Under the pieces are notes generated by a model. It was given only the letters and a program-made list of their open reading frames with translations. It searched no databases and was not told the DNA's origin. A program made the translations under genes and the position numbers. A DNA stretch of 33,031 bases, from the NCBI GenBank assembly GCA_017521805.1, contig JAFXDK010000010.1:1-33031 (forward strand), written 5' to 3'. Below are positions 1 through 33,031 of the stretch, in pieces. Source of the DNA: Ruminococcus sp. Lineage in GTDB: Bacteria > Bacillota > Clostridia > Oscillospirales > Ruminococcaceae. Position 1 is the first letter of the stretch, and each line of letters begins with the position of its first letter.

Positions 1-192
1 AATACGGTTGAATTTTCCGCCTACAGAACGGGAGAGCGCCGTAATAAGCTGAGTTTTTCCAACGCCCGGAACATCTTCCAGCAGAACATGACCCTCGCAG
101 AGCATAGCGGCAATAAGGCGGATTACCGTATCTTCTTTTCCGACAATAACCTTACCGATTGATTGGGCAAGACGATTTATCTTTTCATTCAT
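1..192 (-). CDS. MoxR-family AAA+ ATPase (N-terminal part, cut by window edge)
   Basis: Sixty-four codons are visible from an ATG at 192 reading left; the rest lies outside the window. The start reads MNEKINRLAQSIGKVIVGKE, then a region ending in LLEDVPGVGKTQLITAL. The GVGKT Walker A loop (residues 43-47) preceded by LLEDVPG is the hallmark of MoxR ATPases, which act as ATP-driven chaperones and usually sit beside DUF58 and transglutaminase-like or VWA proteins. Those partners would be further left and cannot be seen. A TTGATA-17-TATAAT promoter lies 55-83 bases upstream. Family assignment is firm; substrate unknown. Confidence 0.85.
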   Translation of the reverse strand, partial: MNEKINRLAQSIGKVIVGKEDTVIRLIAAMLCEGHVLLEDVPGVGKTQLITALSRSVGGKFNRI

Positions 193-246
193 AAATATAA
201 CCTCAATAAATTTCTATAGGAAACCCCTATATTCATAACTCCTATA

Positions 247-275
247 ATTATAACATATTTTTTTAAATATATCAA
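247..275 (-). promoter_or_regulatory. Sigma-A promoter for the moxR gene
   Basis: On the minus strand a TTGATA -35 (270-275) is separated by exactly 17 bases from a TATAAT -10 (247-252). It faces the moxR start at 192. Confidence 0.75.
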
Positions 276-507
276 GTCTTTTCAGCATAAATATTAAACC
301 CGTAGTTTTGGCTATCTTGCACAAAAGAACGGGCGGTTTATTGTTGTCATCGGCAATTTGAGATTTTCAATCAAGAAATTTTCTGAAAATTTCAGCACAA
401 ATAAAACTTAGTTTTCCACAAAGAAAATTGTTTATGATTATCTATATATTACACAAAAATATATGTTGATAATCATGCATATATCCAAACTTTTCAAAAA
501 TTTTTCA

Positions 508-533
508 TTTTGCAACGTTTTTCCGTTGCAAAA
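508..533. terminator. Perfect 10-bp hairpin, possible terminator for the GNAT/S41 operon
   Basis: TTTTGCAACG (508-517) and CGTTGCAAAA (524-533) are exact reverse complements around a six-base loop. It lies 78 bases past the stop of the minus-strand gene at 611. On the minus strand the 3' arm ends in AAAA and is followed by TGAAAAATTTTTG, so the U-tract is weak. It could be a terminator or simply a stable RNA end. Confidence 0.45.
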
Positions 534-610
534 AGGCTCATTTCAGCCTATATATGGAGGGGGTTTTAAATTACAGCTGTAAAAAATAATGGTTTCGCCA
601 TTAAAAAAAA

Positions 611-1054
611 TCACAAATTCTTCCTCAGATAAACCATATCCGTAAGCAGTACTCCACATTCATATATAGGGTGGTCGTAGTTGTCGGTGAAAAAATTTCT
701 CGCGGTATGGGAACGGACAAATCCACATTTTTCGTAAAAAGGCACAGTCAGCGGACTATCGCCTGTGCCTACCTGCAATACAGAAAATTCCCCCTTGTAT
801 TTGCGGCAGATGAAATCAATCATTGTCCTTGCATAGCCTTTTCCCTGGTATTGCGGCTTTGTGGCGATGTTCTTGATTTCAAGGATTCCCTCACCCTCGT
901 CCGTCACCACACATTCACATTTCACACCGTCATCGTCAAGGACATACATTGTCCCCCTGTCGATATAGCGGTCAATCATATCCTCCTGCTCGTCAGCCAA
1001 CAGCAAAAGCGAAAGATATTGCTTTTTGTTTTCTTTGATTTCACGGATGTTCAT
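611..1054 (-). CDS. GNAT family N-acetyltransferase
   Basis: A 147-residue protein with the GNAT fold. The acetyl-CoA binding segment is visible as IATKPQYQGKGYARTMIDF (about residues 63-81), with the Q-x-x-G-x-G/A pyrophosphate loop, followed by the typical late motif PFYEKCGFV (about 105-113). Such enzymes transfer acetyl from acetyl-CoA to an amine on a small molecule or protein; the substrate cannot be read from sequence. It starts 13 bases after the S41 peptidase stop and has no promoter of its own in the gap, so the two are probably co-transcribed. Length is normal for a single-domain GNAT. Confidence 0.85.
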   Translation of the reverse strand: MNIREIKENKKQYLSLLLLADEQEDMIDRYIDRGTMYVLDDDGVKCECVVTDEGEGILEIKNIATKPQYQGKGYARTMIDFICRKYKGEFSVLQVGTGDSPLTVPFYEKCGFVRSHTARNFFTDNYDHPIYECGVLLTDMVYLRKNL

Positions 1055-1067
1055 ATTGGTTCCTCGG

Positions 1068-2552
1068 TTATTTCTCTATTTGCTCGTACAGAGTTTCAAA
1101 AACATCGCTACTGTCACAGGGAACATCAGGCTCAACAAGATTTACAGTTTTACTCTGGTCAGGACGGAAAAATTCCTTTGTGGATATTGACATAAACAGC
1201 TGTGAATTAGGCAGTTTAAAAATAGAAACATCGCCATAACCGTTTGGTGTATTTCCGGGTGCTTCACCGATAATTGTACCCATATTATTATCTTTAAAAT
1301 AGAGAGGAAACATCATTGCAGAACTAAATGAACTGCTTGAAGTAAGGATATAAACCTCACCCTCAAAAGTTAAATCTGAATACTTTTCATTTTCAATTGT
1401 GTTGTTCATAAATGGAATTTTTAAGCATCCAAATCTCCATTTACATTTTGAATCTTTCCATTCATCTACAGGCAGATAACGGATAAATTCGTTGGCAACC
1501 ATAGAACTTCCGCCGCCATTATCACGTAAATCTACTGCAATATTGCGGATATTAAGCTTTTTAACCTGTTCAAACATTTCTTTAACGCAGGATATGTATT
1601 CGTCATTGTATTTGCAACTTGTGAGCGTCATAATCGCAAGGCTTTTATCCTCGTCAATCTCATAATAGACAAACGATGTTTCTTCGTTGTTATTTTGCGG
1701 AATTTCGTTATATTTCACATACTCGTCATAAGGGAGAAAATCTGCGGTAAAATATGTAACATCTTCTTTTGTGCCGTCGGGAGTTTCATAAGTAAAGGTT
1801 ATTCCCTCATCTGCGTCAAATCCCAGATATGTCAGACCGCTCAAATTTGTTATATTATTGCTGAACAGAACACGTTGATAGCTTTCAACTTCAAAGCTGT
1901 ATAAATCCTGTTTTTGTTTGCGAAGTTCCGAAGTATCAATGCCGTTAATAGCAACAATTATTTCGCCATTATTTGTATGAGTATATAAATCTTTGACGTA
2001 AAGAGTATTTTCTGCAAGGTGTTTAACATAAGTATGCCCATCGTGAAATGCTGAAAAAATGTATTCGATTTTTTGACATAGTTCGATAACTGTTATATTT
2101 TCAGCAGATTTAAGTTCATTGAGTATCTGCTCATAGCGCTGATTTATTTCATCGGGTAAATCGCTGTAGCAGGCAGGATGCAGTTTTTTCAGATAATACA
2201 TAGCGTAATCTAGGTCTTTTAAAGCTTCTTTTTGCGACAGTTCGGTATCAATAGCCTTTGAAGTTCGAATAGCATTATTGCGAAAACTAATGCTGTTCCA
2301 GTATGGATTACAGTAGTTTCCAAATAAACCGACACACATTACTGTGATAGTAAACGCAGTAAAAAGGACTTTTTTAATTCGTTTGCTCATGTTTTTCAAT
2401 ATCAGAATAAACACAACAGCCAGCAAACAGCAGAAAATAATTGTCAGATAGTCGGGAATATTGCAAAGAAACAGACTTATTGGTATAATTCCGATTAGCA
2501 GAATACAAGCAAGAATATACATTATCACATAAATCTTTTTATTGTTTTTCAT
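1068..2552 (-). CDS. Membrane-anchored S41-family (tail-specific type) peptidase
   Basis: A 494-residue protein. The first ~80 residues contain three hydrophobic segments (about 7-27, 33-50 and 61-78), so the remainder probably faces outside the cell. The C-terminal half carries the S41 core: NIAVDLRDNGGGSS near residue 340 and a serine-rich nucleophile region, ILTSSSSFSSAMMF, near 400-412, followed by IIGEAPGN. Related proteins cleave protein C-termini or act as proteases of unknown target; there is no clear PDZ domain, so this resembles the PDZ-less S41 group of gut Firmicutes. It has its own consensus promoter at 2583-2611 and a good SD (TTGGAGGAA). Which serine is the nucleophile cannot be decided by eye. 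Confidence 0.85.
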   Translation of the reverse strand: MKNNKKIYVIMYILACILLIGIIPISLFLCNIPDYLTIIFCCLLAVVFILILKNMSKRIKKVLFTAFTITVMCVGLFGNYCNPYWNSISFRNNAIRTSKAIDTELSQKEALKDLDYAMYYLKKLHPACYSDLPDEINQRYEQILNELKSAENITVIELCQKIEYIFSAFHDGHTYVKHLAENTLYVKDLYTHTNNGEIIVAINGIDTSELRKQKQDLYSFEVESYQRVLFSNNITNLSGLTYLGFDADEGITFTYETPDGTKEDVTYFTADFLPYDEYVKYNEIPQNNNEETSFVYYEIDEDKSLAIMTLTSCKYNDEYISCVKEMFEQVKKLNIRNIAVDLRDNGGGSSMVANEFIRYLPVDEWKDSKCKWRFGCLKIPFMNNTIENEKYSDLTFEGEVYILTSSSSFSSAMMFPLYFKDNNMGTIIGEAPGNTPNGYGDVSIFKLPNSQLFMSISTKEFFRPDQSKTVNLVEPDVPCDSSDVFETLYEQIEK

Positions 2553-2582
2553 TTTATTCCTCCAAGTTAAATTACTGTCTTA

Positions 2583-2611
2583 TTATATCATATACAGCGA
2601 TTTTTGTCAAA
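2583..2611 (-). promoter_or_regulatory. Consensus sigma-A promoter for the S41/GNAT operon
   Basis: Minus-strand TTGACA (2606-2611), 17-base spacer, TATAAT (2583-2588). Both hexamers are perfect. The -35 box begins two bases after the U-tract of the rplL terminator. Confidence 0.85.
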
Positions 2612-2613
2612 TA

Positions 2614-2642
2614 AAAAAGGCTGCTCCAAACGGAACAGCCCT
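2614..2642 (-). terminator. Rho-independent terminator of rplJ-rplL
   Basis: On the minus strand GGCTGTTCC and GGAGCAGCC pair (one G-U) around a GTTT loop (2620-2642), followed by TTTTTT. It lies 20 bases past the rplL stop. Confidence 0.9.
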
Positions 2643-2661
2643 TGAATGACTAAGTAAAAAA

Positions 2662-3033
2662 TTACTTGATTTCGATTGTAGCGCCAGCAGCCTCGAACTT
2701 CTCCTTGAGCTCGTTAGCCTCTGCCTCGGAAATGCCTTCCTTAAGAGCCTTAGGAGCAGACTCAACTACTTCCTTAGCCTCCTTAAGACCAAGACCGAGA
2801 ACTTCCTTAGCGCACTTGATAACAGCCATCTTAGCGTCACCGAAGGATGTAAGGATAACGTCGAACTCTGTCTTAGCAGCCTCGCCAGCAGCAGCACCGC
2901 CTGCAGCGGGAGCAGCAGCTACCATTGCTGTTACGCCGAACTCCTCCTGGATTGCATCTACGAGCTCAGCAAGCTCGAGAACGGAAAGAGTCTTGATTTC
3001 TTCTACAAAATTTGTGATCTTCTCTGAAGCCAT
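2662..3033 (-). CDS. rplL: 50S ribosomal protein L7/L12
   Basis: A 123-residue protein with the complete L7/L12 layout: an N-terminal dimerisation region ([20 protein letters not shown]), an alanine/glycine hinge (about residues 38-52, [15 protein letters not shown]), and the conserved C-terminal factor-binding domain with [19 protein letters not shown] and the end AAGATIEIK. It forms the ribosomal stalk that recruits translation GTPases, bound through L10. It follows rplJ by 76 bases and ends in a terminator, the standard bacterial order. Strong SD (AAAGGAGAT). Confidence 0.98.
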
Positions 3034-3109
3034 GATAATAATCTCCTTTATAAATATTTGCCATATATGGCGATAGTTTTAAGCTGACAACTTAGATAAA
3101 CAATTGAAA

Positions 3110-3622
3110 TCAGGCAGCTTCCTCTGACTTCTTGTCTGCAACTGCCTTGAGAGTAGCTGCGAGCTTCTGCATGGGACCCTGGAGAGAGCCAACCAGCTGA
3201 GCGAGCAGAACGTCCTTTGAAGGAATCTTGGAAAGAGCAACAACTCCTGCCTGATCGTAAACTTCACCTTCAACGTAGCCTGCCTTGAGATTGAACTTTT
3301 CGTCGCCTGCCTTCTCAGCAAACTTACCGAGAATACGAGCGGGAGCAGTCTGGTCATCGTTTGAGAGAGCGATAGCTGTTGTTCCGTTAAGAACCTCCTC
3401 GAATCCCTCAATACCGCAATTCTGGAATGCACGGAGGAGCAGAGTGTTCTTCTCAACGAAGTAATTAACACCTGCCTCACGAAGCTCCTTTCTGAGCTTT
3501 GTGTCTTCCTCAACGGTGATGCCCTTGTAGTCAACGAGAACACCTGATACGGAATTCTTGATGAGGTCTGTGAGCTGCTCAACCTTAGCCTTCTTGGCTT
3601 CGAGAACTGCATTGCTTGGCAT
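3110..3622 (-). CDS. rplJ: 50S ribosomal protein L10
   Basis: A 170-residue protein beginning MPSNAVLEAKKAKVEQL. The ATG at 3622 is chosen because it follows CGGAGGTG by a normal spacing and gives the usual L10 length; the frame stays open further upstream only because the leader lacks stops. Conserved segments include LVDYKGITVEEDTKLRKELR (about 29-48) and YFVEKNTLL, with the acidic C-terminal tail that binds L7/L12 dimers. L10 anchors the stalk to 23S rRNA and also represses its own operon through the leader RNA upstream. Adjacent rplL completes the operon. Confidence 0.97.
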   Translation of the reverse strand: MPSNAVLEAKKAKVEQLTDLIKNSVSGVLVDYKGITVEEDTKLRKELREAGVNYFVEKNTLLLRAFQNCGIEGFEEVLNGTTAIALSNDDQTAPARILGKFAEKAGDEKFNLKAGYVEGEVYDQAGVVALSKIPSKDVLLAQLVGSLQGPMQKLAATLKAVADKKSEEAA

Positions 3623-3672
3623 TGTGTATTCACCTCCGAAATATTTGTTATCGTATTCGGGGCAATAAAAAA

Positions 3673-3775
3673 TCCTTTTGCCGACAGCTCGGAAAAGGAC
3701 AATGATAATTCTTATCACTTGCACTCCTCGGCGGGACTTACGGGCTTACGCCTTGCCTGCTGTCTTTAGAATACG
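3673..3775 (-). promoter_or_regulatory. L10 leader RNA with transcription attenuator
   Basis: The minus strand reads AAAGACAGCAGG, a variable arm, then CCGCCGAGGAGTGC (about 3721-3770). This matches the conserved core of the firmicute L10 leader, which L10(L12)4 binds in place of rRNA. It is followed at 3673-3699 by a hairpin with arms TCCTTTT and AAAAGGA enclosing CCGA/TCGG, then TTTTTT, an intrinsic terminator before the rplJ start. The arrangement supports autogenous attenuation. Confidence 0.85.
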
Positions 3776-3799
3776 ATATGCGCTGAAATCAGCTTTTAT

Positions 3800-3828
3800 A
3801 TTATATCACACATTCCACTGCTTGTCAA
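3800..3828 (-). promoter_or_regulatory. Perfect consensus promoter for rplJ-rplL
   Basis: Minus-strand TTGACA (3823-3828), 17 bases, TATAAT (3800-3805). It sits just upstream of the L10 leader core and diverges from the polA promoter about 40 bases away. Confidence 0.9.
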
Positions 3829-3867
3829 CCCCTTTTTTGAAATTTTTTCGGATTTTTTCAAAATCCC

Positions 3868-3896
3868 TTGCTATTTCGGTAAAAGCGTGTTATAAT
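3868..3896 (+). promoter_or_regulatory. Promoter for polA
   Basis: TTGCTA (3868-3873), 17 bases, TATAAT (3891-3896), 32 bases before the polA ATG. Confidence 0.8.
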
Positions 3897-3928
3897 TACA
3901 TTTATAATGATTACTACGAGGTGATATT

Positions 3929-6463
3929 ATGAAGCTTCTCGCCATTGACGGAAACAGTATACTAAACCGCGCATTTTACGGTATAAAGCTGCTTTCCAAT
4001 AAAAAAGGCGTTTTCACCAATGCCATTTTTGGCTTTATGAATATATATCTTAAAAATTTCAACGATGTACAGCCAGATTCTGTTGCCGTTGCTTTTGACC
4101 TGAAATCACCCACTTTTCGCCACAAAAAAGTTGAAACATACAAGGCAAACCGCAAGGGCATGCCTCCCGAACTTGCACAACAGTTACCTTTAATAAAGGA
4201 GCTGCTGACGCTCATGGGAATCCGTGTGATTGAATGTGAGGGCTACGAGGCTGATGATATCCTCGGCACGCTGTCAAAAAGCTGTACCGACTGCGGCTGT
4301 CAATGCTATGTCCTCACAGGTGACAGGGATAGTTTGCAGCTGATTGACGAAAATGTTACCGTTCTTCTTGCTACAAACAAGGAAACGATTCACTACACTC
4401 CTGCCCGATTTATGGAGGATTACGGCTTTGAGCCAATCCGCCTTATCGACCTGAAAGCCCTTATGGGCGACAGCTCCGACAATATCAAGGGAGTTGCAGG
4501 AATTGGCGAAAAAACAGCGACAAATCTCATAAAAGAGTACGGCACAATTGAAAATCTCTACGAGAAATATGCCGATTCAACTCTCACCAAGGGAGTTAAG
4601 ACAAAGCTTGAAAACGGCGCAGAATCGGCAAAAGAAAGCAAATGGCTTGCAACTATCGTCCGTGACGCTCCTGTTGAAACCTGCCTTGATTTTTATAAAA
4701 TCGGGGAGCCGAATAAGGCTGAATTAAGTCGTTTCCTCACAGAACTGGAGATGTACAAGCTCCTTGACAAGCTTGAAATTTCAGCCTCTGCCGCTGAAAA
4801 ATCCACCGAAAAGCCTGTTGAGGAATATATTCCCGTGGAACTAACAACGGCTGAATTTACAACTGAAATAATCGACGGATTTACAAATATAGCCTATTTG
4901 TTTGACGGCGAAAATCTGTCAATTCTCAACAACACAACTGTTTACACCACAGATTCCGAGGATTTGATTCTGCGTTTTATGGCTTCAGACTGCGAAAAAA
5001 TCACTATGTCTGCAAAGTCGCACTACCGCTGGGCAATGGCTCACGGCGGCAATCTCCGCAATCTGAAAACAGACGGAGAAATCTGCGGATATCTGCTGAA
5101 TACTTCCGCTTCCGATTACACAACGGAAAAGCTTTGCGGCGAATACGGCGTGCACTACTGCTCCGAAAATGGAGATTTTGCCGAATTAGCGTCACTTCCG
5201 CGGCTTATTGCAAAACTCCGTGAAGCTGTTGAAAATGAGGGCATGACTGAACTGCTGAACAATATTGAAATGCCGCTGACTGAGGTGATTGCCTCAATGG
5301 AGCACAAGGGTATCATGATAACGCAAGAGGGTGTTCGGGATTTTGGAAAATATCTTACCGAAATGATTGAGGAAACTCAACAGCTGATATACGACGAAGC
5401 AGGTCATGAGTTTAATATTTCCTCACCTAAACAGCTTGGAGTTGTGCTTTTTGAGGAAATGGGACTTCCTGCCAAGAAAAAAACTAAAAGCGGATATTCC
5501 ACAAATGCCGAGGTTTTGGAGGAACTGCGTAATTTCTGTCCCATTGTGGATAACGTATTAAAATACAGACAGTATACAAAACTGAATTCCACATACGTCA
5601 CTGGACTTCTTGAAAAGGTCGCTGAGGACGGCAGAATTCACACCTCATTCAAGCAGACGGAGACGAGAACAGGCAGAATTTCTTCCACAGAGCCCAATTT
5701 GCAGAATATTCCCGTCCGCACAGAGCTTGGCGCTGAAATGCGTAAATTCTTTGTTGCCGACAGCGGAAAAGTGCTGATTGACGCGGATTACAGCCAGATT
5801 GAACTGCGAGTTATGGCGCATCTCTGCGGCGATGAAAATATGATTTCCGCTTTTACATCGGGAGAAGATATCCACACCTCCACTGCGGCACAGGTATTCG
5901 ATATGCCTGCAATTATGGTCACTTCCGAGATGAGAAGTGCCGCAAAAGCCGTAAATTTCGGCATAATTTACGGCATGGGACCTTTCTCCCTTTCAAAAGA
6001 TATCAACACATCCGTTGCACAGGCAAAAAAGTATATTTCGGATTATCTTGCTAAGTATCCCAAGGTACAGAAATTCATGGACGATACCGTTGATAACGCC
6101 ATGAAAACAGGGGTTGTAACTACAATGTTCGGACGAAAAAGACTTATCCCCGAACTTCTTTCTTCAAATAAAATGTTACAGGCGGCAGGCAAGAGAATCG
6201 CCATGAATACTCCCGTTCAAGGTACTGCAGCTGACCTTATAAAAATCGCAATGATAAACGTATATCGCCGTTTAAAAGAAGAAAATCTCAATGCAGAACT
6301 GATATTGCAGGTTCACGATGAACTTATTATAGAATCTGATATTTCATGCGCTGAACGCTGTGCTGAACTGCTGAAAGAGGAAATGCTCAATGTCTGCGAG
6401 ATGAAAGCTCCTCTTGCTGTTGATGTTCATACGGGCAACAGCTGGTATGACGCAAAGGGTTGA
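3929..6463 (+). CDS. polA: DNA polymerase I, probably without proofreading
   Basis: An 844-residue family A polymerase. The N-terminal 5' nuclease domain (about 1-290) shows MKLLAIDGNSILNRAFYG, GYEADDILGTL and the helix-hairpin-helix GVAGIGEKTA. The C-terminal polymerase carries motif A DADYSQIELR (catalytic Asp about D620), motif B RSAAKAVNFGIIYG (R669, K673) and motif C VHDELIIE (D797, E798). The middle 3'-5' exonuclease-like domain (about 300-440) is present but I see no DxE or other DEDD acidic residues at the expected places, as in Bacillus and Taq enzymes. Role: Okazaki primer removal and gap repair. Start ATG follows GAGGTGATATT. It heads a same-strand run with rimI and tsaD. Confidence 0.97.
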   Translation: MKLLAIDGNSILNRAFYGIKLLSNKKGVFTNAIFGFMNIYLKNFNDVQPDSVAVAFDLKSPTFRHKKVETYKANRKGMPPELAQQLPLIKELLTLMGIRVIECEGYEADDILGTLSKSCTDCGCQCYVLTGDRDSLQLIDENVTVLLATNKETIHYTPARFMEDYGFEPIRLIDLKALMGDSSDNIKGVAGIGEKTATNLIKEYGTIENLYEKYADSTLTKGVKTKLENGAESAKESKWLATIVRDAPVETCLDFYKIGEPNKAELSRFLTELEMYKLLDKLEISASAAEKSTEKPVEEYIPVELTTAEFTTEIIDGFTNIAYLFDGENLSILNNTTVYTTDSEDLILRFMASDCEKITMSAKSHYRWAMAHGGNLRNLKTDGEICGYLLNTSASDYTTEKLCGEYGVHYCSENGDFAELASLPRLIAKLREAVENEGMTELLNNIEMPLTEVIASMEHKGIMITQEGVRDFGKYLTEMIEETQQLIYDEAGHEFNISSPKQLGVVLFEEMGLPAKKKTKSGYSTNAEVLEELRNFCPIVDNVLKYRQYTKLNSTYVTGLLEKVAEDGRIHTSFKQTETRTGRISSTEPNLQNIPVRTELGAEMRKFFVADSGKVLIDADYSQIELRVMAHLCGDENMISAFTSGEDIHTSTAAQVFDMPAIMVTSEMRSAAKAVNFGIIYGMGPFSLSKDINTSVAQAKKYISDYLAKYPKVQKFMDDTVDNAMKTGVVTTMFGRKRLIPELLSSNKMLQAAGKRIAMNTPVQGTAADLIKIAMINVYRRLKEENLNAELILQVHDELIIESDISCAERCAELLKEEMLNVCEMKAPLAVDVHTGNSWYDAKG

Positions 6464-6500
6464 TAAATCGGACTATATTGCTTTGAAAGGAGCTGAAATA

Positions 6501-6959
6501 ATGGAAATTTTCCGCGCTGATAAAAAATCTTCGGAATCCCTTTTCAGCCGCCTTTCAGACCTTGACAAGCAATGCGTGGGCAATGACGGCTGGTCTGCGG
6601 AATCCTTTAAATCCGAGGCAGAAAAAGACAACGGAATTGTGCTTTACGCCGTGGAAAACGAGGTTGTAACAGGGCTGATTTGCGGCTATTTTGCGGCAGA
6701 TGAAGCAGATATCACAAGCGTTGCAGTTGCTCCCGAATACAGACGGCAGGGAATCGCCGCAAAGCTTATGCATGAATTTCTCGGAACACTTCCTGATATT
6801 ACCAAATGTATATTTCTTGAAGTTCGGGAATCGAATTCTGCCGCCATAGGCTTATATGAAAAATTCGGATTTGAAAAATTATCCATAAGGAAAAACTTTT
6901 ATAGTTTTCCCGACGAAAATGCAGTTGTAATGCAACTTTTAATGAATAAAGAGGATTGA
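6501..6959 (+). CDS. rimI: Ribosomal-protein-alanine N-acetyltransferase (RimI-type GNAT)
   Basis: A 152-residue GNAT protein. The CoA loop is RRQGIAAKLMHEFL and the RimI-typical segment FLEVRESNSAAIGLYEKFGF follows. RimI acetylates the N-terminal alanine of ribosomal protein S18 and probably other proteins. The start at 6501 is preferred over upstream in-frame codons because it follows AAAGGAG by a good spacing and gives normal RimI length; the longer frame would overlap the end of polA. The stop precedes the tsaD start by two bases, and the rimI-tsaD pairing is common in Firmicutes (often with tsaB, which is not in this window). Confidence 0.88.
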   Translation: MEIFRADKKSSESLFSRLSDLDKQCVGNDGWSAESFKSEAEKDNGIVLYAVENEVVTGLICGYFAADEADITSVAVAPEYRRQGIAAKLMHEFLGTLPDITKCIFLEVRESNSAAIGLYEKFGFEKLSIRKNFYSFPDENAVVMQLLMNKED

Positions 6960-6961
6960 AA

Positions 6962-7978
6962 ATGTTAATTTTAGGAATAGAAAGCTCCTGCGATGAAACT
7001 GCCGCAAGCGTGTGCGAGGATTTCAGAAATATTCGCTCATCGGTAATTTCAACGCAGATTGAGGAACATAAGAAATACGGCGGAGTTGTACCTGAAATAG
7101 CCTCACGCCGCCATTGCGAAAATATTCTCGCGGTAACAAAACAGGCGCTGAAAGAGGCTGATGTTACTCTTGCTGACTTAGACGGAATCGCTGTAACATA
7201 TGCTCCAGGACTTATCGGCGCACTGCTGGTTGGCGTTAATTTTGCCAAATCTCTGGCATTTGCGGCTGAAAAACCGCTGATTCCTGTACATCATATTGCT
7301 GGACATATCGCCGCAAATTATATATGCCACAAGGAACTTGAACCGCCCTATCTGTGCATTGTCGCAAGCGGCGCGCACAGTCATCTCATTGAAGTGCTGA
7401 GTTATACTGAATTCCGTGTAATCGGCAGAACTCGCGATGATGCGGCTGGAGAATGCTTTGACAAATGCGCGAGAGCTATGGGATTCCCCTATCCCGGCGG
7501 TGTGCATATTGACAAAGCCGCGCAGAATGGTAATCCTGCGGCATTTAAGCTCCCACACCCTGCCGTTGCAGGAACTGAATTTGATTTCAGTTTTTCGGGA
7601 CTTAAAACTTCGGTTATTAATATGCTTCATCATGCTGACCAGAAAGGTGAAATAATCGACAAAAACGATTTATCTGCAAGTATTCAGCGCACCATTTCTG
7701 AAATAATAACTGAAAAAACTATCCGCGCCGCTGAGGAATACGGATACAAAAAAATTGCCCTTGCAGGCGGTGTTTCGGCAAATACCGGAGTTCGTACCGC
7801 CCTTGGAACTGCCTGCGCAGAGCATGGATTTGAGTTTTATATGCCTGAATTAAAACTTTGCGGCGATAATGCAGCTATGATTGCCTGTCAAGGAAGCTAT
7901 AATTTTGCCGCGGGAATCACTGCCGATGAAAGTCTTAATGCGGTGGCTACCATGCCAATGGATAACATAATTTACTGA
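6962..7978 (+). CDS. tsaD: tRNA N6-adenosine threonylcarbamoyltransferase
   Basis: A 338-residue TsaD/Kae1 family protein. Visible motifs are GIESSCDETAASV at the N-terminus, the metal-binding HHIAGH near residue 110, VASGAHSHLI, DDAAGECFDKCARAMGFPYP, FSGLKT, LAGGVSANTGVR and CGDNAAMIA near the C-terminus. It transfers threonylcarbamoyl from TC-AMP to A37 of ANN-decoding tRNAs, working with TsaB and TsaE. The ATG at 6962 is taken because GAGG lies seven bases upstream; the in-frame TTG at 6956 sits too close to that SD. Tightly linked to rimI. Confidence 0.97.
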   Translation: MLILGIESSCDETAASVCEDFRNIRSSVISTQIEEHKKYGGVVPEIASRRHCENILAVTKQALKEADVTLADLDGIAVTYAPGLIGALLVGVNFAKSLAFAAEKPLIPVHHIAGHIAANYICHKELEPPYLCIVASGAHSHLIEVLSYTEFRVIGRTRDDAAGECFDKCARAMGFPYPGGVHIDKAAQNGNPAAFKLPHPAVAGTEFDFSFSGLKTSVINMLHHADQKGEIIDKNDLSASIQRTISEIITEKTIRAAEEYGYKKIALAGGVSANTGVRTALGTACAEHGFEFYMPELKLCGDNAAMIACQGSYNFAAGITADESLNAVATMPMDNIIY

Positions 7979-8001
7979 TAACGCTTTATAGGAGATTTGA
8001 A

Positions 8002-8718
8002 ATGAAAAAAATTTTAATGTCACTTGCTGTTTGTTTATCTGTTTTCTGCCTTTGCTCATGCGCTGAAAAAAAGTCTGAAAATCCTGATAATTCGTCATCC
8101 AGAGTTAGTACTGCTGAAATTGACCCCGAAGTTATCGGCACTTGGATGAATCAGGTAAGCGGTTATCGCTTCGGTGAAAACCGAAAAGTCAGCCTTATTA
8201 TTGATTTTTCCGAAAACGCTCATTTCACACCTGAGGGCGAATTCCAGACCATGAACGCTCTTATCACAAAGGAGAATATCTCCTACGACGGTTCAAAGGT
8301 GTACATCACAAATACAGCATACAGTGAGGAATATCAGGAGGATGTTACGTCGGTTCTCATCGATATGGAGCGCCTTGACGAGCCCAATCCTGACAGCATT
8401 GACGGTTATTATCATATCCTGGGCGGTGTTGCTACAGATGTTCTTGCTGAACAGTTGGGAATTCCGCCTGAGAAATTCTATTTTGAGGGCAAGGTTGAGG
8501 GCGAAAAATTCATTATATATATGGTGGATTGCTTTGACTACGAGACAATTGACGGAAAAATTGATATGTTCGGTGACTTGATTTCTACCTATATCAAGGG
8601 CGATTCTGAGCCTATGTCCTATGATTACACCATTGAATACGATTCTCTCAACATGACTCTCAACGATGTTGAAAGCGCTCCTGTTGAGGTTTATTATAAG
8701 GTTGAGGAAAATAAATAA
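8002..8718 (+). CDS. Predicted lipoprotein, function unknown
   Basis: A 238-residue protein with a clear lipoprotein signal peptide: MKKILMSLAVCLSVFCLCSC, with the lipobox LCSC placing the lipidated cysteine at residue 20. A short Ser/Asn-rich spacer follows, then a region beginning IGTWMNQVSGYRFGENRKV, reminiscent of lipocalin-like GTW domains in Clostridia lipoproteins, though I do not recognise the family. It starts 23 bases after tsaD behind GGAGATTTGAA, so it may be read from the polA-tsaD transcript. It probably sits on the outer face of the membrane. Confidence 0.75.
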   Translation: MKKILMSLAVCLSVFCLCSCAEKKSENPDNSSSRVSTAEIDPEVIGTWMNQVSGYRFGENRKVSLIIDFSENAHFTPEGEFQTMNALITKENISYDGSKVYITNTAYSEEYQEDVTSVLIDMERLDEPNPDSIDGYYHILGGVATDVLAEQLGIPPEKFYFEGKVEGEKFIIYMVDCFDYETIDGKIDMFGDLISTYIKGDSEPMSYDYTIEYDSLNMTLNDVESAPVEVYYKVEENK

Positions 8719-8749
8719 GGGAAAGTTCTAAAATGGAGAACAGCTAAAA

Positions 8750-9253
8750 ATGAACGAATATTACGCATCAATTTTACCGGAAGAATTTTTAATGGAAAAA
8801 GCGAAAACGGATAAAAGAATAGGCTGTGCATTGGAAAATCTTTCGCTGCTGAACGATGATGAATATAATTCTCTGTATGCCTACTTTATGCATGAGGGGT
8901 GTGCGTCAAACTTTGTATGGAGATATACAGGCTCCTGCTATCTGATGCTGCTTCGCGAAAGAGATCCTGTACGTTTCAGAAATAATTTCTCATCTGCTTT
9001 TTATAAGGCATACGGTTCTTGTGATAATCCTGTATTTTCGGAGGATTACACCGATTTGCAGGGATTACTGATTGTTTGTGATTTTGATGTTTACAAGCAT
9101 CTGTTAAAACTCTCTGTTAATTCATCTGATGAAGAAATAAAACAAAATGCGGCAGAGTGTATGAACGATGTTTTTGATGATTACAAAGAAGAATTATTTG
9201 TAAAAGCGATTTTAGATGAATATTCTGAATTTAAAAGAAAAGCGGGACTTTGA
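8750..9253 (+). CDS. Unrecognised small cytosolic protein (167 aa)
   Basis: No signal peptide or membrane segment. The protein is acidic and helix-rich, with motifs such as LNDDEYNSLYAYFMHEGC and a C-terminal half (HLLKLSVNSSDEEIKQNAAE) that looks like a helical repeat. I do not recognise a family. It begins 31 bases after the lipoprotein, preceded by a weak SD (GGAGAACAGCTAAAA). It opens a run of four small, same-strand, apparently unrelated soluble genes, a pattern often seen for immunity genes of polymorphic toxins; that reading is inference only. Confidence 0.65.
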   Translation: MNEYYASILPEEFLMEKAKTDKRIGCALENLSLLNDDEYNSLYAYFMHEGCASNFVWRYTGSCYLMLLRERDPVRFRNNFSSAFYKAYGSCDNPVFSEDYTDLQGLLIVCDFDVYKHLLKLSVNSSDEEIKQNAAECMNDVFDDYKEELFVKAILDEYSEFKRKAGL

Positions 9254-9288
9254 TATAGAGTTGAAAAATCTGATTGCAGGTAAATGTT

Positions 9289-9723
9289 ATGGAAAACAGA
9301 AAATTATATGAACTAAAAAAGCTACAGAACAGTGCGAAAATCAGAATTAAGGAATTCTCTTCCTTTGATTTTATCTCCTTTTTTGAGGACGAAGAAATTC
9401 TTGCAAAAGTAAGAAAAATATTTCAGTATGATGCTCCTGTTGCTTACAGAAAATCACAAAAACTCAATAATGATGTTTATTGTCAATGGCTGAATACTGT
9501 TTTTGAATCCTTGGAATTATCCGATAATTTTGCTGTAATTTTGGACGGTGTGCGGCTGTGGTGCAATATTAAAGTTATTTCATATAATGATTTTTCAAGA
9601 GAACTGATAGAGCTGAATCCTAACAAGGATTTCACATTAATTGACCTGAATAAACAAATAGCAGTTGATTTCTCGTCGGGTGAAACAGACTATGAAATCA
9701 GAGTTCTGGAATATATGAAATAG
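9289..9723 (+). CDS. Unrecognised small cytosolic protein (144 aa)
   Basis: The ATG at 9289 (MENRKLYELKK) is preferred over an upstream TTG at 9274 because GCAGG lies eight bases before it. There is no signal or membrane helix. The second half (about 85-140) looks like an alpha/beta domain with several strands: FAVILDGVRLWCNIKVISY, then FTLIDLNKQIAVDFSSGETD. The family is not recognised. The next gene starts 18 bases after its stop. Possible immunity-type protein from context, without direct support. Confidence 0.6.
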   Translation: MENRKLYELKKLQNSAKIRIKEFSSFDFISFFEDEEILAKVRKIFQYDAPVAYRKSQKLNNDVYCQWLNTVFESLELSDNFAVILDGVRLWCNIKVISYNDFSRELIELNPNKDFTLIDLNKQIAVDFSSGETDYEIRVLEYMK

Positions 9724-9741
9724 TATCTTGGAGGAAACATC

Positions 9742-10101
9742 ATGATTGAAAAAAATAAAATAATTTCTTATTCATGGGATGAAATTGTATCTATGTTTAA
9801 AGAACTTGAATATATAGTTGTATCGCTGGACCACCTTATTAGTTGGTTTGCAGTTTCAAAAGATGAGGAATTTGACGAAAGAGGGTTTGAAAAAGAACTT
9901 ACTGATTTTATCGGTAATTCGAGAATACCTGACAGATTAAGCTATTTAAGGTACTTGCTCAGCCTTAAAATCGACAATACAGCAGGTGATGACGATATGG
10001 GTGATATGGAGCGTGCCATGGAAAATGCAAATATACAATATTGGGAAAAACCCGGTGATTATGTTGAGTGGGAAAGTCTGACGGATTTGTACGAAATATA
10101 A
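9742..10101 (+). CDS. Unrecognised small acidic protein (119 aa)
   Basis: Starts behind a good SD (TTGGAGGAAAC). The protein is soluble, acidic (a DDDMGDMERAMEN stretch near residues 88-100) and rich in aromatic residues near both ends (YSWDEIVSMF; YWEKPGDYVEWESL). No catalytic motif is visible and no family is recognised. Short spacing to both neighbours points to co-transcription with the other small genes. Confidence 0.6.
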   Translation: MIEKNKIISYSWDEIVSMFKELEYIVVSLDHLISWFAVSKDEEFDERGFEKELTDFIGNSRIPDRLSYLRYLLSLKIDNTAGDDDMGDMERAMENANIQYWEKPGDYVEWESLTDLYEI

Positions 10102-10117
10102 ACAGGCAGGTGATTGA

Positions 10118-10426
10118 ATGTCTTATAGTTTTGAATTTGGGCGCTCAGTTGTCAGGGAATATAATGATTTTTGCATTAATCCCGATATACCGTTATTTAT
10201 GCAGCTTGATAAATTAAAAGAGGATTTGATTCAGATTGAATATGAATCAGGACATATACTGGACGTAGGGTGGTATCCTGAATTCAAATTAAAAGGGTGC
10301 TTTAAGATATGCGTTATAAAGTCCGATGAGATAATATATGAAAAAAGCACCAGAAACATCAAAAAGCTGAAACAGCTTACAGAAGAAGCTGTACGAATAA
10401 TTGCAGATTCAAATGTGTTGAAATAA
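10118..10426 (+). CDS. Unrecognised small protein (102 aa), possible immunity-like
   Basis: Begins MSYSFEFGRSVVREYNDF behind AGGTGATTGA, 16 bases after the preceding stop. A central ILDVGWYPEFKLKGCFKI segment followed by a C-terminal helix (IKKLKQLTEEAVRIIAD) suggests a compact alpha/beta fold. Small proteins of this general shape are frequent among orphan immunity genes in Firmicutes, but I cannot name the family. It is the last gene before a terminator at 10430-10464. Confidence 0.6.
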   Translation: MSYSFEFGRSVVREYNDFCINPDIPLFMQLDKLKEDLIQIEYESGHILDVGWYPEFKLKGCFKICVIKSDEIIYEKSTRNIKKLKQLTEEAVRIIADSNVLK

Positions 10427-10429
10427 ATT

Positions 10430-10464
10430 AACAGCTGATTGCAGAAATCAGCCGTTGTTTTTTC
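10430..10464 (+). terminator. Terminator after the small-gene run, overlapping the tadA 3' end
   Basis: AACAGCTGATT (10430-10440) pairs with AATCAGCCGTT (10446-10456) with one mismatch, followed by GTTTTTTCTTTT. The 3' arm and T-run lie within the last codons of convergent tadA. Confidence 0.8.
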
Positions 10465-10909
10465 TTTTCTGACGAAGATATTTAAAAAATTCCGTAAGCT
10501 TTCCCGAACATTCACACTCGGAAATTCCGCCGTATACATTCGGTTTGTGATTATAGGGCAGATTGAACATTTTCTGTACCGATTCAGCAGAACCGCTTTT
10601 GTAGTCATACGCTCCGAAATAAACATCATCTATACGAGAGTTGATTATTGCTCCGCAGCACATGGGGCAGGGTTCAAGGGTTACATATATTGCACAATCA
10701 GGCAGCCGCCAGCCTCCAAGCTTTTTGCAGGCCTCATCAATAGCGTAAAGCTCCGCGTGTGCAAGGGCGTTTTTCTCGATTTCGCGACGATTGCGCCCCT
10801 CCCCTATTATTTCTCCTGTGGATTTTTTTACCACAACTGCTCCCACCGGGACTTCTCCCGCCTCAAATGCCTCCTGTGCAAGCTCTAATGCGCGTTTCAT
10901 GTAATCCAC
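10448..10909 (-). CDS. tadA: tRNA-specific adenosine deaminase
   Basis: A 153-residue zinc deaminase. The active site shows HAE (H51, E53) and PCPMC (C81, C84), with the segment GEVPVGAVVV near residues 18-27 and ESVQKMFNLP at the C-terminal side. It converts A34 to inosine in tRNA-Arg(ACG). The GTG at 10909 is chosen because GGCGGTG lies at a usable distance, whereas the downstream ATG at 10900 is too far from any SD. That GTG shares its first base with the TAG stop of the upstream membrane gene, so translation is probably coupled. Confidence 0.93.
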   Translation of the reverse strand: MDYMKRALELAQEAFEAGEVPVGAVVVKKSTGEIIGEGRNRREIEKNALAHAELYAIDEACKKLGGWRLPDCAIYVTLEPCPMCCGAIINSRIDDVYFGAYDYKSGSAESVQKMFNLPYNHKPNVYGGISECECSGKLTEFFKYLRQKRKNNG

Positions 10910-12066
10910 TACATCACCGCCTTTATCAAGGCATAGGTTACGCAAAGTATGGCAACTGCGGAAAATGGAAACGTTCTTGTTGCATACATCATTCGCTTAC
11001 CAAAGGAAACAGGTGAGCTGTAATGTGCCAGCCTCAGTTTTGTCTTTTTCATGGAGAATCGGAAATATATCAGTCCTGCTGTACCTAAAAGTACTATTGC
11101 CGCCATAAACAAATTGCGCATCATAGGCATATTGTCCGATGTATCAGTTTCAATAAGGGAAAGTGTAAGCTCATACATCTTATATATGATATTAACTGCA
11201 AAAGCTGTAAAAGCAGTACCGCTTGCAAGCATACCACAGCAACCAACAAAGGTTATGAGAAATACAGCGGGCATGGTGCGGAAATCCTGCGTCAGCACTG
11301 CCGCAGTCAGAGATGTAATGAGAATTGCGAACATATCGCCGAACTGTCGTAAGACGGTAAATGCCGCGCCGCAGAAAAGAAGCTGTGTGAGAATGGGCAG
11401 GAACAGTATATCAAATACGCTGTAAATTATAAAATCAAATTGACTCCATATCGAAACATCGGCTTGACTTTCTCCGAAAAATGCAATAACTTCCCTTGTT
11501 TCCATTGAATACGCGGAAGGAATCGTTGTTACGACGCATACCATAAAGGCGGCGGCTATAGCTCCTACAAGGGCGGATGGATTGTTCATACTTCCCATGA
11601 CTTCGGCTTTTTTCGGCACTTTGAATTTGAAATGCAGATAAAACAGCGGAAATGCCATTTTTATAATATCAAAAATGATAAGCGTCAGTACAACCTCATG
11701 ACATCCGCCATAAACAGTTGAACCTGAAAAACTCGTATGTATATCAACTCCCAGAAACTCCAGAGCATATATAAGAAGTTTGGAAATAACGTCATCAAAT
11801 ACGATATACATCAGCGCGGCATATCCAAGGGTGTGGAATATTCTTGCAAGCACCTTTTTTTCTGCCGCTTCACACGAATTTTCTACAAATCCTCTGCCGT
11901 CAATATATATGCGTTCACGCTGATTTTTCTTGAAATCAAAGGAGTATCTGTTTCCCCTGCGCTTTCTCCATTGGAGGAAGCTTTCATTATATGTCTCATT
12001 CTGTGTTGAATAATCAAATTCGTCAATAACATTTATGATATCTTTTTCTTCTGTAATCTTGTTCAT
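10909..12066 (-). CDS. Polytopic membrane protein, CPBP-like fold lacking protease residues
   Basis: A 385-residue protein with a soluble N-terminal ~80 residues, then about eight hydrophobic helices. The stretch LLFCGAAFTVLRQFGD and the following helices resemble the CPBP (CAAX protease/bacteriocin-processing) domain, in which one expects EExxxR then a helix with H. Here the glutamates are TQ, the arginine is Cys, and no catalytic His is seen in the following helix (SLTAAVLTQDFR). It may be a pseudoprotease or transport-like relative; function unknown. The ATG at 12066 follows AGGAGG by ten bases; a TTG immediately upstream is also possible. Coupled to tadA by a one-base overlap. Confidence 0.7.
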   Translation of the reverse strand: MNKITEEKDIINVIDEFDYSTQNETYNESFLQWRKRRGNRYSFDFKKNQRERIYIDGRGFVENSCEAAEKKVLARIFHTLGYAALMYIVFDDVISKLLIYALEFLGVDIHTSFSGSTVYGGCHEVVLTLIIFDIIKMAFPLFYLHFKFKVPKKAEVMGSMNNPSALVGAIAAAFMVCVVTTIPSAYSMETREVIAFFGESQADVSIWSQFDFIIYSVFDILFLPILTQLLFCGAAFTVLRQFGDMFAILITSLTAAVLTQDFRTMPAVFLITFVGCCGMLASGTAFTAFAVNIIYKMYELTLSLIETDTSDNMPMMRNLFMAAIVLLGTAGLIYFRFSMKKTKLRLAHYSSPVSFGKRMMYATRTFPFSAVAILCVTYALIKAVM

Positions 12067-12375
12067 CAAGTCTACTCCTCCTTTCAGAAATATAATTTCA
12101 GGAATTATCTTTGCATAATTATCCTATCATATTATTTTAACATTTTTTCTGCAAGATATTGTTATGATTTATATAACTGTTTATTAACTTTCTGTGAATT
12201 AGTAACATTTCAACATTTTGGTAAAATCTATAAAAATAGCATCTGCAATATGGCAATTCATGAGTAATATCTCGAAATTTTCTCAATATATTGACATTTC
12301 CTAAAAAATGTGATATCATAATGTTGTTGTATTGTATCTTCTTCGGAAGAATAATAACAAGGAGGAAAATTTAAT
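12067..12375. other. Divergent intergenic region with promoters
   Basis: A 309-base A/T-rich region between the CPBP-like gene (minus) and the ECF S-component gene (plus). Toward the right it holds a TTGACA promoter and a small UUCG-loop hairpin (TCTTC/GAAGA, 12337-12350) in the leader. On the minus side a weak TTGCAG-17-TATGAT match may serve the CPBP-like gene. No riboswitch consensus was recognised. Confidence 0.5.
12291..12319 (+). promoter_or_regulatory. Promoter for the ECF S-component gene
   Basis: TTGACA (12291-12296), 17 bases, TATCAT (12314-12319), 57 bases before the ATG. Confidence 0.8.
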
Positions 12376-13005
12376 ATGAACAAAAAAGTCGATACCAAAA
12401 AACTGGCATTAATGGGACTTCTTACGGCTCTTGTTGTGGTACTTACTTACTTCAACGTTCCAATTGGTCCTTTGTCAATCACTATGACGGTAATTCCCGT
12501 CGCTATCGCTGCAATTGCTCTTGGACCTATAGGCGGTGCTGTCATAGGAGCCGTATGGGGTGTATGCAGTTTTCTTCAGTGCTTCGGCATACTCGGTTCA
12601 AGCGGAATGGGTGTATTTACTGTACAGATAAGCCCTGTGCTGACTTTCTTACAGCGTTTTATACCAAGAGTTCTTGAAGGATATCTCGCAGGCTGGATTT
12701 TCAGAATCGTGTCAAAGGCTACACATCCGAAAATTTCCTGCTTTATTACAGGATTTTCTACAGCTCTTATGAATACTATCTTCTTTATGAGTGCGCTTGT
12801 TCTCCTTTTCGGCAATAATCAGGATTTCGCAGATACATACATGCAGGGACAGTCAGCTATAGCATATATTTTTGGTGCTGTACTCGGTAATGCTCTGCTT
12901 GAAATGGCTGCTTCAACTATTGTTGCAGGTGCTGTGGGCTTTGCGCTCTGTCAGGCTAAGCTTATCAATGTTCCTGAGAAAAAGAAAAAATCTGCAATCG
13001 CTTAA
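12376..13005 (+). CDS. ECF transporter S component (vitamin-type substrate)
   Basis: A 209-residue integral membrane protein with about six helices. The start KKLALMGLLTALVVVLTYF and the following ITMTVIPVAIAAIALGPIGG are typical of S components of energy-coupling factor transporters (ECF_trnsprt type), which bind a vitamin and dock onto a shared EcfA/A'/T module encoded elsewhere. Substrate cannot be settled by eye; pantothenate and folate carriers belong to the same broad group. It is a single-gene transcription unit with its own promoter, a perfect AAGGAGGAAAA SD and a strong terminator. No vitamin gene is adjacent to indicate the cargo. Confidence 0.85.
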   Translation: MNKKVDTKKLALMGLLTALVVVLTYFNVPIGPLSITMTVIPVAIAAIALGPIGGAVIGAVWGVCSFLQCFGILGSSGMGVFTVQISPVLTFLQRFIPRVLEGYLAGWIFRIVSKATHPKISCFITGFSTALMNTIFFMSALVLLFGNNQDFADTYMQGQSAIAYIFGAVLGNALLEMAASTIVAGAVGFALCQAKLINVPEKKKKSAIA

Positions 13006-13022
13006 TATACAATACAACACAG

Positions 13023-13051
13023 CCTCCCGATGATTTGTCGGGAGGTTTTTT
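13023..13051 (+). terminator. Terminator after the ECF S-component gene
   Basis: CCTCCCGA (13023-13030) pairs perfectly with TCGGGAGG (13038-13045), followed by TTTTTT. Confidence 0.92.
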
Positions 13052-13054
13052 GGC

Positions 13055-13071
13055 ATTTCAGTAACTGAAAT
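13055..13071. promoter_or_regulatory. 17-bp perfect palindrome upstream of the LytTR operon
   Basis: ATTTCAGTAACTGAAAT has 8-base arms around a central A. It begins 23 bases before the -35 box of the LytTR promoter, a plausible operator position. The binding protein is unknown. Confidence 0.5.
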
Positions 13072-13093
13072 CGGCAGGTTGTGTCATTGGCTA

Positions 13094-13122
13094 TTGAAAA
13101 TATAAAGCTTGTATGGTAAAAT
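13094..13122 (+). promoter_or_regulatory. Promoter for the LytTR-DUF3021-ABC operon
   Basis: TTGAAA (13094-13099), 17 bases, TAAAAT (13117-13122), 20 bases before the GTG start. Confidence 0.75.
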
Positions 13123-13142
13123 GAATTCAAAGAGGTGATACC

Positions 13143-13583
13143 GTGAAAATAATTATAAATACCGATGAAAAGTTTATCGATACGGAAATTATCATAAATA
13201 CAAGAAGTATTACGCCTGAACTGGAAAAAATAATCAGCACTCTGCGGATTCTTGACAGACAGATTGCCGCAATTAAGGACGATGAAGCTTTTATCGTAGA
13301 TGTAAACAGTATCATATATGCTGAATCAGTGGACAGGAAAACATTTATATACACCGCCGATGACTGCTATGAACTGAAACAGCGGCTCTATGAAATCGAA
13401 GAACAGCTGTGTCATTGCGGATTTTTCCGCGTCAGCAAATCCTGTCTTGTACAGCTGAAATATATACGTTCACTGAAATCCGAAATCAACCGCAAAATCA
13501 GAATAACTCTTGAAAACGGCGAGCAAATTATCGCTTCAAGGCAATATGCCGACGAACTGAAACACAGACTGGGGGTAAAATGA
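13143..13583 (+). CDS. LytTR-family DNA-binding regulator
   Basis: A 146-residue protein starting at GTG behind AGAGGTGATACC. There is no receiver domain. The N-terminal ~45 residues are followed by a LytTR domain (about 46-146): FIVDVNSIIYAESVDRKTFIY, then FFRVSKSCLVQLKYIRSL and RKIRITLENGEQIIASRQYADELKHRL, a close match to the family's C-terminal signature. Stand-alone LytTR proteins next to a DUF3021 membrane protein usually regulate their own operon and an ABC transporter, as here, with the membrane partner restraining the regulator. Confidence 0.92.
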   Translation: MKIIINTDEKFIDTEIIINTRSITPELEKIISTLRILDRQIAAIKDDEAFIVDVNSIIYAESVDRKTFIYTADDCYELKQRLYEIEEQLCHCGFFRVSKSCLVQLKYIRSLKSEINRKIRITLENGEQIIASRQYADELKHRLGVK

Positions 13584-13584
13584 T

Positions 13585-14070
13585 ATGGAAAACAAACCAA
13601 CAATTCTGAAATATTTATCAAAGGTATTTATGATTTACGGTATAACCACTGTTATACTTAATATTTTTACACTGATTTTCGGCGACAAAGCAAAAGAGAT
13701 GTCAACTATTTTCAGCTTCGGCGGCAATGCCCTTGGTGTAAAGACATCTATGGAATTCCTACTTGCAACAATTATTCTCATATCTATTGAAAATCTTTTT
13801 ATGACCGATGCCGTTATAAAGAAAATGAAAATGCCTGTCAGAATATGCCTTATGTTTGTAAGCATATTTGCTGTAGTATCGCTGTTTGTGGCGATATTCG
13901 GCTGGTTCCCTACGGATATGGCTCTGCCATGGATATTGTTTATAATATGCTTTGGAATATGCTCTACTGTCAGCATATTTATTTCGGCAGTTTCAGAACG
14001 TCAGGAGAACAAAAAGCTTGAAGAAGCACTAAAGCGATATAAGGGTGAGGAAAATGATAAAAGCAATTGA
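13585..14070 (+). CDS. DUF3021-family four-helix membrane protein
   Basis: A 161-residue protein with four predicted helices (about 14-34, 57-75, 88-108, 112-136) and a charged cytosolic tail (ERQENKKLEEALKRYKGEEN). This is the layout of DUF3021 proteins, which are encoded directly after LytTR regulators in Firmicutes and act as their membrane-bound inhibitors in the characterised cases. The start comes one base after the LytTR stop, and the 3' end overlaps the ABC ATPase gene by 17 bases. Confidence 0.85.
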   Translation: MENKPTILKYLSKVFMIYGITTVILNIFTLIFGDKAKEMSTIFSFGGNALGVKTSMEFLLATIILISIENLFMTDAVIKKMKMPVRICLMFVSIFAVVSLFVAIFGWFPTDMALPWILFIICFGICSTVSIFISAVSERQENKKLEEALKRYKGEENDKSN

Positions 14071-14905
14071 AGCAAAGAATATCTGCAAATCCTTTTGGGA
14101 GAAAAAAGTCCTTGACGGTATCAGCTTTGACGTTGAAAAGGGCGGAATATGCGGATTACTTGGCCCATCAGGTGCAGGAAAAACTACCCTGATAAAAATT
14201 TTAACGGGACAGCTTGAAGCTGACAGCGGAACCTCCATTGTAAACGGCATAAACTCCAACGCTCTCACAGGGGCGGAATGTCGGAAATTCGGCATAATGA
14301 TGGATAATTTCGGCTTGTATGAGCGATTGAGCTGTTATGACAATCTAAAAGTATTTGCAGGGATTTACGGCATCGGCAAAAGCAGAATATATGAAATTCT
14401 TGAAGCTGTGGGACTTGCGGATTCCGCAAAAAAAGCGGCTTCGGAGCTTTCAAAGGGAATGAGCAGCCGCCTGCGCCTTGCAAGAGTACTGCTCCACAAT
14501 CCCGAAATAATTTTCCTTGACGAGCCTACAAGCGGACTTGACCCTGCCACAGCTGAGGAAATACAAAGGCTTATTCTTGCGGAAAAGGCAAAAGGCAGAA
14601 CGATTTTCCTTACAACTCACGATATGGCAGAGGCGGAAAAGCTGTGCTGTGATATCGCACTGCTTAATGATGGGAAAATCGTGGAGCAGGGTAATCCAAA
14701 GGAGATATGCCGCCGTTATAACCACAGGAAAATGCTGAAAATCCACTTAAAAAGCGGCGAAGATATGGAAATTCCTCACGATGAAAAATCGGCAGAAATT
14801 GTGGCAAATCTGCTGAGAAAAGGCACTGCGGAGACAATACATACCTCAGAGCCAAATCTGGAAGCTGTATTTATGAATCTTACGGGAAAGGAGCTTGCAA
14901 AATGA
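14054..14905 (+). CDS. ABC transporter ATP-binding protein
   Basis: A 283-residue ATPase. Walker A is GPSGAGKTT (about 37-45), the signature region reads ELSKGMSSRLRLAR, a departure from LSGGQ that is common in drug/lantibiotic exporters, Walker B is IIFLDEPTSGLDP and the H-loop LTTHDM. The ATG at 14054 is preferred because GGGTGAGG lies just upstream; an in-frame GTG at 14045 would place the SD inside the gene. A C-terminal ~70-residue extension follows the NBD. It pairs with the next gene's permease through an ATGA overlap. Confidence 0.93.
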   Translation: MIKAIEAKNICKSFWEKKVLDGISFDVEKGGICGLLGPSGAGKTTLIKILTGQLEADSGTSIVNGINSNALTGAECRKFGIMMDNFGLYERLSCYDNLKVFAGIYGIGKSRIYEILEAVGLADSAKKAASELSKGMSSRLRLARVLLHNPEIIFLDEPTSGLDPATAEEIQRLILAEKAKGRTIFLTTHDMAEAEKLCCDIALLNDGKIVEQGNPKEICRRYNHRKMLKIHLKSGEDMEIPHDEKSAEIVANLLRKGTAETIHTSEPNLEAVFMNLTGKELAK

Positions 14906-15591
14906 GAAATATTTCTGTAATTTTCCTGAAACAGTTAAAAGATACTTTTAAAAACAAAGCCGTGCTGATACAGTTTGTGATGTTTCCCCTTATGGCTGTA
15001 ATTATGGAAAATTCGGTAAAAATCGAGGATATGCCCGAAAATTTCTTTGTAAAGCTGTTTTCGGTGATGTTTGTGGGAATGGCACCGCTGATCTGCGTTT
15101 CTTCCATAATATCGGAGGAAAAGGAGAAAAATACCCTCCGAGCGCTGATGATGAGTAATGTTAAGCCCTTTGAGTATCTTTGCGGAATAGGCAGTTATGT
15201 GTGGCTTATGTGTATGGTCGGTACGGCAGTTTTCGCTATATGCGGTAAATTCAGCGGAAAAGAACTGGGTATATTTCTATTGATAATGGTTGTGGGAATC
15301 GCACTTTCCGAACTCATAGGCGCTGTAATCGGTATTTTCAGCAGAAATCAGATGTCAGCCACATCTGTGACAGTTCCCGTTATGATGATATTTTCCTTTC
15401 TTCCCATGCTTTCAATGTTCAATGAGAAAATAGAAAAAATTGCCAATCTGACGTATACACAACAGTTGAGCAATGTCATAAACGGACTGGGAAACTCTTC
15501 TGCAACATTGGAAAATATCATTGTACCTGCGTTGAATTTTCTGTTGGCGGTGGTATTATTCTTAGTTGCGTTCAAAATACGAGGAATTTAA
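14902..15591 (+). CDS. ABC-2 type permease
   Basis: A 229-residue membrane protein with about six helices. The segment ISEEKEKNTLRALMMSNVKPFEYL after the second helix is the characteristic ABC-2 motif (E-K-E-x-x-T-L-x-x-L-x-x-S). It forms the export channel with the ATPase encoded before it; the start overlaps that gene's stop by four bases. Cargo unknown; such LytTR-linked exporters often move antimicrobial peptides, lipids or membrane-active compounds. Confidence 0.9.
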   Translation: MRNISVIFLKQLKDTFKNKAVLIQFVMFPLMAVIMENSVKIEDMPENFFVKLFSVMFVGMAPLICVSSIISEEKEKNTLRALMMSNVKPFEYLCGIGSYVWLMCMVGTAVFAICGKFSGKELGIFLLIMVVGIALSELIGAVIGIFSRNQMSATSVTVPVMMIFSFLPMLSMFNEKIEKIANLTYTQQLSNVINGLGNSSATLENIIVPALNFLLAVVLFLVAFKIRGI

Positions 15592-15594
15592 TAG

Positions 15595-15623
15595 AAAAAG
15601 CTTGCCACAACAGCAAGCTTTTT
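15595..15623. terminator. Bidirectional terminator between convergent operons
   Basis: AAAAAGCTTGC (15595-15605) and GCAAGCTTTTT (15613-15623) pair perfectly around a seven-base loop, giving U-tracts on both strands. It serves the ABC operon and the amidohydrolase operon. Confidence 0.9.
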
Positions 15624-15632
15624 ATTTATATA

Positions 15633-16454
15633 TTAGAGAACTCCATTAATCAGATTCTCTGCATTTTTATAAAAAATCAAATCCTTGTCCGACTGGTTAA
15701 GCGTCAATTCGGCTATCATTTTAACCTCTTTCAGCGGATTATCCCATGGCGCATCACTGGCAAAGAGAATTTTGTCAGCACCGTGCTTTTCAATTATGCG
15801 GAAAAACTGCTCGGGGCTGATAAAGTCAGCAACAGCCGCTGTATCAAAATAAACGTTGTCGAATTTCCCTGCAAGGCAGTCCTCTACTTCGTCAAACATC
15901 CGCATACCGCCCATATGAGCCGCAATAATGGTCAAATTGGGAAATTTTTCAGCTATAACTGCGAAGCTTTTAGGCGGTGCAAGAATATCGCCTTTGCCTG
16001 CAGGGTCCCAGCCTGCGTGAAATACCACAAACAGCCCCATTTCAGCTGCTTTACGGTATATTGGAAAAATCTTTTCATCATCGGGACAGAAGAACTGATA
16101 CTCAGGATGAAGTTTAACGCCGCACAATCCCAGAGATTTTATGCGTTCCACCTCCTCAACGGCATTTTCAGCATCAGGGTGGACAGTTCCACAGGAGTAA
16201 ATCCCCTCCCCTGCATTCTTCGCCGCCCAGTTGTTGATTGTTGTCTGCTGTGATGGTTTGGTGGCAATTGGCAGAAGCAGGGATTCGGATATGCCCTTTT
16301 TCTGCATAAGCAAACGAAGCCCCGAAATTGTGCCGTCGGTATATGCTTTCATATTTTCCGTTTCCTTGTTCAGTTTCGCCGTATTCAGAAGTGATGCCAT
16401 TGCCCTTTCGGCTATAGCGTCCGCAAAAGCATGAGTATGAAAATCAAACAGCAT
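15633..16454 (-). CDS. Amidohydrolase-family metal-dependent hydrolase
   Basis: A 273-residue TIM-barrel amidohydrolase (amidohydrolase_2 type). Metal and active-site motifs are visible: DFHTHAF at the N-terminus, GVKLHPEYQ near residue 125, FHAGWDP, IIAAHMGG and a late FASDAPWDN with the conserved Asp. Relatives include decarboxylases and hydrolases; substrate unknown. The start at 16454 gives the metal-binding HTH right at the N-terminus, behind GGAGTGAGAAT. It begins four bases after the ArsR gene's stop, so the two are linked and the hydrolase may respond to metal. Confidence 0.88.
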   Translation of the reverse strand: MLFDFHTHAFADAIAERAMASLLNTAKLNKETENMKAYTDGTISGLRLLMQKKGISESLLLPIATKPSQQTTINNWAAKNAGEGIYSCGTVHPDAENAVEEVERIKSLGLCGVKLHPEYQFFCPDDEKIFPIYRKAAEMGLFVVFHAGWDPAGKGDILAPPKSFAVIAEKFPNLTIIAAHMGGMRMFDEVEDCLAGKFDNVYFDTAAVADFISPEQFFRIIEKHGADKILFASDAPWDNPLKEVKMIAELTLNQSDKDLIFYKNAENLINGVL

Positions 16455-16458
16455 ATTC

Positions 16459-16806
16459 TCACTCCATAACGTGTTCCATTGCACAATGAATTATTTCCTG
16501 AACGTGATCATCGCAGAGAGAGTAGAAAATAGTCTTTCCGCTTCGGCGCGCCTTGACAAGCCTTGCCTGTTTCAGCACGCGTAACTGATGTGATACAGCT
16601 GATTGTGTCATATTTATAAGCCTTGCGATATCACACACGCACATCTCACTCTGCCCCAGTACAAAAAGAATCCTTATGCGTGTGGGGTCGCCGAAAACTT
16701 TCAGCAGCTCAGCCGCGTTATAAAGAATATTTTCATCAGGCATAGCCTTTGAGACTTTTTCCACAATATCCTCGTGTACATCGCATTGGCAGATATTTTC
16801 TTCCAT
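16459..16806 (-). CDS. ArsR/SmtB-family metal-sensing repressor
   Basis: A 115-residue winged-helix repressor: GDPTRIRILFVLG and the recognition helix TQSAVSHQLRVLKQARLV. Two metal sites can be read. A cysteine site comparable to CadC alpha3N is formed by C6/C8 near the N-terminus and C56-V-C58. An alpha5 site with the SmtB/CzrA spacing is formed by D99, H101, H112 and E115, the last residue. Such proteins leave DNA on binding Zn, Cd or Pb. The neighbours are a membrane protein 10 bases upstream and an amidohydrolase 4 bases downstream, with no obvious efflux ATPase. Confidence 0.92.
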   Translation of the reverse strand: MEENICQCDVHEDIVEKVSKAMPDENILYNAAELLKVFGDPTRIRILFVLGQSEMCVCDIARLINMTQSAVSHQLRVLKQARLVKARRSGKTIFYSLCDDHVQEIIHCAMEHVME

Positions 16807-16816
16807 AACTTTACCC

Positions 16817-17263
16817 TCACATAATAGATTCGAAATTTTTTATTATACCAAATGTCACAGCAACCGCCATAATGCTGAAAATCAACCCTACAAAGCAGGT
16901 AATGACTGCCCAGATATCGTACACCTTTTTCAAATATTTGCTGTATCTGACCTTATACACCTTATCAGTTTTATATACTGAGGAGAATCCGGCTTCCCGC
17001 GGAAAAACACATGGATACTCATTGCCGTCTATTTCATAGAATGCAACTTTGAATTTTTTCTTTTCAGGTGTATCTATTTTAGTAAAATTTGCACTGCACT
17101 TTTTTGTCAGAAGAAGATGGAATGAGGCATATATAAAAAACAGAAGCATGGCAATTATAATTAACTCGATTATTCCGAGGCCGCATAGAATAAGCACAAA
17201 ATTACTTACTCCAAGTATTTTGCATAGAACAATTATTACTATTATGCCTACTAATAACTCCAT
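16817..17263 (-). CDS. Small membrane protein, function unknown
   Basis: A 148-residue protein with two closely spaced N-terminal helices (about 3-20 and 25-52), a soluble middle part (FKVAFYEIDGNEYPCVFPRE, a small beta-rich domain), and a C-terminal helix (about 117-141). No family recognised. It is first in the operon with the ArsR sensor and amidohydrolase, behind a TTGACT-17-TATAAT promoter and a GGGAGATGAGAAA SD. Confidence 0.7.
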   Translation of the reverse strand: MELLVGIIVIIVLCKILGVSNFVLILCGLGIIELIIIAMLLFFIYASFHLLLTKKCSANFTKIDTPEKKKFKVAFYEIDGNEYPCVFPREAGFSSVYKTDKVYKVRYSKYLKKVYDIWAVITCFVGLIFSIMAVAVTFGIIKNFESIM

Positions 17264-17315
17264 TTTCTCATCTCCCGAAACAATATGATATGAAATTCTT
17301 TGTTATTGCATCATA

Positions 17316-17344
17316 ATTATATCATATTATATAAAATAAGTCAA
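17316..17344 (-). promoter_or_regulatory. Promoter for the membrane protein/ArsR/amidohydrolase operon
   Basis: Minus-strand TTGACT (17339-17344), 17 bases, TATAAT (17316-17321). The -35 box overlaps the stop of the upstream GNAT gene. Confidence 0.8.
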
Positions 17345-17913
17345 ACAAAATCATTCGACATATTGGTTTTAGAGATTCTCTCAATACAATAGCATATTTC
17401 TCCGTGTGGTTGTTGTTTTTCCCTGCGGAAGCGCTCCACATTGTCGGTTATGTGCATCGCCGATTTTTCAAGAACTCGTCCGGATTTTGTGTTTTCAGCT
17501 CTGTGATATGCTTCAAGCTTTACAAAATCTGTATGGCTGAACGTGAAGTCTATAACTGCCTGTAAAGCCTCCCCTGCATAGCCTTTTCCCCAGAATTTTT
17601 TGCCGATGCAATACTCAATTTCTGCTGTTTTGCAGTCGGGATATACACGGCAAAAGGCAATCTGCCCGATACATTCGCCGCAAGCTTTCTCAATAATCGC
17701 CCAGCGGTAAAAATCAGCATTGCCGTATTTTCCCACATATTCCCCCACAAGCTTTTCCACCTCTTGCAGGGTTGTATAAACAGGCTCACCGTACTCGCTC
17801 TGAATATCCTCATCGGCTATCCAGTTTCGGAGCATATCACCGCAATCCGCCATAGTAAACGGTCTACATATAAGATGTGGAGTTTCAAATGGTTTTGTGA
17901 CTGTGTAATTCAT
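17341..17913 (-). CDS. GNAT acetyltransferase, RimJ/RimL-like
   Basis: A 190-residue protein. It shows TPHLICRPFTMADC, the long central WAIIEKACGECIGQIAF region and the CoA loop KKFWGKGYAGEALQAVIDF of the RimJ/RimL/SSAT-like GNAT group. The start follows AAAGGAGCC. It is a clear paralogue of the protein encoded at 18377-18940: both contain ADE.IQS.Y.EPVY.T..EV and YRWAII.K.CGECIGQIA. The usual family motif late in the protein (E-K-x-G/F) is altered here to LEKSAMHI. Substrate unknown. Confidence 0.85.
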   Translation of the reverse strand: MNYTVTKPFETPHLICRPFTMADCGDMLRNWIADEDIQSEYGEPVYTTLQEVEKLVGEYVGKYGNADFYRWAIIEKACGECIGQIAFCRVYPDCKTAEIEYCIGKKFWGKGYAGEALQAVIDFTFSHTDFVKLEAYHRAENTKSGRVLEKSAMHITDNVERFRREKQQPHGEICYCIERISKTNMSNDFV

Positions 17914-17937
17914 TTTTCGGCTCCTTTAAAGCTTCAT

Positions 17938-18384
17938 TTATTTCTCCATAACATCATAGCACAAAAAGTCGCCGTTATCCGTTTCAATAGTGTGATATTC
18001 CGTGAAAACATAGCCTCTTTTCAGATAAATCGGCTTCGCGGGCAATGATGCGTCAATTACGATTTTGCTGTAATTTTCCGCAACTTTCTTCTCTGCAAAA
18101 TCAAGCAGTCTGCCGCCGAAACCTTTTCCCTGATATTCAGGGAGTACAAAGAGACGGCAAATCTCGTTATCCCTTATTGTTACAGTTCCTACAGCATTTT
18201 CATTATCGTACAAAACATAAACAATTCCTTTTTCAATATCGCTTTTTATATTATTCTCATTGTGGTGACTAAGAAAGAAATCTACTGCACCCTTGGGGTA
18301 ATATTGTGGATATACGCTATTTATTGTCTGTTCTGTTATTGCCTTTACCATTTCGGCATCACATAAATCTGCTCTCTTAATCAT
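17938..18384 (-). CDS. GNAT acetyltransferase
   Basis: A 148-residue GNAT of the short single-domain type, with CRLFVLPEYQGKGFGGRLLDF as the acetyl-CoA site and IYLKRGYVF near the end. The ATG at 18384 is preferred over an upstream start because it overlaps the TAA of the preceding gene by eight bases and gives normal length; the SD (AAGAGAA) is weak, which fits translational coupling. It is unlike its two neighbours in sequence, so the cluster is not a simple triplication. Confidence 0.85.
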   Translation of the reverse strand: MIKRADLCDAEMVKAITEQTINSVYPQYYPKGAVDFFLSHHNENNIKSDIEKGIVYVLYDNENAVGTVTIRDNEICRLFVLPEYQGKGFGGRLLDFAEKKVAENYSKIVIDASLPAKPIYLKRGYVFTEYHTIETDNGDFLCYDVMEK

Positions 18385-18940
18385 TTCTCTTATACTCACT
18401 TCTGAGGATTGAAAAATAATGTCTGCCCACATATTCCCCGTTCATAAAGAAATAATCACGGAGAGTTCCCTCGTAGGTAAATCCGCATTTCTCAATAACA
18501 CGCTTTGAGGGCTTATTTATTGTTTTGGTGCATATCTGCACTTTGTGGAGATTCATTTCTTCAAAGCCAAAAGAAATAACAGCCTTTGTGGCTTCTGTTG
18601 CATATCCTCTGCACTGAAATTCCGAGCCGATACAATACTCAATTTCCGCAAAGTGATTCTTGTTGTCAACGAGAAAATATGCTATCTGCCCGATACATTC
18701 GCCGCAGTTTTTATCAATAATTGCCCAGCGGTAGTAATCAGGTTTTTCGTATGAATCAATGTATTTGTCAAGAAGCTCCTTTACTTCCTCTTTTGTTGAA
18801 TAAACAGGCTCTGAATAAAGTGACTGTATCTTTTCATCTGCAACCCAGTATTTCAGCATTGCTGTATCGTCTGTATACTCGAATCTGCGGAGTATAAGTC
18901 TTTCTGTTTCTATTGTTTTTGTTCCGTTATGTGTAAGCAT
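18377..18940 (-). CDS. GNAT acetyltransferase, RimJ/RimL-like
   Basis: A 187-residue protein starting at 18940 behind AAGGAGGTATGCACAT; the frame extends upstream but has no better start. It has IETERLILRRFEYTDD, the canonical RimJ/RimL opening, then FQCRGYATEATKAVISFGF as the CoA loop and PSKRVIEKCGFTYEGTLRDY, the family's C-terminal signature. It is first in a three-gene operon read from the consensus promoter at 18969-18997. Likely modifies protein N-termini or a small amine such as an antibiotic; not resolvable by sequence. Confidence 0.88.
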   Translation of the reverse strand: MLTHNGTKTIETERLILRRFEYTDDTAMLKYWVADEKIQSLYSEPVYSTKEEVKELLDKYIDSYEKPDYYRWAIIDKNCGECIGQIAYFLVDNKNHFAEIEYCIGSEFQCRGYATEATKAVISFGFEEMNLHKVQICTKTINKPSKRVIEKCGFTYEGTLRDYFFMNGEYVGRHYFSILRSEYKRND

Positions 18941-18968
18941 ATGTGCATACCTCCTTATTATATTAGAT

Positions 18969-18997
18969 ATTATAACATATCTTTTTTTAATTGTCAA
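18969..18997 (-). promoter_or_regulatory. Perfect consensus promoter for the three-GNAT operon
   Basis: Minus-strand TTGACA (18992-18997), 17 bases, TATAAT (18969-18974), followed 29 bases later by the start at 18940. Confidence 0.9.
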
Positions 18998-19032
18998 ATA
19001 CTTGCAAAAACAGATTTTTCTTATTCAATGTT

Positions 19033-19058
19033 CAGTTGTCAATTATAATTGGCAACTG
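19033..19058. promoter_or_regulatory. 26-bp inverted repeat upstream of the macro-domain gene
   Basis: CAGTTGTCAATT and AATTGGCAACTG pair over 12 bases with one G-U wobble and a two-base centre. It lies 28 bases upstream of the -35 box of the macro gene and could be an operator or a terminator-like hairpin. A second short repeat, GTTAC (19065-19069) and GTAAC (19081-19085), touches the -35 region. Confidence 0.45.
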
Positions 19059-19085
19059 AGTAAGGTTACTTTTGATATATGTAAC

Positions 19086-19114
19086 TTGCAATTTGTTTGA
19101 TAATATGATATAAT
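19086..19114 (+). promoter_or_regulatory. Promoter for the macro-domain gene
   Basis: TTGCAA (19086-19091), 17 bases, TATAAT (19109-19114), 36 bases before the TTG start at 19150. Confidence 0.75.
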
Positions 19115-19149
19115 AATTATAACAAATAATATAGAAAGGGGTGTTTTCT

Positions 19150-20103
19150 TTGCCGTTTGAAATAGTATTGGGCGATCTTCTCAATCAGAATACAGAGGCA
19201 ATTGTCATTCCGCTTGTTCCATATTCCGGTCCATCTTCAAAATACAGTAAAATTACATATGAACGTGCAGGATATGATGCATTGCTGCAGGCAAGGAGAG
19301 CATTGCCTATAATGGTAGACGGTGAATGTGGCATGACGAAAGGGTTCGGACTGTTTTCTGATTATGTGTTCCATGCTCGTGTATCAGAATGGTTTGGTGG
19401 CGGCGAAGGTGAACGAAAAACCCTAACACACTGCTTCACCAATGCCTTACGCATTGCTGCACAGAATAACATCAAGAGTATTGCTTTTCCTTTGCTTGGC
19501 GTAGGATCTAACCGTGTTCCTCCCCAAGAGGCTTATGTCATTGCCAGAGATGCCATAAGCGGATATATTCGTGCGCATGATCTTACGCTTAACGCGTATC
19601 TGGTGATTCATCCTTCTATCTATCCTGATATCAAAGAGCTATGTGATGAACTTTCAGTTAAAACAGAGGGCTTAGAAGTTGCTTTATCTAAACGAGAGGT
19701 TTCACCACAGGAGAAATTTCATGCTTATCTTGAACGTATTGAAAATGAATCACGAATTGCAGAATTAATGGATTGCAGTCCAAGTACCGTCAACAGAATC
19801 AGAAATAAACGGTACCAAAGAGCGCCACATAAATCTACAGTTATTATGTTGGCAATCGCTCTTGGTCTTTCCAAAGAGGAACGGCATGATTTTGTAAACT
19901 GTGTTTATTCTCCATATCCCTTTGATGAACGAGACGAACTGATTGAACAACTACTGGAACAGGGATATACGAATATAAATAAGCTCAACGTAGAGCTTGA
20001 AAAAAAGAATCCCGAATGGATACTGGTGCATAAATCCAAAGGTGATGTGATTCCTGATTTGGATATAAAGAAAAACAAAAAGGAATATAAATTAAATCTT
20101 TAA
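19150..20103 (+). CDS. Macro-domain protein with C-terminal HTH-like region
   Basis: A 317-residue protein. The TTG at 19150 is chosen because AAAGGGG lies eight bases upstream and the protein then begins MPFEIVLGD, the usual macro opening; an in-frame GTG at 19141 sits directly on the SD. Residues 1-165 form a divergent macro (ADP-ribose binding) domain: the NAAN-type motif is missing (AIVIPLVPYSG instead) but IAFPLLGVGSNRVP is kept. Residues 185-260 contain an HTH-like part (RIAELMDCSPSTVNRIRNKRY) and a helical tail ending ELIEQLLEQGYTNINKLN, as in macro proteins of gut Firmicutes. Ligand and DNA target unknown. A terminator follows. Confidence 0.82.
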   Translation: MPFEIVLGDLLNQNTEAIVIPLVPYSGPSSKYSKITYERAGYDALLQARRALPIMVDGECGMTKGFGLFSDYVFHARVSEWFGGGEGERKTLTHCFTNALRIAAQNNIKSIAFPLLGVGSNRVPPQEAYVIARDAISGYIRAHDLTLNAYLVIHPSIYPDIKELCDELSVKTEGLEVALSKREVSPQEKFHAYLERIENESRIAELMDCSPSTVNRIRNKRYQRAPHKSTVIMLAIALGLSKEERHDFVNCVYSPYPFDERDELIEQLLEQGYTNINKLNVELEKKNPEWILVHKSKGDVIPDLDIKKNKKEYKLNL

Positions 20104-20106
20104 CAA

Positions 20107-20135
20107 ACACGCTGTCTTTCGGGACAGCGTGTTTT
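20107..20135 (+). terminator. Terminator of the macro-domain gene
   Basis: ACACGCTGTC (20107-20116) pairs perfectly with GACAGCGTGT (20123-20132) around TTTCGG, followed by TTT. Confidence 0.88.
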
Positions 20136-20261
20136 GCATTTATTTTGCAAAAGTATTGCACGACTTGCAAAAAGATTTCGACTAAAATATGTTATAATAT
20201 TACAACACCAGCAAGAAAGGATAATTATACCAATCCCTAAAATGTTAGTAGAGCAGAAATA

Positions 20262-20328
20262 CTGTATATCAAGGCGGACGACGAAAGCGTACTGTCGTAT
20301 GGTGAGGAAGTCCAACGATAATATACAG
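20262..20328 (+). ncRNA. Candidate structured leader RNA (unidentified)
   Basis: An exact 8-bp outer stem, CTGTATAT (20262-20269) with ATATACAG (20321-20328), encloses 51 bases with further pairing: GGA with TCC (20276-20278/20311-20313) and CGAC with GTCG (20279-20282/20294-20297), or alternatively CGTAC with GTATG. An extended -10 (TGTTATAAT, 20190-20198) lies upstream, so this would be in the 5' leader of the lipoprotein gene at 20404. A 12-residue ORF, MPLDLSTVVNFE (20334-20372), follows it. No known riboswitch consensus was recognised. Confidence 0.4.
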
Positions 20329-20403
20329 GATTTATGCCATTAGATTTGTCTACTGTTGTTAATTTTGAATGACATAAAAGATTATATAAAAGGAGAAAAT
20401 ATT

Positions 20404-21507
20404 ATGAAAAAGAATAAAACATTAATTTTTGCAGGTATAATAGCTGCATCTATGTGCACAAGTCTTACATCCTGTGGTACAAAGAAGGCAGACGTAAGCG
20501 GAGGTTTTGAACTCTCATTCAGTGGTTATGACGGCTATGGTACTGCAACCCTTTCAGATTCATATTCCTGGGTTGATGATGTGATTCAAGAATATGGCGA
20601 GGATTTAAGCGGTATGGAGCTTATTGCTTTTGACGCTGCATTGAGAAGTGCAGTTGATTATACAATTACTCCAAATGAGGCTATTTCTAATGGCGATGAA
20701 ATAGCTGTATCGGTTGATGTTGATAATTCTTTGCTTGAAGAATATAAAATTGAGTTGACAGGCGGAACAGCAACATTTATCGCCGACGGTCTTGATGAAA
20801 TTGAGGAAATCAATCCTTTTGATGATATAACAATATCTTATGATGATATTGCTCCTCGTGCCAACGCGACTATTGATACACATTCATTTGATAAATCGCT
20901 TGTTTATACATTAGACAAAAATAAAGGACTTTCTAATGGTGACACAATTACTGTAACTGTCTCTCCAAAATCAGAAACAATGGAGGAATATATCCAGAAA
21001 TACGGCAAAAAGCTTGCTGAAACAGAAAAGACGTATACTGTTGAAGGACTTTCGACTTATGCTTCCGCTCTTGATGATATACCACAGGATACAATTGATA
21101 AAATGGACAAAACATTTCAGGAGGCTTATGCGGCAAAAATTGCAGATCTTGGTACAATAGAGAAAATGGAATTGCTCGGCAACTATGTTCAAACTGCAAA
21201 AAGCAGCGATATATCGCCATATAACCGTTTTTATTTTGTATACAAGGTAACCGCTGATTTTTCTGCGGAAGATGCAGCGGTTGGTGTTCAGGAGTACTAT
21301 TGGTGTGCTTATTACGAAAATGTCATCATAATGCCTGACGGTACGATTTCTGCTGATTATGAGGATTTACATATGGGTTCACATAATTTCGATATGTTAA
21401 CAGTAGATGTCTGGTATGTGGAGGGCTGCAAAGATTTAGAAACATTATATCATTATAATGTAACTGAAAGAAGCGGCGAATATGATTGTATTTCAACTGT
21501 AAAATAA
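20404..21507 (+). CDS. Predicted lipoprotein with duplicated extracellular module
   Basis: A 367-residue protein. The signal peptide MKKNKTLIFAGIIAASMC ends in the lipobox LTSC, so lipidation at C24 is expected. Two related modules follow (about 33-120 and 130-210): each has an FxGYDG or DDIAPRAN-type start and an (A/L)SNGD.I.V.V strand pair. The last ~130 residues form a separate domain (YCAYYENVIIMPDGT-like strands). The family is not recognised; it resembles surface lipoproteins of Clostridia. The start follows AGGAGAAAATATT. It is followed 17 bases later by a small membrane protein gene, probably in one transcript. Confidence 0.75.
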   Translation: MKKNKTLIFAGIIAASMCTSLTSCGTKKADVSGGFELSFSGYDGYGTATLSDSYSWVDDVIQEYGEDLSGMELIAFDAALRSAVDYTITPNEAISNGDEIAVSVDVDNSLLEEYKIELTGGTATFIADGLDEIEEINPFDDITISYDDIAPRANATIDTHSFDKSLVYTLDKNKGLSNGDTITVTVSPKSETMEEYIQKYGKKLAETEKTYTVEGLSTYASALDDIPQDTIDKMDKTFQEAYAAKIADLGTIEKMELLGNYVQTAKSSDISPYNRFYFVYKVTADFSAEDAAVGVQEYYWCAYYENVIIMPDGTISADYEDLHMGSHNFDMLTVDVWYVEGCKDLETLYHYNVTERSGEYDCISTVK

Positions 21508-21524
21508 TCAAGTGGAGGAATATT

Positions 21525-21974
21525 ATGATAAATTACGAAGATATGCCTGAATCAGCACAGAAAACTTATAGAATGAATAATGCTGTCAGAAAATTCACGA
21601 TGAAGCTTACATGGTTTACAATTCCTTTGGTGTTTATATTGTGCTGTAAAGTATCCATAGAAGCAAACGCATTTCCGCAGGAACTGCTAACCGACCTTGA
21701 AGTAGGCTTATTTATAGGCAGTGCAATTCACGGACTTATTCATTCCGGATGTATTATCAAAATAGCTTACAGAAAAGTCAAAGATTGGGCTCTTACACTC
21801 GGTGCTTTTCTGGGATTATTTGCCCTTATACCCATACTTCTTATAATAATTGGCGTACCATATTTATGTGCTATTTTTGGAGGAATAGTATTTGAAATAA
21901 TTGATACAATACGCTATTTCAAGAAACTGCCTCTCGTTTACAATTGGGAGCATAAGTATTTTTTAAATTTATAA
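21525..21974 (+). CDS. Small integral membrane protein, function unknown
   Basis: A 149-residue protein starting behind GTGGAGGAATATT. Hydrophobic segments lie at about 27-45, 61-80 and 93-122, the last long enough for two helices. The N-terminus is charged and cytosolic-looking (MINYEDMPESAQKTYR) and the C-terminus ends EHKYFLNL. No family recognised. Placed after the lipoprotein gene and before a very strong terminator. Confidence 0.65.
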   Translation: MINYEDMPESAQKTYRMNNAVRKFTMKLTWFTIPLVFILCCKVSIEANAFPQELLTDLEVGLFIGSAIHGLIHSGCIIKIAYRKVKDWALTLGAFLGLFALIPILLIIIGVPYLCAIFGGIVFEIIDTIRYFKKLPLVYNWEHKYFLNL

Positions 21975-21975
21975 A

Positions 21976-22026
21976 TCAAATGACAACACCGTACAAGCCT
22001 TGTGCGGTGTTGTCATTTGATTTTTT
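21976..22026 (+). terminator. Strong terminator after the lipoprotein/membrane protein pair
   Basis: A 16-bp perfect stem, TCAAATGACAACACCG (21976-21991) with its complement at 22005-22020, is followed by TTTTTT. Confidence 0.93.
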
Positions 22027-22054
22027 CAATTTCCACCAATTCAAAGATAAAAGA

Positions 22055-22087
22055 AAAACCACGCAAAATCTGAATTTGCGTGGTTTT
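22055..22087. terminator. Bidirectional terminator, end of rplM-rpsI
   Basis: AAAACCACGCAAA (22055-22067) and TTTGCGTGGTTTT (22075-22087) pair perfectly around seven bases. On the minus strand the hairpin is followed by TCTTTT. It lies 46 bases past the rpsI stop. Confidence 0.9.
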
Positions 22088-22133
22088 GTGATTGTCGTAA
22101 AAGATAAAATTCTTATCTCTTTGAGAATATTTC

Positions 22134-22535
22134 TTATCGCTTTGAGAACTGAGGAGCGCGACGAGCAGCCTTGAGACCGTACTTCTTTCTCTCCTTCATT
22201 CTTGGGTCACGAGTGAGGAATCCAGCCTTCTTGAGAGTAGGACGAAGCTCAGCGTCGAATTCGAGAAGAGCTCTGGAAAGACCGTGACGGATCGCACCAG
22301 CCTGACCTGTTACGCCGCCGCCTGCAACAGTGCAAACGATATCGAACTTGTCGAGGTTATCAGTAAGAGCGAGGGGCTGACGAACGATAAGCTTGAGAGT
22401 CTCAAGACCGAAGTAATCGTCAATACCTCTGCCGTTGATTGTAACATTACCAGTACCGGGGTAGATTCTAACTCTTGCAACGGAGTGCTTTCTTCTGCCA
22501 GTTCCGTAGTAGTATTTTACCTTTGATTCGTACAT
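22134..22535 (-). CDS. rpsI: 30S ribosomal protein S9
   Basis: A 133-residue protein with the complete S9 pattern: [16 protein letters not shown] at the N-terminus, [19 protein letters not shown] in the middle, and the end [28 protein letters not shown], whose terminal S-K-R reaches the P site tRNA anticodon loop. It starts 13 bases after rplM behind AAGGAGGTG and shares its transcript; the pair is universal in bacteria. Confidence 0.98.
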
Positions 22536-22548
22536 TTAAAGCACCTCC

Positions 22549-22974
22549 TTAAAGTGTGTAAGCAACGGGCTTCTGAGCCTCGTGCTTATGCTCTGCACCC
22601 TTGTAAGCCTTCAGACGCTTAATCTGAGTTCTGCCGAGTGTGTTGTTGGGGAGCATACCGTTTACAGCGATTGTCATAGCTCTGTCAGCCTGATTAGCCA
22701 TCATGTCCTTGTAAGAAATGGACTTGAGACCGCCAATCCAGCCTGTGTGCCAGTAGTACTTCTTCTGCTCGAGCTTCTTTCCTGTAAGGATAGCCTTATC
22801 GCAGTTGATAACGATAACGTGATCTCCGCAATCTACGTTAGGTGTGTATGTGGGCTTGTGCTTGCCTCTGAGAATATGTGCAGCCTTAGCAGCAACTCTA
22901 CCGAGAGGCTGGCCAGCAGCATCAAGGATATACCATGTTCTGCTAACTTCTGCAGGCTTTGCCATAGTAGTCAT
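22549..22974 (-). CDS. rplM: 50S ribosomal protein L13
   Basis: A 141-residue protein with [30 protein letters not shown], the [13 protein letters not shown] segment, [14 protein letters not shown] and [20 protein letters not shown], all diagnostic of L13, an early-assembly large-subunit protein. The start at 22974 follows GGAGGAAGAATT; upstream in-frame codons belong to the leader. Confidence 0.98.
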
Positions 22975-23003
22975 AATTCTTCCTCCTGAATTTTTGGATT
23001 TCA

Positions 23004-23032
23004 GCAGAAAGCGCAAATCAGCGCATTTCCGC
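23004..23032 (-). promoter_or_regulatory. Leader hairpin of rplM-rpsI, L13-leader-like
   Basis: On the minus strand GCGGAAATGCGC pairs with GCGCTTTCTGC (one bulged U, one G-U) around a six-base loop, between the promoter and the rplM start. L13 leaders with a G/C-rich hairpin in this place regulate this operon in low-GC Firmicutes. The exact consensus was not verified. Confidence 0.55.
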
Positions 23033-23045
23033 GACAACAATAAAT

Positions 23046-23074
23046 ATTATACACGAAGAATCAATAAAAGTCAA
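23046..23074 (-). promoter_or_regulatory. Promoter for rplM-rpsI
   Basis: Minus-strand TTGACT (23069-23074), 17 bases, TATAAT (23046-23051). Confidence 0.85.
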
Positions 23075-23163
23075 TGGTTTTTTGAGATTTTTTTCAATCT
23101 ATACCCTACTTTCTCTTTGATTCTCTCGTTTTTTCTCCTTTTCTCTCTTGTTCTCGTTTTCCA

Positions 23164-23194
23164 ATTGTGAAATTACGCAACGAAATTTCACAAT
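23164..23194. repeat. Perfect 11-bp inverted repeat in the rplM/CHAP intergenic region
   Basis: ATTGTGAAATT (23164-23174) and AATTTCACAAT (23184-23194) flank nine bases (ACGCAACGA). It has no U-tract on either strand. It could be a protein-binding site or a hairpin; its function is not clear. Confidence 0.5.
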
Positions 23195-23252
23195 GTTTTC
23201 ACGCACAAATTATTGCATATGCACAATATTTTACAGTAATGCAAACAAATAG

Positions 23253-23279
23253 AGCCTGCAAAGATAAACTTCACAGGCT
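23253..23279 (-). terminator. Possible terminator of the CHAP hydrolase transcript
   Basis: On the minus strand AGCCTG and CAGGCT pair with an inner AAG/CTT, followed by CTATTTGTTTG. The T-tract is interrupted, so this is a weak call. Confidence 0.45.
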
Positions 23280-23294
23280 GTTATCTATATATTA

Positions 23295-23378
23295 TTAATG
23301 TATATCGCAGAGGCTGTATCTCTTCCTGAGTGCAGACAGGTAGGATACAGCTTCTTCAAATTCGTCAGAATCAAACAT
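23295..23378 (-). CDS. Possible 27-residue small protein coupled to the CHAP gene
   Basis: The stop of the CHAP gene is TGA within TGATG; the overlapping ATG at 23378 opens a 27-codon frame, MFDSDEFEEAVSYLSALRKR followed by YSLCDIH, ending in TAA. It is amphipathic and charged, with a helix-like middle part. Stop-start overlap suggests translational reinitiation. It also contains a hairpin (GCTGTATC with GATACAGC, 23313-23351) that may instead be an RNA structure. It is too short to identify, and coding is not proven. Confidence 0.3.
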   Translation of the reverse strand: MFDSDEFEEAVSYLSALRKRYSLCDIH

Positions 23379-24940
23379 CAATAGGCAGTAATATGGTCGA
23401 TATGTACATATCCGTTATGCACGATGCCGTCGCCGAATGTAAATTCGCAGAGAACAAAGCCAAGTTCATTCGGAGCAGTCAGCACGGAAATTTCCTGATT
23501 TGTATCGAGGATACAGAGCACATCACCACTGTAGTCACCTTTTGAACGGAGATTCAGACCCTCAGGAGAGCTTACATAGTGAGTAACTCTTGCGCCGTAT
23601 GTATATTCCCCATTCGGAGGCAATGTTGCAATTGTTGTATTGTGGAGATACAACCACTGACCAGTGCTTTCTACGCGGCAGTAAGCAAATTCGCCCTCGA
23701 AATACGACACGTAAATTCTGGAATCAGTATCAACAATAGTAAGCACGTTATCTTCTGCAATCACAGCGGAAGAACGCCCGTTAGCGCCGATAAGACTTGA
23801 TACATAGTGTGTCGGAGTGTAAGTCTGTTCAACAGGCTGTTCAGGAACGACAGGTTCAGTAATGATAGTTGTTACAACGGTTGTTTCAGCAGATGAAGCT
23901 GTAGTTGATGCCGTTGTCGAGTTTTCGGATGATGAGCTTGTTGAATCTGTCGCTGTAGTTATTACAGTTGCAGTTGTTGTAGTTGTGGTAGTAGTCGTTG
24001 TAGTAGTAGCTTTAGTAGCTGTTGTCACAGGTGCAGGTGATGCACTTGATTCAGAAACAGGGCTTACAACACTGCGATGCACGTAGCCGTCAAATACAGC
24101 ACCATTTTCAAGTACTGCGGATTTTACAAATATCCACTCACCCTGATTCTTTGTATAATCACTATTGAGAACAGTACCTGTGGAAATTATTCCAATCTGT
24201 CTGCCATAATAAGCCTCTGCTCTGAGCCAGCCGCCCACAGTGCTTGTGAGTTCCCACTTGCTGATTTTTTCATTTGTATTGTATGAAGGAGATGAAGGAC
24301 CGGCAGGAACTGAGGGCGCGGGCTGAGGATTCTGTGTCTGATTAGCATACTTGAACGGCTGACAATAACCAATTATTTTGCCGTCAGTATGGTGATAAGT
24401 ATGCTCAGAAACCTTATCACCGGAGCTGTTTCCCTCTATAGTACCAATAAAACCGCGAGCGGTATCGACTGAGGCTACGATGCCAATATGGTCTCCCATG
24501 CCCCAAGGTTCATTTCCTACAACGCCATTTTCAAAAATAACAAGGTCTCCGACAGCCGGAAATCCTTGATTCGGATACATAAACTGTCCGCGGCTTTCGT
24601 AATATGTTCTGAAATTGCTATATCCGCTCTGATTATCAACATAAGACATCATTGGAATATAAGAGTCAAAACCGCACAAATGAGCCAGATAGCTTATATA
24701 CATTGCACACCAATCAGCCTGCAGCGTGCCTTGCATTTGTGTATACTGATAAAAATAATAATGTGCGGCATTAGGTCTTTCGCCAAGTCGATTCTGATAC
24801 GCGCAATTGACTAACTGCTGACCGTAAGTGTACGCTGAAACTTTAGCAATGTGCGGCTGTTTCAACATAGCCGCAACACAGGTTACAGCCATGACAGCCG
24901 AAACCATAAAACTTGTTACAGATTTAACAATTTTGTTCAT
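23378..24940 (-). CDS. Secreted CHAP-domain cell-wall hydrolase with SH3-like repeats
   Basis: A 520-residue secreted protein. The signal peptide runs to about residue 36 (VSA before YTYGQQ). A CHAP domain follows, with catalytic C78 in ADWCAMY, H151 in GDHIGIV and the E/N pair in IEGNSS (169-171), expected to cut peptidoglycan amide bonds. Next come an SH3-like domain (about 215-285), a low-complexity Thr/Ser linker with a long Thr run, and two more SH3-like segments beginning THYVSS, the last with EGLNLRSKGD. The start at 24940 follows AAAAGGGGCATTTTT. Thr-rich linkers of this kind are typical of Ruminococcus surface enzymes. Confidence 0.88.
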   Translation of the reverse strand: MNKIVKSVTSFMVSAVMAVTCVAAMLKQPHIAKVSAYTYGQQLVNCAYQNRLGERPNAAHYYFYQYTQMQGTLQADWCAMYISYLAHLCGFDSYIPMMSYVDNQSGYSNFRTYYESRGQFMYPNQGFPAVGDLVIFENGVVGNEPWGMGDHIGIVASVDTARGFIGTIEGNSSGDKVSEHTYHHTDGKIIGYCQPFKYANQTQNPQPAPSVPAGPSSPSYNTNEKISKWELTSTVGGWLRAEAYYGRQIGIISTGTVLNSDYTKNQGEWIFVKSAVLENGAVFDGYVHRSVVSPVSESSASPAPVTTATKATTTTTTTTTTTTATVITTATDSTSSSSENSTTASTTASSAETTVVTTIITEPVVPEQPVEQTYTPTHYVSSLIGANGRSSAVIAEDNVLTIVDTDSRIYVSYFEGEFAYCRVESTGQWLYLHNTTIATLPPNGEYTYGARVTHYVSSPEGLNLRSKGDYSGDVLCILDTNQEISVLTAPNELGFVLCEFTFGDGIVHNGYVHIDHITAY

Positions 24941-25457
24941 AAAAATGCCCCTTTTCATTTCAATTATTTTGTGTTATAATTATTACATAGTATTATTTCA
25001 TAGAATACTGCTTTAAAAATATCCCCCACAATGATAATACGAATACATTAACATCGCTTTCAGCTCCTCAACATTTTATACAAACTCAACTAAATTATTT
25101 TCAGATTGATGTTTTTTTTGTTTTTTTCATCTATATTAATTTTATCACTTTCAACCATTTTTTTCAAGATCAAAACACCATAAAAACTTTATACATTATT
25201 TGATATATTTTGTACATTTTTTATTAATTTTTCAACAATTGTTGCAAATGTGTCAATTTAATAGTTATAACTAAAAATGATTAATATTAATTTTGTATAA
25301 CTTCAATGTGGTAACACACAGAAAAATTATACATTTTCCCAAAATTGTGTCTAAGGTGAAACAAAAGCGCCTGTTTTTTCCACTATATTAATGAAGCGAC
25401 AAGATTGCTTCTCATGAGATAACAGTCGTACTATTATAAAGGATGTGAAAATAATTA
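24941..25457. other. Long AT-rich intergenic region upstream of the CHAP and sigma genes
   Basis: A 517-base divergent region. On the minus side AGTATT (24989-24994) and AATACT (25004-25009) form a small repeat near the CHAP start. On the plus side TGAAAC (25357-25362) in GGTGAAACAAAAG resembles an ECF -35 element, followed 18 bases later by CACTATA; a small hairpin, GAAGC/GCTTC (25393-25411), lies before the sigma gene. No ORF or known RNA was seen. Confidence 0.45.
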
Positions 25458-25964
25458 ATGAATTATGATTTTACCGAAGATGTGAAGCTTGCCCGAAACG
25501 GCGATACGGCAGCTTTCTCACGCCTATACTCTACTATATATGAGGATTTGTACAGAATCGCCCTGTACAGTCTGCGAAACTCACATGATGCCTGCGATGC
25601 TGTAAGCGATACGGTTCTCGACGCTTTCTGCTCAATAGGCAATCTAAAAGACGAAAAAGCATTCCGATTGTGGATAATGCGCATACTCTCCATAAAAATC
25701 AAGCGAAAACAGCGGGAATATTTCGTCGATACAGCTGAATTGACGGAAGATGTTGAACCTATTGTTGAGTTCAACTGCGAGAATACAGAGCTCAAACACG
25801 CTATAAATTCCCTTGACCCGCAATCAAGGCTTATACTCTCGATGTCCGTTCTGGAGGGTTATACCAGCATAGAAATATCGGAAATATGCGGAATAAAGGC
25901 GAATACCGTCCGCACCATTATTGCGAGAACCAAGAAAAAATTACGTATGATGCTTGACAATTAA
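25458..25964 (+). CDS. ECF-type RNA polymerase sigma factor
   Basis: A 168-residue sigma-70 family protein with only regions 2 and 4. Region 2 (about 10-80) includes FSRLYSTIYEDLYRIALYSL, DACDAVSDTVLDAFCSIGNL and the FRLWIMRILSIKIKRKQR segment. Region 4 (about 110-168) is LDPQSRLILSMSVLEGYTSI then the HTH EISEICGIKANTVRTIIARTKKKLR. It directs polymerase to a small regulon, normally held off by a co-encoded anti-sigma. The next gene starts 13 bases after its stop. SD AAAGGATGTG with a long 11-base spacer. Confidence 0.93.
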   Translation: MNYDFTEDVKLARNGDTAAFSRLYSTIYEDLYRIALYSLRNSHDACDAVSDTVLDAFCSIGNLKDEKAFRLWIMRILSIKIKRKQREYFVDTAELTEDVEPIVEFNCENTELKHAINSLDPQSRLILSMSVLEGYTSIEISEICGIKANTVRTIIARTKKKLRMMLDN

Positions 25965-25977
25965 AGGAGGTCATTTT

Positions 25978-28449
25978 ATGAATTACAATGACGATAAAGT
26001 AAAAGATTTACTGAAAAATGTGGAAGTTCCCGAGGAAGTTTACCCCGAGAATATGAAAAAGATGCTTGACGAAAAAGCTCCTGCGAAAAAGCGTTCAAGC
26101 CGCATATCAATAGCAGGACGTATAACTGCCGCCGCTGCTGCCTGCGCAGTAATTGTAGGCGCAACCGTAGGCACAACAGGACTTATCAACCGTGACAAAA
26201 AAGGCAGTGTGAACTGCCCCGAGGTTTCCACTGAGAGAATAGAACCCGAAACACAGAACATTACCATTGAAGTTCCCGATGAAGAAGCAAAAGGGCCTTA
26301 CATGAACAGTGCTGAATCCTATGAGCAGGTTTACGCTCTTGTGGAAAAGGCAAATGAAGAACGAGGAAAATATCTCTATGGAACAAAGGGAGAAACAAAG
26401 GGAGAAATCTATTTCGAAGATGTTATAAATAGAGAGGCAGACAATGCTGTATCAGCCATTCCGGAAGAAGTACCCGCTGTTGACGGCAGTATAAACTCTG
26501 AATACACACAAGGCGACTTTGTAAGCGGCGGAATGGGCGGCGGAACAGAGCCTGAACAGCAGTACATTATACAGGAAGAATCAGAAGAATCCGCAACAGA
26601 AGCTCCTGCGGAGCCAATCACAGAAAGCCCTACAGAAGCGGCATCCGAAGAAGTTACAGAATCCCCTGTAACAGAAGAACCGACAGAACAAGCTACTGAG
26701 GAACCCACAGAAGCTGTAACAGAAGAAACAACTGAAACAGTAACAGAGGAAACAACAGAAGAAATCACAGAAGCGGAAGATGAGGACGATTATTCCGATA
26801 CCTACAATCAGGAGGAAAATGTCCTTGAAGCCGATATTGTAAAAACTGACGGCGAGAGAATTTACTATCTGTTCAATGATTACGATTATGAAAATGCGAC
26901 AAAATACAGTGGAAATTATGCCGCAATGCGTGTTGCCGCCGTTGATGACGGTGAAATTTCAGACGCATATACTCTTAATATAGAGTATGACTGCGGTCTT
27001 GGCGACGAATGGGAGAAAAATATATCTGTAAATGACATGTACATTTACAATGATATGCTTGCAGTTGTAGGAATGGTGGACGCTTATCACGACACATATA
27101 CAGAGTTCGGCTGGGATTATGACGGAGAGTACTGCTTCTATGGCAACGAAACAACTTCATTTGTTTCATTCTATACAAAAGAAAATGAACCTCAGCTTAT
27201 CGGAACATACACTCAGGACGGACGTTATAATGATGTTCGTATAGCTCCTGACGGTTATATGTATCTTTTAACAAATTATAATACAGATGAATTTGACACA
27301 ATCGAGGACAGCGAGGACATTGACGGTTACGTTCCCAAGTGCGGAGTTGATAACTCTGAGTATATTCCTGCTGGAAGTATACTGCTTCCGGAAGATGAAC
27401 TTGACAATTACGAATATATGAGCTATACTGTAATTGGAAGCATTAATCTTACAGTAAGCGGTGAATTTACAGCCTGTGATACAAAAGCACTTGCAGGCTA
27501 CAGCGGTATTATATATTCCTCTGCGGATAATCTTTACACAATGACGACAGATTATTCCGACACGGATATTACACGTATCGCAATAGGCGGCGGACAGATC
27601 GTCCCCATGGCAAGCGGTACGGTTGAGGGAACAATAAAAGACCAGTTCTCTTTCAGCGAATATAACGGCTATCTCCGAGTTGCTGCAACTATTAACAAAT
27701 GGGTTGACAACGGAAATTTCATAAAGGATGTACTGGATATTCCCTATGAAAGCCGCCGTGTCAACCACAATAACGTATATGTTCTTGACATGGATATGAA
27801 TATTGTTGGAAGCGTTGAAGGATTCGGTGTTGACGAATCCATTAAATCCGTAAGTTTCAGCGGCGATATGGGCTATGTCGTAACATATGAGCAGACAGAC
27901 CCCCTGTTTGCCATTGACCTTTCAGACCCTGCAAATCCCTTTATTACAGACGAATTCAAGATTTTAGGCTACAGCACATATATGCAGAAATGGGACGAGG
28001 GACTTCTCTTGGGCTTTGGCGCAGACGCTGACGAAAACGGCATTGAAAACGGCGTAAAGCTTGTTATGTTTGATAATTCCGATCCTTACAACCTTAAAGA
28101 AGTTGGACTTTACCCCATTCATCACGAGGGAGATAGTTACATCTATTCGGGAGCGTTATGGGAGAGAAAAGCACTTCTTATAGCTCCGAATAAGAACCTT
28201 ATCGGTGTGCCCGTTACTGTAGAAACCTATAGTCCTGAGTATCATTTTACAGGAGATTCTAAATATATGTTCTTCTCTTATGAAAACGGCGAATTTGTCT
28301 TTAAGGGCGAGCTTAGCCTTGGGGATATTAATGGTTACGGTGGAAGCCGTGCTCTTTACATCGGAGATTATGTGTATGCCGTTTCTCAGAATTGCTTTAT
28401 TTCAGCTGATATTGAAACTCTTACCGAGGTTGACCGCTTCTATTTTTAA
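25978..28449 (+). CDS. Membrane-anchored beta-propeller protein, putative anti-sigma factor
   Basis: An 823-residue protein with four parts: a short cytosolic segment (MNYNDDKVKDLLKN, then VPEEVYPENMKKML), one membrane helix (about 50-70), an extracellular Glu/Thr/Pro-rich linker with TEEPTE-like repeats (about 200-270), and a large C-terminal beta-propeller opening with VLEADIVKTDGERIYYLF, the signature of COG4880/PF09826 secreted propellers. Encoded directly after an ECF sigma gene with AAAGGAGG overlapping the sigma stop region, it is inferred to be that sigma's transmembrane anti-sigma, with the propeller as the outside sensor. The cytosolic part is shorter than the usual ~70-residue anti-sigma domain. 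Confidence 0.85.
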   Translation: MNYNDDKVKDLLKNVEVPEEVYPENMKKMLDEKAPAKKRSSRISIAGRITAAAAACAVIVGATVGTTGLINRDKKGSVNCPEVSTERIEPETQNITIEVPDEEAKGPYMNSAESYEQVYALVEKANEERGKYLYGTKGETKGEIYFEDVINREADNAVSAIPEEVPAVDGSINSEYTQGDFVSGGMGGGTEPEQQYIIQEESEESATEAPAEPITESPTEAASEEVTESPVTEEPTEQATEEPTEAVTEETTETVTEETTEEITEAEDEDDYSDTYNQEENVLEADIVKTDGERIYYLFNDYDYENATKYSGNYAAMRVAAVDDGEISDAYTLNIEYDCGLGDEWEKNISVNDMYIYNDMLAVVGMVDAYHDTYTEFGWDYDGEYCFYGNETTSFVSFYTKENEPQLIGTYTQDGRYNDVRIAPDGYMYLLTNYNTDEFDTIEDSEDIDGYVPKCGVDNSEYIPAGSILLPEDELDNYEYMSYTVIGSINLTVSGEFTACDTKALAGYSGIIYSSADNLYTMTTDYSDTDITRIAIGGGQIVPMASGTVEGTIKDQFSFSEYNGYLRVAATINKWVDNGNFIKDVLDIPYESRRVNHNNVYVLDMDMNIVGSVEGFGVDESIKSVSFSGDMGYVVTYEQTDPLFAIDLSDPANPFITDEFKILGYSTYMQKWDEGLLLGFGADADENGIENGVKLVMFDNSDPYNLKEVGLYPIHHEGDSYIYSGALWERKALLIAPNKNLIGVPVTVETYSPEYHFTGDSKYMFFSYENGEFVFKGELSLGDINGYGGSRALYIGDYVYAVSQNCFISADIETLTEVDRFYF

Positions 28450-28468
28450 GTGAAATTCAGGTGATACA

Positions 28469-29476
28469 ATGAAAAAAATTATTTCAGCAATATCAATTAT
28501 TGCTGTAACAGCTTTATGCATGACAGCCTGTGGAAATGAAAATCATGTTGTTTTGGAGCAAACCGACGATGCATACCATGTTTTTGAAACAGAACCTGCC
28601 ACAACTCTGCGTAAAGTTAAGCCTGTCGTTACAGATACGACAGCAACCGCAGCGGCAGATTCAGAAGATTCCACGGACAGCTCAGAAACTGCTCTGAAAT
28701 CTACAGATAAAGCAGAAACAACAGATACCGTCGCTGAATCTACAGCGGCGGCATCTCCCGAAGATTCAACGGACGGCGTACAAACTTCCGATAATTCAGC
28801 CGAAAACAGTGATAATCAGGACAATTCCGCTGCTGAAGCAGATGAATATTATCTTGAAGGTATAGTCTATAAAAAAATAGGCAAAGGTATACTTTTAAAC
28901 GAAAAGGATATGCAGCTTATAACTGTTAGCTTTAAGGAAGATTCTACAGCTGATACTCTGAATGTGGGCGATAAAGTGCTTATAACCTACAACGGTGAAA
29001 TTATGGAATCATATCCTGCACAGACTCATAATGCTTATGGTGTAAAAGTTACGGAAAAGGCGGAGCATACATATAAGGTACAGCACTTTGTGTGCGATAA
29101 CGAGGCTGTGAGTACATCATTTTCAATTCTTGTGCCTGATAAGTGGACGATAACACCTATTGATTATCCCACAGAGGGCGAATTTACAGACTGGGGATTC
29201 CGAATTATCCCTGAGGGCGAAACAACAGGACTTGATATAAGCTGGCACAGTGCATTTTCTGTCCGCGAGCCTTATGATGTATTCCCTGTAACTATCAACG
29301 GAAACAAGGTTGAGAAATACGGCGCAAACGGTAATTGGCGATTCTACGCCTACAACAACGGATATATTGCTGCAAATAATTTTTATGGCACTTCACTTTA
29401 TGATGAGTACTCCGATGATTTTGAGTTTATCCTCAGTACCCTCATCTTTGATCAGAATATGTTTATCGGTGAATAG
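28469..29476 (+). CDS. Predicted lipoprotein linked to the sigma/propeller genes
   Basis: A 335-residue protein with the signal peptide MKKIISAISIIAVTALC and lipobox MTAC (lipidated C21). A Ser/Thr/Asp/Glu-rich linker (about 45-125) follows, then a small OB-like or beta-barrel domain (YYLEGIVYKKIGKGILLNEK to GVKV) and a C-terminal domain (SFSILVPDKWTITPID and onward) resembling lipoprotein beta-sandwiches. Family not recognised. It begins 19 bases after the propeller stop behind CAGGTGATACA, making a three-gene operon that ends at 29485-29514. May act with the propeller at the cell surface. Confidence 0.75.
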   Translation: MKKIISAISIIAVTALCMTACGNENHVVLEQTDDAYHVFETEPATTLRKVKPVVTDTTATAAADSEDSTDSSETALKSTDKAETTDTVAESTAAASPEDSTDGVQTSDNSAENSDNQDNSAAEADEYYLEGIVYKKIGKGILLNEKDMQLITVSFKEDSTADTLNVGDKVLITYNGEIMESYPAQTHNAYGVKVTEKAEHTYKVQHFVCDNEAVSTSFSILVPDKWTITPIDYPTEGEFTDWGFRIIPEGETTGLDISWHSAFSVREPYDVFPVTINGNKVEKYGANGNWRFYAYNNGYIAANNFYGTSLYDEYSDDFEFILSTLIFDQNMFIGE

Positions 29477-29484
29477 TAATGATA

Positions 29485-29514
29485 AAAGCTCCCCTTATGT
29501 TCGAGGGGAGCTTT
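29485..29514 (+). terminator. Terminator of the sigma/propeller/lipoprotein operon
   Basis: AAAGCTCCCCT (29485-29495) pairs perfectly with AGGGGAGCTTT (29504-29514) around an eight-base loop. Confidence 0.8.
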
Positions 29515-29544
29515 CAGTTTGTAGAAAAAGGCATATTGTATAAC

Positions 29545-29618
29545 GGACACGGCGCGCCGTGTCCCTACAAAATGGCTATTTTACGATGTTTTGTGTAGGG
29601 GCTGCCTTTGGCAGTCCG
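29545..29618. repeat. REP-like intergenic element of two inverted units
   Basis: A 20-bp perfect palindrome, GGACACGGCGCGCCGTGTCC (29545-29564), runs into CCCTACA (29563-29569). After 24 bases comes TGTAGGG (29594-29600), its exact complement, followed by a CTGCC/GGCAG hairpin (29602-29614) and TCCG. The two halves face each other, as in bacterial REP/BIME elements. G+C is high against the A/T-rich surroundings. Confidence 0.65.
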
Positions 29619-29655
29619 CAATTTTGGAACGAAATTCAGTTTTTTCGACAATCTG

Positions 29656-29685
29656 AAATCTCCCCTGAAACGCAGGGGAGATTTT
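29656..29685 (+). terminator. Second plus-strand terminator after the REP element
   Basis: AAATCTCCCCTG (29656-29667) pairs perfectly with CAGGGGAGATTT (29673-29684) around AAACG, giving a T-run. It is a backup to 29485-29514 or the end of an unannotated transcript. Confidence 0.8.
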
Positions 29686-29695
29686 TGCATATAAA

Positions 29696-29811
29696 GAAAA
29701 AAGAAGCCCGATAAATCGGACTTCAAATAAAACAGAAAAAACATAAATGTGTAGAACAAAAGAAAGGAGACAACAAAACGAGTGATAAAATTATTCAATA
29801 ATATTATCACT
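29696..29811 (-). ncRNA. Predicted small regulatory RNA (about 115 nt)
   Basis: Minus-strand unit with a near-consensus promoter (29818-29846), start near 29811. The first bases form a long hairpin (GTGATAA...TTATCAC, 29782-29810). A ~57-base unstructured pyrimidine-rich stretch follows, with GTCTCCTTTC (complement of 29762-29771), complementary to a Shine-Dalgarno sequence. It ends in a terminator hairpin, GAAGTCCG with CGGGCTTC (29703-29724), followed by TTTTTT (29697-29702). No protein of credible length is encoded. Layout is that of a base-pairing sRNA; name and targets unknown. Confidence 0.65.
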
Positions 29812-29817
29812 ATAGAT

Positions 29818-29846
29818 ATTATACATCATTTGTCTGTCTTCGTCAA
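29818..29846 (-). promoter_or_regulatory. Promoter of the predicted small RNA
   Basis: Minus-strand TTGACG (29841-29846), 17 bases, TATAAT (29818-29823). It faces away from nifJ and has no protein gene downstream before the terminator. Confidence 0.8.
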
Positions 29847-29982
29847 GGGATTTTTCTAAAAAAAATCACACTTTGTAATTTTTAACAATTATCCGCTGTT
29901 TAATTTCAGCAAATCACCTAAAATATTCAATATTTTTGTTTTATCAAACTAACATAAATAGAATTATTAAGATAAAAAAATG

Positions 29983-30011
29983 TTTACAAAGCGGTTACTT
30001 TATGCTATAAT
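29983..30011 (+). promoter_or_regulatory. Promoter for nifJ
   Basis: TTTACA (29983-29988), 17 bases, TATAAT (30006-30011), leaving a leader of about 90 bases before the ATG. Confidence 0.85.
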
Positions 30012-30050
30012 ATAATATGAAGTTGTAAGCCACGTTAAAGTGAAACTCAA

Positions 30051-30068
30051 TTGTTACATTTTTAACAG
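30051..30068 (+). promoter_or_regulatory. Rex-like operator in the nifJ leader
   Basis: TTGTTACATTTTTAACAG differs at two positions from the clostridial Rex consensus TTGTTAA-N4-TTAACAA. It lies about 33 bases after the predicted transcription start, where a bound repressor would block elongation. Rex senses NADH/NAD+ and represses fermentation genes. Confidence 0.5.
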
Positions 30069-30107
30069 GCAAAAAACTGAAAAAATTTTTTATGGAGGTC
30101 ATTACCA

Positions 30108-33031
30108 ATGGCAATCAAAAGAAAAATGAAAACCATGGATGGTAATAACGCAGCTGCTTGGGTGTCATATCCCTTTACTGACGTTGCCGCTATCTATCCT
30201 ATCACTCCCTCTTCCGTTATGGCTGAGGTAACTGACAGCTGGTCCGCTAAGAACAAGAAGAATCTCTTCGGACAGCCTGTAACAGTTGCAGAAATGCAGT
30301 CTGAGGCTGGTGCTGCAGGTACAGTTCACGGTTCACTTTCCGCTGGTGCTCTCACCACTACATACACTGCATCTCAGGGTCTTCTCCTGATGATTCCCAA
30401 TATGTACAAGATTGCAGGTGAGCTTCTTCCTAACGTTATTCACGTTTCTGCTCGCTGCGTATCTTCACACGCTCTTAACATCTTCGGTGACCACTCCGAC
30501 GTTTACGCTTGCCGTCAGACAGGTTATGCAATGCTTTGCTCCGGTTCTGCACAGGAAGTTATGGACCTCGGTGCTGTAGCTCACCTTTCTACAATCAAGG
30601 GAAGAGTTCCTTTCCTCCACTTCTTCGACGGTTTCCGTACATCACACGAAATCCAGAAGATCGAGACATGGGACGACGAGACACTCTACTCTCTCCTCGA
30701 CAAGGATGCTGCTCAGAGATTCCGTGATCAGGCTCTTCACCCAGAGGCTCCTGTTCTCCGCGGTACAGCTCAGAACCCTGATATCTTCTTCCAGGCTCGT
30801 GAGGCTTGCAACAAGTACTACGATGCTCTTCCCGCTATCGTTGAGGACTACATGAACAAGGTAAATGACCTCATCGGTACTGACTATAAGCTCTTCAACT
30901 ACTACGGTGCTGCTGACGCTGAGCACGTTATCATCGCTATGGGTTCAGTAAACGAGACAATCGAAGAAACAATCGATTACCTCAACGCTGCCGGCGGTAA
31001 GTACGGTCTCGTAAAGGTTCGTCTCTACAGACCTTTCGTAGCAGATAAGCTTGTTGAAGTTATTCCTGAAACTGTTAAGAGAATTTCTGTTCTCGACAGA
31101 ACTAAGGAGCCCGGTTCACTTGGCGAGCCTCTCTACCTCGACGTAGTAGCTGCTCTTAAGGGTACAAAGTTCAACGATACTCCTATCTTCACAGGCCGTT
31201 ACGGTCTTGGTTCTAAGGATACAGTTCCTGCTCAGATTGTTGCTGTATTCAAGAACGAAACAAAGCCAAGATTCACAATCGGTATCGAGGATGACGTTAC
31301 TAACCTTTCACTTCCTCTCGAGGCTAACCCTGATTCAGCTCCTGCAGGCACAACAGCTTGTAAGTTCTGGGGTCTCGGTTCAGACGGTACTGTTGGTGCT
31401 AACAAGAACTCTATCAAGATTATCGGCGACCACACAGACCTCTATGCACAGGCTTACTTTGCATATGACTCAAAGAAGTCCGGCGGTGTAACTATTTCCC
31501 ACCTCCGTTTCGGTAAAACACCTATCAAGTCTACATACCTTATCAATAAGGCTGATTTCGTAGCTTGTCACAACCAGAGCTATATCGACAAGTATGATAT
31601 GGTTTCTGATATCAAGCCCGGCGGTACATTCCTCCTTAACACAATCTGGACTCCTGAAGAGCTCGACGCTAACCTCCCCGGACAGGTTAAGAGATATATC
31701 GCTCAGAACAACATTAACTTCTACACAATCGACGGTGTTAAGCTCGGTAAGGAAACAGGCATGGGTACACGTATCAACACTATCCTCCAGTCTGCTTTCT
31801 TCAAGCTCGCTAACATCATTCCTTTCGAGGAGGCAGTTGGCTACATGAAGGCTGCTGCTGAAGCTTCTTACGGCAAGAAGGGTCAGGATATCGTTGAGAA
31901 GAACTGGAATGCTATCGACGCTGGTCACCAGAACATCGTTAAGATTGACGTTCCTGCTTCATGGGCTGACGCTGCTGATACTCAGATGGGCGTAGCTGCT
32001 GTAACTTGCGAGAACAAGAACCTCCAGGATTACGTAAACAACATCCAGATTCCCTGCAACGCTCAGAAGGGTGATACTCTTCCCGTTTCCACATTCGTAG
32101 ACATGGCTGACGGTACATTCCCCCAGGGCTCTGCTGCATTCGAGAAGCGTGGTATCGCTGTTGACGTTCCCGAGTGGATTCCTGAGAATTGTATCCAGTG
32201 TAACCAGTGTGCTTATGTATGTCCTCACGCTGTAATCAGACCTGTTGCTCTTACAGAGGACGAGGCTGCTAAGGCTCCTGCTAACGCTAAGATTGTTGAC
32301 TTCAAGCCCGCTATGAACGGTCTCAAGTACATGATGACTGTTTCTACTCTCGATTGTACAGGCTGCGGCGTTTGTGCTAACGTTTGTCCCGCTAAGGAGA
32401 AGGCTCTCGTTATGAAGCCTATCGCTTCTCAGATGGATCAGCAGGAAGTATTCGCTTACGGTACAACTATCGACGAAAAGGCAGAGGTTGCTGCTAAGTT
32501 CAAGGCTGACACAGTTAAGGGCTCACAGTTCAGACAGCCCCTCCTCGAATTCTCCGGCGCTTGTGCTGGTTGTGGTGAGACACCTTACGCTAAGCTTGCT
32601 ACACAGCTCTTCGGCGACAGAATGATGATCGCTAACGCTACAGGTTGTTCTTCAATCTGGGGTGGTTCTGCTCCTTCAACTCCTTACACAGTTAACAAGC
32701 AGGGCAGAGGTCCCGCTTGGTCCAACTCCCTCTTTGAGGATAACGCTGAGTTCGGTTACGGTATGTACCTCGCTCAGGAGACACTCAGAGCAAGAGTTAC
32801 TGAGAAGGTTAAGGCTCTTGAGGCTAAGACAGAGTGTGCAGACGTTAAGGCTGCTATCGCTGAGTACTTTGAGACATACAACGACGGTGCTGCTAACAGC
32901 GTAGCAACAGATAAGCTCGTTGCTGCTCTTGAGGCTTGCGGCTGTGATGACGCTAAGGCTATCCTTGCTGAGAAGCTCTATCTCTCCAAGAAGTCACAGT
33001 GGATTCTCGGTGGTGACGGTTGGGCTTACGA
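30108..33031 (+). CDS. nifJ: Pyruvate:ferredoxin (flavodoxin) oxidoreductase, 3' end cut off
   Basis: 974 codons are visible from an ATG behind TGGAGGTC, running off the window; full length in the family is about 1170. The order is domain I (MDGNNAAAWVSYPFTDVAAI, then IYPITPSS), a central domain, two 4Fe-4S clusters at C695/C698/C701/C705 (CIQCNQCAYVCP) and C750/C753/C756/C760 (CTGCGVCANVCP), and the TPP domain start (GACAGCGETPYAKL, TGCSSIWGGSAPSTPY). It oxidises pyruvate to acetyl-CoA and CO2, reducing ferredoxin. Codon use is very biased, like the ribosomal genes, indicating high expression. Confidence 0.97.
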   Translation, partial: MAIKRKMKTMDGNNAAAWVSYPFTDVAAIYPITPSSVMAEVTDSWSAKNKKNLFGQPVTVAEMQSEAGAAGTVHGSLSAGALTTTYTASQGLLLMIPNMYKIAGELLPNVIHVSARCVSSHALNIFGDHSDVYACRQTGYAMLCSGSAQEVMDLGAVAHLSTIKGRVPFLHFFDGFRTSHEIQKIETWDDETLYSLLDKDAAQRFRDQALHPEAPVLRGTAQNPDIFFQAREACNKYYDALPAIVEDYMNKVNDLIGTDYKLFNYYGAADAEHVIIAMGSVNETIEETIDYLNAAGGKYGLVKVRLYRPFVADKLVEVIPETVKRISVLDRTKEPGSLGEPLYLDVVAALKGTKFNDTPIFTGRYGLGSKDTVPAQIVAVFKNETKPRFTIGIEDDVTNLSLPLEANPDSAPAGTTACKFWGLGSDGTVGANKNSIKIIGDHTDLYAQAYFAYDSKKSGGVTISHLRFGKTPIKSTYLINKADFVACHNQSYIDKYDMVSDIKPGGTFLLNTIWTPEELDANLPGQVKRYIAQNNINFYTIDGVKLGKETGMGTRINTILQSAFFKLANIIPFEEAVGYMKAAAEASYGKKGQDIVEKNWNAIDAGHQNIVKIDVPASWADAADTQMGVAAVTCENKNLQDYVNNIQIPCNAQKGDTLPVSTFVDMADGTFPQGSAAFEKRGIAVDVPEWIPENCIQCNQCAYVCPHAVIRPVALTEDEAAKAPANAKIVDFKPAMNGLKYMMTVSTLDCTGCGVCANVCPAKEKALVMKPIASQMDQQEVFAYGTTIDEKAEVAAKFKADTVKGSQFRQPLLEFSGACAGCGETPYAKLATQLFGDRMMIANATGCSSIWGGSAPSTPYTVNKQGRGPAWSNSLFEDNAEFGYGMYLAQETLRARVTEKVKALEAKTECADVKAAIAEYFETYNDGAANSVATDKLVAALEACGCDDAKAILAEKLYLSKKSQWILGGDGWAY

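Follow-up and report, generated by a model that had tools for sequence, protein, structure and literature searches.

The 33,031-nt window analyzed here (the whole stretch of DNA under study, to which all positions refer) almost certainly carries a real, new, and conserved small RNA (sRNA) gene on its minus strand at 29811-29696. The best explanation of its role, to which we assign a probability of roughly 0.55, is that of a trans-acting sRNA whose main action is pairing with ribosome-binding sites. The predicted transcript is approximately 110-116 nt in length (29696..29811), its ends being placed from promoter spacing, the terminator, and a covariance model match over positions 1-118 of R1, the model having been built with that copy. 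Reading the minus strand from 29846 to 29693, one finds in order TTGACG (-35; 29841..29846), 17 nt, TATAAT (-10; 29818..29823, from a promoter scan and the relatives), 6 nt, and a predicted hairpin (29781..29811) starting at the first transcribed bases. Next come some 55 nt for which no stable structure is predicted, and then a GC-rich hairpin with a T-run, the two together (stem 29724-29703 plus T-run) constituting an intrinsic terminator at 29696..29724. The invariant core CACTCGTTTTGTTGTCTCCTTTCTTTTGTTCTACACA, presumed to be the pairing region, occupies 29748..29784 and includes the anti-Shine-Dalgarno-like stretch TCTCCTTTC (29762..29770, as read from the sequence); a variable U-rich 3′ segment (29724..29747) lengthens the complementarity to a vanY leader in this genome.

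The initial annotation described a promoter, 5′ hairpin, CU-rich stretch, and terminator, and all are present on the minus strand where it placed them. The promoter (29846-29818) is indeed near-consensus, with 11 of 12 consensus positions around a 17-nt spacer. The number of promoters in the region is near chance (seven, two of which reach 11/12, against 4.8 ± 2.1 in shuffled sequences), so that the promoter alone is no proof of an sRNA gene; it is conservation which raises the gene above chance. Fold prediction for the 113-nt strand gives two hairpins only (z = -4.9), with none of 200 shuffles as stable. Over the predicted ensemble, the bases of a 28-nt core are unpaired 85% of the time on average, and the least open of them 39%; TCTCCTTTC (29770-29762) is exposed between the two hairpins as had been claimed. 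The absence of a protein gene also holds: the only open reading frame of at least 60 aa across the sRNA on this strand has 81 aa and begins with a GTG at 29810, position 2 of the predicted transcript. Relatives differ in how far this GTG lies from the core (mostly 26 or 27 nt, also 19 and 28 nt), so the frame is not kept; moreover every letter of the core is conserved, third positions in all frames included, which argues against coding. Judged by its sequence, the sRNA is an independent gene with its own promoter and terminator and without a conserved open reading frame, and it possesses a conserved exposed segment which, from the predicted fold, appears suited to pairing.

Of 35 relatives in the genus, 32 give a strong BLAST match to the 158-nt region, with E values of 1.5e-14 or lower; G021, G022, and G023, which do not, are 64-68% complete. 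The best match among 24 genomes of other families in the order has an E value of 0.0046. The arrangement TTGAC[GT]-17-TATAAT-6-AGTG recurs in 31 of 33 distinct loci, the remaining two being truncated at contig edges, and the 37-nt core is unchanged in all 30 loci listed. In a set of 30 transcripts, 93.1% of pairs in the two hairpins are retained, with changes of both partners at 12 of 21. In the 5′ hairpin 94.3% of cells are paired and 4 of 12 pairs change on both sides (four others are invariant and hence uninformative on covariation), as do 8 of 9 in the terminator. This level of covariation was reached by none of 500 shuffles, and controls slid along the alignment drop to 32%-46% of pairs kept; from the aligned sequences, the 5′ hairpin and terminator of the sRNA covary. 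Of 151 host loci, 149 have a terminator-like hairpin downstream of the core. The initial annotation had proposed joint conservation of promoter and terminator as a check on its candidate; promoter, hairpin, core, and terminator are kept jointly in the relatives, and the unannotated sRNA gene it postulated is strongly supported by the conservation of all parts.

A covariance model search of 295 genomes of the order recovered the sRNA in 16 of 31 family genomes. Another six matches, with E values from 4.8e-4 to 8.8e-3, fell outside the family and were discounted; by eye they share a hairpin, a terminator, or at most about 10 core bases. In copies read from other genera the 5′ hairpin sequence is unrelated and the terminator different, and the core is kept (by eye). 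When the 28-nt core GTTGTCTCCTTTCTTTTGTTCTACACAT was sought in 298 family genomes, a search which catches copies with up to three changes, matches were found in 97 genomes belonging to 29 of 115 genera, as a single copy in 95 of the 97; a few of these may be phage-type copies. The reversed control gave no match in the same genomes. The first 24 nt of the best copy are identical in 96 of the 97, and the carriers among the matches listed include Ruminococcus flavefaciens and R. albus 8. Individual loci depart from the usual layout. L145 has two tandem, near-identical hairpin-core-terminator copies (1251 and 1498) approximately 250 bp apart, the second without an evident promoter. An insertion of about 50 nt in the 5′ hairpin of L031 and L045 gives a predicted RNA of 163 nt with the core unchanged. 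Contig C15 of G489 has, besides an exact copy, two extra core copies with three changes each at 112990 and 113148, 158 nt apart.

Rfam yields no match in the window at gathering scores, and at E values up to 5 just matches far below those scores, none credible; by these comparisons, the sRNA is a new family within the GTDB family holding Ruminococcus. No earlier report of it was found among the papers listed by literature searches. It may be among the thousands of candidate RNAs in human microbiomes presented by PMC8040213. The exact core 20-mer was not found in the paper texts searched.

The sRNA gene is flanked by a divergent nifJ gene for pyruvate:ferredoxin oxidoreductase (PFOR; 30108..33031, plus strand; Pfam POR_N, POR, EKR, and PFOR_II), which runs past the window end, and by a convergent gene (28469..29476, plus strand) for a 335-aa protein with a DUF3221 domain (Pfam). 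A tblastn search covering about 1.5 kb to either side of the other 29 loci did not find the latter. The initial annotation gave weight to the central metabolic neighbor, a point that did not survive comparison: divergent PFOR adjoins the sRNA at 63 of 166 loci and occurs within about 1.5 kb at none of 14 loci of four other genera. Linkage to nifJ as a clue to function was rejected as not general. Between the DUF3221 gene and the sRNA, the plus strand at 29488-29700 shows by eye short palindromes such as GGACACGGCGCGCCGTGTCC and CTCCCCTGAAACGCAGGGGAG, which resemble small intergenic repeats or terminators. Further away, at 25954-28449 (plus strand), is a gene whose protein product combines a beta-propeller domain (PF09826) with a long stretch rich in T and E.

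A further conserved site, ATTGTTAAAAATTACAAA (TTGT-N8-ACA; 29872..29889, minus strand), starts 43 nt above the -35 element of the window; its most typical form is ATTGTGCAAAATGACAGA. A motif search over 29 genus loci, which forces one site per locus, gave it 20.5 bits as against 8.8-9.6 in shuffles. The site starts 54 nt above the -35 element in 22 of these loci, 53 nt in one, 43 nt in one (this window), and 33 nt in five. Of 125 additional upstream regions, part of them from genomes already represented, 77 have a site scoring more than 9 bits, compared with 13 on the reverse strand, and these 77 sites lie at 53/54 (50), 42/43 (11), 32/33 (6), 24 (4), and elsewhere (6). The spacings differ by single helical turns, as would suit an activator in contact with the polymerase, and the phased site suggests an activator of the sRNA promoter.

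In the preferred explanation such an activator would switch on the promoter through the phased site, and the core, perhaps with Hfq, would pair with mRNA leaders (UUUUGUUCUACAC to GUGUAGAACAAAA and UCUCC to the Shine-Dalgarno sequence) and block ribosomes. One regulated unit in Ruminococcus would be the gene for a vanY-like D,D-carboxypeptidase, plus its dacA neighbor in part of the species. The phages that have this core, in many cases leading the packaging genes, would use it to imitate the sRNA or to absorb its action.

BLAST of the window's own genome revealed a long complement to the sRNA in a leader on contig C8, TGTGTAGAACAATCGGAGG (31 nt, 94%, E 6e-6), directly preceding a 318-aa gene the protein product of which matches Pfam VanY, a D,D-carboxypeptidase. 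With the core alone this leader reaches -30.1 kcal/mol and ranks first of 299 own starts, it having been chosen since BLAST had already shown the complementarity; the other 298 were sampled from 400 kb, and the mean is -14.6 (sd 3.6) kcal/mol. With a longer piece of its own sRNA the value is -49.8 kcal/mol, whereas sRNAs from other species average -36.7 on it. A second M15 gene of this genome ranks 42nd of 299 for pairing energy with the core. VanY-family starts average -22.2 kcal/mol versus -14.5 for 190 others (p 3e-9) and take 17 of the best 19 places among 220, the last eleven of the 30 ranking 46 to 168; these relatives were fetched by protein search regardless of the sRNA, the species are related, and a few loci on either side came in through the seed pattern. 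TGTAGAA is present in 11 of 29 vanY leaders and either it or AGAACAAA in 19. Species-matched pairs of sRNA and vanY leader were no better than swapped ones across 25 species (p 0.15, or 0.55 without the window's own genome), and species-specific co-evolution of the two, evident in this genome, was rejected as a general feature. VanY as a general target outside Ruminococcus was likewise not supported, relatives being found in 5 of 14 carriers from other genera with background-like sites of -12.5 to -20.1 kcal/mol; other partners must therefore exist. The vanY-like gene is the best in silico target.

In many such loci vanY is preceded by dacA (Pfam Peptidase_S11). Eleven dacA starts gave -26.0 to -34.4 kcal/mol against a background mean of -14.4 (sd 3.3), a circular comparison since they were picked through the motif GTGTAGAATGA itself. 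When dacA was instead identified by protein similarity, 7 of 13 readable starts (L220, L221, L229, L235, L237, L238, and L242) fell between -26.0 and -33.7 kcal/mol and six were background-like. At L222, L224, L226, L227, L230, and L239, the dacA start is followed by just 6-35 codons and the gene is a remnant, yet the leader element and later arms are kept; the simplest reading of an element that outlives its gene is selection on the leader. Judging from these comparisons, VanY/DacA can be one regulated unit in Ruminococcus and cannot account for a core frozen in 29 genera.

The pattern TGTAGAA..GGAG has 19 matches in the window's own genome, fewer than its reversed control (26), as does GTAGAAC..GGAG..ATG in 60 genomes (78 versus 103). 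The latter pattern brought up spo0A, which was rejected as a target for this genome: AGAACAAA occurs in 11 of 30 spo0A leaders, with a mean of -17.9 kcal/mol and only -12.8 for its own spo0A, which would make it a weaker, patchy candidate elsewhere. The reversed core reaches -27.5 kcal/mol on own starts, so pairing energy alone is weak evidence. A near-complement of 16/17 nt in this genome, at C111:60808, has no evident gene after it. Hfq is encoded in the own genome and in 25 of 61 family genomes; for the 52 genomes present in both listings it occurs in all ten with a core and in 13 of 42 without (p 7e-5, relatedness ignored). The action of the sRNA is perhaps Hfq-assisted.

The trans-acting pairing with ribosome-binding sites suggested by the initial annotation has some in silico support in its general form, and the part given to TCTCCTTTC needs revision: the conserved stretch is far longer, and in the best target UUUUGUUCUACAC would do most of the work, with the anti-Shine-Dalgarno part contributing too. 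Several facts sit uneasily with pairing as the main action. The 24 frozen unpaired nucleotides exceed the needs of one target, the broad seed patterns fall below their reversed controls, the energy attained by the reversed core is high, 10 of 29 vanY leaders have neither seed form, and 6 of 13 dacA starts look like background.

A second explanation, which we regard as less likely, is that the core is a protein-binding RNA titrating an RNA-binding protein or other machine, with phage copies as decoys or recruiters and complementarity to mRNAs secondary. Constancy of 24 nt in 96 of 97 genomes and 29 genera, while hairpin, spacer, and terminator differ between genera, would be expected of such an RNA, as would a stretch of 22 nt unchanged in 26 phage contigs and the small number of long complements in the own genome. 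It leaves unexplained why vanY, and dacA at some of its starts, should be preceded by GTGTAGAACAAAA-like leaders, and why the dacA leader outlives its gene.

Some dacA-vanY leaders end in terminator-like hairpins, and counter-transcript RNAs on some plasmids act by attenuation. It is conceivable, at rather long odds, that the sRNA pairs with leader arm A and so frees arm B to form an intrinsic terminator B:C. Leaders L216, L217, L219, L222, L226, L227, and L239 have an arm A, an arm B, and a terminator-like C, and barring arm A from pairing raises the mean pairing of the 3′ arm from 0.48 to 0.71 in L226 and from 0.44 to 0.74 in L227. In the other five of these seven leaders there is little or no rise (0.86 to 0.74, 0.82 to 0.80, 0.74 to 0.72, 0.68 to 0.65, and 0.69 to 0.70), and no such leader is apparent before the vanY-like gene of this genome. 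In the vanY leaders of L216, L217, and L219 the element GTGTAGAA is followed by a strong terminator-like hairpin with no dacA between; attenuation, or sponging of the sRNA, is a conceivable role for them.

The exact core 20-mer is present in 26 IMG/VR contigs, which form 17 groups when similar flanks are joined; the reversed 20-mer gave one match. All 26 have the same 22-nt core in the same sense, and patterns two bases longer, open at two positions, returned the same 26 contigs and no variants. INPHARED (named phage records) contained nothing credible (best E 0.5). A tRNA gene lies on the same strand 41-72 nt downstream of 19 of the 26 cores (15 Met, 2 Leu, 2 Ser). Gene scans covered a minority of the genes around these cores: upstream of the core, each of nine genes tested has a match to phrog_36, a family of phage transcription regulators (weak in L178, where another family scores best), and the downstream genes tested include those for small and large terminase subunits, portal proteins, DNA methyltransferases, and an HNH endonuclease. 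From these neighbors the phage core often seems to head the packaging genes, which are late genes. L174 and L175 differ in that a TTGACA-17-TATTAT promoter leads directly to the core, behind which comes a terminator-like hairpin (by eye). Core copies in L039-L042, which come from host assemblies, resemble the phage copies, and two adjoin tRNAs. A long hairpin-like stretch seen by eye before the core of L176, L177, L178, L179, L186, and L188 has a recurrent CAGGCGGA...GCCTCCGCCT frame plus CTTTCGGGAG, for some partly beyond the printed stretch; an Rfam scan of L176, L178, and L186 found tRNAs only.

The phage copies suggest a mimic or decoy of the host sRNA. A possible, if tentative, elaboration is that the sRNA and several distinct phages share one invariant RNA module of 22-28 nt, which phages place before a tRNA at the head of the packaging genes so as to impose or absorb regulation as lysis is prepared, the host using it, expressed from a regulated promoter, to set the synthesis of the cell-wall carboxypeptidase (and, in some species, Spo0A). 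Integration of phages in the sRNA gene, with the core carried as attP, appears very unlikely. A gene about 0.8 kb from the core in L174 and L175, which in L174 matches integrase families, would fit an attachment site, whereas the other cores tested adjoin phrog_36 regulators, terminase, and portal genes, with HNH endonuclease, amidoligase, and methyltransferases once each or twice and no integrase, and 19 of 26 precede a tRNA. That there is no separate RNA, the region being a DNA feature or the leader of another gene, is scarcely credible; against it stand the terminator-like hairpin seen in 149 of 151 host loci, the promoter in 31 of 33, and the variable start-to-core distance which breaks the frame.

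If the sRNA is real, a group of rumen and gut bacteria gains a conserved sRNA with candidate targets. A mostly unpaired stretch which is near-frozen over 29 genera and unchanged in 26 phage contigs is unusual and raises the question of its binding partner. Mimicry, if true, would have phages imitating the host sRNA itself rather than its target, and the same-sense copies make phage control of host riboregulation directly testable.

RoxS, FsrA, and CsfG are Bacillus sRNAs with C-rich regions, the relatives of RoxS including RsaE (PMC8216469, in part). The sRNA of the window resembles them as a Firmicute sRNA with hairpins, an exposed pyrimidine-rich segment able to pair with mRNA, and, putatively, regulated transcription. 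It differs in lacking a credible Rfam match, in its 24 invariant nucleotides, and in its predicted targets, the D,D-carboxypeptidases; furthermore, in place of the C-rich pairing segments of RoxS its core is CU/U-rich, with UUUUGUUCUACAC and UCUCCUUUC and no run of more than two C residues. RosA is a sponge of RoxS (same source, in part); in like manner the dacA-remnant leaders with a terminator could sponge the core, in their case as putative separate transcripts and on the strength of sequence. The phage copies call to mind AgvB, an anti-sRNA encoded by E. coli phages (PMC4104026 and PMC12197685, each in part), in that a phage RNA may disturb the set of genes governed by a core-genome sRNA. 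AgvB imitates an mRNA target, whereas here the phage stretch would be the sRNA itself, in the same sense and often directly before a tRNA gene.
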